From: Thauera phenolivorans
GTDB taxonomy: Bacteria; Pseudomonadota; Gammaproteobacteria; Burkholderiales; Rhodocyclaceae
Direction of reading: 5' to 3'
NCBI RefSeq assembly: GCF_001696715.1
Contig: NZ_MBFM01000003.1
Coordinates: 572,431-636,430, forward strand
Length of the DNA stretch: 64,000 nt
The notes below the pieces were generated by a model, which did not search any database, was not told the origin of the DNA, and worked only from the letters and a program-made list of their open reading frames with translations. This document shows, piece after piece, positions 1-64,000 of this stretch. The first letter of the stretch is position 1. Each line of letters starts with the position of its first letter. The translations under genes and the position numbers were made by a program.

Positions 1-665
1 CGCGCGAAGCCCTCGCGCGCCGTGGCGCTGATCGCCCGCTCGTCGCCGCGCAGGTAGCGGTCGAAGTCGGCGTCCACCGGCACCAGGCTGCGCTCGTAAT
101 GGGAGATGGCGTCGGCGACCGTGGCCGGGGAGATGCCCTCATGCGGGTAGATGCGATCGAAGCGGGCGCGCAAGGGCGGGTCGGCGGCGAGGCGGGCGAG
201 CACCTCTTCCCAGCTCGAACCCATCTCGTGCGGTTCATGGATCGGGCCGGCGACCTGCTCCTCGAGGGTGGCAGCGCGTCCGTCCCAGAACTGGGCAAGG
301 CCGAGCGCGGCGTTCAGCACGCTCGGCGCGTTGATCTCGCCCACAGCGCCGCCGACGCCGACCGAATGGGGCCGGCCGTCGCCGCCGCCGGCCTCAGGGC
401 TGTGGCAGCTCGCGCACGCGATGCTGCCGTCGTGCGACAGCAGGCGGGAGTGGAACAGCGCCTCGCCGAGTGCCGCCTTCTCGCCCAGCGAGGGTGGAGG
501 GTGAGGGACGGGTGAGACCGGGCCGCCGCGCTGCCAGGCCTGCAGCATCGGGTGGAGATCGCGGTCGTCGATGCCGGCTTGCGTGTCGCGGGCAGCGAAA
601 ACCAATCCGCCTGCCAGCGCCGAGATGAAAGCGAAAATCAGGAGGTGGGGGGCGCCATGTTTCAC
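1..665 (-). CDS. Di-heme cytochrome c peroxidase family protein (partial, C-terminus beyond the window)
   Basis: Periplasmic di-heme peroxidases of the CcpA/MauG family reduce H2O2 with electrons from c-type cytochromes. About 221 codons are visible. An N-terminal hydrophobic stretch (about residues 8-25) looks like a signal peptide. A CASCH heme site follows at about residue 80, with family-typical text after it (INAPSVLNA, FWDGRAATLEEQ). The second heme domain lies off the left edge. The start is taken as GTG at 663-665, because an in-frame stop lies inside the upstream FNR box and no ATG precedes the signal peptide. No Shine-Dalgarno sequence precedes it. It lies 79 bp downstream of the ferredoxin reductase gene on the same strand. 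The exact subfamily is open because the protein is cut. Confidence 0.85.
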   Translation of the reverse strand, partial: MKHGAPHLLIFAFISALAGGLVFAARDTQAGIDDRDLHPMLQAWQRGGPVSPVPHPPPSLGEKAALGEALFHSRLLSHDGSIACASCHSPEAGGGDGRPHSVGVGGAVGEINAPSVLNAALGLAQFWDGRAATLEEQVAGPIHEPHEMGSSWEEVLARLAADPPLRARFDRIYPHEGISPATVADAISHYERSLVPVDADFDRYLRGDERAISATAREGFA

Positions 666-700
666 GGGGGCGGATGCTAGCCCGACTCGATCGCCGAAGT

Positions 701-714
701 TTGATCTCGATCAA
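701..714 (-). promoter_or_regulatory. FNR/ANR/DNR box, perfect match, upstream of the peroxidase gene
   Basis: TTGATCTCGATCAA matches the consensus TTGAT-N4-ATCAA exactly. Its centre (707.5) is 42 bp upstream of the GTG start. A -10-like hexamer TAGCAT reads at 679-674 on the minus strand, at the spacing expected for a class II FNR promoter. Low-oxygen induction of cytochrome c peroxidases by FNR-type regulators is well known. The implied transcription start is at about 666-667, next to the start codon. Confidence 0.85.
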
Positions 715-744
715 TAAAAAACCGGTGTGCACCCCCCGGCGCGC

Positions 745-1521
745 TCATTTTTCCACGAAGGCGCGCTCGATCACGTAGTCGCCCGGCTCGCCGATGCGCG
801 ACGAGACCTCGAAGCCGCGCGCGTCGAGCATCGCCGCGCAATCCTTCAGCATCGCTTGGCTGCCGCACAGCATCGCGCGGTCGAGCGCCGGATCGAGCGG
901 CGGCAGGCCGGTGTCGGTGAACAGCCGGCCGCTGTCGACGAGCGCGGTGATACGGCCGTTGTTGCGGAAGGGCTCGCGCGTCACCGTGGGGTAATAGATG
1001 AGCTGGGCGCGCACCTGCTCGCCGAAGAACGGGTTGTCCGGCAGTTCGTGCTCGATGAAGTCGGCGTAGGCGAGCTCGGACACGGTGCGCACGCCGTGGA
1101 TCAGAATCACCTTCTCGAAGCGGGCGTAGGTCTCCGGGTCCTGGATGACGCTCAGGAAGGGGGCGAGCCCGGTCCCGGTCGACAACAGGTAGAGGTGGCG
1201 GCCCGGGCGCAGGTCGTGCAGCACCAGGGTGCCGGTGGGCTTCTTGCTGACCACGACCGGGTCGCCCTCGCGCAGGTGCTGCAGGCGGGAGGTGAGCGGG
1301 CCGTCGGGCACCTTGATGCTGAAGAACTCGAGGTGCTCCTCGTAGTTCGGGCTGGCGATGCTGTAGGCGCGGGTCAAGGGGCGACCGTCGACCTCGAGGC
1401 CGATCATGACGAACTGACCGTTCTCGAAGCGGAGCGCAGGATTGCGGCTGGTGCGGAAGCTGAACAGCGAGTCGTTCCAGTGACGGACGCTCAGCACGCG
1501 TTCGGTGGCGAGATTGCTCAT
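745..1521 (-). CDS. fpr: Ferredoxin--NADP+ reductase
   Basis: A 258-residue FAD enzyme that moves electrons between NADPH and ferredoxin or flavodoxin in the cytoplasm. The FAD-binding motif RAYSIASP is at about residues 50-57 and the NADP-binding GTGLAPFLSV at about 109-118. The C-terminus (YVIERAFVEK) is typical of bacterial subclass I Fpr, and the length is normal. The ATG at 1519-1521 is chosen because a GGAGG lies 8 bases upstream; longer in-frame extensions run into the divergent LysR gene. The divergent arrangement with that regulator suggests local control, as FinR controls fpr in pseudomonads, but this is by analogy only. Confidence 0.95.
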   Translation of the reverse strand: MSNLATERVLSVRHWNDSLFSFRTSRNPALRFENGQFVMIGLEVDGRPLTRAYSIASPNYEEHLEFFSIKVPDGPLTSRLQHLREGDPVVVSKKPTGTLVLHDLRPGRHLYLLSTGTGLAPFLSVIQDPETYARFEKVILIHGVRTVSELAYADFIEHELPDNPFFGEQVRAQLIYYPTVTREPFRNNGRITALVDSGRLFTDTGLPPLDPALDRAMLCGSQAMLKDCAAMLDARGFEVSSRIGEPGDYVIERAFVEK

Positions 1522-1633
1522 GGCTGGTTTCCCTCCGGAGTGGTCAAGGGGAATCGGGGATGGGGGCCATGGTAGGGCGATCGCCTTAGCGGAATTACGG
1601 ATAATACAAATAACGACCATCGAAGGAATCGAT
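1522..1633. promoter_or_regulatory. Divergent promoter region between fpr and the LysR regulator gene
   Basis: This 112-bp gap separates two divergently transcribed genes. It contains an AT-richer patch around 1588-1612 with a GATAATACAAAT segment that could supply a -10 element toward the LysR gene. LysR-type regulators usually bind such shared intergenic regions. No exact operator can be assigned by eye. Confidence 0.4.
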
Positions 1634-2563
1634 ATGCGATACACCTTGCGCCAGCTCCAGGCCTTCGTCGCGGTCGCCCGTGGGGAGAACGTCACGCGCG
1701 CGGCCGAGGCACTTTCGCTGTCGCAGTCGGCCACCAGCGCCGCCCTCGCGGAGCTGGAGAATCTGTTCGGTCAGCCGCTGTTCGATCGCATCGGCAGGCG
1801 CCTGAAACTCAACGAACAGGGTCGGCTGCTGCTGCCGCATGCGGTGGAGCTCCTCGACCGCGCCGAGGAGATCGAAACCCTGCTGCGCGGCGAGCGCGGT
1901 CTCGGCAATCTGCGGGTGGGCGCGACGATGACGATCGGCAACTACCTGCTGCCGCTGATCGTCGCCGGTTTCCTGCAGCGCCATCCTGAGAGCCGGGTCG
2001 AGCTCAAGGTGGACAACACCGCGACCATCGCCGGCCTCCTGCTGCATTACGAGATCGATCTCGGCCTGCTCGAGGGCGAGGTCGAGCCGGCCGAACTCGA
2101 GACCGCGCACTGGGTGGACGACGAGCTGGTGGTGTTCTGCGCGCCGGATCATCCGATCGCCGCGCGCGGCATGGCGACCCTGACCGAGCTGGCGCGCGAG
2201 CCCTGGATCCTGCGCGAGCGCGGCTCCGGCACGCGCGAGACGCTGGCGCGGGCGCTGAGCGGCCACGTCGCCGGCGGGCTGTCGGTGCGGCTGGAGCTCC
2301 AGCACACCGAGGCGGTCAAGCGCGCGGTGGAGAGCGGACTGGGGATCGGCTGCATCTCGCGGCTGGCCTTGCGCGACGCCTTCCGGCGCGGCAGCCTGGT
2401 GCCGATCGAGACGCCCGAGCTCGACCTGCGACGCAGCTTCAGCTTCGTCTGGCATCGCGGCAAGTACCACAGCGCGGCGATGCGCCGCTTCATCGATGAC
2501 TGCCGCACGTTCACCGGCGGCGCCCGCCGCAGCGAGGAGATCGCGCTGCCGCCGGTGGCCTGA
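1634..2563 (+). CDS. LysR-family transcriptional regulator
   Basis: A 309-residue LysR regulator of normal length. The N-terminal winged helix-turn-helix spans residues 1-60 (LRQLQAFVAVA, then SLSQSATSAALAELE). The rest is a substrate-binding domain with the typical GNLRVGAT turn at about residue 92 and GLGIGCISRLAL near residue 240. The ATG at 1634 is preceded by GAAGGAA; an upstream in-frame ATG at 1505 would overlap fpr and add a non-LysR extension. It is divergent from fpr and may control it. In Pseudomonas the LysR protein FinR does this, but orthology is not established here. Confidence 0.9.
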   Translation: MRYTLRQLQAFVAVARGENVTRAAEALSLSQSATSAALAELENLFGQPLFDRIGRRLKLNEQGRLLLPHAVELLDRAEEIETLLRGERGLGNLRVGATMTIGNYLLPLIVAGFLQRHPESRVELKVDNTATIAGLLLHYEIDLGLLEGEVEPAELETAHWVDDELVVFCAPDHPIAARGMATLTELAREPWILRERGSGTRETLARALSGHVAGGLSVRLELQHTEAVKRAVESGLGIGCISRLALRDAFRRGSLVPIETPELDLRRSFSFVWHRGKYHSAAMRRFIDDCRTFTGGARRSEEIALPPVA

Positions 2564-2569
2564 ACCGGA

Positions 2570-4108
2570 TCAGCCCGCCGCGCGGCGGCGGAAGTCGCGC
2601 AGCCGGAAACCGAGCGCGAACAGGGTGGCGAAGTAGCTCGCCGCGCCTGCCGCGACCACCGCCGCCAGCCGCCCCGCGCGCTCGAGGCCGCCGATCTGCA
2701 GCCATAGCGCCTCGGTGCCGGCGGCGAACCAGAGCACCACGCCCATCACCGCGAGCGCGCCGAACAGCTTCGCCGCGAACGCGCCCCAGCCCGCCTGCGG
2801 CTGGTAGACGCCCCGCTTGCGCAGGCCGCGATAGAGCAGGCCGGCGTTGAGGCAGGAGGCGATGCCGATCGACAGCGCGAGGCCGGCGTGGCGCAGCGGC
2901 AGGATGAAGGCGAGGTTCATGAGCTGGGTCGCGGCCAGCGTCACCAGCGCGATCTTCACCGGCGTGCGAATGTCCTGGCGGGCGTAGAAGCCTGGCGCGA
3001 GCACCTTCACCAGAATCAGGCCGGTGAGGCCGACGCTGTAGGCGATCAGCGCGCTGCGGGTGTGGAGCACGTCGGTCGGGGTGAAGGCGCCGTAGTTGAA
3101 CAGGGTCGAGATCAGCGGCACCGCGAGCAGCGCGAGCCCGAGCGCCGCCGGCAGGGTCAGCATCAGCGTCAGGCGCAGGCCCCAGTCAAGCAGGGAGGAG
3201 AAGGCTTCGGGGTTCTCGTCGGCGTGCAGCTTGGAGAGGCTGGGCAGCAGGATCGTCCCGAGCGCGACGCCGAGCAGACCGGCCGGGAACTCCATCAGGC
3301 GGTCGGCGTAATAGAGCCAGGACACGCTGCCGCTCTCGAGGAAGGACGCGAAGATGGTGTTGATCAGCAGCGAGATCTGGCTCACCGAGACGCCGAGGAT
3401 GGCGGGCGCCATCAGCTTCATGATGCGGCGTACCCCGGGGTCGGAGACGTCGAGCGAGAAGCGCGGCAGCATGCCGATGCGTGCCAGCGGGCGAAGCTGC
3501 AGCAGCAGTTGCAGCGCGCCGCCGATGAATACCGCCCACGCCAGCGCCAGTACCGGCGGGTCGAAGTACGGCGCGGCGAACAGCGCCATGCCGATGAAGG
3601 AAAGGTTCAGCAGCACCGGCGTGAAGGCGGGGATGGCGAAGCGGCTCCAGGTGTTGAGCACGCCGCCCGCGAGCGCCACCAGCGACATGAAGAAGATGTA
3701 GGGGAAGGTAATGCGGGTGAGTTCGACGGTGAGCGCGAACTTGTCGGCGTCGGCGCTGAAGCCGGGGGCCGATACATAGATGATCGCCGGCGCGGCCAGC
3801 GCGCCGAGCGCGGCGACCACCGCCACCACCAGGCCGAGCAGGGTGGCGACGCGGTTGACCAGCAGGTGGGTCTCCGCCTCGCCGCGGCGGTTCTTGTATT
3901 CGGCGAGGATCGGCACGAAGGCTTGCGAGAACGCGCCCTCCGCGAACATGCGCCGCAGCAGGTTGGGCAGGCGGAAGGCGACGAAGAAGGCGTCGGTGGC
4001 GATGCCGGCGCCGAAGGCGCGGGCGATGACGAAGTCGCGGACGAATCCCAGGATGCGGGACAGCAGGGTCATCCCGCTCACGGTGGCGAGGGCGCGCAGC
4101 AGGTTCAT
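2570..4108 (-). CDS. murJ: Lipid II flippase MurJ
   Basis: A 512-residue polytopic inner-membrane protein of the MATE-like MviN/MurJ family. It flips the peptidoglycan precursor lipid II to the periplasmic face. The N-terminus ([19 protein letters not shown]) is the family signature, and about 14 hydrophobic segments follow. Length is typical. It is divergent from rpsT, an order common in proteobacteria. The stop lies only 6 bp from the LysR stop, so the two genes converge with almost no gap. Confidence 0.97.
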
Positions 4109-4220
4109 CGGGGGCGGGGCGGGGGGCCGAATTTGCGGGAGCGCGCATGATAGCCGTGCCCGGCGGGGTCGTCAGGTAGAATCCGGCCTGTGTCGGATCG
4201 CGCGGCGATACACGTGACGC

Positions 4221-4249
4221 TTGCATCCTGCCCGGCGCACGGATAAAAT
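4221..4249 (+). promoter_or_regulatory. Sigma-70-type promoter for rpsT
   Basis: A TTGCAT (-35, 4221-4226) and TAAAAT (-10, 4244-4249) are separated by 17 bp, and the rpsT start follows 37 bp later. The -10 matches five of six consensus bases; the -35 matches only the TTG half. The position in the murJ-rpsT divergent gap supports the call. Confidence 0.6.
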
Positions 4250-4286
4250 CACGCGTTTTCAAGAACCACCAAACGGAATCCAATCT

Positions 4287-4553
4287 ATGGCCAACTCGGC
4301 ACAAGCTCGCAAGCGCGCCCGTCAGGCAGTCAAGGTTCGCGCTCACAACGCCAGCCTCCGCTCCCGCCTGCGTACCGCGATCAAGGCCGTTCGCAAGGCC
4401 GTCGCGGGTGGCGACAAGGCGGCGGCTCAGTCGGTCTTTCGCACCTCGATGAGCACCATCGACAGCATCGCGGACAAGAAGATCATTCACAAGAACAAGG
4501 CTTCCCGTCACAAGAGCCGCCTGTCGGCCGCCGTCAAGTCGATGGCTGCCTGA
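4287..4553 (+). CDS. rpsT: 30S ribosomal protein S20
   Basis: An 88-residue, very basic protein of the small ribosomal subunit that binds 16S rRNA. The start [13 protein letters not shown] and the C-terminal [18 protein letters not shown] are diagnostic. Length matches S20. The ATG at 4287 is chosen over an upstream in-frame start because S20 proteins begin MANS. It is monocistronic, with a promoter just upstream and a strong terminator just downstream. Confidence 0.98.
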
Positions 4554-4601
4554 TCTTGCCGGAAGTTCGCCCGCGGCGCCGATGGCGTTGCGAGGCATAA
4601 G

Positions 4602-4627
4602 AAAAGCGACCCGTGGGTCGCTTTTTT
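4602..4627 (+). terminator. Rho-independent terminator after rpsT
   Basis: An 11-bp perfect stem (4602-4612 with 4615-4625) has a 2-base loop and runs into a seven-T tract. It lies 48 bp after the rpsT stop. It also stands before the convergent DUF3579 gene end and may work in both directions. Confidence 0.92.
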
Positions 4628-4650
4628 TGTGTCCGCCACCGGCGCGAGGC

Positions 4651-4941
4651 TCAGAGGTGGTCGTCCTCGATCTGCTCGATGACGAGGTCGTTGTCGTTGC
4701 CGAAATTGACCATGAACTTGTACGCGAGCGGCTCGACGTCGTGCAGGCGGGCATCGATCATCACCGTCTTGTCGCCCTTCAGCGTGCAGCCGGGACGCAC
4801 GTAGGGCGAATACTTCATGCGGTGGTCGGCCCCGAAGGCCGACATCACGCCACACAGGCGGTCTGCCCAATCGCTGGGGCGGAATCGCTTCCCGTCCCGA
4901 GTGACCCCGACAATGACGAAGCTACGGATCTTCTGGTTCAT
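4651..4941 (-). CDS. DUF3579 family protein
   Basis: A 96-residue protein that I recognise as the betaproteobacterial DUF3579 family, with no established function. It is soluble, with no signal peptide or membrane segment, and has alternating beta-strand and polar stretches (SFVIVGVTRDGKRFRPSDWADRL). It lies between rpsT and argD, a neighbourhood typical of this family in Rhodocyclales and Burkholderiales. It is divergent from argD, so a link to the arginine genes is possible but unproven. Confidence 0.8.
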   Translation of the reverse strand: MNQKIRSFVIVGVTRDGKRFRPSDWADRLCGVMSAFGADHRMKYSPYVRPGCTLKGDKTVMIDARLHDVEPLAYKFMVNFGNDNDLVIEQIEDDHL

Positions 4942-5115
4942 TTATGACGCCTGGCGGTCATGGGGTTTCGTCGGAGCCGCCCGGGCGGGCGGCGCGCAAA
5001 ACGGGCGGGAGTCTACCAGATTTCCGCCCCCCGGACGGGCGTGACGCGCGTGCGCCGAAGGGCGGCGATATATACAGGTGCGCGGTTTTTGGCTTAACAT
5101 CGCCGCTTATCCCTT

Positions 5116-5137
5116 CACGGCGGCTGGTGCCGCCGTG
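5116..5137 (+). other. Perfect 9-bp hairpin in the argD leader
   Basis: CACGGCGGC and GCCGCCGTG form a perfect stem with a 4-base TGGT loop, ending 33 bp before the argD ATG. A short T-containing run (GTTTTGTGC) follows. It could be a leader structure, a weak attenuator or simply a stable hairpin. No leader peptide or riboswitch was recognised. Confidence 0.4.
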
Positions 5138-5170
5138 TACGTTTTGTGCTTCGTCCTGACCGGGGTTTCC

Positions 5171-6346
5171 ATGTCTCATCTGATGAATACTTACGCCCGC
5201 CTGCCGGTGGCCTTCACCCACGGCGAGGGCGTCTGGCTCTATGACGAGAACGGCAAGCGCTACTTGGATGCCCTGTCGGGCATCGCCGTCTCCACGCTCG
5301 GTCACAACCATCCGCGCCTGGTGCGCGCGATCACCGAGCAGGCCGGCAGGGTGCTTCACACCTCCAACGTCTATCGCATCCCGCTGCAGGAGGCCCTGAG
5401 CGATCGCCTCGCCGCGGTGTCGGGGATGGACGAGGTCTTCATGTGCAATTCGGGCTGCGAGGCCAACGAGGCCGCGATCAAGCTCGCCCGCATGTTCGGC
5501 CACAACAGGGGCGTCGATCTGCCCAACATCATCGTCATGGAGAACGCCTTCCACGGGCGCACCCTGGCGACGCTGTCGGCCACCGGCAACCGCAAGACCC
5601 AGGCCGGCTTCGACCCGCTGGTGCCGGGTTTCGTGCGGGTCCCCTACCGCGACATCGAGGCCGTGCGCCGCGTTGCCGAGCACAATAACCACGTGGTGGC
5701 GGTGATGCTCGAGATCGTGCAGGGCGAGGGCGGCGTCAATATGGCCGAGGACGACTACCTGCGCGAACTGCGAGCGATCTGCGACGAGCGCGGCTGGCTG
5801 CTGATGCTCGACGAGGTGCAATGCGGCATGGGTCGCACCGGCGAGTGGTTCGGCTGGCAGCATGCCGGTGTGAAGCCTGACGTGATGACGCTGGCGAAGG
5901 GGCTGGCCTCCGGCGTGCCGATCGGCGCCTGCCTCACCAGCGGCGCCGCCGCCGGCCTGTTCGGGCCGGGCAACCATGGCTCCACCTTCGGTGGCAACCC
6001 GCTCGCCTGTGCGGCGTCGCTCGCCACCCTCGACGCGATCGAGCAGGACGGGCTGATGGCCAGCGCGGTCGCGGTCGGCGACGAAATCCGCCGCGGCATC
6101 GGCGAGGCCCTGGCCGGCCTCGAAGGCGTGGTCGACATCCGCGGCCGCGGCCTGATGATCGGCATCGAGCTCGACCGCCCCTGCGGCGAACTGGTCGGCA
6201 AGGCGCTCGAGGCGGGCTTGCTGATCAACGTCACCGCCGAGCGGGTGGTGCGCCTGCTGCCGGCGCTGATCTTCACCACGGCGGACGCCCAGGCGCTGGT
6301 CGCCGGCCTTGCGCCGCTGATCCGCGACTTCCTGCAGAAAGCCTGA
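5171..6346 (+). CDS. argD: Acetylornithine aminotransferase
   Basis: A 391-residue class III PLP-dependent aminotransferase. It converts N-acetylglutamate semialdehyde to N2-acetylornithine and can also act in lysine synthesis. The PLP lysine is in TLAKGLASGVPIGA (about residue 240), with the preceding LMLDEVQCGMGRTG and SNVYRIP typical of ArgD. The ATG at 5171 gives the usual betaproteobacterial N-terminus MSHLMNTYARLPVAF; an in-frame extension to 5078 would add an unrelated hydrophobic stretch. It heads a tight argD-argF-argG run. Confidence 0.95.
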   Translation: MSHLMNTYARLPVAFTHGEGVWLYDENGKRYLDALSGIAVSTLGHNHPRLVRAITEQAGRVLHTSNVYRIPLQEALSDRLAAVSGMDEVFMCNSGCEANEAAIKLARMFGHNRGVDLPNIIVMENAFHGRTLATLSATGNRKTQAGFDPLVPGFVRVPYRDIEAVRRVAEHNNHVVAVMLEIVQGEGGVNMAEDDYLRELRAICDERGWLLMLDEVQCGMGRTGEWFGWQHAGVKPDVMTLAKGLASGVPIGACLTSGAAAGLFGPGNHGSTFGGNPLACAASLATLDAIEQDGLMASAVAVGDEIRRGIGEALAGLEGVVDIRGRGLMIGIELDRPCGELVGKALEAGLLINVTAERVVRLLPALIFTTADAQALVAGLAPLIRDFLQKA

Positions 6347-6361
6347 CACGGGGCCCATTAC

Positions 6362-7288
6362 ATGACGGCACTCAGACACTATCTCCAGTTCAAGGACTTC
6401 AGCCGCGAGGACTACGAATACGTCTTCCGCCGCGCGAAGTGGATCAAGGACAAGTTCAAGCGCTACGAGCCCTACCACCCGCTGTTCGATCGCACCCTGG
6501 TGATGATCTTCGAGAAGGCCAGCACCCGCACCCGGCTGTCCTTCGAGGCGGGCATGCAGCAGCTCGGCGGCTCGGCGATCTACCTCAACACGCGCGACTC
6601 CCAACTCGGCCGAGGCGAACCGGTGGAGGACGCGGCGCAGGTGATCTCGCGCATGAGCGACCTGGTGATGATCCGCACCTTCGAGCAGGAGATGGTCGAG
6701 CGCTTCGCCGCCAACTCGCGCGTGCCGATCATCAACGGCCTGACCAACGAATACCATCCCTGCCAGATCCTCGCCGACATCTACACGTTCATCGAGCATC
6801 GCGGCTCCATCCAGGGCAGGACCGTGGCCTGGGTGGGCGACAGCAACAACATGTGCAACACCTGGCTGCAGGCCGCCGAGGTGCTGGACTTCAACGTGCA
6901 CGTGTCGACGCCGCCGGGCTACGAGGTCGAGCCCGAGCGCGCCGGGCTCTACGGCACCGACCACTTCGAAGAGTTCGCCGACCCGATGGAAGCCTGCAAG
7001 GGCGCCGACCTGGTGACCACCGACGTGTGGACCTCGATGGGCTTCGAGGCCGAGAACGAGGAGCGCATGAAGGACTTCGCCGACTGGTGCGTGGATGCCG
7101 AGATGATGGCGGTGGCCGCGCCCGACGCGCTGTTCATGCACTGCCTGCCGGCGCACCGCGGCGAGGAGGTCACCACCGACGTCATCGATGGTCCGCAGTC
7201 GGTGGTGTGGGACGAGGCCGAGAACCGCCTGCACGCGCAGAAGGCGCTGATGGAGTTCCTGATGCTCGGCCGCGTCGGGGACCAGTAA
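6362..7288 (+). CDS. argF: Ornithine carbamoyltransferase
   Basis: A 308-residue cytoplasmic enzyme that makes citrulline from ornithine and carbamoyl phosphate. The carbamoyl-phosphate motif STRTR is at about residues 54-58, HPCQ near residue 134, and [11 protein letters not shown] near residue 262. All key residues are present and the length is normal. It begins 15 bp after argD, so the two are almost certainly cotranscribed. Confidence 0.97.
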
Positions 7289-7340
7289 TCCGCTTACCGG
7301 ACCGTGCCCCCGTACGGCACGACAAAACAGGAAAACACGC

Positions 7341-8570
<1,230 letters not shown>

Positions 8571-8597
8571 CCGGCGGGGCGCAACGGAACACCGGTG

Positions 8598-8828
8598 ATG
8601 GACAACGAGGTCTTCATATTCGGGCTGACGATCGCGGAGTTCGAGGACATCTCCCTCAAGGTGCTGTTCACCGCGCTGATCGTCTACATGCTGTTCATCA
8701 TCGGCAACCTCGCCAGGCAATCCAAGGCCGGCAAGTACGGCACGATCTGGATGTTCCTCGCCCTCGGCCTCGGCTTCGTCGGCTTCGTCGCCAAGGCCTT
8801 CATCCAGAGAATGCTCGGCATCGAATAA
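8598..8828 (+). CDS. DUF2788 small membrane protein
   Basis: A 76-residue protein with two predicted membrane helices (about residues 18-38 and 50-70) separated by a basic loop (RQSKAGKYG). I recognise it as DUF2788, of unknown function. The ATG at 8598 is preferred over the adjoining GTG at 8595. It lies 27 bp after argG on the same strand and is probably read through with the arg operon or with ppnP and yajQ downstream. Confidence 0.75.
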   Translation: MDNEVFIFGLTIAEFEDISLKVLFTALIVYMLFIIGNLARQSKAGKYGTIWMFLALGLGFVGFVAKAFIQRMLGIE

Positions 8829-8848
8829 GGCAAGGAATCGCACCAGAG

Positions 8849-9172
8849 ATGAGCGTTACCGAAAAGATCGACGGCGTCGCCGTCAATACCAGGGCCAGCG
8901 TCTATTTCGACGGCAAGTGCATCAGCCACGGTATCCGCCTGGCCGACGGCACGCAGAAATCGGTGGGCGTGATCCTGCCCGCTTCGCTCACCTTCAACAC
9001 CGGCGCCCCCGAGATCATGGAAGGCGTGGCCGGCAGCTGCCGCGTACGGCTGAAAGGGGAGACCGAGTGGAAGACCTACGGCGCGGGCGAGTCCTTCGAC
9101 GTGCCGGCCAACTCGAGCTTCGACATCGAGGTCGAAGGCGAGCCCTACCACTACATCTGCCACTTCGGTTGA
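8849..9172 (+). CDS. ppnP: Pyrimidine/purine nucleoside phosphorylase (DUF1255 cupin)
   Basis: A 107-residue single-domain cupin. PpnP enzymes cleave several nucleosides with phosphate to ribose-1-phosphate and a free base. The family signature is clear: [12 protein letters not shown] at about residues 18-29, [20 protein letters not shown], then [19 protein letters not shown]. Length is that of E. coli PpnP. It is 20 bp after the DUF2788 gene and 22 bp before yajQ. Confidence 0.88.
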
Positions 9173-9194
9173 GCGAACGGGGGAGGATAACGCG

Positions 9195-9680
9195 ATGCCG
9201 TCTTTCGACATCATGTCCGAGGTCGACCAGCCCGCGCTGCGCAACGCCGTCGAGCAGGCCAACCGCAAGGTCGCCGGCCGCCACGATTTCAAGGGCACCA
9301 GCGCCAACATCGAGCACGCCGAAAAGCTCCTCACGCTCTACGGTGACAGTGACTTCCAGCTCGACCAGATCAAGACCATCCTGCTCCCCGAGATGACCAA
9401 GAAGAACGTCGATGTGCGCTGCCTCGACTACGGCGACGTGCAGAAGATCTCGGGTAACAAGGTCAAGCAGGAAGTGAAGGTGCGCGTCGGCGTCGAGCAG
9501 GATCTGGCGAAGAAGCTCGTCAAGCTGCTCAAGGACAGCAAGATGAAGGTGCAGGCCGCGATCCAGGGCGACGCGGTGCGCGTCTCCGGCGCCAAGCGCG
9601 ACATCCTGCAGGAGGCGATCGCGCTGGTGAAGAAGGAGATCACCGACTTCCCGCTGCAGTTCGGCAATTTCCGCGACTGA
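9195..9680 (+). CDS. yajQ: YajQ family cyclic di-GMP-binding protein
   Basis: A 161-residue cytoplasmic protein of the UPF0234/YajQ family. Some members bind cyclic di-GMP and modulate transcription factors. The start [11 protein letters not shown] and the internal [10 protein letters not shown] and [17 protein letters not shown] are diagnostic of the two tandem ferredoxin-like domains. It is the last gene of the run before a terminator. A GGDEF-EAL protein is present at 32.7 kb, but no direct link is implied. Confidence 0.93.
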
Positions 9681-9703
9681 TTCCAGCAGCTTCGAACGCT
9701 ACG

Positions 9704-9725
9704 AGGCCCTCCTGGAGGGCCTTTT
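9704..9725 (+). terminator. Rho-independent terminator after yajQ
   Basis: A GC-rich stem (AGGCCCTCC at 9704-9712 paired with GGAGGGCCT at 9714-9722, effective loop about five bases) is followed by four T residues, 24 bp after the yajQ stop. It marks the right edge of the conserved arg-yajQ block, just before the accessory region. Confidence 0.8.
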
Positions 9726-9786
9726 GATTCCGACAACGTGACCGGTGTTTCCGACGACGGCCTGAATCGGTCACGATCGGTCGGAA

Positions 9787-10398
9787 TACGCGATTGCCTT
9801 CACCGAAGGGGTGACCCGGCTCGGCTGCTGGGTGCATGCACGCCGCCGTTTCGTCGACGCCGGCAAGGTGCTGCCCGCCGGCAAGCGCGGTCGCGCCCAC
9901 GAAGCGCTCGCCCTGATCGGCAAGCTCTACGCCATCGAGAAGGAGGCGCGCGAACTGAGCGACGCTGAGCGTCTGGCGCTACGCCAGAGCCGAAGCCGTG
10001 CCGTCATCGGTGAGCTGCGCGGTTGGCTCGACCAGGTGCTCCCCACCGTGCCGCCCACCTCGATACTCGATGGTGCCCTGGGCTACCTGCATCGACAGCA
10101 GTGGCCGGGACTGACCCGCTACCTCGAACGGGGCGACCTGCCGATCGACAACAATCCCGCCGAGAACGCCATCCGCCCCTTTGTCGTTGGGAAAGCATGG
10201 CTCTTCTCGGATACCCAGGCCGGCGCGCGCGCCAGCGCGCTCATCTACTCGCTGATCGAGACCGCCAAAGCCAACAACGTCGAGCCGGACCTGTGGCTGC
10301 GCCACGTACTGCGCGCCTTGCCTACCGCCACCACCGTCGAACACTTCGAGGCCCTCCTGCCCTGGAATCTCAAGGCAGAGGAGTTGATCACAGCGTAG
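9787..10398 (+). pseudogene. IS66-family transposase (TnpC) C-terminal fragment
   Basis: Only the last ~200 codons of a roughly 500-residue IS66 transposase remain. The conserved LGCWVHARRRF block starts at about 9814. The C-terminal signature DLPIDNNPAENAIRPFVVGKAWLFS follows, with WLRHVLRALP near the end. The frame is open back to about 9787 with no N-terminal half and no tnpA or tnpB, so this is a dead remnant. It directly follows the yajQ terminator and marks the start of the accessory segment. Confidence 0.88.
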
Positions 10399-10414
10399 CG
10401 AGACGGGGAAGAAT

Positions 10415-10434
10415 GGGGTTTGTGGAGCGCTAAC
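10415..10434 (+). repeat. Putative right terminal inverted repeat of the IS66 remnant
   Basis: Read inward, the end is GTTAGCGCTCCACAAACCCC. IS66 elements usually end with a GTAAGCG/GTTAGCG-type repeat, and this lies 16 bp after the transposase stop, the normal place. No matching left end was found, consistent with a 5' deletion. Confidence 0.45.
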
Positions 10435-10457
10435 TGACCGCCCGCAGGTGAGGCCAC

Positions 10458-12056
10458 TTACTCATACCGCCCCGGCGCGATCAGCCCCTGAGGATCGAGC
10501 GCCTCCTTCAGCCGGCGCGAGAGGTCAGCGCTGGCGCGATCGCGCTCGCCCAGTTTCGTCATCTCCTGCACCCCGAGTCGATAGGGATGTGTGCCGAGCG
10601 CCCGCCCCGACTCACTAAGCGTTGCAAGACAGTCCCGCGCGGCGGCGACCTCGGTAGCGTTGTCACTCCTGAAGAGAATGGGCACGGTGCTGTCGAACAG
10701 CCTTGCATTGAGCGAGGTGAGCGTGATGAGGGGCTCGATTCCGTGTCGTTGGCACTGCTCCTCGACCATCTCCACATACTTGCGCACCGTGCCGGGGCGC
10801 ATGGGCACAAGTGGCGCATGCCAGATCAGGCCGCAGCCATCCCGCGCCGGGTCGAGCGGCGTCCCCGGCGGCGGCATGGTTCCCCCGCGCCAATAGCACA
10901 GCGGAAGGGCGGTCTCGTTGGGACGTCCTTCAACGAGTTCGAGCGATTGTGCGATGGTCGCCGCGGTCTTGCCCAGGCGCGCCCCGAGCTTACCCGGCAA
11001 CTTCTGCGCGATGCGCGCAAGCCACCGAGCCTGACCCATTGACAGAAAAACGACCCGGGTGGCGACTCCGGACAAGGCTCGTCGAATCTCGTGCTGGGCC
11101 GCGCGAACCACCCGCGCTGTGCCGTAGAGCGTGCCGAAACCGGTCCATGGCATGACCTGATAGGCCCGCCCCATCGCCTCCAACGCCGCGGGCGTGATCA
11201 GCCCGTCCGGGCCCAGCTGGTCGACCGGGTAAGGCGCCGCCATGGCCAGCACGCGCCTCCGGTTCATCAGATTGATGCCCCCCACAACCCCAGGCAGTGA
11301 CGCGAGGATATCGCGGACACGTTCGACAGCGTCCTCGAGCAGACTGTCGTCGCGCACACTGAAGAACAAGGCCTTGATGCATTGCGGGCGGCGTGCCAGC
11401 GCAATCGATACACGGGTGACGACGCCGAATCCGCTCTGCGTGAAAAGTCCATCGCAATAGGGGCCGAGCCCCCACTTGAACAACCTGCCGAGACCCTCTC
11501 CGGCCACCTCGCTCAGCATGCCCCGATACACGGATCCATCCGCGAGCACGGACTCGACGTTCGTCACCGCGGCAAAGTGATCCCCCTCGGGCGTGATGCC
11601 GTAACCGCGTTCAAGCGCATTGCCCACTAAACTGCACGTAGGCCCGGCGCCGGTTACTGGCACCAGGAAAGGGTGCTGTCCGCGATCGAGAAAGTCAGCC
11701 AGCATCTGCTGCGTGACGCCGGGCTCGAGCGTGACAATACCCAACTCTGCATCGAAGTCGACGATGCGATTAAGCCCAGCCAGATCGAGAACCATACAGT
11801 CGTCACGTACCGGGAGCGAAGTGCCATAGCCCCAGTTATGTCCCGTGCTGATGGGATGTACCGGTACGCCAAACCGCGAGGCAATGCGCATTACGTCCGG
11901 TACCAATTCAGCCCGCTCGAGCTTCAGCGCGCCAAGGAAGCGACGTCGCACCTCAGTGGTGTCAACCCCATACGCAGCAGCAGCGGCCACGCCATCGAGC
12001 ACCTCAAGCCCTGCCCCCAATTCACTCCAAGCCCGCGTTGCCGCCGCAATGTCCAT
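10458..12056 (-). CDS. FAD-linked oxidase of the vanillyl-alcohol oxidase / p-cresol methylhydroxylase flavoprotein type
   Basis: A 532-residue flavoenzyme with a PCMH-type FAD-binding domain at about residues 45-220 and a cap domain after it. Family text is clear: HPISTGHNWGYGTSLPV, the block LVGNALERGYGITPEGDHF, and FKWGLGPYCDGLFTQSGFG. Known members oxidise para-substituted phenols such as 4-cresol, vanillyl alcohol or eugenol; the substrate here is unknown. The ATG at 12054-12056 has GGAG seven bases upstream, unlike the further ATG at 12104. No c-type cytochrome subunit gene is adjacent, so it may be an oxidase or use another acceptor. It lies in the accessory segment downstream of the PEP-CTERM gene terminator. 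Confidence 0.82.
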   Translation of the reverse strand: MDIAAATRAWSELGAGLEVLDGVAAAAAYGVDTTEVRRRFLGALKLERAELVPDVMRIASRFGVPVHPISTGHNWGYGTSLPVRDDCMVLDLAGLNRIVDFDAELGIVTLEPGVTQQMLADFLDRGQHPFLVPVTGAGPTCSLVGNALERGYGITPEGDHFAAVTNVESVLADGSVYRGMLSEVAGEGLGRLFKWGLGPYCDGLFTQSGFGVVTRVSIALARRPQCIKALFFSVRDDSLLEDAVERVRDILASLPGVVGGINLMNRRRVLAMAAPYPVDQLGPDGLITPAALEAMGRAYQVMPWTGFGTLYGTARVVRAAQHEIRRALSGVATRVVFLSMGQARWLARIAQKLPGKLGARLGKTAATIAQSLELVEGRPNETALPLCYWRGGTMPPPGTPLDPARDGCGLIWHAPLVPMRPGTVRKYVEMVEEQCQRHGIEPLITLTSLNARLFDSTVPILFRSDNATEVAAARDCLATLSESGRALGTHPYRLGVQEMTKLGERDRASADLSRRLKEALDPQGLIAPGRYE

Positions 12057-12154
12057 CCTTCTGCTCCAGCCCTCAAAGAAGTGGTCGCATTCTCCTGCAG
12101 CCATCGAAGGAGCGCCACATGGATGCGAAGCGAAGCGCTGTCGAAGCAGAACGC

Positions 12155-12187
12155 AAAAAGGGTGGGCCAGTTGCCTGGCCCACCCTT
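12155..12187 (-). terminator. Rho-independent terminator of the PEP-CTERM gene
   Basis: A perfect 13-bp stem (12158-12170 with 12175-12187) and 4-base loop, followed on the minus strand by five T residues (12159-12155). It lies 48 bp beyond the PEP-CTERM stop. It separates that gene from the flavin oxidase gene downstream. Confidence 0.92.
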
Positions 12188-12235
12188 CACACCTTCACAA
12201 CAACCAGGCTGCCAGCCGCAATGCGGCCTGCAGGC

Positions 12236-13057
12236 TCAGGCCCGACGACGGCGAGCGCTGAACGCACCGGCAGCAAGGCCAATGCCGAGCAGCGCAAGAA
12301 TGCCAGGCTCCGGAACTTGTTGGCTGAATTGCTCGGTCGAAATCGTGAAGCCGAATGCCAGAGCCGTACTTTGACCCTCCGGCGTACTGAATCCGATGCA
12401 ACCATTTGCCGCCCCGGCGGCGGCACACGCTGCGTTCGAGAGCGTGCTCAGCACCCCTCCCGACGTCGGGAAGATGTTGATGAAATAGTCGTTGCCGTTG
12501 TACGAAAGCAACTGATTGAGGAAGCCGGTCGCCTGAACGAAGATGTCGTTGCAGGGCGTGGGGCTGGTGCCAATGACGCAGGTGCCACCCACGTTCGGAG
12601 TTTCAGTAAACAGGATGTCGTACACCAGGGGAGGCAATACCCCCGGGCCACCGATCACAGCCTCTGCGGGGTTGGCCGCGGTGAGGTTGAGCGTTGCACG
12701 CAGCACCGCACTGTCCAGGCTCGGGGCAAAGATCGGGTTGTTGTTGTGGGTCAGCGTAACCCCAGGCGCAGTGCTACCAGGCTGCGGGCTGTCGCCAGTG
12801 ATCTGCGTGCTGACAGCACCCGCCGCCGGATCGGTGATCACCAGCGAGGACGGGTCACCACCAAAGGCAGGGGTTCCCCAGGAAAGGGTCTTTTGATCGC
12901 CTGACAGGGTGATACCCGCATTGGGTGCGAAGTCTTGCCAGACGCCAGTCAGGGTGTAGGTCCAATCGGTAACCACCGGGGCCGCCTGGACGGTCGCGGC
13001 GCTTGCCAAGCCTACCAGCAGGACGGAAAGCTTCTTCAGAGCTGGACGTGATTTCAT
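12236..13057 (-). CDS. PEP-CTERM sorting domain protein (exported, exosortase substrate)
   Basis: A 273-residue secreted protein. A signal peptide occupies about residues 1-26 (KKLSVLLVGLASAATVQAA). The C-terminus has the full tripartite sorting signal: VPEPG, a hydrophobic helix and a final ARRRRA cluster, so it should be processed by an exosortase (EpsH/XrtA type). The central region is low in charge and rich in T, S, P, N and G, with two cysteine pairs, and has no recognised enzymatic domain. The ATG at 13055-13057 has GAGGAG upstream. Known PEP-CTERM proteins are tied to exopolysaccharide and surface matrix. No exosortase is in the window. Confidence 0.9.
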   Translation of the reverse strand: MKSRPALKKLSVLLVGLASAATVQAAPVVTDWTYTLTGVWQDFAPNAGITLSGDQKTLSWGTPAFGGDPSSLVITDPAAGAVSTQITGDSPQPGSTAPGVTLTHNNNPIFAPSLDSAVLRATLNLTAANPAEAVIGGPGVLPPLVYDILFTETPNVGGTCVIGTSPTPCNDIFVQATGFLNQLLSYNGNDYFINIFPTSGGVLSTLSNAACAAAGAANGCIGFSTPEGQSTALAFGFTISTEQFSQQVPEPGILALLGIGLAAGAFSARRRRA

Positions 13058-13133
13058 GGTGACTCTCCTCGTGGATGGCGAGACGTGAGTTTTTCGTCTC
13101 AGGTGATAAGTTCTTGCCGGCATTAACCACTAA

Positions 13134-13148
13134 GCAAGAGTCAGGCCA
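13134..13148 (-). promoter_or_regulatory. Putative sigma-54 (-24/-12) promoter of the PEP-CTERM gene
   Basis: TGGCCTGACTCTTGC on the minus strand keeps the GG and GC dinucleotides exactly 10 bases apart, as sigma-54 promoters require. The full consensus is TGGCACG-N4-TTGC; two bases differ. It lies 77 bp before the start codon, and an AT-rich stretch (13149-13200) is upstream. PEP-CTERM genes are often under the sigma-54 PrsK/PrsR system, which fits. A 6-bp hairpin (13080-13100) lies in the leader. Confidence 0.5.
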
Positions 13149-13247
13149 GAAAACAATGAACATAAAAGTGCTTATACAACAGTTGCTTAATAGAAAGAAC
13201 GGATCAACCCGCTTGCATGCCTCGCTGACTTGTAAAAAAATCCGACA

Positions 13248-14024
13248 TCAGTCCGCCTCCTGGGGGCCTTGCAGGAAGGCAGGCTCGTTGTGGCTGAGCT
13301 CCATCTGGGCATGGATCTCACGCCACAGCGGCTTCATGATCAGGCGCATGCTGCCAATGGTCTCCTGCACGTCGAGCATCGAGGGCACACGCGTGCCGCG
13401 ATGCGACACGGGGCCCCCGATCTGGCGAATGTCGACCCCCAGGCGGGCAAAGTGGGTCGCCAACCTGGGCTCGGTCAACATGAAGAGCACATCGATTCCA
13501 TTGCGCGCCGCCAGCGCGATCGCCCCCATGTAGAGGCCGATCGGGATGTAGGGGAATCGGGGCTGGTCGCCGACACCGAAATCCTCGTCCTGGATCGACG
13601 TGCTGACGCGCTCCTCGCCTTTTCTGCGGCGGAATGCGCGCCGGACGGCCAGACGTGACACCTCGGCGATTCGCTCACGCGGCAGCTTGGCCGGATCGAC
13701 GATCGAACGATCGATCGTCGCGGCACAGGTGTTCTCGAAGGGCAAGGGAGTGAGAGGCGAGTCGGGATCGGTCAATACGAGCCGGGCGCACCCAACCGGA
13801 TGAGCGGGCGTACCGACCTTTCGTAGCAGACAGTGCAGGCTGCGGGCATCGTACTCGTCCGTTTCGCGCCGGTCGGGACGCGCGGGCTCGAACTGCAGAT
13901 CCTCGCAGTAGACCTCGTGGCGGATGTGATAGACCGCATTGCGCAGATCATCATCGAGCGCAGCGCCAATCCGAAAGTACTTCCTGAACCCAAGGCCGAG
14001 GTTGAAGTTGTCGAGGAATGACAT
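13248..14024 (-). CDS. PEP-CTERM/exosortase system-associated acyltransferase
   Basis: A 258-residue GNAT-like, acyl-homoserine-lactone-synthase-like protein of the family that co-occurs with PEP-CTERM/exosortase systems. Supporting text includes YHIRHEVYCEDLQFEP near residue 32, a TDEYDARSLHCLL block, then AEVSRLAVRRAFRRRKGEE around residue 120. Length is typical. Its biochemical substrate is not known. It lies 190 bp upstream of the PEP-CTERM gene on the same strand, but the sigma-54-like promoter between them suggests separate control. It ends with ordinary codon use and no frame damage. Confidence 0.85.
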   Translation of the reverse strand: MSFLDNFNLGLGFRKYFRIGAALDDDLRNAVYHIRHEVYCEDLQFEPARPDRRETDEYDARSLHCLLRKVGTPAHPVGCARLVLTDPDSPLTPLPFENTCAATIDRSIVDPAKLPRERIAEVSRLAVRRAFRRRKGEERVSTSIQDEDFGVGDQPRFPYIPIGLYMGAIALAARNGIDVLFMLTEPRLATHFARLGVDIRQIGGPVSHRGTRVPSMLDVQETIGSMRLIMKPLWREIHAQMELSHNEPAFLQGPQEAD

Positions 14025-14044
14025 GGTTGGCGCTTCCGAGAAAG

Positions 14045-14531
14045 TTAAATCGACTGGCGCAGGGCATCGACCACCGGCGTGCGAGACACCCGCCGTGCCG
14101 GCAGCAAGGCGGCCGGCACGGTTGCAGCGAAGCCGACGATCCAGGCCAGCACGACCGTCAGCAGAACCGGCCGGATGTGTGCGGTGTACCCTTGATTCGA
14201 GTTGGGGGGCATCGGGATTCTAACCGCCGGGCTTGCGCCAGCGAGCGTAAGCCCGAGGATAACGCCAAGCCCGGCGCCGATCATGCCGAGCAGCATGTTC
14301 TCGACCACGACCAGGCGGCACACGTGGGCGCGCGTGTTGCCCAGCGCCTGCAAGGTGCCGAATTCGCCGTAGCGTTCGAACACGCCCATATTGACTGCAT
14401 TTGCGACTGACAGCAGGACCATCAACAGGATGATGAGCTGCAACACGCCAAACTGGCGGTCGTAGAGTTCCACCGCCTTGTCGTAGAAATCCGACAGCTC
14501 GCGCCAGCCTCGGGCCTCGAGATCCGGGGGC
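14045..14531 (-). pseudogene. MacB/FtsX-type ABC transporter permease, C-terminal fragment
   Basis: About 160 codons remain of a normally ~400-residue permease. Visible are VELYDRQFGVLQLIILLMVLL (helix), GEFGTLQALGNTRAHV, two further helices and the closing PARRVSRTPVVDALRQSI. All are typical of the C-terminal FtsX domain. The 5' part ends at 14531, where an insertion-sequence end (CAGGGCTATCG, from 14532) begins; an in-frame TAG lies just inside it. It ends 20 bp before the acyltransferase start on the same strand, so the intact gene was probably in its operon. Confidence 0.8.
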
Positions 14532-14940
14532 CAGGGCTATCGCACTCGAAAGTCATAACGGATGAATCCCGAGCATTTTCATGCGGATATCGTCATTCCA
14601 GGCCGCCCGCTTGCGCTTGAGCCGCAGGCTGGTCTTGGCGGTGTCGGTTTTGTCCGCACCAATCAGGTTCATTACGATCCTCTTGAGCTGCGAGAGGTTC
14701 TGCGGTGCGTTGTCCTTGCGGATCATCCAGGGTCCTCGCCGAAGCAAACATCGAGCATCCAGTGAACGCGATTCTCGATGGCCCAATGCGCACGCACGCT
14801 CTGGGCCAACTCCTCGGCGGTGAGTTTGCGCGAGCTGATGTAGTAGCGCTCCTCGAGCTCAGCCACCTTGTCGCCGACCAACCGTTGCGAGAAGACGCAG
14901 CCGACCGTCTTGCAGCCGGGCCACAGTGGCCCGTGTGTGC
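14532..14940 (-). mobile_element. ISAs1-family insertion sequence remnant with frameshifted transposase tail
   Basis: The minus strand encodes the last ~128 codons of an ISAs1 (H-repeat type) transposase. The first frame gives PLWPGCKTVGCVF, ELEERYYISSRKLTAEEL and AHWAIENRVHWMLDVCFGEDP. After a one-base deletion near 14733 the next frame gives WMIRKDNAPQNLSQLKRIVMNL, ending with the stop at 14553-14555. The CAGGG... end at 14532 fits an ISAs1 terminal repeat. The N-terminal two-thirds and the other end are missing, so the element is dead. It cuts the FtsX permease gene. Confidence 0.85.
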
Positions 14941-15016
14941 ATCGCTCATCACGTGCTCGCCGTCATCGGCACGGCGTGGGCGGCGCCGACGTTTTGGCTC
15001 CGCCGTTCGGCGCGGT

Positions 15017-15394
15017 TCAGCGAGGCTGCCAGGCGAAGGACGATGAGGCGAAGCGCTCGGCGAGGTAATCGATCATCACCCGCACCTTGGCCGGCGGTCG
15101 GCGGTCGGCGGTCGGCGGTCGGCGGTCCGGCGGGTAGACGGCAAAAATGCCGCCCAGCGCATAAGTGGGCTGATCCAGTTCGAGCACCACGAGCTCGCCG
15201 CGCTTGACGGCGTCGGAGACGATGAAGTCAGGTTGGGTGATCACCCCCTGACCGCCCACGGCCGCAGCCAGCAGGGCGTCGCCATTGTTGGCCGCGAGAT
15301 CGCCATGCACCGCGACGCGCACGTTGCCATCCTGGCCGAAGGCCCAGACCTTGCCGCCGGCCCAGGACGACAGGGTGTAGCCCAGACCGCCCAC
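15017..15394 (-). pseudogene. LysR-family regulator, C-terminal fragment with an expanded repeat
   Basis: About 125 codons of the substrate-binding domain remain: YTLSSWAGGKVWAFG, then AVGGQGVITQPDFIVSDAV, and the C-terminal VRVMIDYLAERF. The DNA-binding half is missing; the frame fuses at about 15395 to unrelated sequence next to the dioxygenase start. Near the 3' end a 7-bp tandem repeat inserts Arg-Arg-Pro-Pro-Thr-Ala-Asp units into the usual VYPP...AKVR joint. A divergent LysR-dioxygenase pair was probably the original arrangement. Confidence 0.75.
15092..15126. repeat. Tandem 7-bp repeat (CGGCGGT x5)
   Basis: Five perfect head-to-tail copies of CGGCGGT, flanked by partial copies. It lies inside the LysR fragment. 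Three units (21 bp) keep the frame, so the array adds amino-acid repeats rather than only shifting frame. Such arrays expand and contract by slipped-strand mispairing. Confidence 0.95.
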
Positions 15395-15406
15395 AGCAAC
15401 ACCCGC

Positions 15407-16132
15407 ATGCCCACCCTGTTCATCCCGCACGGCGCCGGCCCCTGCTTCTTCATGGACTGGAACCCGCCCGACGCGTGGAACACGATGGCGGATTTCCTGA
15501 AGAACGTGGCGAACACCTTGCCCGCGCGCCCTTCGGCCATCGTGGTGGTGTCGGCGCACTGGCTGCAGCCGGCCTTCAGCGTCACCAGCGGCGCGCAGCC
15601 CGAGCTGTTCTACGACTACTACGGCTTTCCGCCGCATACCTACGAGCTGCGCTATCCGGCCGCCGGTGCGCCGCAACTGGCGGCGCGCATCGCCGGGATG
15701 CTGGGCCAGGCGCAACTGCCAGCCCAGCAGGACGCCGCGCGCGGCTTCGATCACGGCATGTTCATTCCGGCGAAGCTGATGTCCCCGACGCCGACATCCC
15801 GGTGGTGCAGCTCTCGCTGCGCCAAGACCTGGACCCGCAGGCGCACCTCGATGCCGGCCGCGCGCTCGCCGCGCTTCGCGACGAAGGCGTGCTGATCGTC
15901 GGCAGCGGCATGAGCTTTCACAACATGCGCGGCTATGGCGACCCGCGCTTCGGGCCGATCTCGGACGAGTTCGACCGCTGGCTGGTGCGCACGGTCGAGT
16001 CCGCCGCGCCGCAGCGCGAGCCCGCCCTGGCCGCCTGGGAACAGGCGCCGTCGGCGCGGCTGTGCCATCCGCCGCGCGCCGAGGAACACCTGCTGCCGCT
16101 GATGGTGGCGGCTGGCGCGGCCGACCCGGACC
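15407..16132 (+). pseudogene. Class III extradiol (DODA/YgiD-type) dioxygenase, frameshifted and 3'-truncated
   Basis: The start MPTLFIPHGAGPCFFMD, AIVVVSAHW and RGFDHGMFIPAKLM follow the LigB/DODA family of non-heme iron ring-opening dioxygenases. After LM (near 15778) one base is missing. The next frame continues PDADIPVVQLSLRQDLDP, VLIVGSGMSFHNMR and PPRAEEHLLPLMVAAGAA. The last ~20 codons are replaced by an SDR gene tail at about 16133. Metal-ligand histidines survive, but no single frame encodes the whole protein. A sequencing error could mimic the frameshift; it could not explain the fused tail. Confidence 0.8.
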
Positions 16133-16360
16133 GAGGGCGCGGTTGCGTTCATCGCCGGCATGGCGCAGGAACGCGGCGTATCCGCCACCGAAATGGAAGC
16201 CCTGTTCCTCGCCGAGAACCGTCCGTCGAGCCTGATCCGGCGCTTGGCCAGCCCCGAGGAGGTCGCCACCCTGTGCGTCTACGCCGCCTCGCCGCAGGCC
16301 AGCGCGACCACCGGCGCGGCCTTGCGGGTCGAGGGCGGCATCGTCGAGAGCATCGCCTGA
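16133..16360 (+). pseudogene. Short-chain dehydrogenase/reductase C-terminal fragment
   Basis: About 75 codons match the end of SDR oxidoreductases: the EMEALFLAENRPSSLIRRLASPEEVA block, then ASATTGAALRVEGG before the stop. The Rossmann fold and catalytic Tyr-Lys are absent. It is in a different frame from the dioxygenase fragment just upstream, so the junction is a deletion scar, not a gene fusion. Confidence 0.75.
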
Positions 16361-16522
16361 CGCACGGGGCGCCAGGGGGCGTCGATCTGTCGCATCGCGT
16401 GCTTGCGCGGACCGCCTTCACTGCTTGGCGCCTGGCGCGCCCTTGTTGGGCGCCAGGTGTGTGAGCGGCGGAGCCTTCATGCACCGTCCATCCTGAGGAG
16501 ACGGCGCGACGACCGACGAGCG

Positions 16523-16639
16523 GGGTTGTATCACTCGTCGCCTGGGCACATCGAAGCGATGGCGTCGGCCGTCGCTGGAGGCCTGAGGGAAGCAGGTGCG
16601 CAGGTCTCGACCAAGCGCGTCCATGAGCGGGCGACGTGA
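16523..16639 (+). pseudogene. WrbA-like NAD(P)H:quinone oxidoreductase N-terminal fragment
   Basis: Some 38 codons resemble the flavodoxin-like start of WrbA: LYHSSPGHIEAMASAVAGGLREAG, where intact proteins have YYSxYGHIExMAxAVAEGAREAG. No upstream start or downstream remainder is present; the frame stops at 16637-16639. Short similarity makes this tentative, but it fits the run of gene scraps here. Confidence 0.55.
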
Positions 16640-16640
16640 A

Positions 16641-16922
16641 TCAATCCAACCCATCAGCCCTTGCATTCGGACCCGTCGTTACGCCCTTCCCATCGGTCTC
16701 GGCCGGGGTCTGCGTTTGCACCGAATCCGCAGCTGCTTCACCCCGTGCCGTTGCGCGCCGGTCTTCGGCGGGCTGCACCGCGCACGGCAAGTCCGAATAG
16801 ATGACACGCCCGTCCACTTCGCAGCGATGCACCGCCTGGACCGCGGCGGCGTCGGAGGCGATGCCGAGCGGGCCGAGTCCGGCAGTCAGGAGAAATGCGA
16901 GGGTGGCGCTGATGCGTTTCAT
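16641..16922 (-). CDS. Small secreted DUF4124-like protein
   Basis: A 93-residue protein with a signal peptide (ISATLAFLLTAGLGPLGIA, about residues 4-22) and then VHRCEVDGRVIYSDLPCAV. That block resembles the DUF4124 pattern (YRCxDxxGxxxYSDxPC) of small exported proteins of unknown role. The tail is low-complexity and probably disordered. The ATG at 16920-16922 is chosen because it begins the signal peptide; an extension to 16952 would add only prolines. No strong Shine-Dalgarno is visible. Confidence 0.55.
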   Translation of the reverse strand: MKRISATLAFLLTAGLGPLGIASDAAAVQAVHRCEVDGRVIYSDLPCAVQPAEDRRATARGEAAADSVQTQTPAETDGKGVTTGPNARADGLD

Positions 16923-17116
16923 CTCAGGGGGTGGGGGGGCTGGTGGCGTCAATGACGGAATGTTAACGACGGTGCCTCGATCGCACCGACGACTTCGTCA
17001 CGAAGGCGGAGGAAATCGTGCGTTTCTGCCTGGTGGCGATGGCATGACGCTGGCTGGGCGGGAGCAAACGCCGATCAATGCGGTCCGAACCCACTGACTT
17101 GTCTGGAGCACCTCAC

Positions 17117-17695
17117 ATGACCGCACTCATCATCGGGCTGCTGCTGTTTCTCAGCACGCATTCGGCGCGCATCTTCGCCGAGGACAACCGGGCGCAGTAC
17201 ATCGCCCATTACGGGATGGCGAAGTGGAAGCTGGCCTATTCCATCGCGTCGGCGATCGGCCTGGCGCTGATCGTTTGGGGGTATGGGCAGACGCGCGCGG
17301 CGCCGGTGCAGCTGTGGTTGCCGCCACCTGGCACCCGTCATCTCGCTGCGCTGCTCCTGCTGCCGGCCTTCGTGCTGGTGGTGGCGGCCTACCTGCCGGG
17401 GACGCGGATCAAGCGCGCGCTCGGGCATCCGATGAGCGCGGGGGTGGCGCTGTGGGCGCTCGCGCACCTGCTCGCCAACGGCACGCTCGCCGACGTGCTG
17501 CTGTTCGGCAGCTTTCTCGCCTGGTCGAGCGCCGCCTTCGTCAGCGCGCGCAGGCGCGATCGGGCGGTCGGGGTGGGGCGTGCCGCCGGCTCGCTGGCGC
17601 GCGACGGGTTGGCGGTCGTCATCGGTGCCGGGCTCTGGGTCCTGTTCGTGCGCAAGCTCCACGCCTGGCTGTTCGGCGTCGCGCCCTTCGGCTGA
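17117..17695 (+). CDS. nnrU: NnrU family membrane protein
   Basis: A 192-residue integral membrane protein with about six helices, of the NnrU family found with denitrification genes. Visible family features are LLLFLSTHSARIFAED at the N-terminus, then GHPMSAGVALWALAHLLANG and a C-terminal FVRKLHAWLFGVAPFG. NnrU is needed for normal nitrite/NO metabolism in some denitrifiers, but its biochemical role is not settled. GGAG lies 8 bases before the ATG. It is 78 bp upstream of nirJ, with a separate FNR-like promoter between. Confidence 0.88.
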   Translation: MTALIIGLLLFLSTHSARIFAEDNRAQYIAHYGMAKWKLAYSIASAIGLALIVWGYGQTRAAPVQLWLPPPGTRHLAALLLLPAFVLVVAAYLPGTRIKRALGHPMSAGVALWALAHLLANGTLADVLLFGSFLAWSSAAFVSARRRDRAVGVGRAAGSLARDGLAVVIGAGLWVLFVRKLHAWLFGVAPFG

Positions 17696-17710
17696 GCGGC
17701 CGGCCCCCCC

Positions 17711-17752
17711 TTGACCGTCATCATTTTCTCCCCCGCCCGCTTCGGCTGTAAT
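17711..17752 (+). promoter_or_regulatory. Probable FNR/DNR-dependent promoter of nirJ
   Basis: TTGACCGTCATCAT (17711-17724) differs from TTGAT-N4-ATCAA at two positions. A TGTAAT -10 hexamer lies at 17747-17752. The box centre (17717.5) is 41.5 bp upstream of the start expected from that -10 (about 17759), the exact class II geometry. A strong AGGAGG precedes the nirJ ATG at 17774. Confidence 0.6.
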
Positions 17753-17773
17753 CGGCCCAACCAGGAGGCGCCC

Positions 17774-18976
17774 ATGTTCCGCATTTCCAACTTCATCCGC
17801 GAACTCGACCATCCCACGCCGGCGGGACCGCGGCGCAATCCGCCCGGGCCGGTGGTGATCTGGAACCTGGTCCGGCGCTGCAACCTGACCTGCGAGCACT
17901 GCTATTCGATTTCGGCCGACAAGGACTTCCCGGGCGAGCTCGACACCGCCGATGTGTTCAAGGTGATGGACGACCTGAAGGCGGCACGGGTGCCGGTGCT
18001 GATCCTCTCGGGCGGCGAGCCGCTGCTGCGTCCCGACATCTTCGACATCGCCCGTCGCGCCAAGGACATGGGCTTCTATGTGGCGCTGTCGTCCAACGGC
18101 ACGCTGATCACCGAGCAGAACATCGACGCGATCGACGAGATCGGCTTCGACTACGTCGGCGTGAGCCTGGACGGGATCGGCGCCACCCACGACCGCTTCC
18201 GCCGCCTGGCGGGCGCCTTCGAGGCCTCGATGCGCGGCATCCGGCTGTGTCTCGCGCGCGGCATCAAGGTCGGCGTGCGCTACACGATGACTGAGGGCAA
18301 CGCCCACGACCTCAAGCCGCTGTTGCAGCTGGTCGAGGACGAGGGGATCGACAAGTTCTACTTCTCGCACCTGAACTACGCCGGCCGCGGCAACAAGCAC
18401 CGCGCGGGCGACGCCCGTCACCGCACCACCCGCGAGGCGATGGAGCTGCTGTTCGAGACCTGCCTCGACCTGCACCGGCGCGGCATCGAGAAGGACTTCG
18501 TCACCGGCAACAACGACGCCGACGGGGTCTTCCTGCTGCACTGGGTGCGCGCCCGCTTCCCCGAGCGTGCCGCCCACATCGAGGCCAGGCTGCGCCAGTG
18601 GGGCGGCAACGCCAGCGGGGTGAACGTGGCCAACATCGACAACCTCGGCATCGTGCATCCGGACACGATGTGGTGGCACGTGCCGGTCGGCAACGTGCGC
18701 GAACGGGCCTTCGGCGAGATCTGGAACGATGTCTCGAACCCGCTGATGGCGGGCCTCAAGCAGCATCCGCGAACGCTCGAGGGACGCTGCGGCGCGTGCC
18801 GCTACCTCGAGATCTGCAACGGCAGCTCCCGCGTGCGCGCCGGGCAGGTCACCGGCAACCCCTGGGCCGAGGATCCGGCCTGCTACCTGAGCGACGAGGA
18901 GATCGGCGTCAGCGCCGCCGACTACGGTGACAAGCGGGTGACGGTGACGCCCTGGGTGCGGATGGAAAAGGTCTGA
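17774..18976 (+). CDS. nirJ: Heme d1 biosynthesis radical SAM protein NirJ
   Basis: A 400-residue radical SAM enzyme that removes the propionate side chains at C3 and C8 during heme d1 synthesis. The [4Fe-4S] SAM motif CNLTCEHCY is at about residues 35-43, followed by LSGGEPLLRPD. A C-terminal cysteine cluster (GRCGACRYLEICNGSSR, near residue 340) should hold a second cluster. Heme d1 is the cofactor of cytochrome cd1 nitrite reductase (NirS), which is not in the window. nirN follows with a 2-bp gap. Confidence 0.95.
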   Translation: MFRISNFIRELDHPTPAGPRRNPPGPVVIWNLVRRCNLTCEHCYSISADKDFPGELDTADVFKVMDDLKAARVPVLILSGGEPLLRPDIFDIARRAKDMGFYVALSSNGTLITEQNIDAIDEIGFDYVGVSLDGIGATHDRFRRLAGAFEASMRGIRLCLARGIKVGVRYTMTEGNAHDLKPLLQLVEDEGIDKFYFSHLNYAGRGNKHRAGDARHRTTREAMELLFETCLDLHRRGIEKDFVTGNNDADGVFLLHWVRARFPERAAHIEARLRQWGGNASGVNVANIDNLGIVHPDTMWWHVPVGNVRERAFGEIWNDVSNPLMAGLKQHPRTLEGRCGACRYLEICNGSSRVRAGQVTGNPWAEDPACYLSDEEIGVSAADYGDKRVTVTPWVRMEKV

Positions 18977-18978
18977 TC

Positions 18979-20541
18979 ATGAAGCCGGCTGCGATCCTGT
19001 CCCTGGCGACCCTGACGATGTCGGTTGCCGGTGCCGCGCTGGCCGCGCCCGTCTCCGAGGCGACCCGCGCGCTCTACCAGCAGCACTGCGCCGCCTGCCA
19101 TGCGGCCGACCGTCTCGGCCAGATGGGCCCGGCGCTGCTGCCGGACAACCTCGCCCGCCTGCGCCGTGAGGAGGCGCTGCGGGTGATCCGCGACGGCCGG
19201 CCTGCCACCCAGATGCCCGGCTTCGGCGAGCAGCTCGGCGAGGCCGAGATCGCCGCGCTGGCGGACTTCATCTACACCCCGGTGAGCCCGGCGCCCGACT
19301 GGTCCGACGCGGCGATCCGCGCGTCGCGCGTCGTCCACGCCGATCCCGCGCGCCTGTCGGACAAGCCGGTGTTCGACGCCGATCCGATGAACCTCTTCCT
19401 CGTCGTCGAGGGCGGCGATCACCACGTCAGCGTGCTCGACGGCGATCGCCTGGAGCCGATCCACCGCTTCCAGTCGCGCTTCGCGCTGCACGGCGGGCCG
19501 AAGTTCACCGCCGACGGCCGCTACGTCTTCTTCGGCTCGCGCGACGGCTGGATCACCAAGTACGACCTGTGGAACCTCGCGGTCGTCGCCGAGGTGCGCG
19601 CCGGCATCAACACCCGCAACGTCGCGGTGTCGCCCGACGGTCGCCATGTGGCGGTGGCGAACTACCTGCCGCACAGCCTGGTCCTGCTCGACGGCGATCT
19701 GCAGCTGATCAAGACCATCCCGGCGATCGACCAGAGCGGCAGGCACAGCTCGCGGGTTTCGGCGGTGTACGACGCGACCCCGCGCAATTCCTTCGTCGTT
19801 GCGCTCAAGGACGTGCCCGAGGTGTGGGAGATCAGCTACGACGCGCAGGCGGAGGAGATCCCGGTCGGCCTCATCCACGACTTCCGCATGCGCGAGGGCA
19901 CCTTCGTGCCGGGCTATCTCAACCCGCGGCGTACTTTGCTGCAGGACCCGCTCGACGACTTTTTCTTCACCCAGAGCTATGCCGAGCTGATGGGCGCCTC
20001 GCGCGACGGTGTCGGCCAGGTGGTGAACCTCGACGTGCGGCGCAAGATCGCCGACCTGCCGCTCGACGGCATGCCCCACCTCGGTTCGGGCATCACCTGG
20101 CAGTGGAACGGCCGCACGGTGATGGCGAGCACCAACCTGAAGGCGGCCGAGGTGACGGTGATCGACCTCGAGAGCTGGGAGGTGGTCAAGCGCATCCCGA
20201 CCCGGGGGCCGGGCTTCTTCCTGCGCAGCCATGGCGACAGCCGGCACGCCTTCGTCGATTCGATGATGAGTCCCACCGCCAAGCACATCCTGCAGGTGAT
20301 CGACAAGCAGACCCTCGAGGTGGTGAAGGAGATCGTCGGCGAACCGGGCAGGACGCTCGCCCACATCGAATTCACCCGCGACGGCCGCTACGCACTCGCC
20401 AGCCTGTGGGAGGAGGACGGCGCGGTGATCGTCTTCGACGCCGAAACGCTGGAGGAAGTGAAGCGCCTGCCGATGAGCAAGCCGGTGGGCAAGTACAACG
20501 TCTGGAACAAGATCACCCGCGACGAAGGCACCAGCCACTGA
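18979..20541 (+). CDS. nirN: Cytochrome NirN, heme d1 biosynthesis dehydrogenase
   Basis: A 520-residue periplasmic protein with a signal peptide (about 1-23), a cytochrome c domain with CAACH at residues 37-41, and an eight-bladed d1-type propeller. NirN oxidises dihydro-heme d1 to heme d1. It differs from NirF, which lacks the CXXCH, and lacks the longer N-terminal region of NirS. The propeller text (VEGGDHHVSVLDGD, GGPKFTADGRYVFFGSRDGWI) is typical of the NirS/NirN/NirF group. It is 2 bp after nirJ, so cotranscribed. Confidence 0.88.
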   Translation: MKPAAILSLATLTMSVAGAALAAPVSEATRALYQQHCAACHAADRLGQMGPALLPDNLARLRREEALRVIRDGRPATQMPGFGEQLGEAEIAALADFIYTPVSPAPDWSDAAIRASRVVHADPARLSDKPVFDADPMNLFLVVEGGDHHVSVLDGDRLEPIHRFQSRFALHGGPKFTADGRYVFFGSRDGWITKYDLWNLAVVAEVRAGINTRNVAVSPDGRHVAVANYLPHSLVLLDGDLQLIKTIPAIDQSGRHSSRVSAVYDATPRNSFVVALKDVPEVWEISYDAQAEEIPVGLIHDFRMREGTFVPGYLNPRRTLLQDPLDDFFFTQSYAELMGASRDGVGQVVNLDVRRKIADLPLDGMPHLGSGITWQWNGRTVMASTNLKAAEVTVIDLESWEVVKRIPTRGPGFFLRSHGDSRHAFVDSMMSPTAKHILQVIDKQTLEVVKEIVGEPGRTLAHIEFTRDGRYALASLWEEDGAVIVFDAETLEEVKRLPMSKPVGKYNVWNKITRDEGTSH

Positions 20542-20607
20542 TCCCTCCCCGGGCGGCGACTCCCTGCCGCTGCCCGCCCGCAACACCAGCAAGCGAGAAA
20601 CGAAGCA

Positions 20608-21798
20608 ATGCCCCTGATTCCGCTCGACGAGCCCACCACCAAACGCATTCCGCCGGACACCTTTTCCCTGTTCGCCCTCGGCTTCCGGCCGCTCTACCTG
20701 CTCGGCGCGGCCTTCGCCGCGATTGCGATTCCCGCCTGGGTGATGGTCTTCGTCGGTGTCCTGCAGTCGCCGATTCCGGGTATCTGGTGGCACGCCCACG
20801 AGATGCTGTTCGGCTTCGGCGTGGCGATCATCGTCGGCTTCCTGTTCACCGCCGGGAAGGCCTGGACCGGTCTTCAGACACCGACCGAGGGCCCGCTCGC
20901 CGCGGTCGCCGCCCTGTGGCTGGCCGGCCGGCTGGCGATGGCCTTCGGTGGCGGCGGGGTGCTGGCCTCCGCGATCGACGTCGCCTTCCTGCCGCTGTGC
21001 GCGGCGATCTTCTTCCGCGTGCTGCTGAAAGCGGGCAGCACGCGCAACTACTTCATCGGACTGTTGCTGAGCATGCTCGGGCTGGTGAACCTCGTCTTCC
21101 ACCTGGCGCTGCACGGCGCGCTCGCGCTCGATCCGCTCGCCACCCTGCTGTTCGCGCTCGGCCTGGTGGTGGTGCTCGAATCCATCGTTGCCGGCCGGGT
21201 GGTGCCGATGTTCACCGCCAATGCGGTGCGCGGCGTGCGCCAGTGGCGCAACAAGACCCTCGACTATGCGGCGGTGATCGCCGGCGGCCTCGCGCTGCTG
21301 CTGTGGGCGATGGGCGTGGGCGGCGCGGCGGGCGCACTCTCGCTGCTGGCGGCGGCGCTGCACCTGGTGCGGGTCGGCGGCTGGAACCCCTGGGCGACAC
21401 GCAAGAACCCGCTGCTGTGGATCCTGCACCTGGCCTACCTGTGGATCCCGATCGGGCTGATCCTGATCGGACTCGGCCAGTTCGGCCTGCTGCCGCGCTC
21501 GGCCGGGGTGCACGCGCTGGCGATCGGTTCGATGGGCGGGCTGATCATCGGCATGATCACCCGCACCGCGCTCGGCCACACCGGCCGCATGCTGACCGCC
21601 GGGCCGGTGGAGACGATCGCCTACGTGCTGGTGATGAGCGCGGCGCTGGTGCGAGTACTCACCGTGAGCGCGATCCCGTCGGCAACGGTCGCCGGCATCC
21701 ACTTCGCCGCCACGGCATGGTCGCTCGCTTTCCTGCTCTACGTGTGGCGCTACTTCCCGTTCCTCAGCCGAGCCCGGGTGGACGGCAAACCGGGCTGA
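20608..21798 (+). CDS. nnrS: NnrS family protein
   Basis: A 396-residue, very hydrophobic protein with about 12 membrane helices, of the NnrS family. NnrS proteins contain heme and copper and protect cells from nitric oxide. Supporting text includes FALGFRPLYLLGAAFA at the N-terminus, WWHAHEMLFGFG (conserved His) near residue 66, and MITRTALGHTGR near residue 316. It lies 66 bp after nirN on the same strand, closing the nnrU-nirJ-nirN-nnrS group. Confidence 0.93.
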   Translation: MPLIPLDEPTTKRIPPDTFSLFALGFRPLYLLGAAFAAIAIPAWVMVFVGVLQSPIPGIWWHAHEMLFGFGVAIIVGFLFTAGKAWTGLQTPTEGPLAAVAALWLAGRLAMAFGGGGVLASAIDVAFLPLCAAIFFRVLLKAGSTRNYFIGLLLSMLGLVNLVFHLALHGALALDPLATLLFALGLVVVLESIVAGRVVPMFTANAVRGVRQWRNKTLDYAAVIAGGLALLLWAMGVGGAAGALSLLAAALHLVRVGGWNPWATRKNPLLWILHLAYLWIPIGLILIGLGQFGLLPRSAGVHALAIGSMGGLIIGMITRTALGHTGRMLTAGPVETIAYVLVMSAALVRVLTVSAIPSATVAGIHFAATAWSLAFLLYVWRYFPFLSRARVDGKPG

Positions 21799-21799
21799 T

Positions 21800-23137
21800 T
21801 CAGTCCTTCGTCGCCGGGGGCTCGGGCGCTTCCGCATCCGCGTCCTCGGGCGTCGGCTCCGGCAGGCGCGAAGCGAGGACCTTGTCGATGCGCTTGCCGT
21901 CGAGATCGACCACCTCGAGTCGCCAGCCCTGCCAGGTGGCGATGTCACCGGTGCCTGGCAGACGGCCGAGGAGCCACATCATCATGCCCGACAGGGTGTT
22001 GTACTGGCCGCGTTCCTCGTCGGGCACCGCCTTCAGTTCGAGTCGGTCCTTGAGCTCGGGAACCGGGATCAGACCGTCGAGCAGCCAGGATCCGTCCTCG
22101 CGTTGCACCGCCCACGGCTCTTCGGTGTCGCCGGGCGCGAATTCACCGGTCACCGATTCGATCAGGTCGTACAGGGTGACGATGCCCTCGACCTCGCCGT
22201 ACTCGTCCACCACGAAGACCATGTGGGTGTCGGAGGCGCGGAAGCGCTCGAGCAGTTCCATGCCCGTGAGCGACTCGGGTACGTAGACCGCCGGCTGCAG
22301 GTTCTGCTCGAGATCCACCTGCTGCTTGCGCATGCTCTGGTTGAGGATCTGCTTGGTGCCGATCACGCCGAGAATGTCGCTGGCGCCGCCGCGGCAGACC
22401 GGGAAGCGCGAATGTGCGGACTCGGCGACCACCGCGAGGTTGTCTTCGAGCGGACGGTTGACGTCGAGCCACACGATGTCGGCGCGCGGCACCATCAGCG
22501 AGGCGATGTGGCGCTCGTCGAGGCGGAACACGTTGCGCACCATGTCGTGTTCACTCTTGTCGATCACGCCCGCCTCGGAGCCTTGCTCGAGCATCGCGTG
22601 AATTTCCTCTTCGGTGAGGCTGGTGTCGCGGCTCGCGCTCTGCCCGAACAGTTTGAGCACCGCGGCGGTGGAGACGCTGAGCAGGTAAACCGCGGGGCGC
22701 GACAGGGTCTCGAGCGCCTTCACCGGCGCGGCGACGAGGCGGGCGATGTCTTCCGGGCTGGCGTTCCCGATGTGTTTGGGCACCAGCTCGCCGACCACGA
22801 TGGTGACATAGGTCAGCGCGATCACCACGATCGCGGTGGCGCCGAGTTCGCTGGTGCGCGGTGCCGCCCCGAGCTCCTGCAACCAGGCGGCGAAGGGGTC
22901 GGCGAGGATCGCCTGGCCGACGATCCCGCTGAGGATGCCGATCGAGGTGATGCCGACCTGAATCGTGGACAGGAAGCGCCGGGGCTCTTCGTTGAGCTCG
23001 AGCGCCGTCCGCGCGGCGCCGTCGCCGTTCTCGGCCAGCCGCGCCAGGCGGGAGCGCCGCGCGGCGACGAGGGCGGTTTCGGAGAGGGCGAGGAGGGCGT
23101 TGAGCGCGATGAGGGCGACCAGAATCGTGATTTCCAT
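21800..23137 (-). CDS. CNNM/CBS/CorC_HlyC transporter-associated membrane protein
   Basis: A 445-residue protein of the hemolysin-C/CNNM family, related to magnesium/cobalt efflux factors. It has a CNNM membrane domain at about residues 1-180 (four helices), a CBS pair at about 200-330 (VPRADIVWLDVNRPL, HMVFVVDEYGEVEGIVTLYD) and a CorC_HlyC domain at about 345-430. The C-terminal tail is acidic and proline-rich. It is convergent with nnrS (stops 1 bp apart) and 17 bp downstream of a paralogue. Transport function is inferred from the family only. Confidence 0.88.
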   Translation of the reverse strand: MEITILVALIALNALLALSETALVAARRSRLARLAENGDGAARTALELNEEPRRFLSTIQVGITSIGILSGIVGQAILADPFAAWLQELGAAPRTSELGATAIVVIALTYVTIVVGELVPKHIGNASPEDIARLVAAPVKALETLSRPAVYLLSVSTAAVLKLFGQSASRDTSLTEEEIHAMLEQGSEAGVIDKSEHDMVRNVFRLDERHIASLMVPRADIVWLDVNRPLEDNLAVVAESAHSRFPVCRGGASDILGVIGTKQILNQSMRKQQVDLEQNLQPAVYVPESLTGMELLERFRASDTHMVFVVDEYGEVEGIVTLYDLIESVTGEFAPGDTEEPWAVQREDGSWLLDGLIPVPELKDRLELKAVPDEERGQYNTLSGMMMWLLGRLPGTGDIATWQGWRLEVVDLDGKRIDKVLASRLPEPTPEDADAEAPEPPATKD

Positions 23138-23154
23138 GGCGGCGTCGTGCTTGC

Positions 23155-24390
23155 TTACTTGCGGGGAGCTACGTCGTTGGCGGTCGCGGCGGCGGGCGCG
23201 GCCTCGTTCTCGGGCGGATCGACCTCGAGGCCGAGAACCTTCGCGCGGCGGCGCCAGAGCTGGCGGGCGAGGCTTTGCATGTCTTCCACCCGGTCGCCCT
23301 CGTCGACGATCTCGATGCCGAGCAGGGTCTCGACCACGTCCTCGAGGGTGACCACGCCCTTGGTCTCGCCGTACTCGCCGATGACCACCGCGATGTGGTG
23401 GCGCTTGTCGAGCAGCAATTCGAGCAGGGTCGACAAGGGCGTCGCGCCGGCGACCGCGAGGATCTCGCGCCGCAGCGCGGAGAGCGGGCGGCTGCCGGTG
23501 CCTTGGGTCTGGGCGATCAGGAGATCTTCGCGGAGCACGAAGCCGGTGACCGCGTCGAGGCTGTCGGCGTAGATCGGGATGCGCGAAAAGGGCGGGCTCA
23601 TCCGCGTTTGCAGCGCCGCCGCGATCGTCATGGTTTCGGGCAGTGCGACGACGACCGTCCGCGGCGTCATGATGTCCTGCGCGCGCAGCGAACCGAAGCG
23701 GAACAGGTTGCGGATGATGCGCGACTCGCGATCGTTGATGTGGCCCGCCTCCTGGCCGATGTTGGCCATCGCGATGAACTCGTCGCGGCTGAAGACGTGC
23801 ACCGCACGGCCGCGTGCGATCAGCTTGGTGAGAAGCTCGGCGACCACGATCAGCGGATACATCAGCTTGATCAGCAGGTTCACATACCACGCGGTGATTC
23901 CGGTGAGGCCGCGCCAGTACACCGCGCCCAGGGTCTTGGGCACGATCTCCGACAGGAACAGGATCAGCAGGGTCATCACCGTCGAGAAAACGCCGAACCA
24001 GGCGCTGCCGAAGACCGCGGTGGCCTTGGCGCCTGCGCCGATCGCGCCCGCCGTGTGGGCGATGGTGTTGAGCGTGAGGATGGCAGCGAGCGAGCGGTCG
24101 ATGTTCTCGCCCTTCAGCTTCTTGAGCAGGGCGGCGCGCCGCGGGTCGGTGGTCTCGAGGTTGCCGACGAAGGAGGGGGTGATGCTGAGCAGGACGGCTT
24201 CCGCCACCGAGCACATGAAGGACAGCACGAGGGCGAGCAACACGTACGCGACGAGCAGGATGAAATCGCTGCTCGTGGTGTCCACAGCGAGAACGGGGTC
24301 GTCGGCCGAGGCCAGCGCAGGCGCGAGGAGGAGCGTGAGGCCGAGAAAGGAAGAGGTGAAGCGGTAAGGTCGGGGTTCAGGGTCGGTCAT
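23155..24390 (-). CDS. CNNM domain membrane protein (HlyC/CorC family paralogue)
   Basis: A 411-residue paralogue of the downstream gene. A cleavable signal or first helix (about 10-30) is followed by a CNNM domain (VLLALVLSFMCSVAEAVLLS, FLSEIVPKTLGA) and CBS repeats (IMTPRTVVVALPE, HHIAVVIGEYGETKGVVTLEDVVE). It lacks a clear CorC_HlyC domain, unlike its neighbour, and has a charged tail. The two form a 17-bp-spaced pair. They sit between nnrS and the nor operon but have no evident denitrification role. Confidence 0.85.
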   Translation of the reverse strand: MTDPEPRPYRFTSSFLGLTLLLAPALASADDPVLAVDTTSSDFILLVAYVLLALVLSFMCSVAEAVLLSITPSFVGNLETTDPRRAALLKKLKGENIDRSLAAILTLNTIAHTAGAIGAGAKATAVFGSAWFGVFSTVMTLLILFLSEIVPKTLGAVYWRGLTGITAWYVNLLIKLMYPLIVVAELLTKLIARGRAVHVFSRDEFIAMANIGQEAGHINDRESRIIRNLFRFGSLRAQDIMTPRTVVVALPETMTIAAALQTRMSPPFSRIPIYADSLDAVTGFVLREDLLIAQTQGTGSRPLSALRREILAVAGATPLSTLLELLLDKRHHIAVVIGEYGETKGVVTLEDVVETLLGIEIVDEGDRVEDMQSLARQLWRRRAKVLGLEVDPPENEAAPAAATANDVAPRK

Positions 24391-24507
24391 GAAGTGCGCG
24401 CGCGGCAGCCGGCGCTTTTGTCTGGGAAGCGCGAGGTTAGCAGAAACTACGGTCGATGCCGTGGTCTTGCGCGTGCGCCGCTGCGCAAGCGGGGGCGCTC
24501 GGCGGTC

Positions 24508-25269
24508 TCAGGCAAGGCTCTGGCGCAGACGCTCGAGGTCGGGAATGTGGATGCTGCGGCCCTCGACCTCGATCAGGCGTGCCGTGCTGAGCTCGTTGAG
24601 GATGCGCGAGAAATGCTCCTGGGTGAGGTTGAGCCGCGAGGCGATCGTGCCCTTGGCGGTGGGCAGGCGCACCGTGACGCGGCCGTTTTCCGCCGGCATG
24701 GCGCCCGCGATGTCCTTCTCGCCCAACAGGTAGCCCACCACGCGGTCGCGGCCGGAGCGCAGCGAATAGCTCTCGACGTCGGCCATCAGGTGGTGCAGGC
24801 GCTGGGCGAGCCCGGCAACGATCTGGCGCGAGAACAGCGGATCGCGCGCCATCTCGTCGAACACCACCGCCTTCGCGATGTGAAGCAGGGAGGCCTCGGT
24901 GAGTGCCTGGGCCATCACCACGTAGGGCTTGTCCATGAACATCACCGCCTCGCCGAAGGACTGGCCGGGGCGCAGGATCTCCACGACCTTCTCGTTGCCT
25001 TCGGGCGAGATGAAGGCGAGCTTGATCTGGCCGCCGAGGATCAGATGGAAGCCGACGCAGGGGTCGCCGCGGTGGAACAGGATCTCGCCCTTGGGCACCT
25101 TCAGTTCGCGCACGCCGTGCGCGAGCCGCGCCAGCTCGCGCGGCGCGAGGACGTGGAACAGCGGCGTCTTCTGCAGGAGCTGGCAGATGCGGGCGACGTC
25201 CGGCGGCAACGGGGCGTCGGGTTCGGTGGCGCTCTGGGTGGTGGCGCAGGGGATGTCGCAGGGATTCAT
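24508..25269 (-). CDS. dnr: Crp/Fnr-family regulator, Dnr/Nnr-type
   Basis: A 253-residue regulator with a cNMP-like sensor domain (about 40-150), dimerisation helix and a winged helix-turn-helix. The recognition helix TQEHFSRI keeps the E-x-x-S-R residues by which FNR proteins read TTGAT half-sites, matching the boxes in this window. Cysteines occur at 4, 8, 29 and 71, not in the FNR [4Fe-4S] pattern, so an NO-responsive Dnr/Nnr-like role is more likely than FNR itself. It is the last gene of the nor operon, 4 bp after norD. The ATG at 25267-25269 fits that spacing. The symbol is by context and family. Confidence 0.75.
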   Translation of the reverse strand: MNPCDIPCATTQSATEPDAPLPPDVARICQLLQKTPLFHVLAPRELARLAHGVRELKVPKGEILFHRGDPCVGFHLILGGQIKLAFISPEGNEKVVEILRPGQSFGEAVMFMDKPYVVMAQALTEASLLHIAKAVVFDEMARDPLFSRQIVAGLAQRLHHLMADVESYSLRSGRDRVVGYLLGEKDIAGAMPAENGRVTVRLPTAKGTIASRLNLTQEHFSRILNELSTARLIEVEGRSIHIPDLERLRQSLA

Positions 25270-25273
25270 GGCC

Positions 25274-27175
25274 TCATCTCGTGAGTTGCGCATAGAACAG
25301 CGGCAGGCGGGCGGGCAACTCGTCGGGCTTGCGGATCACGGCGAAGCCGGCGGGTCCGAACAGGTGTGGCAGGTAGCTCGCGCCCTCGCGATCGATCGTC
25401 ACGCAGAAGGGCACGATGCCGCGGTTGCGCGCCTCGATCACTGCCACCCGGGTGTCCTCGATGCCGTAGCGGCCATCGTAGAGGTCGAGGTCGTTGGGCT
25501 TGCCGTCGGACAGGATCAGCAGGATGCGGCGCGCGGCGTCCTGCTTGTCGAGCATCGAGGTGGCGTGGCGGATCGCGGCGCCGAGGCGCGTGTAGTAGCC
25601 GGGCTTGATCGCCATCACGCGGCCGCGCACGCGGTCGTCGAAGCGCTGGTCGAAGTCCTTCAGGCGGTGGAAGCGCACGTTGGCGCGCTTGACCGAGGAG
25701 AAGCCGCACAGCGCGAAGCGGTCGCCGGTGGCGCTGAGGGCCTCGCCGAACAGCAGCAAGCTGTCGCGGATGACATCGATGACGCGGGCCTCGGACGAGA
25801 TCCAGGCGTCGGTCGACAGCGAGAGGTCGGCGAGCGCGAGGCAGGCGAGATCGCGCTCGCGTTTTTCCAGCGACAGGTAGAGCTGGTCCGACGGATGTCG
25901 GCCGCAGGCGCGGTCGGTGGCGGCGCGCACCATCGCGTCGACGTCGAGTTCGCTGCCGTCGGTCTGCGCCTTGAGCCAGCGCCGCGCCGGCTGCAGCGCG
26001 GCGAACTGGCGGTGCAACCGCTTCGCAGTGCGGCGCAGGTGGGGCGGCAGCGGCACCGGCGCGGCGCGCGGGTCGTCCGCGGCGGCGACCAGCTCGTTCA
26101 GGCGCACGTAGTCCTCGCGCAGCAGGTTCTTGCGGTAGTCCCATTCGGGCAGCGGGATGCCGGGACCGAGCACGGTGTCGTCCTCGGCGGCGGACGGCAG
26201 ATCGAGGTCGAAACGGACCTTGGAGGCGACCCGCTCCTCGTCGCGGGTGATCGCGAGCTGTTCGAGATTGAGTGCGGCGTCGGCGGCGTTGTCGTCGGGC
26301 TCGTCGTCGAGGTTGCGCTTGACTTTCAGGAACTCGGCCACCGAGAGCAGGCTCTCGGCGCGGAAGGGCAGGATGAGGCCGAGCTTTTCTTTTGGTTTGT
26401 CGACCCGCTCGACGCGGTGGGCGTCGCGTTCGCTGTCGCGATCCTGTGGCCGCGTGGGCCGGGTGGATTCCGCGCCCGCGGCGCCGGACGAAGCGGGCGC
26501 GGCGGGTGCGGTGGGATCATCGAGTCCGCCCAGCCACAACAGCACCGGCGTCGCTGGGGCGGCCTTGGGCGGGAGCGGGGGCAGGCCGGCAACGCTGCCG
26601 GGGGCCTCGAGCGCGCGGCGGACCGCACGCTCGCGTTCGGCCTCGGCGGGGGGGAGCCGTGCCGGGTCGGGGCGCGCGGCGAGGGTGGCGGCGAGCAGGC
26701 GCTGGTAGCGCTCGCGCAGGCCGGGCCACAGCTGCAGCGCCTTCACGGTGGCGCGCTGGTTGCGCGCCAGTTCGAGGCTGGCGGGGTCGGTCGTGCCGTC
26801 CGTCGCCGGCGTGTCGCCCTCGAGCGGCTGGGCGTGGGCGGCGGCGAGCGCGGCCAGCCACAGGTAGAGATCGCGGTTGAGGCCGCGCTCGGGGAAGACA
26901 TCGAGTGAGGGTGGCAGGCGCAGGGTGGCGACATCCATGCGCGCGCGGGCAATGCGTTCATCCGAGCCGGCGATGCGCGACAGCAGGCTGCGGCGCGCGC
27001 CGTGGGCGTCGGCGGTGGCGGCCGCGACGCGCAGGCCGGGGTCGCCGCCGAGGGCCCGGAAGAACACGCCGGCGGTCCGCTCGACCTCCTTCAGTTTTAC
27101 CGCGGCCTGAGGGTAGTGACCCCCCGCGGCGCGGGTGATCAGACGGTGCCAGAGCTTGCCGACGACTTCTTCCAT
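25274..27175 (-). CDS. norD: Nitric oxide reductase accessory protein NorD
   Basis: A 633-residue protein with a C-terminal von Willebrand factor A domain (about 430-630). The MIDAS motif DLSLS is present in CLALADLSLSTDAW, and ILSDGKPNDLDLYDGRYGIEDTRVA follows. NorD works with the AAA+ ATPase NorQ to activate NorCB, most likely by inserting the non-heme iron. Middle residues 200-290 are low-complexity and charged. Length matches NorD of Paracoccus and relatives. It precedes the regulator gene by 4 bp. Confidence 0.93.
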   Translation of the reverse strand: MEEVVGKLWHRLITRAAGGHYPQAAVKLKEVERTAGVFFRALGGDPGLRVAAATADAHGARRSLLSRIAGSDERIARARMDVATLRLPPSLDVFPERGLNRDLYLWLAALAAAHAQPLEGDTPATDGTTDPASLELARNQRATVKALQLWPGLRERYQRLLAATLAARPDPARLPPAEAERERAVRRALEAPGSVAGLPPLPPKAAPATPVLLWLGGLDDPTAPAAPASSGAAGAESTRPTRPQDRDSERDAHRVERVDKPKEKLGLILPFRAESLLSVAEFLKVKRNLDDEPDDNAADAALNLEQLAITRDEERVASKVRFDLDLPSAAEDDTVLGPGIPLPEWDYRKNLLREDYVRLNELVAAADDPRAAPVPLPPHLRRTAKRLHRQFAALQPARRWLKAQTDGSELDVDAMVRAATDRACGRHPSDQLYLSLEKRERDLACLALADLSLSTDAWISSEARVIDVIRDSLLLFGEALSATGDRFALCGFSSVKRANVRFHRLKDFDQRFDDRVRGRVMAIKPGYYTRLGAAIRHATSMLDKQDAARRILLILSDGKPNDLDLYDGRYGIEDTRVAVIEARNRGIVPFCVTIDREGASYLPHLFGPAGFAVIRKPDELPARLPLFYAQLTR

Positions 27176-27193
27176 GACGCTTGTTTCCGGTAC

Positions 27194-28213
27194 CTATTGC
27201 CTGCGGATGGCACTGAAGCCGGCCTCGTTCTGGCGGGCAGCCTCGTCGCTCGCCCAGCGCAGCAGCGGGCCCTGCGGGTTGTCGCGCTGCGTCTCGGCGC
27301 AGGCGTCGATGCACTGCGCGCACTGGGTGCAGGTGAACATGTGGCGCTTGATGTTGCGCGGGGTGAGCCGCATCGGGCAGACCGCATCGCAGGCGGCCTG
27401 GCGGTCGGGCAGACAGTCGGTGCAGTCGCGACCGCGCTGGCGGGCGAAACCGACCACCATCGCGTCGCGGTTGCTCATCCAGGACAGGCTCTGGAACAGG
27501 CCCACCGCGCACACGTAGCGGCAGAACAGGTGGCGGGCGAAGAGGAACTCGAGGCTCAGCACCACGGTGGCGGCACCGATGAAGACCGCTTGGTTGCGGG
27601 TGAGCTCGCCGGCGAAGAGGTTGCCGTACACCTCGGCCGGTGGCAGCAGATAGGTCAGCAGCACCACCGCCCACAGGAAGGCGAAACCGACCGCCGCCGG
27701 CACGACGCCGAACCACCAGCGGGCATCGACGCGGGCGGGCGTGCCGTCGGGCTTCCAGGGTGGCAGGGATTTCTTCTCCCATACGCTGGGTTTGCCGATC
27801 GCGCGCACGAGCAGGCGGTTGATCGTTTCCACCACCGAGAAGTGCGGGCATAGCCAGCCGCAGTAGAGCCGACCCCATTTCCACGCCGCCCAAAGGAAGA
27901 GGGCCGCGCCGCCGAGCAGCGGCAGGAACAGGCGCAGGCCGATGTTCGCGGCCGCCTCGCCCGCGCCGATGCGACCGGCCAGGAAGTCGTCGAGGCCGAG
28001 CCGCCATTCCATGCCGAGCAGCCACGCATGGTCGGCGTGTAGGTCATAGCGGAACAGGTCGAACACGGGCGCCAGCACGAAGAGCAGGAAGAACCCGGCC
28101 TGGAACAGCCGTCGGCGACGCTGCAGGCCGCGCGGCGCCACGTTCTCGGCGCGGGCGATGGGAATGATCCGCCGCGTGGCGCCCGTGTCGCAGACGACGC
28201 CGGCCTCAGCCAT
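27194..28213 (-). CDS. Membrane-bound polyferredoxin-like 4Fe-4S protein in the nor operon
   Basis: A 339-residue protein with about five membrane helices, the NapH/CcoG-type motif YCGWLCPHFSVVE, and two cytoplasmic cysteine clusters at the C-terminus (CTDCLPDRQAACDAVCP and CTQCAQCIDAC). It should carry two [4Fe-4S] clusters and pass electrons across or at the membrane. The ATG at 28211-28213 overlaps the stop of the upstream gene by 8 bp, indicating translational coupling. Its partner is unknown; position between norQ and norD suggests a role in NO reductase assembly or redox control. It is shorter than NosR and lacks its FMN domain. Confidence 0.8.
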   Translation of the reverse strand: MAEAGVVCDTGATRRIIPIARAENVAPRGLQRRRRLFQAGFFLLFVLAPVFDLFRYDLHADHAWLLGMEWRLGLDDFLAGRIGAGEAAANIGLRLFLPLLGGAALFLWAAWKWGRLYCGWLCPHFSVVETINRLLVRAIGKPSVWEKKSLPPWKPDGTPARVDARWWFGVVPAAVGFAFLWAVVLLTYLLPPAEVYGNLFAGELTRNQAVFIGAATVVLSLEFLFARHLFCRYVCAVGLFQSLSWMSNRDAMVVGFARQRGRDCTDCLPDRQAACDAVCPMRLTPRNIKRHMFTCTQCAQCIDACAETQRDNPQGPLLRWASDEAARQNEAGFSAIRRQ

Positions 28214-28616
28214 GGTCTTCGCGCGGGCCGAGAATCGGATAGCGCCAGGTGCGGCCATTGATCGCCCGCGACAGGCCGGCGACTCCGAGCAGAATCAGCG
28301 CCGAGTGCACGAAGGTGAAGTACAGCACGCCGATCACCCAGGACCAGGGATTGTCGAAGCCGCCGAGCAGGAAGATGCCGACGCTGATCGTCACCAGCAG
28401 CAGGCCGCCCCACACGCAGGTGATGGTGGTCTGCCGGAGGTGGTTGCGCACCAGCGGGTCGGCATCGTTCCGATGCTTGAGGTAGAGCACGACGAGCGCG
28501 AGGAAGGCCAGGCCGGGCAGCAGCATCAGGTTGATCAGGAACAGGGCCTCGGCCGCGATCGCGATCGGCGGACCGGGCATGACGTGCTTCAGGGGGTCGG
28601 GGCGCTCGAGGCTCAT
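28206..28616 (-). CDS. Hypothetical four-helix membrane protein in the nor operon
   Basis: A 136-residue protein with about four hydrophobic segments (residues 15-45, 60-85, 92-115 and a short fourth). I do not recognise a named family with certainty. Charged motifs YLKHRNDADPLVRNHLRQTT and NGRTWRYPILGPRED are the most distinctive. It overlaps the Fe-S protein gene by 8 bp and lies 28 bp after norQ, so it is certainly part of the nor transcript. A role in assembly of NorCB or its Fe-S neighbour is an inference from context. Confidence 0.75.
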   Translation of the reverse strand: MSLERPDPLKHVMPGPPIAIAAEALFLINLMLLPGLAFLALVVLYLKHRNDADPLVRNHLRQTTITCVWGGLLLVTISVGIFLLGGFDNPWSWVIGVLYFTFVHSALILLGVAGLSRAINGRTWRYPILGPREDHG

Positions 28617-28644
28617 GGCTGTGTCCGGTGGGCGATCGCGGCGC

Positions 28645-29445
28645 TCAATGGCCGAAAGTGGCGCTGATGACTTCCATCAGGGCCTCGGCGACTTCCGGGT
28701 CGTCGGTCAGACTCTCGACGATGGTCACGCGGCAGGCGGGGACCGGCGCCATGCCATCCTTCACCAGCAGGGCGGCGTAGATCAGCAGTCGGGTGCTGGC
28801 GGCTTCCTCGAGGTCGCGGTCCTTGAGGCTGCGCAACGCGCCTGCGATCGCGACCAGGCGGCGGGCGAGGTCGGGATTGCAGCCGGTCTCGCCGATCAGG
28901 ATCGCCTCCTCGCGCTCGGGGGCGGGGAAGTCGAAGCGCAGGCTGACGAAACGCTGACGGGTCGAGGGCTTCATGCCCTTGAGCAGGTTCTGGTAGCCGG
29001 GGTTGTAGGACACCACCAGCATGAAGGAGGGGGGCGCCTCGAGCAGTTCGCCGGTGCGATCGATCGGCAGGATGCGACGGTCGTCTGCGAGCGGGTGCAG
29101 CACGACCGTGGTGTCCTTGCGCGCCTCGACCACTTCGTCGAGGTAGCAGATTCCGCCTTCGCGCACCGCGCGCGTCAGCGGGCCGTCACACCACACGGTC
29201 TGGCCGTCGCCGATCAGGTGGCGGCCGACGAGGTCGGAGGCGGTGAGGTCGTCGTGGCAGGCGACGGTGTGCAGGGGCAGTCCGAGGCGCGCCGCCATGT
29301 GGGCGACGAAGCGGGTCTTGCCGCAGCCGGTGGGCCCCTTGATCAGCAGCGGCAGGCGGTTCTTCCAGGCATGCTCGAAGACGTCGACCTCGTCGCCGTG
29401 GGCCTGATAGAAGGGAATGTCTAGATTCGGCGTGTCGGGTTTCAT
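28645..29445 (-). CDS. norQ: Nitric oxide reductase activation ATPase NorQ (CbbQ/NirQ/NorQ, AAA+)
   Basis: A 266-residue MoxR-type AAA+ ATPase. Walker A GPTGCGKT is at residues 37-44, Walker B ICYLDEVVEA near residue 97, and the C-terminal CbbQ region follows. With NorD it activates the NO reductase. The ATG at 29443-29445 shares one base with the stop of norF (TGATG), so the genes are translationally coupled. Length is normal. Confidence 0.95.
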   Translation of the reverse strand: MKPDTPNLDIPFYQAHGDEVDVFEHAWKNRLPLLIKGPTGCGKTRFVAHMAARLGLPLHTVACHDDLTASDLVGRHLIGDGQTVWCDGPLTRAVREGGICYLDEVVEARKDTTVVLHPLADDRRILPIDRTGELLEAPPSFMLVVSYNPGYQNLLKGMKPSTRQRFVSLRFDFPAPEREEAILIGETGCNPDLARRLVAIAGALRSLKDRDLEEAASTRLLIYAALLVKDGMAPVPACRVTIVESLTDDPEVAEALMEVISATFGH

Positions 29446-29747
29446 CAAGCCAGTGCCTTCCAGTATGCGATGCCGATGACCGCCCACACGAGCGCCATCC
29501 AGCCGAGGATCAGCGCACGCCACAGCAGCGGACCATGACGCAACGCCATGAAATCGAGAATGATGACGCTGCCTTTCCAGATCGAGATGACGGCGAGCAG
29601 GCCGACGATGGCGGTGCCGGTGGCGCCGGTCTGGCCGACCAGCCAGGTCGCGAGGGTGGCGAGGATCAGCGCGATCCACTGGAACGTGGCGCGTCGCGGC
29701 GTGCCGTGGGTCTGGGGGCCGTGGTCTGGGGTGGTCTGCTTTTGCAT
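29445..29747 (-). CDS. norF: NorF-like small membrane protein (cytochrome oxidase subunit IV-like)
   Basis: A 100-residue protein with three predicted helices (about 22-42, 45-65 and 77-98), resembling the cytochrome c oxidase subunit IV / NorF family. In Paracoccus, NorE and NorF support full NO reductase activity. It lies between norE and norQ, overlaps norQ by one base and follows norE by 9 bp. The symbol rests on position plus topology, since sequences in this family are poorly conserved. Confidence 0.75.
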   Translation of the reverse strand: MQKQTTPDHGPQTHGTPRRATFQWIALILATLATWLVGQTGATGTAIVGLLAVISIWKGSVIILDFMALRHGPLLWRALILGWMALVWAVIGIAYWKALA

Positions 29748-29756
29748 GGTTCGCGC

Positions 29757-30353
29757 TCAGTGGATCACGTAGACGAGGGGGAAGAGCACCAGCCACACCA
29801 GGTCGACCATGTGCCAGTAGGCGGCGCCGGTTTCCAAGCCGTTCATGTCGCCGAGGCGATAGCGCCCGGCGCGCACGTTCTTCCACAGCGCGATCAGGAT
29901 CACCAGACCGAGGATGACGTGCATGAAATGGAAGAAGGTCAGCGACAGGTAGAACATGTGAAAGGGGCTGCTCGACAGGCTGATGTCGGCCTGGAAGGCG
30001 TGCGCGTATTCGAACATCTTGACCGCCAGGAAGCCGGTGCCGCAGGCGATCGCGGCTGCAAGCCAGTGCCCGGCGATACGGTCGGCAGCGTGTTCGGCGG
30101 CCTGTACCGCGCGCACGACGAAGTAGCCCGCGGTGAGCAGCAACACCGTGTTGAGTGCGCCGGCGTTGCGGCTGAGCGCCAACTGTTCGGCGTCGAACAA
30201 CGCGACGTTGCTTGCCCGCGTGAACGCGTAGGCGGCGAAGAAGACGCCGAACGCGAGCAGTTCCGCGAGGATGAAGATCCAGATCGCGAGGTCGCCCGCG
30301 AGGCGGGGCGCATGCGCCGGCTGCGGCGCGGCGGGGGAGTGCGTGGTGTTCAT
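29757..30353 (-). CDS. norE: NorE, cytochrome c oxidase subunit III-like protein
   Basis: A 198-residue membrane protein with about five helices, of the heme-copper oxidase subunit III family. GDLAIWIFILAELLAFGVFF opens the first helix, and HMFYLSLTFFHFMHVILGLV and GLETGAAYWHMVDLVWL are family-typical. It is not a core subunit of NorCB but helps its activity. The ATG at 30351-30353 has no Shine-Dalgarno, and a DNR-like box is centred 42 bp upstream, which raises the chance of a leaderless message. Confidence 0.88.
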   Translation of the reverse strand: MNTTHSPAAPQPAHAPRLAGDLAIWIFILAELLAFGVFFAAYAFTRASNVALFDAEQLALSRNAGALNTVLLLTAGYFVVRAVQAAEHAADRIAGHWLAAAIACGTGFLAVKMFEYAHAFQADISLSSSPFHMFYLSLTFFHFMHVILGLVILIALWKNVRAGRYRLGDMNGLETGAAYWHMVDLVWLVLFPLVYVIH

Positions 30354-30388
30354 GGGGGGCAAGTGTAGCGGTGGGGGCGGGCGATTCC

Positions 30389-30402
30389 TTGATGGTGGGC
30401 AA
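30389..30402 (-). promoter_or_regulatory. Possible DNR-type box upstream of norE
   Basis: On the minus strand TTGCCCACCATCAA resembles TTGAT/C-N4-ATCAA, with two differences in one half. Its centre is 42 bp from the norE start codon, and a TACACT -10-like hexamer reads at 30367-30362. It lies downstream of the norB terminator, so it could give norEFQD their own promoter. The match is imperfect. Confidence 0.4.
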
Positions 30403-30435
30403 GTGGGGCAAGTCGCTGGCGTCGCCCGCCGGCAC

Positions 30436-30464
30436 GAAAAAAAACGGGCGGCCGAGGCCGCCCG
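30436..30464 (-). terminator. Rho-independent terminator after norB
   Basis: A 9-bp all-GC stem (30445-30453 with 30456-30464), 2-base loop, then eight T residues on the minus strand. It is 48 bp after the norB stop and 83 bp before the norE start, so norCB is at least partly terminated before the accessory genes. Confidence 0.92.
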
Positions 30465-30511
30465 AATGCTCTTCCCGGCGGTGCCGGGAGTTTGCGGAGA
30501 GACTACCTTGC

Positions 30512-32354
<1,843 letters not shown>

Positions 32355-32437
32355 GGTGAGGTCCTCATTGTTTGTCTCGTTTTCCGAAAAGGTTGGTTGA
32401 GGTGAGCCCGGATCGATGGAAGCTACACGCGCGATGC

Positions 32438-32480
32438 ATCTTAGGTTTGCAGCACGCCGCCCCACCATGATCTGAATCAA
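32438..32480 (-). promoter_or_regulatory. FNR/DNR-dependent promoter of norCB
   Basis: On the minus strand TTGATTCAGATCAT (32480-32467) matches TTGAT-N4-ATCAA except for the last base. A TAAGAT -10-like hexamer reads at 32443-32438. The box centre is 41.5 bp from the implied start at about 32432, the class II spacing. The leader before norC would be about 78 nt. Confidence 0.8.
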
Positions 32481-32657
32481 GTTGCAACGACGACACCCTG
32501 TGCGCGGGAATGGCCGCTATGGCCGGATCGGCGGCGCGTACGCGGGTAGGCCGGGCAGCGTCGGCCGCGAAGGTCGATGCTAGACTCCCGGCTGCTTGCG
32601 GGGAAGCCGGAAACGCGCAGCCGCGGGCGCGACAGGGGACGAGGGCGGCACCAGGCC

Positions 32658-35054
32658 ATGAAGTTGAACGAGAAGCGCGCGACGCGTGCCGGCAAGGATG
32701 AAGGGGCGAGGCACGACGCTGCTTCGCCCGAGCTGCATGGCAATCGCCTGGTGGGGGTCGCCATCCTTCTGTTCGGCTTGGTGGTGCTGATGTCGATGGC
32801 GTGGTCCTCGCAGCGCTGGAGTGCGGCCCTGCGAGACACCGCGCGGGTCGAGGAACACCTTGCCCGGCTGCGCCTGTTCATCGTCCGGACGCAGGCCTTC
32901 AGCGACCGGCTTGCACAGGTCGATCCGCCGATGCCACCGGGCCAGCTCTCGTCCAGCTTCGAGGCGGTGCTCGAGAGCGCGCGAGCGATCGAGGGCGCGG
33001 ACGGGGTGGAGGTGGTGCCGGTGGCGCGCTGGCGTTCCGCGGCGCTCGCCGAGGGCACGCTGCAATACCGACGCGTGCTCGACCAACTGCTACGGCGGGT
33101 GCGCGCTTGGGCCGGGGGAGAAGTCCGTGTGGTCGAGCTCAACCTGCTGCTCGGCCTCGCCCACGACAGCGCGGGGCGGGTCGAGCGGCAGATGGTCGCC
33201 GAGATCGACGCGGCCCGGCGCGAACAACGCCTGCTCGACCTCTTCAACCTGCTCACCCTGCTGGCGCTGATGGCGGCGGCCTTCGTCCTGAGCCGGCGGG
33301 TCGAGCTTCGTCGCCGTGCCGCGGTGGAGGGGCTGCTTGCCAGCCAGCAACGGCTGCGTCTGCACGGGATCGCACTCGACGGCACCCGCGACGGCGTGCT
33401 GGTGACCGCACCCGACGTGCGCGTCGTCGCAGTGAACCGCGCCTTCTCCGTGATCACCGGGTACGCGGAGGACGAAGTCCTCGGCCGTATCCCACGCATG
33501 TTCCGCCCCGGCCGGCAGGACGCCGCCTCGCTCCATGCGATGTGGGAGACGGTCGCCCGGCAGGGCTACTGGCAGGGCGAGCTGTGGACGCTGCGCAAGG
33601 ATGGCGAGGTCCTGCCCCTGTCGATGTCGATCAGCGCGGTCACCGAGGATCGCGACGCCGGCGGTGAGGCGGGCACGCGAGGCGAGCTGCGCTTTTACGT
33701 CGGCGTGTTCACCGACCTGAGCCCGCTGCGCCGGTCGGAGGAGCGCGCAAGCCGGCTCGCGCTCTACGACCCGCTCACCGAACTGCCCAACCGCCAGCGC
33801 GTCGGGGAATGGCTGGGCGAGGCGATCGCCGCCGCCGACGCCGATGGCGGGCAGGTCACCGTGCTCTTCATCGACCTCGACCGCTTCGGCCACATCAACG
33901 ACGCCCTCGGCCACGAACGCGGAGACGAATTGATCGCGGCGGCGGCCCGGCGCTTGCGCGCCTGCGTCGGCGAGGGCGTGATGCTCGCCCGCCACGGCAG
34001 CGACGAGTTCGTCGCGGTCGCCACCGGCCGCGACGCGGAGCGCGAGGCCGAGGCGCTTGCGGCGCGGGTGCTCGATGCCCTGCACGAGGCTTTCGAGTTG
34101 CGCCCGGGCCAGCGTCTGCACCTGACCGCGAGCATCGGCGTCAGCGTCCATCCGGGCGACGGCGTGATCGCCGCCGAACTGATCCAGCGCGCCGAGGCGG
34201 CGATGTACGACGCCAAGCGCGCTGGTCGCAACCTGGTGCGCTTTTACCGCCAGAGCCTGACCGAACGCGCTGGAGCCCGCCTGGCGCTCGAGTCGCGCCT
34301 GCGGCGCGCGCTCGCCGCCGATGGTTTCAGCATGCACTACCAGCCGATCGTTGACATGCGCAGCGGGCGGGTGGTCGGCGCCGAGGCCCTGGTGCGGCTG
34401 AAGGACGCGGACGGGCCGGCGGCACCGAGCGAATTCATCCCGATCCTGGAGGACTCCGACCTCATCGTCGAGCTCGGCGACTGGGTGCGGCGCGAGGTGT
34501 GTCGCCAGGGTCGGCGCTGGCTGGACGAAGGGCGCAGCTTCGACCTGCTCGCGGTGAACATGTCGCCGGAGGAGATCCGCCGCGGTGGGCTGGTCGAGCG
34601 GCTGACCGGGGTGCTGGCGGAGACCGGCTTTCCCCCGGGTCGTCTGGAACTCGAGATCACCGAGTCCAGCCTGATCGCGCACGCCGAAGAGACCCTCGCG
34701 ATGTTTCGTGCCATCAGCGCCCTCGACGTCGGGCTGTCGATCGACGACTTCGGTACCGGCTACTCCTCGCTGTCCTACCTGAAGCGCTTCCCGGTGAACA
34801 AGCTCAAGATCGACGCCAGCTTCGTGCACGACCTGCCGCACGATCCCAACGACGTGCAGCTGACTGCCACCATCATCGAGCTCGGCCGCAGCCTGGGGCT
34901 CAAGGTACTGGCGGAAGGGGTGGAAAAGCCGGTGCAGCGGCATTTTCTCGCTGCTCAGGGCTGCGACTACTATCAGGGGCATCTGTGCAGTCCGCCGCTG
35001 CCTGGCGAGGAATTCGCGCGACGCTTTCTGCCGCCCGCAGAGGGTGAGCGATGA
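32658..35054 (+). CDS. PAS-GGDEF-EAL cyclic di-GMP signalling protein, membrane-anchored
   Basis: A 798-residue protein with two membrane helices (about 31-48 and 205-222) bounding a periplasmic sensor. A PAS domain follows (about 240-350; AVNRAFSVITGYAEDEVLGR), then GGDEF (about 365-530) and EAL (about 540-790). The GGDEF signature reads GSDEF in ARHGSDEFVAV, a variant of GG(D/E)EF. The EAL domain looks complete: GAEALVRL, ITESSL, DDFGTGYSSL and LAEGVEKP. So phosphodiesterase activity is more secure than cyclase activity. It is divergent from norC, with about 300 bp between starts. The ATG at 32658 is one of two in-frame options. Confidence 0.92.
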   Translation: MKLNEKRATRAGKDEGARHDAASPELHGNRLVGVAILLFGLVVLMSMAWSSQRWSAALRDTARVEEHLARLRLFIVRTQAFSDRLAQVDPPMPPGQLSSSFEAVLESARAIEGADGVEVVPVARWRSAALAEGTLQYRRVLDQLLRRVRAWAGGEVRVVELNLLLGLAHDSAGRVERQMVAEIDAARREQRLLDLFNLLTLLALMAAAFVLSRRVELRRRAAVEGLLASQQRLRLHGIALDGTRDGVLVTAPDVRVVAVNRAFSVITGYAEDEVLGRIPRMFRPGRQDAASLHAMWETVARQGYWQGELWTLRKDGEVLPLSMSISAVTEDRDAGGEAGTRGELRFYVGVFTDLSPLRRSEERASRLALYDPLTELPNRQRVGEWLGEAIAAADADGGQVTVLFIDLDRFGHINDALGHERGDELIAAAARRLRACVGEGVMLARHGSDEFVAVATGRDAEREAEALAARVLDALHEAFELRPGQRLHLTASIGVSVHPGDGVIAAELIQRAEAAMYDAKRAGRNLVRFYRQSLTERAGARLALESRLRRALAADGFSMHYQPIVDMRSGRVVGAEALVRLKDADGPAAPSEFIPILEDSDLIVELGDWVRREVCRQGRRWLDEGRSFDLLAVNMSPEEIRRGGLVERLTGVLAETGFPPGRLELEITESSLIAHAEETLAMFRAISALDVGLSIDDFGTGYSSLSYLKRFPVNKLKIDASFVHDLPHDPNDVQLTATIIELGRSLGLKVLAEGVEKPVQRHFLAAQGCDYYQGHLCSPPLPGEEFARRFLPPAEGER

Positions 35055-35904
35055 GAGCGATGCGGTGAGGGCGCTCGGGCTGAGCACCCGCATGCTGCGT
35101 GCCCTCGGCTGGATCGCGACGGTCCTGCCGCTCGCGGGGCACGCGGGCGATGGCGGCGAACTGCGGGTGGCGGTCGACATCGGCCACACCCTGCTCGCGC
35201 CGGGGGCGACCAGCGCGCGCGGTCGCAGCGAGTTCGAGTTCAATCGCGAGCTCGCCCTGCGCATCGTGGAAGCGCTGCGCGCCCGGGGCGCCGGGGTCGT
35301 GGTCGTCAATGCCGACGGTCGCATTCCTTCGCTGCAGGCGAGGCCCGCGGTGGCGGCGGGCACGGACCTCCTGCTTTCGGTGCATCACGACTCGGTAAGC
35401 GCCGTCGAGCTCCGGCCGTGGACCTGGGCGGGCCGCGTGCTCGACCATAACGACGAGTTCGCCGGACACTCGCTCTTCGTCTCGCGCGACAACCCGGACA
35501 CCGCACGCAGCATCCTTTGCGCGCGTGCGATCGGTGCGCGTCTGCAGCGCCTCGGCTTCGTTCCGACGCACAAGAACGGACGCCGCCGCAGCTACGCCGA
35601 TGCTGAGCATGCGGTGCATTACTACGACGGTCTCGCGGTGCTGCGTCATGCCCGCATGCCCGCGCTGCTGTTCGAGGCGGGGGTGATCAAGAACCGTGAC
35701 GAGGAGTTGTCGCTGCGTTCGCCGCAACGGCAGGTCCGCATGGCCGACGGCATCGCCACCGCGGTGATCGCCTGCCTGCTCAACGGCCGGCCGGCGGACG
35801 ACGAAGCCGCGGCGGACCGACCGGATCCCCCGCGAGCCGTCCCGGCGGAGCGGGAAACGGGCGGGCGGCGAGCGCTCGCCGAGGACCTCGACGTGCGAAA
35901 TTGA
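35044..35904 (+). CDS. N-acetylmuramoyl-L-alanine amidase (Amidase_3 family)
   Basis: A protein of up to 286 residues with an Amidase_3 zinc hydrolase domain: VAVDIGHTLLAPGATSARG (Zn His) near residue 45, FEFNRELALRIVEALRARG, LLLSVHHDS, and the catalytic Glu region ALLFEAGVIKN. It cleaves the amide between MurNAc and the stem peptide. The GTG at 35044 overlaps the preceding gene by 11 bp. The ATG at 35092 would start directly at a signal peptide (MLRALGWIATVLPLAGHA) and may be the true start. The C-terminal 40 residues are charged and probably unstructured. Confidence 0.8.
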   Translation: MSDESDAVRALGLSTRMLRALGWIATVLPLAGHAGDGGELRVAVDIGHTLLAPGATSARGRSEFEFNRELALRIVEALRARGAGVVVVNADGRIPSLQARPAVAAGTDLLLSVHHDSVSAVELRPWTWAGRVLDHNDEFAGHSLFVSRDNPDTARSILCARAIGARLQRLGFVPTHKNGRRRSYADAEHAVHYYDGLAVLRHARMPALLFEAGVIKNRDEELSLRSPQRQVRMADGIATAVIACLLNGRPADDEAAADRPDPPRAVPAERETGGRRALAEDLDVRN

Positions 35905-35973
35905 CGCGTGCGGATTCGGGCGCGGGCGAAACGGGTTAGCATCGAGCGCTCTCAATTCGCCGGAGCGCCTCTC

Positions 35974-36267
35974 ATGGCCGATTTCCCCCTGCCGATCCTC
36001 GTGCTTTTCGTGTTCTTCGCGTTCAGCTGGTTCCTCCTGAGGCTGCACCGCAAGTTCCAGGACAAGCAGGCTGCGCTGCCGCAGCGGGAGGAGTATCTGC
36101 GCGCGCACCGCCAGCGCGAAGCCGCCTGCCACGCCTGCGGCTCGAAGGCGTTCACGGAGATCGGCCTCAGCCACGGACGCGACGAGCGACGCATCGTCAG
36201 CTGCGCCGACTGCAAGGAGCTGCTGTTCCAGTTCCGCCGCGAGATGGCGGAGGAGCCGGCGTTCTGA
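35974..36267 (+). CDS. Small membrane protein with a CxxC zinc-ribbon-like tail
   Basis: A 97-residue protein: one N-terminal helix (about residues 5-23), a basic stretch, then two CxxC pairs (ACHACGSKAF and SCADCKELL) about 30 residues apart, which could bind zinc. I do not recognise a named family. The ATG at 35974 begins directly before the membrane helix. It is convergent with pyrD, and no functional link is apparent. Confidence 0.65.
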   Translation: MADFPLPILVLFVFFAFSWFLLRLHRKFQDKQAALPQREEYLRAHRQREAACHACGSKAFTEIGLSHGRDERRIVSCADCKELLFQFRREMAEEPAF

Positions 36268-36310
36268 GCGTGCGCTCAGAACGCCCCGAGCGCTCCGCCC
36301 GCGGCGGGGC

Positions 36311-37318
36311 TCAGCCGGCGGTCGCGCGCACGCACTCGCGGACCAGGCCCGGGCCGCGATAGATCATTCCGCTGTAGATCTGCACCAGGCTCGCCCCGGC
36401 CTCCAGCTTGGCGCGCGCATCGCGCCCGCTGCCGACGCCGCCGGCGGCGATGATCGGCAGTTCGCCGCTGAGCGCCTGGGCGAGTTGGCGCACCACCGCG
36501 GTCGAGGCTTCGAACAGCGGCGCGCCGGACAGGCCGCCGGTCTCGTTGCCGTTGGGCAGGCTCTGCACGCGCTCGCGCGCGATCGTGGTGTTGGTGGCGA
36601 TGACGCCGTCGATGCGGTGGCGGCGCAGTGCGTCGGCGATCGCGGTGATCTGCGCCGGCTCGAGATCGGGCGCGATCTTCAGCGTCAGCGGCACGTAGCG
36701 GCCGTGGGTGTCGGCGAGCCGCGTCTGGGCCGCCTTCAGGCGGCCGAGCAGGTCGTCGAGTTCCGATTCGCCCTGCAACTGGCGCAGGTTCTTGGTGTTG
36801 GGCGAGGAGATGTTCACCGTGACGTAGCTCGCCAGCGCATAGACCTTGTCGAGGCAGGCGAGATAATCGTCGGCGGCGCGCTCGATCGGGGTGTCGAAGT
36901 TCTTGCCGATGTTGATGCCGAGGACGCCGCTGTACCTGGCCGCGCGCACGTTGGCGACGAGGACATCGACGCCGGCGTTGTTGAAGCCCATGCGGTTGAT
37001 GATGCCCTCGACCTCCGGCAGGCGGAACATGCGCGGGCGCGGGTTGCCGGGCTGCGGGCGCGGGGTGATGGTGCCGATCTCGATGAAGCCGAAGCCGAGT
37101 CGGGCGAGGCCGTCGATCGCGTAGCCGTTCTTGTCCAGACCGGCGGCAAGCCCGATGCGGTTGGGAAAGCGCAGGCCCATCACTTCCGCCGGGGTGGCGG
37201 CGGCGGGCTTGCCGCCGGGCATCAGGCGCCCATAGTGGTGCAGGCCCACCAGGGTGAGATCGTGGGCGGTTTCCGGATCGAGCGAAAACAGGAGCGAGCG
37301 GGCGATGTCGTAGAGCAT
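36311..37318 (-). CDS. pyrD: Dihydroorotate dehydrogenase (quinone), class 2
   Basis: A 335-residue FMN enzyme that oxidises dihydroorotate to orotate and passes electrons to quinones at the inner membrane. The class 2 N-terminal extension ([15 protein letters not shown]) is present. Next come [41 protein letters not shown] with the catalytic Ser, and [19 protein letters not shown] for FMN phosphate. Length is normal. It lies 49 bp downstream of bpt on the same strand. Confidence 0.97.
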
Positions 37319-37367
37319 GGCCGCGATTGTAGCGGCAGCGCCGCGTGCCGGCGACCGTGCCGAAGCT

Positions 37368-38099
37368 TCAGCCCGTGCAACGTGCCTCGAGCGGGCCCCA
37401 CTCGCCGTTCGACAACGCCTCGATCGGACGGAAGCGCGACTTGTAAGCCATCTTCGCGCTCTCCGCGATCCAGTAGCCGAGGTAGAGATGCGGCAGACCG
37501 AGCCGGCGGCAGGCCTCGATCTGCCACAGGATGCCGTAGGTGCCGAGCGAAGCGGTGGGCAGATCGGGCTCGTAGAAGGTGTAGACGCTCGACAGGCCGT
37601 CGGTGAGACGGTCGATCACGCTGACCATGCGCAGTACACCGTTCTCGCGGAACTCGATCAGCCCGCTGTCGACATGGCTCTGCAGCAGGAAGTGGGCGTA
37701 CTGCTCCCGATTGTCCTGGTCCATGCCGCCGCCCGCGTGGCGCGACGCCTGGTAGCGCTGGTAGAGCTGGTAGTGGTCCTCGGCGAAGGCGAGCGGGAGC
37801 TCAATCGCCTCGGTTGCGGCATGCCGGGCCCAGGCGCGGCGCTGGCTGCGGTCGGGGTGGAAGCGCTCGACCGGGATCCGCACCGGCACGCAGGCCTGGC
37901 AAAGGTCGCAATAGGGTCGGTAGGTGAACACCCCGCTGCGGCGAAAACCGCGGCGCACCAGTTCGCTGTAGATCTGCGGATCGATCAGGTGGCCGGGGGT
38001 GGCGACCTGCGAGCGCGCCATGCGTTCGGGCAGGTAGGAGCACGGGTAGGGTGCGGTCGCGTAGAACTGGATCAGTGCGTAGGGATAGTCCGGTTTCAT
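37368..38099 (-). CDS. bpt: Aspartate/glutamate leucyltransferase (bacterial arginyltransferase homologue)
   Basis: A 243-residue ATE-type transferase that adds leucine from Leu-tRNA to proteins with N-terminal Asp or Glu, feeding the N-degron pathway. The N-terminal cysteine region ([32 protein letters not shown]) and the C-terminal [19 protein letters not shown] are diagnostic. It lies 21 bp downstream of aat, the other N-degron transferase, so the two act and are probably expressed together. Confidence 0.93.
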
Positions 38100-38120
38100 G
38101 CTTGCTACCTGCCCGAAAAG

Positions 38121-38846
38121 TCAGTCTGCTCGTGCCGCCGGCGACCAGTCGAGGGCCGCGGCGGCGTCTGCCGGCCAGCGCCCCGGGGCGCGGCCCTCAC
38201 CGGTCCAGCGCGCCAGCGCACCCGAGAACAGGGCGCGGGGAATCTCGCGTGCGCCCATCGACAGCAGGTGAGGGGTGGTCATCTGGCAGTCGATCAGCCG
38301 GAAGCCCCAGTCGTGCAGCAGGCGTCCGAGGTGCGCGAGCGCGACCTTGGAGGCGTCGGTCTCGCGCGAGAACATCGATTCGCCGAAGAAGACGCGGCCA
38401 AGCGCCATTCCATAAAGGCCTCCCACGAGCCTGCCCTCACGCCAGCATTCGACACTGTGCGCGTAGCCCAGTTCGTGCATGCGTCCATAGGCGCGCTGCA
38501 TCTCGGGCAGGATCCAGGTCGCGCCACCGGGTTCGCGTGGCGCGGCGCAGGCCGCCATCACCCCCTCGAACTCGGTGTCGAGCCGCAGCTCGAACGGGCG
38601 GCGGCGCAAGGTCCGGCGCAGCGAGCGGTGGATGCGGAGCTCATCCGGCACCAGAACGAGGCGCGGGTCCGGGCTCCACCACAGGATCGGTTCGCCCTCG
38701 CCGAACCAGGGGAAGATGCCGCGTCGATAGGCGGCGAGCAGCCATGGCGGCCCGAGCTCACCGCCCGCCGCGAGCAGGCCGTTCGGTTCGGCGAGCGCGC
38801 TTGCGAGCGGCGGGAAGGCGGGCTCGCCGCGGAGCCAGGGAATCAT
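38121..38846 (-). CDS. aat: Leucyl/phenylalanyl-tRNA--protein transferase
   Basis: A 241-residue enzyme that adds Leu or Phe to N-terminal Arg or Lys of proteins, marking them for ClpAP through ClpS. Family text: NGLLAAGGELGPPWLLAAYRRGIFPWF near residue 22, ILWWSPDPRLVL, and VFFGESMFSRETDASKVAL. The ATG overlaps the fbpC stop by the classic ATGA, so it is translationally coupled to the iron-transport ATPase gene. Confidence 0.95.
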   Translation of the reverse strand: MIPWLRGEPAFPPLASALAEPNGLLAAGGELGPPWLLAAYRRGIFPWFGEGEPILWWSPDPRLVLVPDELRIHRSLRRTLRRRPFELRLDTEFEGVMAACAAPREPGGATWILPEMQRAYGRMHELGYAHSVECWREGRLVGGLYGMALGRVFFGESMFSRETDASKVALAHLGRLLHDWGFRLIDCQMTTPHLLSMGAREIPRALFSGALARWTGEGRAPGRWPADAAAALDWSPAARAD

Positions 38847-39964
38847 CTCGCGATGGCGGAGGCCGTCGCCGGCGGATGGGCGACGGTATCGAGCCCGGTG
38901 AGCTCGTCCTGGAAGGTCACCACGTGATCGACGTCGAGCCGGATGCCGATGCTCTCGCCGATGCAGTGATTGTGGTGGCTGGGCACCAGCGAGAGCACCG
39001 TGGTTCCGCTCGGCAGCCGCAGGGTGTACAGGATGTCGGCGCCGCGGAAGGCCTTGTGCGTCACCACCGCGCGCAACGGGCTGGTGTCGTCGTGCACGAT
39101 GTCGTCGGGGCGCAGCAGCACGTCCACATCGCTGCCGTGGGTGCAGCCGCCGCAGTCCTCGCCGCACACCAGCGGGATCGAGCTGTTGAGGATGCCGAGC
39201 TCGACCCGCACCTCGCGGTCGTTGAGCACCCGTCCGCGCAGGAACGCACCCTGGCCGATGAAGTCGGCGACGAAGCGGTTCGCCGGCCGGTGGTAGAGGT
39301 TGTAGGGCGTGTCCCACTGCTGGATGCAGCCCTCGTACATGATGCCGATCTCGTCGGCGACGGCGAAGGCCTCGTGCTGATCGTGGGTGACCAGGATCGC
39401 GGTCGTCTCGGCCGACTTGATGATGTCGCGCACCTCGTGCGACAGGCGCTCGCGCAGCTCGACGTCGAGGTTGGAGAAGGGCTCGTCGAGAAGCAGCAGG
39501 CTGGGTCGCGGCGCGAGCGCGCGCGCGAGCGCCACGCGCTGCTGCTGGCCGCCCGACATCTCGTGGGGGAATTTGCGGCCCTGGTCAGCGAGGCCGACGA
39601 GCTCGAGCAGCTCGGCCACCCGCGCACGGCGGGTGGCCGCCGCTTCCTTGCGCAGCCCGAAGCCGATGTTGTCCGCGACGGTGAGATGGGGGAACAGCGC
39701 GTAGTCCTGGAACACCATCCCGATCCGGCGCCGCTCCGGCGCGAGGTGCTGACGCGGACTGCTGACGACCACGCCGTCGAGCCGGATTTCACCCGCGGCG
39801 ACCGGTTCGAAGCCGGCGATGCAGCGCAGTACGGTGGTCTTGCCGCAACCCGACGGGCCGAGCAGGCAGCCGATGCGGCCCTTTTCGAGCTTGAGGGAAA
39901 GCTGCCGCACGACCCGGTGGCCGCCGAAGGCGAGATCGATGTCGACGAGTTCGAGATGAGGCAT
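38843..39964 (-). CDS. fbpC: Ferric iron ABC transporter, ATP-binding protein
   Basis: A 373-residue ABC ATPase. Walker A GPSGCGKTT is at about residues 34-42, the signature MSGGQQQRVALARAL near residue 137, and Walker B LLLLDEPFSNLD near residue 158. A C-terminal TOBE-like regulatory domain carries an unusual cysteine cluster, CGEDCGGC, near residue 283. The ATG at 39962-39964 (MPHLELVDIDLAFGG) is typical; an in-frame extension would run into the divergent promoter region. It is divergent from the permease gene and heads fbpC-aat-bpt-pyrD. Confidence 0.92.
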   Translation of the reverse strand: MPHLELVDIDLAFGGHRVVRQLSLKLEKGRIGCLLGPSGCGKTTVLRCIAGFEPVAAGEIRLDGVVVSSPRQHLAPERRRIGMVFQDYALFPHLTVADNIGFGLRKEAAATRRARVAELLELVGLADQGRKFPHEMSGGQQQRVALARALAPRPSLLLLDEPFSNLDVELRERLSHEVRDIIKSAETTAILVTHDQHEAFAVADEIGIMYEGCIQQWDTPYNLYHRPANRFVADFIGQGAFLRGRVLNDREVRVELGILNSSIPLVCGEDCGGCTHGSDVDVLLRPDDIVHDDTSPLRAVVTHKAFRGADILYTLRLPSGTTVLSLVPSHHNHCIGESIGIRLDVDHVVTFQDELTGLDTVAHPPATASAIAR

Positions 39965-40016
39965 GGTCGGGCGTCTGTTGCGGATGAATCGATTATTGCA
40001 TCGGGGCGGTTCAAAT

Positions 40017-40035
40017 GCGATCAATTATAATTCGC
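40017..40035. promoter_or_regulatory. Fur-box-like palindrome between fbpC and fbpB
   Basis: An imperfect 19-bp palindrome (GCGATCAATTATAATTCGC) is centred on a perfect AATTATAATT core, in the 114-bp divergent gap of two iron-transport genes. It agrees with the Fur consensus at about half its positions, and the location is right for iron control of both directions. Confidence 0.45.
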
Positions 40036-40078
40036 TGCTTGGCGCGGCGCGGCCGCGCTCCATCGATTCGGGATCAGG

Positions 40079-41737
40079 ATGAAAAACATCGGAGGGCTCC
40101 GCCGATACTGGTCGACGCTGAGCGTGGCGGCGGTGCTGATCGCGGCGCTGATCGCGGCGCCGGTGCTGTCGGTATTTTCCAACGTGTTCGCCGGCGGCAC
40201 CACCGGGACCTGGGCCCACCTGGCCGACACCGTGCTCGACGAGTTCGTGCTCAACACGGTGGTGCTCTGCATCGGCGTGGGCCTGGGCGTGGGCTCGATC
40301 GGCGTCACCACCGCCTGGCTGACGACGATGCTCGACTTCCCCGGCCGGCGCTTCTTCGAATGGGCACTGGTGCTGCCGATGGCGATGCCGGCCTACGTGA
40401 TGGCCTACGTCTACACCGACTTCCTGCAGTTCGTCGGGCCGGTGCAGAGCGGGCTGCGCGAGGCCTTCGGCTGGCGCGCAGGCGACTACTGGTTCCCCGA
40501 CGTGCGTACCGTCGGCGGCGCGGTGGCGATGTTCATGTTCGTGCTCTATCCCTACGTCTACATGCTGGCGCGCGCGGCCTTCCTGGAGCGCGCCGGCGGC
40601 ATGCTGGAGGCGGGCCGCTCGCTCGGCCTCGGGCCCTGGGGCTGCTTCTTCCGGGTGTCGCTGCCGCTCGCGCGGCCCGCGGTGGTGGCCGGAGTGGCGC
40701 TCGCGCTGATGGAAACCCTCGCCGACTTCGGCACCGTGTCCTATTTCGGCGTGCAGACCTTCACCACGGGCATCTATCGCGCCTGGTTCTCGCTCGGCGA
40801 CCGTATCGCCGCCGCCCAGCTGTCGGCCGCGCTGCTCGCCTTCGTGGTGATCGTGCTCGCTCTGGAACGTGCCAGTCGCGGTCGCGCCCGCTTCAACAAC
40901 ACCTCGCGCCAGCAGGGCGCGCCGGCGCGGCTCAGGCTGGCGCCGCTCGCCGGGCTGCTCGCGGCCTTCTCCTGCTTCATGCCCCTGCTGCTCGGCTTCC
41001 TGCTACCGGCAGGCCTGCTGCTGGAGATGGCGCTGCTCGAGGGCGACGCACAGTTCGGCGCGCGCTTCGTCCAGCTTGCCCGCAACAGCTTCCTGCTCGC
41101 CGCACTGAGCGCGATGCTGGCGGTGATCCTCGCGGTGGTGCTCGCCTATGCCGCGCGGCTCGCGCGCTCGCGCCTGCCGCACGCGCTCAACCGCGTCGTC
41201 GGCCTCGGCTATGCGGTGCCGGGCTCGGTGATCGCGGTCGGGGTGCTGATTCCGCTGACCCGGCTCGACAATCTGATCGCGCAGTGGTGGACCTCGGCCT
41301 TCGGCGTCAATCCCGGGCTGATCCTGACCGGCGGCATTGCCGCGCTGGTGTATGCCTACCTCAGCCGTTTCCTCTCGGTGGCGCTGCAGACCGTAGAGTC
41401 CAGCCTCGGCAAGATCACCCCGAGCATGGACGATGCGTCGCGCAGTCTCGGCTTCGGTCGCTGGGCGACGCTGCGCCGGGTGCATGTGCCGATGCTCAGG
41501 GGCAGCCTGCTCACCGCCGCGCTCATGGTGTTCGTGGATGTGATGAAGGAGCTGCCGGCGACGCTGGTGATCCGCCCCTTCAACTTCGACACCCTCGCCA
41601 CCCAGGCCCACATCCTGGCCTCCGACGAGCGCCTGGCCGAAGCCTCGACCGCAGCGCTCACCATCGTCGTCGTCGGCCTGCTGCCGATGTTCGTGATCTC
41701 GCGCCAGATCGTGAAGGGGCGGCTCGAGCGGCGCTGA
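40079..41737 (+). CDS. fbpB: Ferric iron ABC transporter, permease protein (fused double permease)
   Basis: A 552-residue inner-membrane protein with about 12 helices made of two BPD_transp_1 domains. EAA-loop sequences occur twice: GGMLEAGRSLGLGPWGCFFRVSLPLARPA near residue 178 and SLGKITPSMDDASRSLGFGRW near 445. This layout is usual for FbpB/SfuB-type ferric permeases. It stands alone on the plus strand, between the divergent fbpC and the convergent fbpA. Confidence 0.94.
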   Translation: MKNIGGLRRYWSTLSVAAVLIAALIAAPVLSVFSNVFAGGTTGTWAHLADTVLDEFVLNTVVLCIGVGLGVGSIGVTTAWLTTMLDFPGRRFFEWALVLPMAMPAYVMAYVYTDFLQFVGPVQSGLREAFGWRAGDYWFPDVRTVGGAVAMFMFVLYPYVYMLARAAFLERAGGMLEAGRSLGLGPWGCFFRVSLPLARPAVVAGVALALMETLADFGTVSYFGVQTFTTGIYRAWFSLGDRIAAAQLSAALLAFVVIVLALERASRGRARFNNTSRQQGAPARLRLAPLAGLLAAFSCFMPLLLGFLLPAGLLLEMALLEGDAQFGARFVQLARNSFLLAALSAMLAVILAVVLAYAARLARSRLPHALNRVVGLGYAVPGSVIAVGVLIPLTRLDNLIAQWWTSAFGVNPGLILTGGIAALVYAYLSRFLSVALQTVESSLGKITPSMDDASRSLGFGRWATLRRVHVPMLRGSLLTAALMVFVDVMKELPATLVIRPFNFDTLATQAHILASDERLAEASTAALTIVVVGLLPMFVISRQIVKGRLERR

Positions 41738-41781
41738 GCGAAGCGCTCGCCTTACCACGACCGTGCCCCCGCCGAACGCAC

Positions 41782-41966
41782 CGGAGCCCCGCCCCCAGGG
41801 CGACGGCAGCCGTGTCGGGGCACAACCGCCGCTTATCGCGCAGAGGGCTGCGCTCCTACCCTGCCTTCGGCAGACGCAGCCCTTGTCGGAGCCCTGCCTC
41901 CAGGGCGATGGCAGCCGGGCCGCGGGCACGACCGCCGCTTATCGCGCAGAGGGCTGCGCTCCTACC
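41782..41966. repeat. Pair of REP-like intergenic repeats (two ~80-bp direct copies)
   Basis: Two direct copies (41782-41860 and 41887-41966) share a 39/40 identical core at 41821-41860 and 41927-41966. The core reads GCTTATCGCGCAGAGGGCTG then CGCTCCTACC. It is like the GTAGGAGCGCAG...-type extragenic repeats of many proteobacteria. The copies are about 105 bp apart and fill most of the 344-bp gap between fbpB and fbpA. Nothing else was seen here except the fbpA terminator. Confidence 0.85.
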
Positions 41967-42007
41967 GTGCCGTCGACGGCCGCCTCGCCGGCGCGGCCGC
42001 CGGACGG

Positions 42008-42040
42008 CAAAACACCCGGGCCTGGGGCAGGCACCGGGTG
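42008..42040 (-). terminator. Terminator of fbpA
   Basis: On the minus strand CACCCGG and CCGGGTG (42040-42034 with 42019-42013) form a 7-bp stem with a GC-rich loop, followed by TTTTG. It lies 42 bp after the fbpA stop. The T tract is short, so strength is uncertain. Confidence 0.6.
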
Positions 42041-42081
42041 CTCGGCTTGCGACGGGCAGGGCGTGGCCCCGCGGGCGGGGC

Positions 42082-43101
42082 TCAGCGATAGCCGGCGCGG
42101 TCGAAGATGCGCTGGGCTTCGGCGACCGAGTCGGCGAGCTTGCCGATCGGCAGGGTGTCGGCCTTGAACTCGCCGAGCTTCTCGAGCGCCGGGTTGGCGA
42201 CCTTCACGCTGCTCACCACCGGCCATTCGTTGTTGCCGTTGGCGAAGTAGGCCTGGGCCTGGTCGGAGGCGAGGTATTCGAGAAACTTCACCGCCGCGCC
42301 CTTGTTCGGTGCGTGCTTGAGCATGCCGGCGCCGGAGACGTTGACGTGCGTGCCCCAGCTCTGCTGGTTGGGCCAGACCGCCTCGATGCTGTCGACCACC
42401 TTCTTGTCCGCGGTCTTGTCCGAATTCATCAGGCGTGCCAAATAGTAGCTGTTGGCGATCGCGACGCCGCATTCGCCCGCCGCCACCGCCTTGATCTGGT
42501 CGGTGTCGCCGCCCTTGGGCGCGCGCGCGAAGTTATCGACGAGGCCCTTTGCCCAGGCTTCGGTCTTGTCGATTCCGTTGTGCTCGATCATCGCGGCGCC
42601 GAGCGACAGGTTGTAAGGGTGGCTGCCCGAACGGCTGCAGAACTTGCCCTTCAGCGCCGGATCGGCGAGCTGTTCATAGGTCTGGACCTGCTCCGCCTTC
42701 ACCAGCTCGGGGTTGTAGACGATGATGCGTGCGCGCGTGGAATAGGAGAACCAGTTGCTGGTGCGCAGGTGGGCGGGAATCCGCTCCTCGAGCACCGCCG
42801 ATTTCACCGGCGCGAACACGCCCTGCCGATCGGCATGCGCGAGGCGCGAGGCGTCGACCGTGATGAACACGTCACCCGGACTGTTCGCTCCCTCGTTACG
42901 GATGCGCTCGAGCAACTCGTCCTCCTTCGCCTCGATGCGGTTGATCTTGATGCCCGTCTGCTTGGTGAACTCGCCGTAGAGGGCTTCGTCGGTCTGATAG
43001 TGACGCGCGGAGTAGATGTTGAGTTCGGTGTCGGCGGCGAAGGCCGGCGAGGCCGCGGCGAGGCTGGAGAGGATGGCGGTGACGAGGATCCGTTTGCTCA
43101 T
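42082..43101 (-). CDS. fbpA: Ferric iron ABC transporter, periplasmic binding protein
   Basis: A 339-residue periplasmic Fe(III)-binding protein of the FbpA/FutA transferrin-like class. A signal peptide (about 1-22, ending SPAFAADTELN) is followed by IYSARHYQTDEALYGEFTKQTG, VFITVDASRLAHADRQGVF, and WGTHVNVSGAGMLKHAPNKGAA; IANSYYLARL holds the tandem Tyr ligands of the family. The ATG at 43099-43101 starts the signal peptide. A Fur-box-like site lies about 50 bp upstream. Confidence 0.95.
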   Translation of the reverse strand: MSKRILVTAILSSLAAASPAFAADTELNIYSARHYQTDEALYGEFTKQTGIKINRIEAKEDELLERIRNEGANSPGDVFITVDASRLAHADRQGVFAPVKSAVLEERIPAHLRTSNWFSYSTRARIIVYNPELVKAEQVQTYEQLADPALKGKFCSRSGSHPYNLSLGAAMIEHNGIDKTEAWAKGLVDNFARAPKGGDTDQIKAVAAGECGVAIANSYYLARLMNSDKTADKKVVDSIEAVWPNQQSWGTHVNVSGAGMLKHAPNKGAAVKFLEYLASDQAQAYFANGNNEWPVVSSVKVANPALEKLGEFKADTLPIGKLADSVAEAQRIFDRAGYR

Positions 43102-43150
43102 GTTCGCTTGCCCTTGAGTCGAGATTGGAGAGTGTTGGACAGCGCAATAG

Positions 43151-43170
43151 TAACGAGAAGGATTCTCATG
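43151..43170 (-). promoter_or_regulatory. Fur box upstream of fbpA
   Basis: On the minus strand ATGAGAATCCTTCTCGTTA closely matches the TGAGAAT-N-ATTCTCA form of the Fur box, with two mismatches. It is centred about 60 bp upstream of the fbpA ATG, a normal site for iron repression. Confidence 0.65.
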
Positions 43171-43313
43171 TGCAAACACTTTTGTCGCACGATCTTGATG
43201 CGCACGGGTGCGGCTGGAAGCGTCCGCTCGGGGCGCTCAAGGCCCAAGGGCAGGGAAGGGCGGGCGGCGCGCGGGCGGCGGAAAGTGGAAGCAGGAAGGC
43301 GCTGCGAGGTGGC

Positions 43314-43844
43314 CTATCGCAGCAGCGCAGCGGCGATCGTGCCACCATCGGTGAGGCTCTCGTCGAGCAGGCGACGACCGCCGTTGAAGCGCTTGCTCCA
43401 GTAGCTGACGTTCAGGCTTTCGACCCGGACCTTGCCGCCGCTCGAGGGCGCATGCACGAACTTGCCTTCGCCGAGATAGATGCCGACGTGCGAGAAGGCG
43501 CGACGCATCGTGTTGAAGAACACCAGATCGCCCGGCTGGAGCTCGTTGCGCTTGATCCGGTCGCCGACCGTGGCCATCTCCGCCGCGGTGCGCGGAAGGT
43601 CGAGGCCGATCGCGTTGCGGAACACATTGCGCACGAGGCCGGAGCAGTCGAGGCCGGTTTCGCGCGATTCACCGCCCCATCGGTAGCTGATGCCGAGATG
43701 ACTCAGGGCCTCGATCGCGAGTTCCTGCACCGCATGCGTATAGCCTGCGACGGCTGTCGCAGAAGGTTGCGCAGGGGTTTCGGCGATCGCCGGAAGGGGG
43801 GCGGCAGCGAACAGCAGGGCGAAGAGGGTGGCTCGGAAATGCAT
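43314..43844 (-). CDS. NlpC/P60 family cell-wall hydrolase
   Basis: A 176-residue secreted C40 peptidase. The signal peptide is about residues 1-21. The catalytic Cys is in TGLDCSGLVRNVF near residue 67, His in FSHVGIYLGEGKFVHAP near residue 119, and the third polar residue follows. Such enzymes cut D-Glu-diaminopimelate bonds in peptidoglycan. It is transcribed alone from a region near 43850. Confidence 0.88.
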   Translation of the reverse strand: MHFRATLFALLFAAAPLPAIAETPAQPSATAVAGYTHAVQELAIEALSHLGISYRWGGESRETGLDCSGLVRNVFRNAIGLDLPRTAAEMATVGDRIKRNELQPGDLVFFNTMRRAFSHVGIYLGEGKFVHAPSSGGKVRVESLNVSYWSKRFNGGRRLLDESLTDGGTIAAALLR

Positions 43845-43900
43845 GCGCGCGAATATACCCGGCGCCGCCCCGGCGGTAAATCCCCATTTCGGGCTTTCTG

Positions 43901-44554
43901 TCAGGATTTGCGGCGAAATTCTCGGTAAGCGTGTTCGACGTCGCCGAGTCCCCGGGCGGTGGCGGCCCCACGGCCGGTCGCGCGCGCCTGCACGGTGAGG
44001 AAGAGCTGGGCGATCGCCCAGCCGTCGCCGAGGCCGTGGTGGCGCTGGAAGGTCTCGATGTCGAAGCTCTCCATCCAGTCGGCCAGCCGCACCGGGTCAC
44101 GCCGACGCTCCGGGAACAGGGCCGGCAGCAGGTAGTAGAGGTCGAGCCAGAACAGATCGGGCTCGAAGCCGACCGTCTCGTCGAATGCGCGCAGCAGCAT
44201 CCTGCGGTTGAACGGGGCGTTGAACACGACCACCGGGCTGTTGCCGATGAAGGTGAGCAGGTCGGCGAGCGCCGCCTCCGGGGCGTGCTGCAGGGTCGCG
44301 TACCAGGCCTGCTGGGGCGAGATCACGCCGCTTTCGATCGCGAGCGCGCCGACCGCCAGCAGGCGGTCGCGCTCGAGGTCGAGGCCGCTCGCCTCGGTAT
44401 TGACCACCACGTAGCGCGCGTCGAATGCGGGCAGGTCGAGTCGTCCAGCGGGCAGGCTCTTCCATGCCGCGAGCTTGTCGATCACCCGGCGGTCGAGCTC
44501 GCCGCGTTCGCCGCCGCGGCGCGACACGAGCCGCGAAAGCCAGCCGGCCGTCAT
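43901..44554 (-). CDS. DnaQ-like exonuclease-fold protein with altered catalytic residues
   Basis: A 217-residue protein with the DEDDh exonuclease fold. Motif I reads VVVNTEASGLDLERDRLLAVGA, where active enzymes have D-x-E. Motif II reads VVFNAPFNRRMLL, where N-x-x-F-D is usual. Motif III keeps HHGLGDGWAIAQLFL. So two metal-binding Asp are Asn, and nuclease activity is doubtful. Its ATG overlaps the stop of the upstream DUF294 gene (ATGA), a pairing common in proteobacteria, suggesting a joint nucleotide-signalling role. The codons for both Asn are clear in the sequence. Confidence 0.8.
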   Translation of the reverse strand: MTAGWLSRLVSRRGGERGELDRRVIDKLAAWKSLPAGRLDLPAFDARYVVVNTEASGLDLERDRLLAVGALAIESGVISPQQAWYATLQHAPEAALADLLTFIGNSPVVVFNAPFNRRMLLRAFDETVGFEPDLFWLDLYYLLPALFPERRRDPVRLADWMESFDIETFQRHHGLGDGWAIAQLFLTVQARATGRGAATARGLGDVEHAYREFRRKS

Positions 44555-46449
44555 AGCTGGTAGTCCAGCTTGAGGCGCAGCTGGAGCTTGCGCGCCTGAC
44601 GGAAGGCCTCCTTCAGGATGCGGCGGTCCAGTTCGTTGAGCGTGTCGGGGTCGATCCTGTTGTCGCGCGTCGTGCCGTCCTCGCTCTCGAGGTGCTGGGA
44701 CCGCAGGCGCAGCATCTGGATGAAGTGGAAGCCGTCGACCATCGCCGCCACCTCGTCGGCGGACACCCCGCTCTTGCTCACCGACTGGCGCAGCCGCTCG
44801 ACGGTGCTGCTCGACTCGATGCCGATGCGCAGGGCGAAGATGCGTGCGGCGTCCACGAACAGGCGCGCGCCCGACTTCTTGAGGTCGATCGTGCCGTCTT
44901 CCTCGAGCACGAAATCGCGGATGCGGCCGAGCGGCGGCGGCGCCTTCAGCGCGTTGCTCGCCATCAGCCGCAGGAAGTTGGGGTTGGCCCGCGTCATCTT
45001 GTTGAGGCTGCGCCGCAGCTGATGGCCGAGGCGCTCGTTGCCATGGAGCACGCGGAAATCGAAGAAGATCGAGGCGTTGAGCAGGGCTTGCGGGTCGGGT
45101 TCGTTGATCCACGCGGCGAAGCGGTTCTTCCATTGCTCGAGAGTGAGGCAGAGCTCGGGATTGCTGGCCATGATGTTGCCCTTGCACAGCGGGAAGCCGC
45201 AGGCGGCAAGGCCCTCGTTGACCTCGCGCGCGAAGTCGATCAGGCGGATCCGGATCGGCTCCGCGTCGCGCAGCTCGGGGCACTGCCAGACGATCCCGTT
45301 GTCCTGGTCGGTGGAGAGCGTCTGCTCGTGCCTGCCCTCCGAGCCGAAGGCGAACCAGGCGAAGTCGATGCCGTAGAGCTCGTGGTGCTCGAGCGCGAGA
45401 GCGATGACGCGGCGAGTGAGCGCGTCGTTGAGCGCCGAGATGAACTGCGTCAACTGTTCCGCACCGACACCTTGCGCGATCAGATTGAGTGCGAGCTGAC
45501 GGATGTCGCCGCTCGCACGTTGCAGGGTCGCGATGTCCTGGGCGCTGTCGATGCCGGCGCGAATCTGGCGCAGGCTGGTGCGCTGCAGCGAGAAGAGGTC
45601 GCGCTCGGAGACGATGCCGCGCAGGCGGTCGTCGTTGTCCACCACGAGCAGGTGGCTGATGCCGTGGGTCGCCATCGCGAGCGCGGCATCGTAGGCCGAG
45701 GCGCTCGCCGGCAGCTGATGCGGGTTGGCGGTCATTACCTCGGCGATCGGCCGCGTGAGGTCGAAGCCAGGCAGCACGATGCGCGGCAGCAGGTCGCTGC
45801 GGGTAAGGATGCCGATCGGCCGGCGGTCGTCGTCGGCGACCACCATGCTGCCCACGTGACGCTCGTTCATCATCTCCAGCGCGGCACGCGTGCTGGTGTC
45901 GGGGGTGACCCAGGCCGCCTCCTTGCCGATGAGCTGGCCGAGCGGCGTGGTCATCGTCTGCTGCTCGGCCGCGCGCTGCGAGAAGCTCGCCTGCAGCTGC
46001 TGGCGCGACTGGTTGAGGAGGGTGGCGATGTACTGGGTGCAGAAGCGGTGGAAGACCGGGCTCATCCGCACCAGCTCGTGGAACTCGTCGGCGCCGATCT
46101 GGAAACAGAAGCTGTCGTCGACCGCGACGTAGGCGTTGGTCGACGGCCGGTGCGCGGAGATCGCGCCGATCGGAAAGCATTCGCCCGGGCCGAGGGTGAT
46201 CGCGGTGTATTCGGTGACCGCGGTCGGACCGGTCTGGCGCGCCAGGATCTTGCCGCGCTGGACGATGAATAAGTGGCGCGGTTCGCCCATCGCTGGCGTC
46301 AGCAGCTCGCTGCCACGTGGATGGAAGGCGAGCACCGCGTGGCGGGCGAGATAGGCGAGCGCCTCGGGCTCCATCCCGTTGAACGGCGAGAAATGCTGCA
46401 GGAAGTCGGTGCTGGCGCCGACCAGCAGATCGGTAGCATTCTGGGCCAT
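44551..46449 (-). CDS. cNMP-binding, CBS-pair and DUF294 putative nucleotidyltransferase protein
   Basis: A 632-residue cytoplasmic protein. It has a cyclic-nucleotide-binding domain at about 15-140 (LFIVQRGKILARQ), a CBS pair at about 165-285 (HVGSMVVADDDRRPIGILTRSDLLP, GISHLLVVDNDDRLRGIVSERDL), and a DUF294 nucleotidyltransferase domain with GSEGRHEQTLSTDQDNGIV at about 355-375. A DUF294 C-terminal domain follows. It is thought to sense nucleotides and modify an unknown target. It is translationally coupled to the exonuclease-like gene. Confidence 0.9.
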   Translation of the reverse strand: MAQNATDLLVGASTDFLQHFSPFNGMEPEALAYLARHAVLAFHPRGSELLTPAMGEPRHLFIVQRGKILARQTGPTAVTEYTAITLGPGECFPIGAISAHRPSTNAYVAVDDSFCFQIGADEFHELVRMSPVFHRFCTQYIATLLNQSRQQLQASFSQRAAEQQTMTTPLGQLIGKEAAWVTPDTSTRAALEMMNERHVGSMVVADDDRRPIGILTRSDLLPRIVLPGFDLTRPIAEVMTANPHQLPASASAYDAALAMATHGISHLLVVDNDDRLRGIVSERDLFSLQRTSLRQIRAGIDSAQDIATLQRASGDIRQLALNLIAQGVGAEQLTQFISALNDALTRRVIALALEHHELYGIDFAWFAFGSEGRHEQTLSTDQDNGIVWQCPELRDAEPIRIRLIDFAREVNEGLAACGFPLCKGNIMASNPELCLTLEQWKNRFAAWINEPDPQALLNASIFFDFRVLHGNERLGHQLRRSLNKMTRANPNFLRLMASNALKAPPPLGRIRDFVLEEDGTIDLKKSGARLFVDAARIFALRIGIESSSTVERLRQSVSKSGVSADEVAAMVDGFHFIQMLRLRSQHLESEDGTTRDNRIDPDTLNELDRRILKEAFRQARKLQLRLKLDYQL

Positions 46450-46499
46450 GGTCTCGGGCTCGATCGGGGTGCGGAAGATTATAGGTGTGTCCGCGCCGC

Positions 46500-47987
46500 C
46501 TACAGCACCTCGGCGGCGTAATCGGCCAGGCGCGATCGCTCACCGCGCTGCAGGGTGATGTGGCCGGAGTGGGCCCAGCCCTTGAACCGGTCGACGACGA
46601 AGGTCAGGCCCGAGCTGCCCTCGGTGAGGTAGGGGGTGTCGATCTGCGCGATGTTGCCGAGGCAGATCACCTTGGTCCCCGGGCCGGCGCGGGTGATCAG
46701 CGTCTTCATCTGCTTGGGCGTGAGGTTCTGCGCCTCGTCGATGATCAGGAACTTGTTGAGGAAGGTGCGCCCGCGCATGAAGTTCAGGCTCTTGATCTTG
46801 ATCCGGCTGCGGATCAGGTCGCGGGTGGCGGCGCGCCCCCAGTCGCCGCCCTCGCCACCCTCGCCGGCGGCGCCGGTGAGGACGTCGAGGTTGTCCTCGA
46901 GCGCGCCCATCCACGGCGCCATCTTCTCTTCCTCGGTGCCGGGCAGGAAACCGATGTCCTCGCCCACCGGCACGGTGACGCGGGTCATGATGATCTCGCC
47001 GTAGCGCTTGATGTCGAGCACCTGGGTGATCGCCGAGGCGAGGGTCAGCAGGGTCTTGCCGGTGCCGGCCTGGCCGAGCAGGGTGACGAAATCGATCTCC
47101 GGGTTCATCAACAGGTTGAGCGCGAAGTTCTGCTCGCGGTTGCGCGCGGTGATGCCCCACACGTTGTTCTTTTGGTGGCTGTAGTCGATCAGCGTCTCGA
47201 GCACCACGCCGGCGCCGTCACGCTCCTTGACCCAGGCCTGGAACGGTGTCGGACCGTCCTGCCAGACGAACTCGTTGACCAGCAGAGTGCTCGCGAGCGG
47301 GCCGGTGAGCCCGTAGTAGGTGCGGCTCTCTTCCTTCCACGACTTCATGCCGCGTCCGTGGGTCTCCCAGAAGTCGGGCGGCAGCTCGACGCTGCCCGAG
47401 TACAGCAGGTCGGTGTCCTCGAGCACCTTGTCGTTGAAGTAATCCTGCGCGGCCAGACCCAGCGCGCGGGCCTTGATCCGCATGTTGATGTCCTTGGACA
47501 CCAGGATCACCGGTCGTTCGGGGTGGCGGCGGGCGAGGTGCATCAGCACCGCGAGGATCTGGTTGTCGCCGCGCGCGGTGGGCAGCGCGGGCGGCAGGGC
47601 GACGTCGATCGCCTCGGTCTGCAGGTAGAGGTGACCGGTGGCCTGGCCGCGCGAGGGGCCGTCGAGCGCGATGCCGGCCTCGATGCCGGTCGGCGACGAG
47701 CACACGATCTCGTCGAGCATGCGGCTCGCCTGGCGGGTGTTGCGCGCGACCTCGGTGGTGCCCTTCTTGTTGTTGTCCAGCTCCTCGAGGGTCATGATCG
47801 GCACGTAGAGGTCGTGCTCCTCGAAGCGGTACAGGCTGGTCGGGTCGTGCATCAGCACGTTGGTGTCGAGGATGAACAGCTTCTTCGCCTCGCTCCCCGG
47901 CGGCGTGGCGGACTTGCGGCGGCGGCGGGCGGGGCTCCTGGGGGCAGCGTCGGCTTCGGTGATGGCGGCGGTCGTGGTGGCTGGCAT
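46500..47987 (-). CDS. PhoH family protein with N-terminal PIN domain (PhoH2 type)
   Basis: A 495-residue protein: a basic start, a PIN RNase domain at about 35-180 (KLFILDTNVLMHDPTSL; VPIMTLEELDNNKKG), and a PhoH ATPase domain at about 250-495. Walker A is GQAGTGKTLLT and Walker B FLIIDEAQNLTPKQMKTLI. PhoH2 proteins act as RNA helicase/ribonucleases. The ATG at 47985-47987 gives a normal N-terminus. It lies 71 bp downstream of bcp on the same strand. Confidence 0.92.
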   Translation of the reverse strand: MPATTTAAITEADAAPRSPARRRRKSATPPGSEAKKLFILDTNVLMHDPTSLYRFEEHDLYVPIMTLEELDNNKKGTTEVARNTRQASRMLDEIVCSSPTGIEAGIALDGPSRGQATGHLYLQTEAIDVALPPALPTARGDNQILAVLMHLARRHPERPVILVSKDINMRIKARALGLAAQDYFNDKVLEDTDLLYSGSVELPPDFWETHGRGMKSWKEESRTYYGLTGPLASTLLVNEFVWQDGPTPFQAWVKERDGAGVVLETLIDYSHQKNNVWGITARNREQNFALNLLMNPEIDFVTLLGQAGTGKTLLTLASAITQVLDIKRYGEIIMTRVTVPVGEDIGFLPGTEEEKMAPWMGALEDNLDVLTGAAGEGGEGGDWGRAATRDLIRSRIKIKSLNFMRGRTFLNKFLIIDEAQNLTPKQMKTLITRAGPGTKVICLGNIAQIDTPYLTEGSSGLTFVVDRFKGWAHSGHITLQRGERSRLADYAAEVL

Positions 47988-48058
47988 GAGCGTGTCCGGC
48001 AGCTGGGGAAACCGCCCTCGGCGGGCGGCCTGGGGGAGCGGATCGTGGGGCTTGCGAA

Positions 48059-48514
48059 CTACAGCGAGCGCACCGCGGCGAGGACCTCGTCGACATGACC
48101 GGCGACCTTCACGCCACGCCATTCGCGCGCGATGCCGCCGCTGGCGTCGATCAGGAAGGTGCTGCGCTCGATGCCGCGCACCTGCTTGCCGTACATGTTC
48201 TTGAGCTTCATCACGCCGAAGGCCTCGCAGGCGACTTCCTCGGGATCGGAGATGAGCTCGAACGGCAGCTCCAGCTTCGCCTTGAAGTTCTCGTGGCTCT
48301 TCAGGCTGTCGCGGCTGATGCCGAAGACCTCGCAACCGGCCTCGACGAAGGCGGCGTGCTGCGTGCCGAAGTCGCGGCTCTCGTTGGTGCAGCCCGGCGT
48401 GTTGTCCTTCGGATAGAAATACAGCACCACCTTGCTGCCGCGCAGCGCGGACAGGGTGATACTGCGGTTACCGGTGGCGGGCAGGGTGAAATCGGGCGCG
48501 AGCGCGGTGGTCAT
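48059..48514 (-). CDS. bcp: Thioredoxin-dependent peroxiredoxin Bcp
   Basis: A 151-residue thiol peroxidase of the BCP/PrxQ class that reduces peroxides. The peroxidatic Cys is in YPKDNTPGCTNESRDF near residue 42; a possible resolving Cys is nearby (EAGCEVFGIS). AhpC/TSA fold and length are typical. It precedes the phoH gene on the same strand. Confidence 0.95.
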   Translation of the reverse strand: MTTALAPDFTLPATGNRSITLSALRGSKVVLYFYPKDNTPGCTNESRDFGTQHAAFVEAGCEVFGISRDSLKSHENFKAKLELPFELISDPEEVACEAFGVMKLKNMYGKQVRGIERSTFLIDASGGIAREWRGVKVAGHVDEVLAAVRSL

Positions 48515-48596
48515 GGTGTCTCCTGTCGTCTTGCGGCCAGCCTACCGGATGCGCCGATGGCGGACAACAGATGCGCCCGCCCGGGGACACGCGCCT

Positions 48597-48977
48597 TCAG
48601 CGCGGCGGATCGAACAGCAGCGCCGCGGCCACCGAGCGGCCTTCGCCGACGAGGATGTTGTAAGTGCGGCAGGCGGCGGCGAGGTCCATCGCCTCGAAGC
48701 CGATGCGGGCGTCGATCAGCGGTCGCAGCAGGACCGGCGCGGGGAAGCGCTGGCGGCGGCCGGTGCCGATCAGCACGATCTCGACGCCGAGCGCACGCAC
48801 CGCCTCGAAATCATCCGCCGACAGCGCGTCGAAGCCGCCGCTCGCCCAGCCGCCGACGACCTCGCCGGCGGTGACCAGCAGATTGCCCTCATGGCGCACC
48901 TTGTTGATCAGCACGTGGTCCTCACCGTAGCCGGTGATGATGTTGGTGTTGGCGTTGTTGTCGAGGTGGAGCTTCAT
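48597..48977 (-). CDS. Mth938-like domain protein (DUF498)
   Basis: A 126-residue small protein of the Mth938/DUF498 family (NDUFAF3-like), with no settled bacterial role. Family text: NIITGYGEDHVLINKVRHEGNLLVT near residue 12, VEIVLIGTGRRQRFPAPVL near residue 65, and AACRTYNILVGEGRSVAAALLF at the end. It is divergent from alaA and 82 bp upstream of bcp on the same strand. Confidence 0.82.
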   Translation of the reverse strand: MKLHLDNNANTNIITGYGEDHVLINKVRHEGNLLVTAGEVVGGWASGGFDALSADDFEAVRALGVEIVLIGTGRRQRFPAPVLLRPLIDARIGFEAMDLAAACRTYNILVGEGRSVAAALLFDPPR

Positions 48978-49058
48978 GGCGCAGAGGGCGGGAGGACCGC
49001 CTGGAAGTGGAGGGCGGAGCCGTCCGGCTGCAAATTGCGGCAGTGCGGCGAGGGGGCT

Positions 49059-49072
49059 AAGATTACAATCTT
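49059..49072 (+). promoter_or_regulatory. Palindrome containing a -10-like hexamer before alaA
   Basis: AAGATTACAATCTT is a perfect inverted repeat with a 2-base centre and contains TACAAT (49064-49069), a good -10. It is 59 bp before the alaA ATG in an otherwise GC-rich gap. It may be the promoter of the alaA-hom operon and an operator; no clear -35 is seen. Confidence 0.4.
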
Positions 49073-49130
49073 TTGTGGCGGACGTGGCCCTTGCCCGTCC
49101 ATTCCCCCTCGGCGATCAGGACGACCCAAG

Positions 49131-50453
49131 ATGAAAGTGGTGAAGACTCTGGAACTTGCAGCGGCAGCACCGGAACCGGCGCGCGAGGCCGAGGCCGCAG
49201 CCGCCGGCGGGGGGGCGGGGTCCGGCAGGCGGCAGGTGCGCAAGTCCGCCAAGCTCGCCGAGGTCTGCTACGACATTCGCGGCCCGGTGCTCACGCGTGC
49301 CAAACAGATGGAGGACGAGGGCCACCAGATCATCAAGCTCAACATCGGCAACCTCGCAGCCTTCGGCTTCGATTCGCCCGAAGAGATCCAGATGGACATG
49401 ATCCGCAACCTGCCCAACGCGGCAGGCTACTCGGAGTCCAAGGGGATCTTCTCGGCGCGCAAGGCGGTGATGCACTACACCCAGGAGAAGGGCATCAAGG
49501 GCGTCGGCATCGAGGACATCTACATCGGCAACGGGGTCTCCGAGCTGATCGTGATGGCGATGAACGCGCTGCTCGACGCCGGCGACGAGGTGCTGGTGCC
49601 GGCCCCCGACTACCCGCTGTGGACCGCGGCGGTGAGCCTGTCTGGCGGCAAGCCGGTGCATTACCTGTGCGACGAGGCCAAGGGCTGGATGCCCGACGTC
49701 GAGGACATGCGCGCCCGGATCACGCCGAGCACCCGGGCGATCGTCATCATCAACCCGAACAACCCGACCGGCGCGGTGTATCCGGACGAGGTGCTCCGGC
49801 AGATCGTCGAGCTCGCGCGCGAGCACGACCTGATCCTGTATGCCGACGAGGTGTACGACAAGGTCCTGTACGACGGCATCGAGCACACCTCGGTCGCCTC
49901 GCTGTCGGAGGACGTGCTCACCATCATCTTCAACGGCCTGTCCAAGAACTACCGCTCCTGCGGCTATCGCGCCGGCTGGATGGTGGTCTGCGGCGACAAG
50001 CGGGGTGCGCAGGACTACATCGAGGGGCTCAACATGCTCGCCTCCATGCGGCTGTGCGCCAACGTCCCCGGCCAGTACGCGATCCAGACCGCGCTCGGCG
50101 GCTACCAGAGCATCGACGACCTCGTGGCCGAGGGCGGGCGCATGCGGCGCCAGCGCGACCTCGCGTGGGAGCTGATCACCGCGATTCCCGGCGTCAGCTG
50201 CGTCAAGCCGCAGGCGACGCTGTACATGTTTCCGCGCCTCGACCCCAAGGTCTATCCGATCGAGGACGACCAGGCCTTCGTCGCCGAGCTGCTCGAGGCC
50301 GAGCGCGTGCTGCTGGTGCAGGGCTCCGGCTTCAACTGGATCCATCCCGACCACTTCCGCCTCGTCTTCCTGCCGCACGAGGACAGGCTGCGCGAGGCGA
50401 TCGGCCGCATCGCCCGCTTCCTCGGGGGCTACCGTAAGCGCCACGGCACCTGA
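49131..50453 (+). CDS. alaA: Pyridoxal phosphate-dependent aminotransferase, AlaA type
   Basis: A 440-residue class I/II aminotransferase. The core closely follows E. coli AlaA (glutamate-pyruvate transaminase): YDIRGPVLTRAKQMEDEGHQIIKLN, GYSESKGIFSARKAVMHYTQEKG, PDYPLWTAAVSLSGGKPVHYL, and the PLP lysine in FNGLSKNYR. An Ala/Gly-rich N-terminal extension of about 35 residues is additional and probably disordered. hom follows with a 52-bp gap, the standard betaproteobacterial arrangement. Confidence 0.92.
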   Translation: MKVVKTLELAAAAPEPAREAEAAAAGGGAGSGRRQVRKSAKLAEVCYDIRGPVLTRAKQMEDEGHQIIKLNIGNLAAFGFDSPEEIQMDMIRNLPNAAGYSESKGIFSARKAVMHYTQEKGIKGVGIEDIYIGNGVSELIVMAMNALLDAGDEVLVPAPDYPLWTAAVSLSGGKPVHYLCDEAKGWMPDVEDMRARITPSTRAIVIINPNNPTGAVYPDEVLRQIVELAREHDLILYADEVYDKVLYDGIEHTSVASLSEDVLTIIFNGLSKNYRSCGYRAGWMVVCGDKRGAQDYIEGLNMLASMRLCANVPGQYAIQTALGGYQSIDDLVAEGGRMRRQRDLAWELITAIPGVSCVKPQATLYMFPRLDPKVYPIEDDQAFVAELLEAERVLLVQGSGFNWIHPDHFRLVFLPHEDRLREAIGRIARFLGGYRKRHGT

Positions 50454-50505
50454 GCCGGGGCTGGTCGGACCGAACTTCAACGATTAATCCAATGGAACAA
50501 GCTGA

Positions 50506-51819
50506 ATGAAAGCGATCAATGTTGGCCTGCTCGGCATCGGCACCGTCGGTGGCGGCACCTTCACCGTGCTCAAGCGCAACGAGGAAGAGATCACCCGCCG
50601 TGCCGGACGTCCGATCCGCATCACCACCGTGGCCGACAAGAACCTCGAGCTCGCCCGCCGCGTGGCGGGCGAGGGTGTCAGGCTCAGCGACGATGCCTTC
50701 GCCGTCGTGGCCGACCCCGAGATCGACATCGTCATCGAGCTGATCGGCGGCTACGGCGTCGCCCGCGAGCTCGTGCTGAAGGCGATCGAGAACGGCAAGC
50801 ACGTGGTCACCGCCAACAAGGCGCTGCTCGCGGTGCATGGCAACGAGATCTTCGCCGCCGCGCAGAAGAAGGGCGTCATGGTCGCCTTCGAGGCGGCGGT
50901 GGCCGGCGGCATCCCGATCATCAAGGCGCTGCGCGAGGGCCTGTCGGCCAACCGCATCGACTGGCTCGCCGGCATCATCAACGGCACGACCAACTTCATA
51001 CTGTCCGAGATGCGCGACAAGGGCCTGTCCTTTGCCGCCGCGCTCAAGGAAGCCCAGGCGCTCGGCTATGCCGAGGCGGACCCGACCTTCGACATCGAGG
51101 GTGTCGACGCCGCGCACAAGGCGACGATCATGAGCGCGATCGCGTTCGGCATCCCGATGCAGTTCGACAAGGCCTACGTCGAGGGCATCACCCGGCTCGA
51201 GTCGATCGACATCGCCTACGCCGAACAGCTCGGCTATCGCATCAAGCTGCTCGGTATCGCCAAGCGGCGCGCCGACGTCGGCGGGGTGGAGCTGCGCGTG
51301 CATCCGACCCTGATTCCCGCCAAGCGCCTGATCGCCAACGTGGAAGGCGCGATGAACGCGGTGGTGGTCGAAGGCGACGCGGTCGGTACCACCCTCTATT
51401 ACGGCAAGGGCGCGGGCGCCGAGCCGACCGCCTCGGCGGTGATCGCCGACCTGGTGGACGTCACCCGGCTACACACCGCCGACCCCGAGCATCGCGTGCC
51501 CCACCTCGCCTTCCAGCCCGACCAGGTCAAGGACGTCGGCGTGCTGCCGATCGAGGAGGTGATCACCTCCTACTACCTGCGCATGCGGGTGGAGGACAAG
51601 CGCGGTGCACTTGCCGACATCGCCCGCATCCTCGCCGACAGCCGGATTTCGATCAGCGCGCTGATCCAGAAGGAACCGGCCGCGGGCGAGAGCTACACCG
51701 ACATCATCATGCTGACGCACGAGACGGTGGAGAAGAACGCGATCGCGGCGATCGGCCGTATCGAGGCCTTGCCCGTGGTCAGCGGCAAGGTCGTCCGGCT
51801 GCGGCTGGAGAACCTCTGA
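50506..51819 (+). CDS. hom: Homoserine dehydrogenase
   Basis: A 437-residue NAD(P)-dependent enzyme that reduces aspartate semialdehyde to homoserine for threonine and methionine. The N-terminal Rossmann motif GLLGIGTVGGGTF is at about residues 5-17, the catalytic region INGTTNFILSEM near residue 160, and a C-terminal ACT domain (about 350-430) gives allosteric control. The AATGAAAG start at 50506 is clear. thrC, its usual neighbour, is 5.7 kb away. Confidence 0.97.
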   Translation: MKAINVGLLGIGTVGGGTFTVLKRNEEEITRRAGRPIRITTVADKNLELARRVAGEGVRLSDDAFAVVADPEIDIVIELIGGYGVARELVLKAIENGKHVVTANKALLAVHGNEIFAAAQKKGVMVAFEAAVAGGIPIIKALREGLSANRIDWLAGIINGTTNFILSEMRDKGLSFAAALKEAQALGYAEADPTFDIEGVDAAHKATIMSAIAFGIPMQFDKAYVEGITRLESIDIAYAEQLGYRIKLLGIAKRRADVGGVELRVHPTLIPAKRLIANVEGAMNAVVVEGDAVGTTLYYGKGAGAEPTASAVIADLVDVTRLHTADPEHRVPHLAFQPDQVKDVGVLPIEEVITSYYLRMRVEDKRGALADIARILADSRISISALIQKEPAAGESYTDIIMLTHETVEKNAIAAIGRIEALPVVSGKVVRLRLENL

Positions 51820-51845
51820 GCCGCTTCTGCGGACATTCCCGACGG

Positions 51846-51879
51846 GACCAAGGCCGCGCCGGAGGGTGCGGCCTTGGTC
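51846..51879 (+). terminator. Strong hairpin after hom
   Basis: A perfect 12-bp stem (51846-51857 with 51868-51879) with a 10-base loop starts 27 bp after the hom stop. No T tract follows, so it may be a barrier or processing signal rather than a full intrinsic terminator. It separates hom from the pyruvyl-transferase gene. Confidence 0.6.
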
Positions 51880-51903
51880 GTCTACGGTGAGGAGGATGCG
51901 GGG

Positions 51904-53016
51904 ATGCCGCCGAGGCTGATCCTGTTCGGCGCTTTCGATCGCCACAATTTCGGCGACCTGTTGCTCGGCCACTGCGCCCTGGCCGCGCGGCCGGGGCGTG
52001 ACACGGTGTTCACCGGCCTGGCGTCGCGCGACTTGCGCGCCTTCGATGGGCATCGGGTGCGAGCCCTGGCGGAGGTCGTCGCCGATTTCCAGGGCGAGGC
52101 GGCGGACTTCGTGCACGTCGGCGGCGAGCTGCTCACCACCACCGCCTGGGAGGCGGCGGTGATGCTGCAGTCGCCGGAGGCGGCGCGCGCGGCGCTTGCC
52201 GCCTACGATCGTCAGCCGATCGCGCGCGAGGCCTGGGCCAGACGCGTTCTCGATTGTCCGCGGCGGCTGCCCTATCTGGTTTCGGCCGGGGCGCTGCCAC
52301 CACGCTGGCGCGTGCATTTCGATGCAGTGGGCGGAAGCGGCTTTGCCGGCCTGGCGGCGGAGCTGCAGGCGGAGGCGCTCGCCGCGCTGCGCGGCGCGGC
52401 GACGTTCAGCGTGCGCGACCGGGTGACGCGCGACGCCCTCGCGGCGGCAGGACTCGATGCGCGGCTCGTGCCCGACCCGGCGCAGCGTACGCGCGAGCGC
52501 TTTGGCCAGCTCATCGAGGCGCGCACCGCCGCGGGCGAGCTGGCAGCCCTGCGGGCGCGCATGCCGGACTGGATCGCCGTCCAGATCGCCGCCGCCTGGG
52601 GTGACGACGCCACGCTTGCGCGCTTGGCGCAGGCGGTGGTGGGGCTCGCACGCGATCGCGGGACGGGCGTGGTGCTGTTTCGGGCCGGGCTCGCGCCCTG
52701 GCACGACGATGGCGAGGTGCTCGACCGGCTTGCGGCGCAGATTGCCGTGGCAGCGCCGGCGTTGCCGTTGGCGCGACTCGCTTCTGTCGCGGTGTTCGAC
52801 ATCTGCGGCCTGCTCGCGCAGGCGCGCGGCTACCTGGGAACCAGCCTGCACGGCTGGATCGTCGCGCGCAGCTTCGGCGTGCCGGCGCGGTGCCTGGTGG
52901 AGGGCGCCGGCGCCAAGGCGGCCTGCTACATCGATACCTGGAATCCGGACGTCGTGCCCGGATGGGTGACGCTGGACGGGCTCGAGCGCGGTGAGGGCAC
53001 CTTCGACGAAGCCTGA
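51904..53016 (+). CDS. Polysaccharide pyruvyl transferase family protein
   Basis: A 370-residue protein of the PF04230 family, which adds pyruvate ketals to sugars of exopolysaccharides or teichoic acids. FGAFDRHNFGDLLLGHCAL near residue 7, HVGGELLTTTAWE near residue 70, and GTSLHGWIVARSFGVPARCLVEG near residue 315 are typical. The ATG at 51904 has GGAGG 8 bases upstream. No other polysaccharide genes lie nearby. The sugar substrate is unknown. Confidence 0.78.
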   Translation: MPPRLILFGAFDRHNFGDLLLGHCALAARPGRDTVFTGLASRDLRAFDGHRVRALAEVVADFQGEAADFVHVGGELLTTTAWEAAVMLQSPEAARAALAAYDRQPIAREAWARRVLDCPRRLPYLVSAGALPPRWRVHFDAVGGSGFAGLAAELQAEALAALRGAATFSVRDRVTRDALAAAGLDARLVPDPAQRTRERFGQLIEARTAAGELAALRARMPDWIAVQIAAAWGDDATLARLAQAVVGLARDRGTGVVLFRAGLAPWHDDGEVLDRLAAQIAVAAPALPLARLASVAVFDICGLLAQARGYLGTSLHGWIVARSFGVPARCLVEGAGAKAACYIDTWNPDVVPGWVTLDGLERGEGTFDEA

Positions 53017-53076
53017 TCGGTCACGACGGCGCTAGACTTGCGGTCTTGTACCCAACTTCGTCATGGAGCGTTGCCG

Positions 53077-53772
53077 ATGTCAGAGTCGATGTCCCGTCCG
53101 CCGTCCTGCACGCTCGAGCAGCTCTTCGTCGGCGGCCTGCGCCCGCTGCCGCCCGAGGGCCAGGCCACCGGCATCTTCAAGACGGCGACCGTGGCGCCGG
53201 TCCGTCTCGGCTTCGAGGGCCTGGACGGCGACCGCCATGGCGACCCGCGCCATCACGGCGGCGCCGAGAAGGCGCTTCACCAGTATCCCGCCGGGCACTA
53301 TCGCGTGCTCGCCGCCCGCTTCCCGGAGATCGCCGACCTGCTGGTGCCCGGGGTGCTCGGCGAAAACGTCTCCACTACCGGCATGGACGAGCACGTCGCG
53401 TGCATCGGCGACATCTACCGCATCGGCGGCGCGACCGTGCAGCTCAGCCAGCCGCGCCAGCCGTGCTGGCGGATCAATCACCGCCTCGGCGTCGAAATGG
53501 CCTCACGTTTCGTTGCCGAAAACGGTTTGACCGGCTGGTACTACCGCGTGCTCGATGTCGGTCTGGTGGCATCCGGCGACGAGATCGTGCTGCTCGAGCG
53601 CCCGAACCCCGCCCTGACGCTTGCGCGCTACTGGCGCGCGATCAACGTGCATCGGCCCGACCCGGCCTTGCTGCGCGAGATCGCCGGCGCGCCGGGCCTC
53701 GCCGGCGACAAGGCGGCAAGGCTGCGCGATCGTGCCGACTGGCTCGACGGCAACCGGGCTGCATCCGCCTGA
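53077..53772 (+). CDS. MOSC domain protein (YiiM-like)
   Basis: A 231-residue protein with a MOSC domain related to molybdenum cofactor sulfurase C-termini. GLDGDRHGDPRHHGGAEKALHQY near residue 48 and VQLSQPRQPCWRINHRLG near residue 128, with the conserved Cys, place it with YiiM/YuaD proteins. These are linked to Moco-dependent N-hydroxylated compound reduction. The ATG at 53077 is chosen as the start before the domain. It is monocistronic or coupled to the downstream DUF3617 gene. Confidence 0.85.
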   Translation: MSESMSRPPSCTLEQLFVGGLRPLPPEGQATGIFKTATVAPVRLGFEGLDGDRHGDPRHHGGAEKALHQYPAGHYRVLAARFPEIADLLVPGVLGENVSTTGMDEHVACIGDIYRIGGATVQLSQPRQPCWRINHRLGVEMASRFVAENGLTGWYYRVLDVGLVASGDEIVLLERPNPALTLARYWRAINVHRPDPALLREIAGAPGLAGDKAARLRDRADWLDGNRAASA

Positions 53773-53822
53773 CTCGCGGATGGCGCTGGCGCGCCGGATC
53801 GACCCCCCCACAGGAACGCAAC

Positions 53823-54380
53823 ATGCCCCGAATCCCCAAACTCCTCACCGGTGTCCTTCTCTGCTCCGCGGGCTTTGGCCCCTTGGCGCTCGCCGCTAGG
53901 CCATCGGATACCCCCGACATCCGGCCCGGGTTGTGGGAATTCAGTTCGCGAATCGGACTGCCGGGTGCGCCGGAGCTGTCGATCCCGCTCGCTGGGGTAC
54001 AGCAGCGGCTCGGGCTGCTGCCGCCGGATGCGCGCCGTGTCATCGAAGCCGAGATGGCCGCGCGCGGCGTGCGCCTCGGTGAGGACGGCAGTGCGCGCAG
54101 CTGCATCACGCAGGCGCAGGCGCGCAGCGCCAACATCTATTCGGGCAAGACCGAGGGGAGCTGTCAGCTCGGCGAGGTGCAGAAATCGGCTGTCGAGGTG
54201 CGTGGCACGGTCAGCTGCACCGACCCCGAAGGCACGGGCGAATTCGTCGCCCGCCTCGACGGGCCGACCCGCTTCAGGACGCGCATGGACCTGCGCTCGG
54301 CGCGCGGCAGCCTCGCCATCGATACCGAGGCGCGCTGGCTTTCCGACGACTGCGGGGCGGCGCCGGCGGCGCTACGCTGA
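53823..54380 (+). CDS. DUF3617 family exported protein
   Basis: A 185-residue protein with a signal peptide (about 1-24) and the DUF3617 pattern: DIRPGLWEFSSRIGLPG near residue 32, SARSCITQAQA, and GSCQLGEVQKSAVEVRGTVSC. Two conserved cysteine pairs probably form disulfides in the periplasm. Function is unknown. It starts 50 bp after the MOSC gene and is convergent with the aldehyde dehydrogenase. Confidence 0.75.
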   Translation: MPRIPKLLTGVLLCSAGFGPLALAARPSDTPDIRPGLWEFSSRIGLPGAPELSIPLAGVQQRLGLLPPDARRVIEAEMAARGVRLGEDGSARSCITQAQARSANIYSGKTEGSCQLGEVQKSAVEVRGTVSCTDPEGTGEFVARLDGPTRFRTRMDLRSARGSLAIDTEARWLSDDCGAAPAALR

Positions 54381-54424
54381 GGGTGCGCTGAGGGCGTGCG
54401 AAGCGCCTGCGGCGTTCGGGCGGG

Positions 54425-55924
54425 TCAGGCGCTGCCGAAGCGGATGCCCTGCGCGAGCGGCAGCGCCGACGAGTGGTTGATCGTGCATGTCGCGCGCCGC
54501 ATGTAGCCCTTCCAGGCATCGGAGCCGGACTCGCGGCCGCCGCCGGTCTCCTTTTCGCCGCCGAAGGCTCCGCCGATCTCGGCGCCGGAGGGGCCGGCGT
54601 TGACGTTGATGATCCCGCAGTCGCTGCCGCTCACCGCCAGGAAACGCTCCGCCTCGGTCAGGTCGCGCGTGAAGATCGACGAGGCGAGCCCTTGCGGCAC
54701 GTCGTTGTGCAGCGCGATCGCCTCCTCGAGTTCGTGGTAGCGCAGCACGTACAGGATGGGGGCGAAGGTTTCCCGCTTCACGAGCGCGGTCTGGGCCGGC
54801 ATCCGCAGCAGGGCGGGGTGCATGTAGCAGCCACCCTCGAGCCCGGCCGGGGATAGCCGCTCGCCGCCGGCCACGATCTCGCCACCGTCGGCGCGCGCCT
54901 GCGTCAGCGCCTCACTCATCGCGCGTCCCGCGGCGGTGTCGATCAGCGGACCGACCAGGGTCTCGGGCGCGCGCGGGTCGCCGACCACGATCTCGCGCCA
55001 GATCGCGCCCAGGCGGGCGAGCAGGGTGTCATGGATGCTGTCGTGCACGATCAGGCGGCGCAGGCTGGTGCAGCGCTGGCCGGCGGTACCCACCGCGGCG
55101 AACAGCACCGCGCGTTCGACCAGATCGAGCTGGGCGGTCGGGCATACGATCGCTGCGTTGTTGCCACCGAGCTCGAGGATGGCGCGGCCGAAGCGCGCCG
55201 CTACCCGCGGCGCGAGCGCCTTGCCCATGGCGCTCGCGCCGGTCGCCGACAGCACCGCGACGCGGCCGTCGTCGGCGAGGGCGGTGCCGAGCTCGCGCCC
55301 GCCGATGACGACCTCGAGCAGACCGTCGGGCGCCTCGGCGAAGCCCGCGCAGGCGGCGTCGAACAAGGCCTTGCAGGCGAGCGCGGTGAGCGGGGTGCGG
55401 CCCGAGGGCTTCCACACCACGCTGTCGCCGCACACCCACGCGAGCGCGGCGTTCCAGGACCACACGGCGGCCGGAAAATTGAAGGCCGAGATCACGCCGA
55501 CGACGCCGGCCGGGTACCATTGCTCCATGAGTCGGTGACCGGGGCGCTCGCTGGCGATCGTGAGCCCATGCAGCTGGCGCGAGAGGCCGCACGCAAAGTC
55601 GCAGATGTCGATCATCTCCTGCACTTCGCCCTCGGCTTCCGCGCGGATCTTGCCGGTTTCGATCGTGATCAGCTCGCCCAGCACTGGCTTGTGGGTGCGC
55701 AGGATCTGGCCGAAGCGACGCACGAGCTCTCCGCGGCGAGGCGCAGGCAGTTCGCGCCAGGCGAGAAATGCGGCGGAGGCGCGTGCAAGCGCAGCCTCGA
55801 CCGATGGGGTGGGGTCGAGACGGGCGACGATCTCGCCGCTGATCGGCGTGCGCACCGGCAGCGTGCCCTCGCGCAGGGCCTCGGGTGCGAGCCCCAGGCT
55901 GGAAAGCAGGGAGGTGATGTCCAT
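54425..55924 (-). CDS. Aldehyde dehydrogenase, ALDH7 (aminoadipate-semialdehyde dehydrogenase-like)
   Basis: A 499-residue NAD-dependent aldehyde dehydrogenase of the ALDH7/AmaB type. Visible are VISAFNFPAAVWSWNAALAW near residue 155, catalytic Glu in ILELGGNNAAIV, catalytic Cys in GTAGQRCTSLRRL near residue 290, and GAFGGEKETGGGRESGSDAWKGYMRR at the end. In bacteria these act in lysine or pipecolate degradation, but the substrate here is unassigned. The ATG at 55922-55924 is a normal family start. Confidence 0.88.
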   Translation of the reverse strand: MDITSLLSSLGLAPEALREGTLPVRTPISGEIVARLDPTPSVEAALARASAAFLAWRELPAPRRGELVRRFGQILRTHKPVLGELITIETGKIRAEAEGEVQEMIDICDFACGLSRQLHGLTIASERPGHRLMEQWYPAGVVGVISAFNFPAAVWSWNAALAWVCGDSVVWKPSGRTPLTALACKALFDAACAGFAEAPDGLLEVVIGGRELGTALADDGRVAVLSATGASAMGKALAPRVAARFGRAILELGGNNAAIVCPTAQLDLVERAVLFAAVGTAGQRCTSLRRLIVHDSIHDTLLARLGAIWREIVVGDPRAPETLVGPLIDTAAGRAMSEALTQARADGGEIVAGGERLSPAGLEGGCYMHPALLRMPAQTALVKRETFAPILYVLRYHELEEAIALHNDVPQGLASSIFTRDLTEAERFLAVSGSDCGIINVNAGPSGAEIGGAFGGEKETGGGRESGSDAWKGYMRRATCTINHSSALPLAQGIRFGSA

Positions 55925-56173
55925 GGTCGTGCTCCGCGGCGCCATCGATAAAAAGTCGACCGTGCCACGAATGGAATCGTTCGAAACTGCTGGGGCACGC
56001 TAATGGCGTTCAAGCTCGTGGTCTTCGGCCTGATCGTGGTGGCGATCGCCATGCTGGCACGGCGAGGTTATCGTGCGTCGATCGACGCCCACAAACGGGC
56101 AATCGGCTCAAGGCCGCCGTTACCGACTGCGCCTATACTGGGCGGGCACTTAAACCGCAAGGAGGAGGGAAAC

Positions 56174-56383
56174 ATGCCGAACCATGTCTACAAGCTCGTC
56201 GAGATCGTCGGTTCATCGGAGACGGGGACCGACGACGCGATCCGCAACGCCCTCGAGACGGCGGCCAACACGATCCGCCACATCGACTGGTTTGAAGTGA
56301 TGGAGACGCGCGGCCACGTGGTCGGTGGCAAGGTGGCGCATTACCAGGTGACTCTGAAGATCGGTTTCCGGCTGGACGCCTGA
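56174..56383 (+). CDS. Dodecin (flavin-binding)
   Basis: A 69-residue protein that forms dodecamers storing or buffering flavin. The start MPNHVYKLVEIVGSSE, the central NALETAANTIRHIDWFEV (flavin-stacking Trp) and YQVTLKIGFRLD are diagnostic. The GGAGGAGGGAAAC before the ATG at 56174 fixes the start. An in-frame open extension with a possible membrane helix reaches back to 56003 but has no comparable ribosome site. Confidence 0.93.
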   Translation: MPNHVYKLVEIVGSSETGTDDAIRNALETAANTIRHIDWFEVMETRGHVVGGKVAHYQVTLKIGFRLDA

Positions 56384-56441
56384 GGCCGGGCCTGCTTGGC
56401 CGCGGCCGCCCTCGTGGGCCGACCGCGGTCCAGGCTGCCGC

Positions 56442-57293
56442 TCAGATGCGCGGCGCGCCAGTCAATTCATGGATCTGGGCAACGGTCTCGTCATCGAGGC
56501 CGAGCTCAGCGGCCAGGGTGCGCAGATAGTCCGCCTCGGCCTGGGTGTCGACATCGATCGCGAGCAGCGAGGCGGCGTACACCTCGGCGGCGAGCGCGGG
56601 GCTGTTCACATCGGCTACGAGGGCCCGGATATCGAGCGGCTTGCGCAACTCCTGCATCAAGAACTCCTTTTCCTCCGCACTGACGCCGTCGTCGTCGATC
56701 CTGCCGACGAGGCGCTGCACCTCCGCCTCGTCTACCTTGCTGTCGGCCTTTGCGGCCGAGATCATCGCCCGCAGCACGAGTTCCTCCGCGCCTGGGGTCG
56801 TCAGGCGACTCGCCTCCTGCTGGAGCTCTGGAGTGAGGTTCGCGGAACGGGCGCCGCCCGTCATGCGGTTCTTCAGCGCGGCCATCGCGATCGTGGCGAG
56901 GATCGCCATTCCCGTCTTGCCGAGTGCGCTGCTGCGTGCCGAGCTGCTTCCCGTGCTGGCGCCGCCGCCGAGCAGTCCGCCGAGCAGGTCGCCGAGTCCT
57001 CCGCCGGTTGCCGCGGACCGTCCGCCTGCGCCTCCGCCGAGCGCGCCGCCGAGGAGGTCACCAAGGCCACCGGTGCTGCGCGCGCCGCCCGATTGGCCGC
57101 CCAGCACGCCGCCGAGCAGATCGCCGAGACCACCGCTGCTGCTGCTGCGCGAGGCACCACCGCCGAGGACCGCGCCGAGGAGGTCGCCGAGTCCGCCCGC
57201 GCCTTGGGCGCCGGCTGCATGCTCGAGGCGGGAGCGGCTCTGGCTGGCCATGCCACCCTGCAACAACTGACCGAGGATGTTTCCGAGGTTCAT
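56442..57293 (-). CDS. DUF533 / TerB-like protein with glycine-rich repeats
   Basis: A 283-residue protein. The N-terminus (MNLGNILGQLLQGG) leads into four tandem repeats of about 21 residues, each beginning GGLGDLLGG, spanning about residues 32-118. A hydrophobic segment follows, then a C-terminal DUF533 (TerB-like, helical) domain at about 165-280 with AMISAAKADSKVDEAEVQRLV. E. coli YebE is a relative. Function is unknown. The ATG at 57291-57293 is preceded by GGAGACGGAC. Confidence 0.82.
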   Translation of the reverse strand: MNLGNILGQLLQGGMASQSRSRLEHAAGAQGAGGLGDLLGAVLGGGASRSSSSGGLGDLLGGVLGGQSGGARSTGGLGDLLGGALGGGAGGRSAATGGGLGDLLGGLLGGGASTGSSSARSSALGKTGMAILATIAMAALKNRMTGGARSANLTPELQQEASRLTTPGAEELVLRAMISAAKADSKVDEAEVQRLVGRIDDDGVSAEEKEFLMQELRKPLDIRALVADVNSPALAAEVYAASLLAIDVDTQAEADYLRTLAAELGLDDETVAQIHELTGAPRI

Positions 57294-57543
57294 CTGTCCG
57301 TCTCCTTGAAGTGAGCGCCCGGGCTGAGCAGTCAATCTGCTTTTCCGGCCGACTGTGGCAGTGTGCTGCATTCCGCTACCCGAGGTCCATCCCGGTGATG
57401 CCGTCGTGCTGGCGGCAGCGGTGTCCGGCCCGTATCGCACTCGCCCCGCTGCGCAAAAACCGCGATTCCGGGCGCGCATTGGTTAAACTTTCGCCTTTGC
57501 GCGCAGGCGCATCGCCAAACCCGAAGATCACGAGGACCCCTAC

Positions 57544-59007
57544 GTGAAGTACATCTCCACGCGCGGCCACGCCGGCCAACCCCAAAATCCCGAGTTCTGC
57601 GACATCCTGCTCGGTGGCCTGGCGCCCGATGGCGGGCTCTACCTGCCCGAAAGCTATCCGCAGGTCACGCGCGCGGAGCTCGACGGCTGGCGCGGCCTGT
57701 CCTACGCCGACCTTGCTTTCGCGATCCTGTCGAAATTCATCACCGACATCCCGCCCTCGGATCTCGAGGCGATCTGCCGCAAGACCTATACCGCCGAGGT
57801 CTACTGCCATGCGCGCGCGGGTGACGAGCGGGCGGAGATCACGCCGGTGCACTGGCTCGAGAAGGGTGCCGACGGCCGCGGCCGGTTCGGCCTGCTCGAA
57901 CTCTCCAACGGTCCCACGCTCGCCTTCAAGGACATGGCGATGCAGCTGCTCGGCAACCTGTTCGAGTACGTTCTCGCAAAGCGCGGCGAGACCATCAACA
58001 TCCTCGGCGCTACCTCGGGCGATACCGGCTCCGCCGCCGAGTACGCGATGCGCGGCAAGCACGGCGTGCGCGTCTTCATGCTGTCGCCGCACGGCAAGAT
58101 GAGCGCCTTCCAGCGCGCGCAGATGTATTCGCTACAGGACGACAACATCTTCAATATCGCCGTTACCGGCATGTTCGACGACGCCCAGGACATCGTGAAG
58201 GCGGTGTCCAACGACCACGCCTTCAAGGCGAAACACCGGATCGGCGCAGTCAACTCGATCAACTGGGCGCGGGTGGCGGCGCAGATCGTCTATTACTTCA
58301 AGGGCTACTTCGCGGCCACGCAGAGCAACGACGAGCAAGTCGCGTTCTGCGTGCCCTCGGGCAACTTCGGCAACATCTGCGCCGGCCACATCGCCCGCCG
58401 GATGGGCTTGCCGGTGGCGAAGCTGATCCTCGCCACCAACGAGAACGACGTCCTCGACGAGTTTTTCCGCACCGGGGTGTACCGCCCGCGCAAGGCCGCC
58501 GAGACCCACGTCACCTCCAGCCCCTCGATGGACATCTCGAAGGCCTCGAACTTCGAGCGCTTCGTCTTCGACCTCGTCGGTCGCGATCCGGAGCGGGTGG
58601 CCGCGCTGTGGGCCGAGGTCGATGCGGGGCGTTCGTTCGACCTCTCGGGCACGCCCGAATTCGCGCGCATCGCCGAGTTCGGCTTCGTATCCGGCGCCAG
58701 CAGCCACGCCGACCGCCTGGCGACGATCCGCAAGGTGTACGAGCAGTATGGCGTGATGGTCGACACCCACACCGCCGACGGTGTGAAGGTCGCGTGGGAG
58801 CGCATCGGCGAGGTGCCGACGGGGGTGCCGGTGCTGGTGCTCGAGACCGCGCTGCCGGTGAAGTTCGCCGAGACCATCCGCGAGGCGCTCGGACGAGATC
58901 CCGAGCGTCCCGCCGATCTCGAGGGCATCGAGCGCTTGCCCCAGCGGGTCGAGGTCATGGCGCCGGAGGTGGACACGATCAAGCGCTTCATCGCCGAGCG
59001 CGTCTGA
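57544..59007 (+). CDS. thrC: Threonine synthase
   Basis: A 487-residue PLP enzyme making threonine from phosphohomoserine, the long-form (E. coli-type) synthase. The N-terminal YISTRGHAGQPQNPEFCDILLGG, PLP lysine in GPTLAFKDMAMQLLG near residue 125, ATSGDTGSAAEYAM and VPSGNFGNICAGHIARRMG are present. The start is GTG at 57544. It is the usual partner of hom but is separated here by six unrelated genes. Confidence 0.96.
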   Translation: MKYISTRGHAGQPQNPEFCDILLGGLAPDGGLYLPESYPQVTRAELDGWRGLSYADLAFAILSKFITDIPPSDLEAICRKTYTAEVYCHARAGDERAEITPVHWLEKGADGRGRFGLLELSNGPTLAFKDMAMQLLGNLFEYVLAKRGETINILGATSGDTGSAAEYAMRGKHGVRVFMLSPHGKMSAFQRAQMYSLQDDNIFNIAVTGMFDDAQDIVKAVSNDHAFKAKHRIGAVNSINWARVAAQIVYYFKGYFAATQSNDEQVAFCVPSGNFGNICAGHIARRMGLPVAKLILATNENDVLDEFFRTGVYRPRKAAETHVTSSPSMDISKASNFERFVFDLVGRDPERVAALWAEVDAGRSFDLSGTPEFARIAEFGFVSGASSHADRLATIRKVYEQYGVMVDTHTADGVKVAWERIGEVPTGVPVLVLETALPVKFAETIREALGRDPERPADLEGIERLPQRVEVMAPEVDTIKRFIAERV

Positions 59008-59024
59008 GCCTGTCCCAATGAACA

Positions 59025-59054
59025 CGGCCGCGGCCCCGGATGGGACCGCGGCCG
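59025..59054 (+). terminator. GC-rich hairpin between thrC and nadC
   Basis: A perfect 9-bp stem (59025-59033 with 59046-59054), 17 bp after the thrC stop and before the convergent nadC stop. The T tract is minimal, so it may be a bidirectional barrier. Confidence 0.55.
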
Positions 59055-59083
59055 TTCGCCGCATGACGGGCGCTCGACGAAGC

Positions 59084-59929
59084 TTACTGCTCGACGTGGC
59101 GCAGCGACAGGTCCAGTGCGGTGACGTCCTTGGTGAGGCTGCCGATCGAGATGCGGTCCACGCCGGTCTCGGCGATCGCCCGCACGCGGTCGAAGATCAC
59201 CCCCCCGGAAGCCTCGAGCTCCGCGCGGCCGGCGGTGACCGTCACCGCCTCGCGCATCTGTTCGAGCGTCATGTTGTCGAGCAGGATCATCCTCACGCCG
59301 GCGTCGAGCGCCTCGCGCAGCTGCTCCAGGTTCTCGACCTCGACCTCGATGAAGACGCCGCTCGGGGCGATCGCGCGTGCCTGCGCCACCACCTGCCGGA
59401 TGCCGCCGGCGGCCATGATGTGGTTTTCCTTGATCAGGATGCCGTCGTAGAGGCCGACGCGGTGATTGGTGCCGCCGCCGACCTGCACCGCGTATTTCTG
59501 TGCGAGGCGCAGGCCGGGCAGGGTCTTGCGGGTATCGACGATCTTCGCCCGCGTGCCGGCCACCGCATCGACGAAGCGCCGGGTGACCGTCGCCGTGCCC
59601 GACAGCAGCTGGAGGAAGTTCAGCGCGGTGCGCTCTGCGGTCAGCAGGTCGCGCGCGCCGGCGACGATCTCGCACAGCACCTCGTTGGCCTTGACGCGAT
59701 CACCGTCCTTCACGTGCCACACCACCGCGGCGCTCGGGCTGAGGGCGGCGAAGGTGGCGTCGAACCAGGCGACGCCGCACACCACCGCGTCCTCGCGCGT
59801 GATCACCTGGCCGCGGGCATCGGTGTCTGCGGGGATCAGGCGCGCGGTAAGGTCACCCGTGCCGATGTCTTCCGCCAGCGAGGCGGCGACGTTGCGCTGG
59901 ATTTCGACGCGAAGCTGTTCGGAAAGCAT
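59084..59929 (-). CDS. nadC: Nicotinate-nucleotide pyrophosphorylase (carboxylating)
   Basis: A 281-residue enzyme that converts quinolinate and PRPP to nicotinate mononucleotide in NAD synthesis. [16 protein letters not shown] near residue 22, [24 protein letters not shown] near residue 103, and [26 protein letters not shown] near 137 are the family core, and [17 protein letters not shown] ends it. The ATG at 59927-59929 is typical. It lies 106 bp downstream of the NAD(P)HX repair gene on the same strand. Confidence 0.96.
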
Positions 59930-60035
59930 GGTTGCGCTCGGCGATGATGGATCGGGCCCCGATTCTATCATCGGGGACGAAGCCCGATCGTCGCAGCGAC
60001 GCGGTGCGGGATCAGTGAGCCGACCGGGGCCGGAC

Positions 60036-61541
60036 TCAGCGACTGCGCGCTGCGGCGAGGAGCCAGCCATTGAAGACGCCACGCGAGGCATCGACCACCT
60101 CGCTCGCGCTCAGGCCGATCGGGCCGACGCCTTCGCGCGCGAGTCGGTCGGCCGCTGCCCCGTGCAGGTGGACCGCCGCGATCAGTGCCGGCTCGGGGGA
60201 CCAGCCCTGGGCGAGCAGGCCAAGCACCAGGCCGGTCAGCACATCGCCCATGCCGGCGGTGGCCATGCCGGGATGGCCCGTGCCGTTGATGAACCAGCGC
60301 CCGTCGGGCGTCGCCACAAGGCTGCCGCAGCCCTTGAGCACGACCAGAGAGGCGTAGCGGTGGGCGAGCTCGAGGACGGCGGTGAGGCGATCGCGTTGTA
60401 CGCTCGCGGTGTCGGTGCCGAGCAGGCGCGCGGCCTCGGCGGGATGCGGAGTGAGCAGGCTGGCGGACTGACGCGCGACCAGCGCCGCCTGTAGCGCGGG
60501 GTCGCGCCCGATGAGGTTGAGCGCGTCGGCGTCGAGCACCAGCGGATAGTCGGTGCCGAGCGCGGCGGTGAGCAGGGTGGCGGCCTCGGCGCCGGTGCCG
60601 AGACCGGGGCCGACCGCGAGCGCGGTGAGCTTTTCCGGCAGCTTGCGGGCCTGGCGCAGCATCAGCTCGGGGCGACCGGGGTCGACCGCGGGGCCGCCCG
60701 GGTCGAGCAGACCGACATAGACGCGGCCGCTGCCGACCCACAACGCCGCACGGCCGGCGAGGAGGGCGGCGCCGACCATGCCGGTGTCGCCCCCGAGCAC
60801 CCCGGCGTCGCCGTGGCGACCCTTGTGGGTGTTCCGCGGGCGCGGCTGCAGCGAGGAGGCGAACAGCGCGGGGGTGATCGAATGGCCCAGCGGCGGCAGG
60901 CAGGCGGGACAGTCGAGGTCGAGGCGCTGGACCGAGATGTTGCCGCAATAGTCCGGGCCGTCGTTGGTGAGCAGGCCGGGCTTGAGCGCGATGAAGGTGG
61001 TGGTGTGGGTGGCGATGAAGGTGGTGCCGAGCGGCTGACCGGTATCGGCATCCAGCCCGCTCGGGATGTCGAGCGCCATGCGTGGCGCGGGCAGGGCATT
61101 GAGGCGGGCGATCCAGTCGGCGTAGAGGCCTTCGACCGGGCGGCCGAGGCCGATGCCGAAGAGCGCATCCACCACGAGCGCCCAGCCCGCCTCGGGCGGA
61201 TCGGGCAGCTCGGTCAGCGGGCACCCGCCGGCGGCAAGATAGTCCGCATGGGCCTTGGCCGCGTCGGCGGGCAGCCTCGCCGGGTCGGCGGCAAGCAGCG
61301 CGATCACTTCACGTCCGGCCTGGCGCAGATGGCGGGCCATGACGAGGCCGTCGCCGCCGTTGTTGCCGGGGCCGCAGGCGATGAGAACCGGGCCTGGCCG
61401 GTCGAGGAGCAGGCGGACCGCATCCTCGGCGGCAGCGCGCCCGGCACGTTCCATCAGCGACGGGCGTGCGCTGCTGGCGAAGCGGTTCTCGATATCCCGT
61501 ATGGCCGCGATCGGGTAGATGGGCTGCGCAGGCGTGAACAT
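60036..61541 (-). CDS. nnr: Bifunctional NAD(P)HX epimerase / dehydratase
   Basis: A 501-residue fusion repairing hydrated NADH and NADPH. The N-terminal YjeF_N epimerase (about 1-210) has [18 protein letters not shown] and [14 protein letters not shown]. The C-terminal dehydratase (about 225-500) has [24 protein letters not shown] and [21 protein letters not shown]. The ATG at 61539-61541 gives [18 protein letters not shown]. It neighbours nadC, so two NAD-related genes are paired. Confidence 0.94.
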
Positions 61542-61585
61542 TGGGCGTCTCCGTGATCGAGGCGCCGATTCTACGGCCTGGACTT

Positions 61586-63124
61586 TCATGATGGTTGACG
61601 CTTATCGACCCGGACCTCGCGCACCTCGCCGATCTTGCCGTCTTCATCGGCCGACTCCAGCCTCACGGTGAAGCCCCACAGGCGGGCCAGATGCCTGAGC
61701 ACTTCGTCGGCGGTCGCGTCGAGCGGCCGGCGCCGGTACTGCTGGTGGCGCAGGGTGAGCGAGCGGTCGCCGCGCAGATCGACGTTCCACACCTGGATGT
61801 TGGGCTCGCGCGCGCCGAGGTCGTATTGCGAGGACAGGATGGTGCGCAGCCGCGCGTAACCCTCGTCGTCGTGGATCGCCGACACCGCGAGCTTGTCCTT
61901 GCGGTCGTCATCGAGCACGGCGAAAAGGCGTAAGTCGCGCATCAGCTTGGGCGACAGGTACTGGGCGATGAAGCTCTCGTCCTTGAAGTTGCGCATCGCG
62001 AAGTCGAAGCTCTCGAGCCAGTCGGTCCCCGCCAGTTCAGGGAACCAGCGGCGGTCCTCTTCGGTGGGCGCGTCGCAGATGCGGCGGATGTCCTGCCACA
62101 TCGAGAAGCCGAGCGCGTAGGGGTTGATGCCGTTGTACCAGCGGCTGTTGTAGGGCGGCTGTGCGATGACGTTGGTGTGAGATTGCAAAAACTCGAGCAT
62201 GAAGCTGTCGGCGAGCAGGCCCTCGTCGTACAGGGTATGGAGCAGGGTGTAGTGCCAGAAGGTGGCCCAGCCCTCATTCATGACCTGGGTCTGGCGCTGG
62301 GGAAAGAAGTACTGGGCGATCTTGCGCACGATGCGAACGACCTCGCGCTGCCAGGGCTCGAGCAGCGGCGCGTTCTTCTCGATGAAGTAGAGCAGGTTCT
62401 CCTCGGGCTCGGGCGGGAAGCGCTTCTGCGCGACCGAGGATCCGGCGGCCGTCTCGTGCGCCGGCAGCGTGCGCCACAAGTCGTTGACCTGGCTCTGCAG
62501 GTACTCGGCGCGCTCCTGCTGGCGTAGCTTCTCCTTGGCGATCGACAGCGGCGCCGGACGGCGGTAGCGGTCCACGCCAAGGTTCATCAGCGCATGGCAG
62601 GAGTCGAGCAGCAGCTCGACTTCCTCCTCGCCGTAGCGCTCCTCGCACTGTGAAATATAGTTCCGCGCGAACACCAGGTAATCGATGATCGCCTCGGCGT
62701 CGGTCCAGGTTCGGAATAGATAGTTGCCCTTGAAGAAGCTGTTGTGGCCGTAGGCGGCGTGGGCGATCACCAGCCCCTGCATCGTCAGGGTGTTCTCCTC
62801 CATGAGGTAGGCGATGCAGGGGCTGGAGTTGATGACGATCTCGTAGGCCAGGCCCATCTGGCCGCGCCGGTAGCCCTTTTCGGTGGAAAGGAAATGCTTG
62901 CCGAACGACCAATGGTGGTAATTGACCGGCATCCCGACCGAGGCGTACGCGTCCATCATCTGCTCGGCGGTGATGATTTCGATCTGCACCGGGTAGGTGT
63001 CGAGCGCGTAGCCCTTTGCGACGCGGGCGATCTCGAGGTGGTAGCGCTCGATGCTCTCCAGCGTCCATTCGGAACCGGTGGGCAGCGGACGATGCGGGGG
63101 CGTGCGTGGCATCGGTGCGTTCAT
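61586..63124 (-). CDS. spoVR: SpoVR family protein
   Basis: A 512-residue protein homologous to E. coli YcgB and Bacillus SpoVR. Visible are MPVNYHHWSFGKHFLSTEKGY near residue 64, CIAYLMEENTLTMQGLVIAHA, VMNEGWATFWHYTLLHTLYDEG near residue 285, and RWYNGINPYALGFSMWQDI. Role is unknown; it is part of a stress-linked group with YeaH and the kinase YeaG/PrkA. Its ATG shares one base with the stop of the DUF444 gene (TGATG). Confidence 0.94.
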   Translation of the reverse strand: MNAPMPRTPPHRPLPTGSEWTLESIERYHLEIARVAKGYALDTYPVQIEIITAEQMMDAYASVGMPVNYHHWSFGKHFLSTEKGYRRGQMGLAYEIVINSSPCIAYLMEENTLTMQGLVIAHAAYGHNSFFKGNYLFRTWTDAEAIIDYLVFARNYISQCEERYGEEEVELLLDSCHALMNLGVDRYRRPAPLSIAKEKLRQQERAEYLQSQVNDLWRTLPAHETAAGSSVAQKRFPPEPEENLLYFIEKNAPLLEPWQREVVRIVRKIAQYFFPQRQTQVMNEGWATFWHYTLLHTLYDEGLLADSFMLEFLQSHTNVIAQPPYNSRWYNGINPYALGFSMWQDIRRICDAPTEEDRRWFPELAGTDWLESFDFAMRNFKDESFIAQYLSPKLMRDLRLFAVLDDDRKDKLAVSAIHDDEGYARLRTILSSQYDLGAREPNIQVWNVDLRGDRSLTLRHQQYRRRPLDATADEVLRHLARLWGFTVRLESADEDGKIGEVREVRVDKRQPS

Positions 63125-64000
63125 CAGGCGGTCGCCTTCCGGAAGAGTTCGCGGAATACGGGGTAGATGTCCCCCGGGGTCAGGATGCGCTGCATGGCGA
63201 AATTGTCGTGTTCGCCTGCGAGTTTCTGATACTCGCGCCACAGGTTCTGCGGTTCGCTCGAGGTGATCTCGATATAGGCGAAGTACTGGCACCAAGGCAG
63301 GATCTCGTCGCCGAGCAGCTTGCGGCACACCGGCGAGTCGTTGTCCCAGTTGTCGCCGTCGGAGGCCTGCGCACCGTAGATGTTCCACTGCCCGTTGCCA
63401 TAGCGCTCGCGGATGATGTCGCGCATCAGCACCAGCGCGCTCGAGACCACCGTGCCGCCGGACTCGCGCGAGTGGAAGAACTCGTCCTCGTCGGTCTCCT
63501 TCGCCACCGTGTGGTGGCGGATGAAGACCAGCTCGATGTGCTCGTAGCTGCGGGTCAGGAACAGGTGCAGCAGCATGAAGAAACGCTTCGCGGTGGCCTT
63601 GCGCTCCTCGTCCATCGAGCCCGACACGTCCATCACGCAGAACATCACCGCCTGGGTGGTGGGGCGTGGCTCGCGGACGCGGTTGTTGTAGCGCAGGTCG
63701 AAGCTGTCGATGAAGGGGATCTGCTCGATGCGCGCACGCAGGCGCTCCATTTCGAGCCGGATCGTGCGCGCCTTGCGGCCGTCCTCGCCTTCTTCCGCTT
63801 CCTGATCCCCGAGCTCGTCGAGTTCGCGTTGCAGCTCCCGCAGCCGGGCCTGGCTGGGCGCCCCGAGCGCGAGCCGGCGACTGAGGGCACCCCGCATCGA
63901 ACGCACGATGTTGATGTTGGCCGGCGTGCCGGAGGAGGTGAAGCCCGCCCGGCGGGTCTTGAAGTCGGTGATCGTCGCCAGCTGGGTGCGGACCAGGCGG
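63124..64000 (-). CDS. DUF444 (YeaH/YhbH) family protein, partial
   Basis: The visible 291 codons continue past the right edge. A charged coiled-coil-like stretch (ELQRELDELGDQEAEEGED) precedes a von Willebrand A-like region with MFCVMDVSGSMDEERKATAKRFF. Further on are SRESGGTVVSSALVLMRDII and YGAQASDGDNWDNDS. YeaH acts with the kinase YeaG, and the YeaG-YeaH-SpoVR gene order is conserved, so a prkA-type kinase is expected just outside the window. Confidence 0.93.
   Translation of the reverse strand, partial: RLVRTQLATITDFKTRRAGFTSSGTPANINIVRSMRGALSRRLALGAPSQARLRELQRELDELGDQEAEEGEDGRKARTIRLEMERLRARIEQIPFIDSFDLRYNNRVREPRPTTQAVMFCVMDVSGSMDEERKATAKRFFMLLHLFLTRSYEHIELVFIRHHTVAKETDEDEFFHSRESGGTVVSSALVLMRDIIRERYGNGQWNIYGAQASDGDNWDNDSPVCRKLLGDEILPWCQYFAYIEITSSEPQNLWREYQKLAGEHDNFAMQRILTPGDIYPVFRELFRKATA

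Follow-up and report, generated by a model that had tools for sequence, protein, structure and literature searches.

What do two additional membrane protein genes contribute to an operon for nitric oxide reduction? The question is raised by a 64,000-nucleotide stretch of Thauera phenolivorans DNA (the window), in which two genes, here called orfA and orfB, stand between norQ and norD. NorQ and NorD are needed for insertion of FeB into the cytochrome-c-dependent NO reductase (cNOR), as stated in the available part of PMC9976466. An earlier note on the same DNA had suggested that the two extra genes act together and that a membrane Fe-S protein might provide electrons for metal insertion into NorB.

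Two extra genes in the nor operon

The window contains a minus-strand array with the order norC-norB-norE-norF-norQ-orfA-orfB-norD, followed by a Crp/FNR-family gene. The cytochrome c subunit is encoded by norC (31929..32354, start set at the ATG of MSGVFTK) and the catalytic subunit of cNOR by norB (30512..31894), both with the expected Pfam domain. By Pfam, norE (29757..30353; start codon chosen by eye, the ATG of MNTTHSP) is COX3-like and norF (29445..29747) encodes a COX4_pro-like small membrane protein. The norQ product (28645..29445) is a MoxR-type AAA+ ATPase with the CbbQ/NirQ/NorQ C-terminal domain (CbbQ_C, Pfam). There follow orfA (28206..28616), encoding a DUF4870-like small membrane protein of 136 aa with three predicted transmembrane (TM) helices, and orfB (27194..28213), encoding a CcoG/NapH-related membrane polyferredoxin of 339 aa with four. 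The Pfam VWA-domain protein is encoded by norD (25274..27175), whose end is overlapped by the gene for the Crp/FNR-family regulator (24508..25293).

The genes are closely packed: 28 bp separate the norQ stop from the orfA start and 18 bp the orfB stop from the norD start, and orfA and orfB overlap by 8 bp, ATGGCTGA, which contains the orfB start codon and the orfA stop TGA. The earlier note was right about the coordinates, strand and order of the pair and about its 8-bp overlap between norQ and norD. It was also right to place both genes outside the classical norCBQDEF set; they are two extra genes beside the six-gene cNOR cluster described in the available text of PMC13036017.

An FNR/Dnr-like box, TTGATTCAGATCAT (32467..32480, minus strand, one mismatch), is found some 110 bp ahead of the norC ATG; with six such matches in the window against 1.9 expected, it is weak by itself. 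A domain search identified an NnrS gene at 20608-21798(+). Upstream of nnrS, at 18979-20541(+), is a gene for a cytochrome-c-plus-propeller protein that we take to resemble NirN. Given nnrS and the NirN-like gene, the window is part of a wider denitrification region. Between nnrS and the Crp/FNR gene, positions 21800-24390(-) presumably encode two adjacent CNNM/CorC-like membrane proteins.

OrfB and its relation to CcoG and NapH

OrfB passes the Pfam model Fer4_5 (45 bits, cut-off 22). Against the CcoG model TIGR02745 it scores 58.4 bits, far under the cut-off of 316.7, and against the NapH model TIGR02163 45.3 bits, far under 213. The label of NapH/CcoG-like polyferredoxin given in the earlier note therefore holds as a statement of kinship, but not of membership, since both family cut-offs are missed. 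On sequence grounds, orfB is kin to CcoG and NapH, yet a family of its own. All 36 family members match TIGR02163, and 14 of the 36 give weaker matches to NosR. Two ready identifications were considered and rejected: orfB is not the CcoG of this genome, a genuine CcoG being encoded on contig C8 (118848-120152, 524.8 bits), and it is not an ordinary NapH, as judged by its score.

The same division emerged from the class sample (369 genomes). At E < 1e-30, orfB was found in 42 genomes, mostly at 45-64% identity, some of these matches being pieces of broken genes or contig ends. The remaining 19 matches (E <= 1e-15) were CcoG-like, with 26-30% identity and frames of 437-491 aa. These searches thus set orfB and the CcoG-like proteins sharply apart as two classes.

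The orfB sequence carries the motifs C118xxxC122PH124, H228xFC231xxxC235, C264xxC267...C275xxxC279PM and C295xxC298xxC301xxxC305. The 12 cysteines together with H124 and H228, the histidines that adjoin the membrane CxxxC motifs, are invariant in 36/36 aligned relatives. Among 157 distinct full-length orfB sequences, the CxxxCPH, RHxFC, second CxxxC and second ferredoxin motifs are kept in 156 and the first ferredoxin motif in 154; one sequence each in L163 and L007 fails the pattern of the latter, and the orfB of L204, with an interrupted reading frame, fails all five.

Hydropathy and charge predict four TM helices, with both termini and the Fe-S part in the cytoplasm. The topology rests on these two criteria because the AlphaFold2 model of orfB is of low confidence (mean pLDDT 67.4, below 50 in the Fe-S part). 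Foldseek gave no match to this model in the PDB at E <= 0.001, and a sequence search of solved structures returned no significant relative of orfA or orfB.

OrfA, a frequent partner

The AlphaFold2 model of orfA (mean pLDDT 87.2) consists of three helices (15-48, 54-83 and 90-119), and the hydropathy profile of the family has three peaks. A protein of four helices, as proposed in the earlier note, was accordingly rejected. By charge, the first end of orfA is predicted to lie outside and the last inside. Two residues, H59 and H104, are invariant in the family. The window protein scores 12.1 bits against DUF4870 (PF09685), for which the cut-off is 25; 27 of 42 family members match this model weakly, the best at E 3.4e-5. 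A Foldseek search of the PDB with the orfA model gave no match at E <= 0.001.

The orfA stop lies within -60 to +30 bp of the orfB start in 71 of 74 measured loci from the best 80 of at least 586 relatives, a count in which the start nearest the orfA stop was chosen, which favours tight spacing; of these 80 loci, five had no orfA match and one more was not measured. In the order sample, 23 genomes have both genes, six orfA only and eight orfB only. One of the six orfA-only genomes (G122) is cut by a contig end inside orfA and was counted as lacking orfB; an orfA match in G209 with no nor genes nearby (E 9.6e-4) was discarded, so that this sample counts 29 genomes with orfA. Outside the class of the window, orfB mostly stands without orfA. 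The suggestion that the two act together thus draws support from the 23 genomes of the order with the pair, but has against it the single-gene genomes and the solitary orfB genes outside the class. OrfA is less constant than orfB, and is a frequent partner. Because the two are separable and orfB mostly stands alone outside the class, we regard orfB as the core member.

orfB occurs with close cNorB

The orfA/orfB arrangement is more than chance, since it recurs in many genomes, with orfB identity down to about 43-45%. The order sample comprised 300 genomes, with orfB in 31 and a NorB at least 73% identical in 47; 30 had both, 17 NorB only, one orfB only and 252 neither (Fisher p 5e-28, kinship ignored). 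The single genome with orfB and no NorB match (G159) is represented by an assembly of 680 contigs, in which norQ-orfA-orfB lies at the end of a contig. None of 25 genomes of the order with divergent NorB homologues (38-64% identity) contained orfB, and two such loci that were inspected (L072, L073) have norCB-norQ-norD without orfA/orfB.

Similar figures were obtained for the class sample, where a NorB at least 69% identical was present in 56 genomes; 40 of these also had orfB, leaving 16 with NorB only, two with orfB only and 311 with neither. Of the two genomes with orfB and no NorB match, G421 has its norB cut by a contig end and G506 is 87% complete. OrfB was absent from all five class genomes with NorB at 57-62% identity, as listed at a search threshold of E 1e-150, which excludes more distant NorB homologues. 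The phylum sample (339 genomes) added 14 orfB genomes, with identities of 45-56%; 12 of the 14 belong to other classes. Genomes of named species gave at least 594 pattern matches, 586 of them encoding relatives. The best 80 of these were kept, mostly from Thauera, Azoarcus, Aromatoleum, Azonexus, Dechloromonas, Zoogloea and their kin.

In the order and class samples the orfB family is nor-specific and almost confined to genomes with a close cNorB. It co-occurs with cNorB and is absent without it, as an accessory gene would be. Close cNorB does occur without orfB, in 17/47 genomes of the order (among them G122, with its contig-end cut) and 16/56 of the class. Since orfB is missing from so many of these genomes, FeB loading, and cNOR itself, can work without it. 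Both states are found within single genera (G172/G205 and G061/G013).

A NorQ tree of 94 rows shows 11 changes of the orfB label, at least seven of them forced by starred branches, compared with 18.4 in shuffles. OrfB is therefore clustered on the tree and yet has been repeatedly gained or lost, G122 being a false minus. The rows are mostly orfB-bearing genomes from outside the order, so that label counts are not frequencies, and gain and loss are not separable on this tree. Of the 16 class genomes with NorB and without orfB, the stretches taken in were those of G325, G516 and G500, and that of G516 had no norQ.

orfB lies beside norQ and norD

With orfA allowed in between, norQ and/or norD is the same-strand neighbour of orfB in 82 of 85 genomes examined: 31/31 from the order, 37/40 from the class (40 of 41 genomes taken in, G600 left out) and 14/14 from the phylum. 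In the exceptions, orfB is inverted inside the nor cluster (G662), lies on a 3.6-kb contig (G397), or has no other nor genes in its 13-kb stretch (G396), a genome that does have norB and norD. The same neighbours are found in 72 of the best 80 of at least 586 named relatives. In the other eight loci, from Zoogloea and relatives, orfB is apart from norQ/norD; orfA adjoins it in 7/8, and cNorB and norD are each present in 7/8 of these genomes. The survey thus bears out the association of orfB with norQ/norD anticipated in the earlier note. The note had held that a wide occurrence away from nor genes would speak against a role in NO reduction; this was not seen, and even the unlinked Zoogloea-type orfB is mostly accompanied by cNorB.

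Genomes with dispersed nor genes separate the neighbours of orfB from one another. In G061, the block norQ-orfA-orfB-norD is intact and lies 28 kb from norCB; in G673, orfA-orfB-norD is 45 kb away from norCBEFQ; and G630 has orfB-norD with neither norQ nor norCB in a 13-kb stretch. The norCB and norD stretches of G669 are separate as well. Two genomes without orfB, G150 and G020, have norQ-orfA-norD more than 1 Mb from norCBEF. In none of these dispersed arrangements did orfB accompany norCB at a distance from both norQ and norD. G218 carries a second orfB (L050:8743-9744(-), 54% identical to that of the window) behind norE-norF, without norQ/norD and beside export-type genes.

No consistent substitute for orfB was seen in the orfB-less clusters L059-L061, L064, L069, L052 and L053 or in norQ-norD gaps. 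In G077, a bacterioferritin-type gene (Ferritin, 121.8 bits; L055:9001-9468(+)) occupies the orfB position in the orfA-norD gap. Hemerythrin-domain genes adjoin orfB within the norQ-norD interval in G145 and G421 (L045:9755-10210(+) and L103:1173-1670(-); 58.2 and 48.2 bits). These iron-protein neighbours are three anecdotes with no estimate of chance. The orfA-norD gap of G020 (L051:7918-8420(+)) holds what we take to be two small toxin-antitoxin-like genes on the opposite strand.

A CopD-like membrane gene follows orfB in four Denitromonas/Zoogloea-type loci, L176:8016-8496, L181:7960-8445, L191:7948-8433 and the Zoogloea locus L188:8060-8551 (all plus strand, starts approximate), and is a possible third member of the orfA/orfB set. 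In Azoarcus taiwanensis (L180), norCB-norQ-orfA-orfB is split from norE-norF-orfA2-norD by about 4.5 kb with cytochrome-type genes. Here orfA2 (L180:13397-13888(+)) is a DUF4870 paralogue beside norD, and passes the cut-off of that model (28.1 versus 25 bits). At many loci nnrS lies in the nor cluster. Near the nor clusters of L099, L132 and L135 are proteins of 506-531 aa with CGWLCP/CRYxCP cores, presumably NosR-like.

A possible role in FeB loading

Tentatively, and with slightly less than even confidence, we infer from the gene association, the motifs and the predicted topology that orfB, often partnered by orfA, is a dedicated accessory factor of cNOR on the NorQ/NorD side, that is, in maturation, where it would supply electrons during FeB loading. 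Gene context supports a link of orfB with the maturation genes; its part in redox chemistry we infer. OrfB would take electrons from a donor, either quinol or a cytosolic reductant, and pass them through two putative [4Fe-4S] clusters to a metal site formed by the two membrane CxxxC motifs with H124 and H228 at the cytoplasmic membrane face. With NorQD keeping the FeB channel of NorB open, it would thereby deliver iron as Fe(II) or maintain it in that state, or else release iron from Fe(III) or nitrosyl complexes. OrfB would then do for iron what CcoG does for copper in reducing it for CuB of the cbb3 oxidase, and orfA may act as a small scaffold in the membrane for orfB or NorD.

According to the available sections of PMC7558416, CcoG carries two [4Fe-4S] clusters as well as two copper sites; it reduces Cu(II) but does not reduce Fe(III), and less CuB-containing CcoN is present when it is lost. 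NorD has been modelled as binding acidic residues where NorB helix VII ends on the cytoplasmic side (PMC9976466, part available). It is this redox part of CcoG in CuB supply, taken with the cytoplasmic site of NorQD action, that leads us to propose orfB in the corresponding part for FeB.

In favour of a maturation role we count the distribution of orfB, its norQ/norD neighbourhood, the dispersed loci, the invariant cysteines and histidines, the topology by charge and the iron-protein neighbours, as well as FeB loading at the cytoplasmic end of helix VII as given in the accessible text of PMC9976466. Against it stand the cNOR genomes without orfB, the label changes on the NorQ tree, the second orfB of G218 without norQD, the Zoogloea-type loci with orfA-orfB apart from norD, and the failure of CcoG to reduce Fe(III). 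Neighbourhood, moreover, is not function, the orfB model is poor in its Fe-S part, and the fold searches were empty. A further counterweight is that the cNOR of P. denitrificans, whose six-gene cluster lacks orfB, contained FeB when produced from pNOREX in E. coli JM109, as reported in the available text of PMC13036017. Taken with the many orfB-less operons, this means that any need for orfB would depend on conditions or lineage. A short homologue of CcoG, YccM, is present in E. coli (PMC7558416, part available), so the pNOREX result is not a clean zero for orfB-type proteins.

We consider a more specific proposal somewhat unlikely. In it, orfB would serve FeB loading as a dedicated reductase of Fe(III) or nitrosyl-iron; it would descend from the CcoG/NapH fold by adaptation to iron, histidines by the membrane CxxxC motifs having switched the metal from copper to iron. 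If the proposal is true, NorB metal insertion would be the work of a three-part machine of ATPase, VWA adaptor and redox donor, and lineages without orfB would use a general cellular reductant.

The kinship with NapH (36/36 family members matching TIGR02163) and the weaker NosR matches (14/36) would also suit an electron-input module that passes electrons from quinol to NorC/NorB during turnover. NorC, however, is periplasmic, whereas orfB is without a periplasmic redox domain and ends after its predicted cytoplasmic ferredoxin part. No partner of the NapG, NapC or FMN-domain kind appeared in the norQ-norD interval, and the dispersed loci, in which orfB never accompanies norCB away from norQ and norD, also argue against such a module, which we regard as improbable.

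We think it rather improbable that orfB and orfA protect or repair, reducing NO-damaged (nitrosylated) iron in cNOR or the NorQD pathway and taking no part in first assembly. A conditional helper of this kind would show the nor-specific, patchy distribution that we observe, and the hemerythrin neighbours in two genomes and the nnrS gene in the cluster at many loci point the same way, but a place next to norQ/norD is at least equally compatible with assembly. A general function in metal or haem handling, CcoG-like for copper or CopD-like, with shared anaerobic regulation as the sole reason for the genes' place in the nor operon, could draw on the CcoG kinship of orfB and on the CopD-like gene after orfB in several Denitromonas/Zoogloea-type loci. 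It seems very improbable, given that the genome has a separate full CcoG (524.8 bits) and that orfB hardly occurs without close cNorB, even where unlinked.

A maturation role would bear on several published observations. In the available text of PMC9976466, the Fe(II) for FeB is attributed to free cytosolic iron or to iron chaperones/ferritin, delivery via NorQD is considered unlikely and the source is left open; as a nor-specific membrane Fe-S protein encoded next to norQ/norD in many Pseudomonadota, orfB offers a concrete candidate for the redox step of this supply. It might also bear on another result in that text, the re-activation of FeB-less cNOR by only 2-2.5-fold in crude extracts. The "six-gene" nor cluster seems not to be the general case, so that heterologous expression of cNOR from organisms of the Thauera, Dechloromonas or Azospira type may need orfB. 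OrfB and its frequent small partner, found in many denitrifying bacteria, look like an overlooked part of the NorQ/NorD iron-loading machinery, and perhaps its electron source.

A full-text search of open-licence PMC papers found none naming or studying orfA or orfB. Both are members of known superfamilies; we found no description in this literature of the nor-specific orfB family or of its histidine signature. In its available part, the 2026 NorQD structure paper (PMC13036017) counts six genes in the cNOR cluster and describes norE/norF as unknown. The NorDQEBC genes of Dechloromonas aromatica are listed as VIMSS582097 and 582100-582103, with a gap in the numbers (PMC2907700), and in PMC10390337 the numbering of both organisms leaves out one tag from norQ to norD. 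The skipped numbers, as they appear in the available parts of these two papers, suggest that orfA/orfB were passed over.

Comparison with known systems

The closest parallel is CcoG/RdxA/FixG (TIGR02745), the cupric reductase of cbb3 assembly. The two proteins share a core of CxxxCP near the membrane, a second CxxxC and two four-cysteine ferredoxin motifs, so that orfB has both the membrane CxxxC pair and the Fe-S motifs of CcoG, with altered spacing in the first ferredoxin motif. Identity to the CcoG of this genome is 26% over about 250 aa. Each protein sits with assembly genes of a haem-copper-superfamily enzyme, orfB in the nor locus and CcoG in cco. OrfB differs in its length of 339 aa, ending shortly after the second ferredoxin motif with no C-terminal extension, TM helix or Ig-like domain. 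From CcoG to orfB, CPQ becomes CPH, RE-Q becomes RHxF and the second CP becomes CA; at the orfB histidine positions, the CcoG of this genome has CPQ and REQVC (Gln; Glu-Gln).

NapH/MauN (TIGR02163) shares with orfB the layout of a small four-TM polyferredoxin. Unlike these proteins, orfB has no nap or mau neighbours in the clusters examined and carries histidines beside its cysteine motifs. The likeness to NosR/NirI lies in the CGWLCP and CRYxCP core, reflected in weak matches for 14/36 members, and orfB has no FMN-binding periplasmic domain such as theirs. Compared with the classical norCBQDEF cluster of P. denitrificans, the window contains all six genes and two more between norQ and norD.
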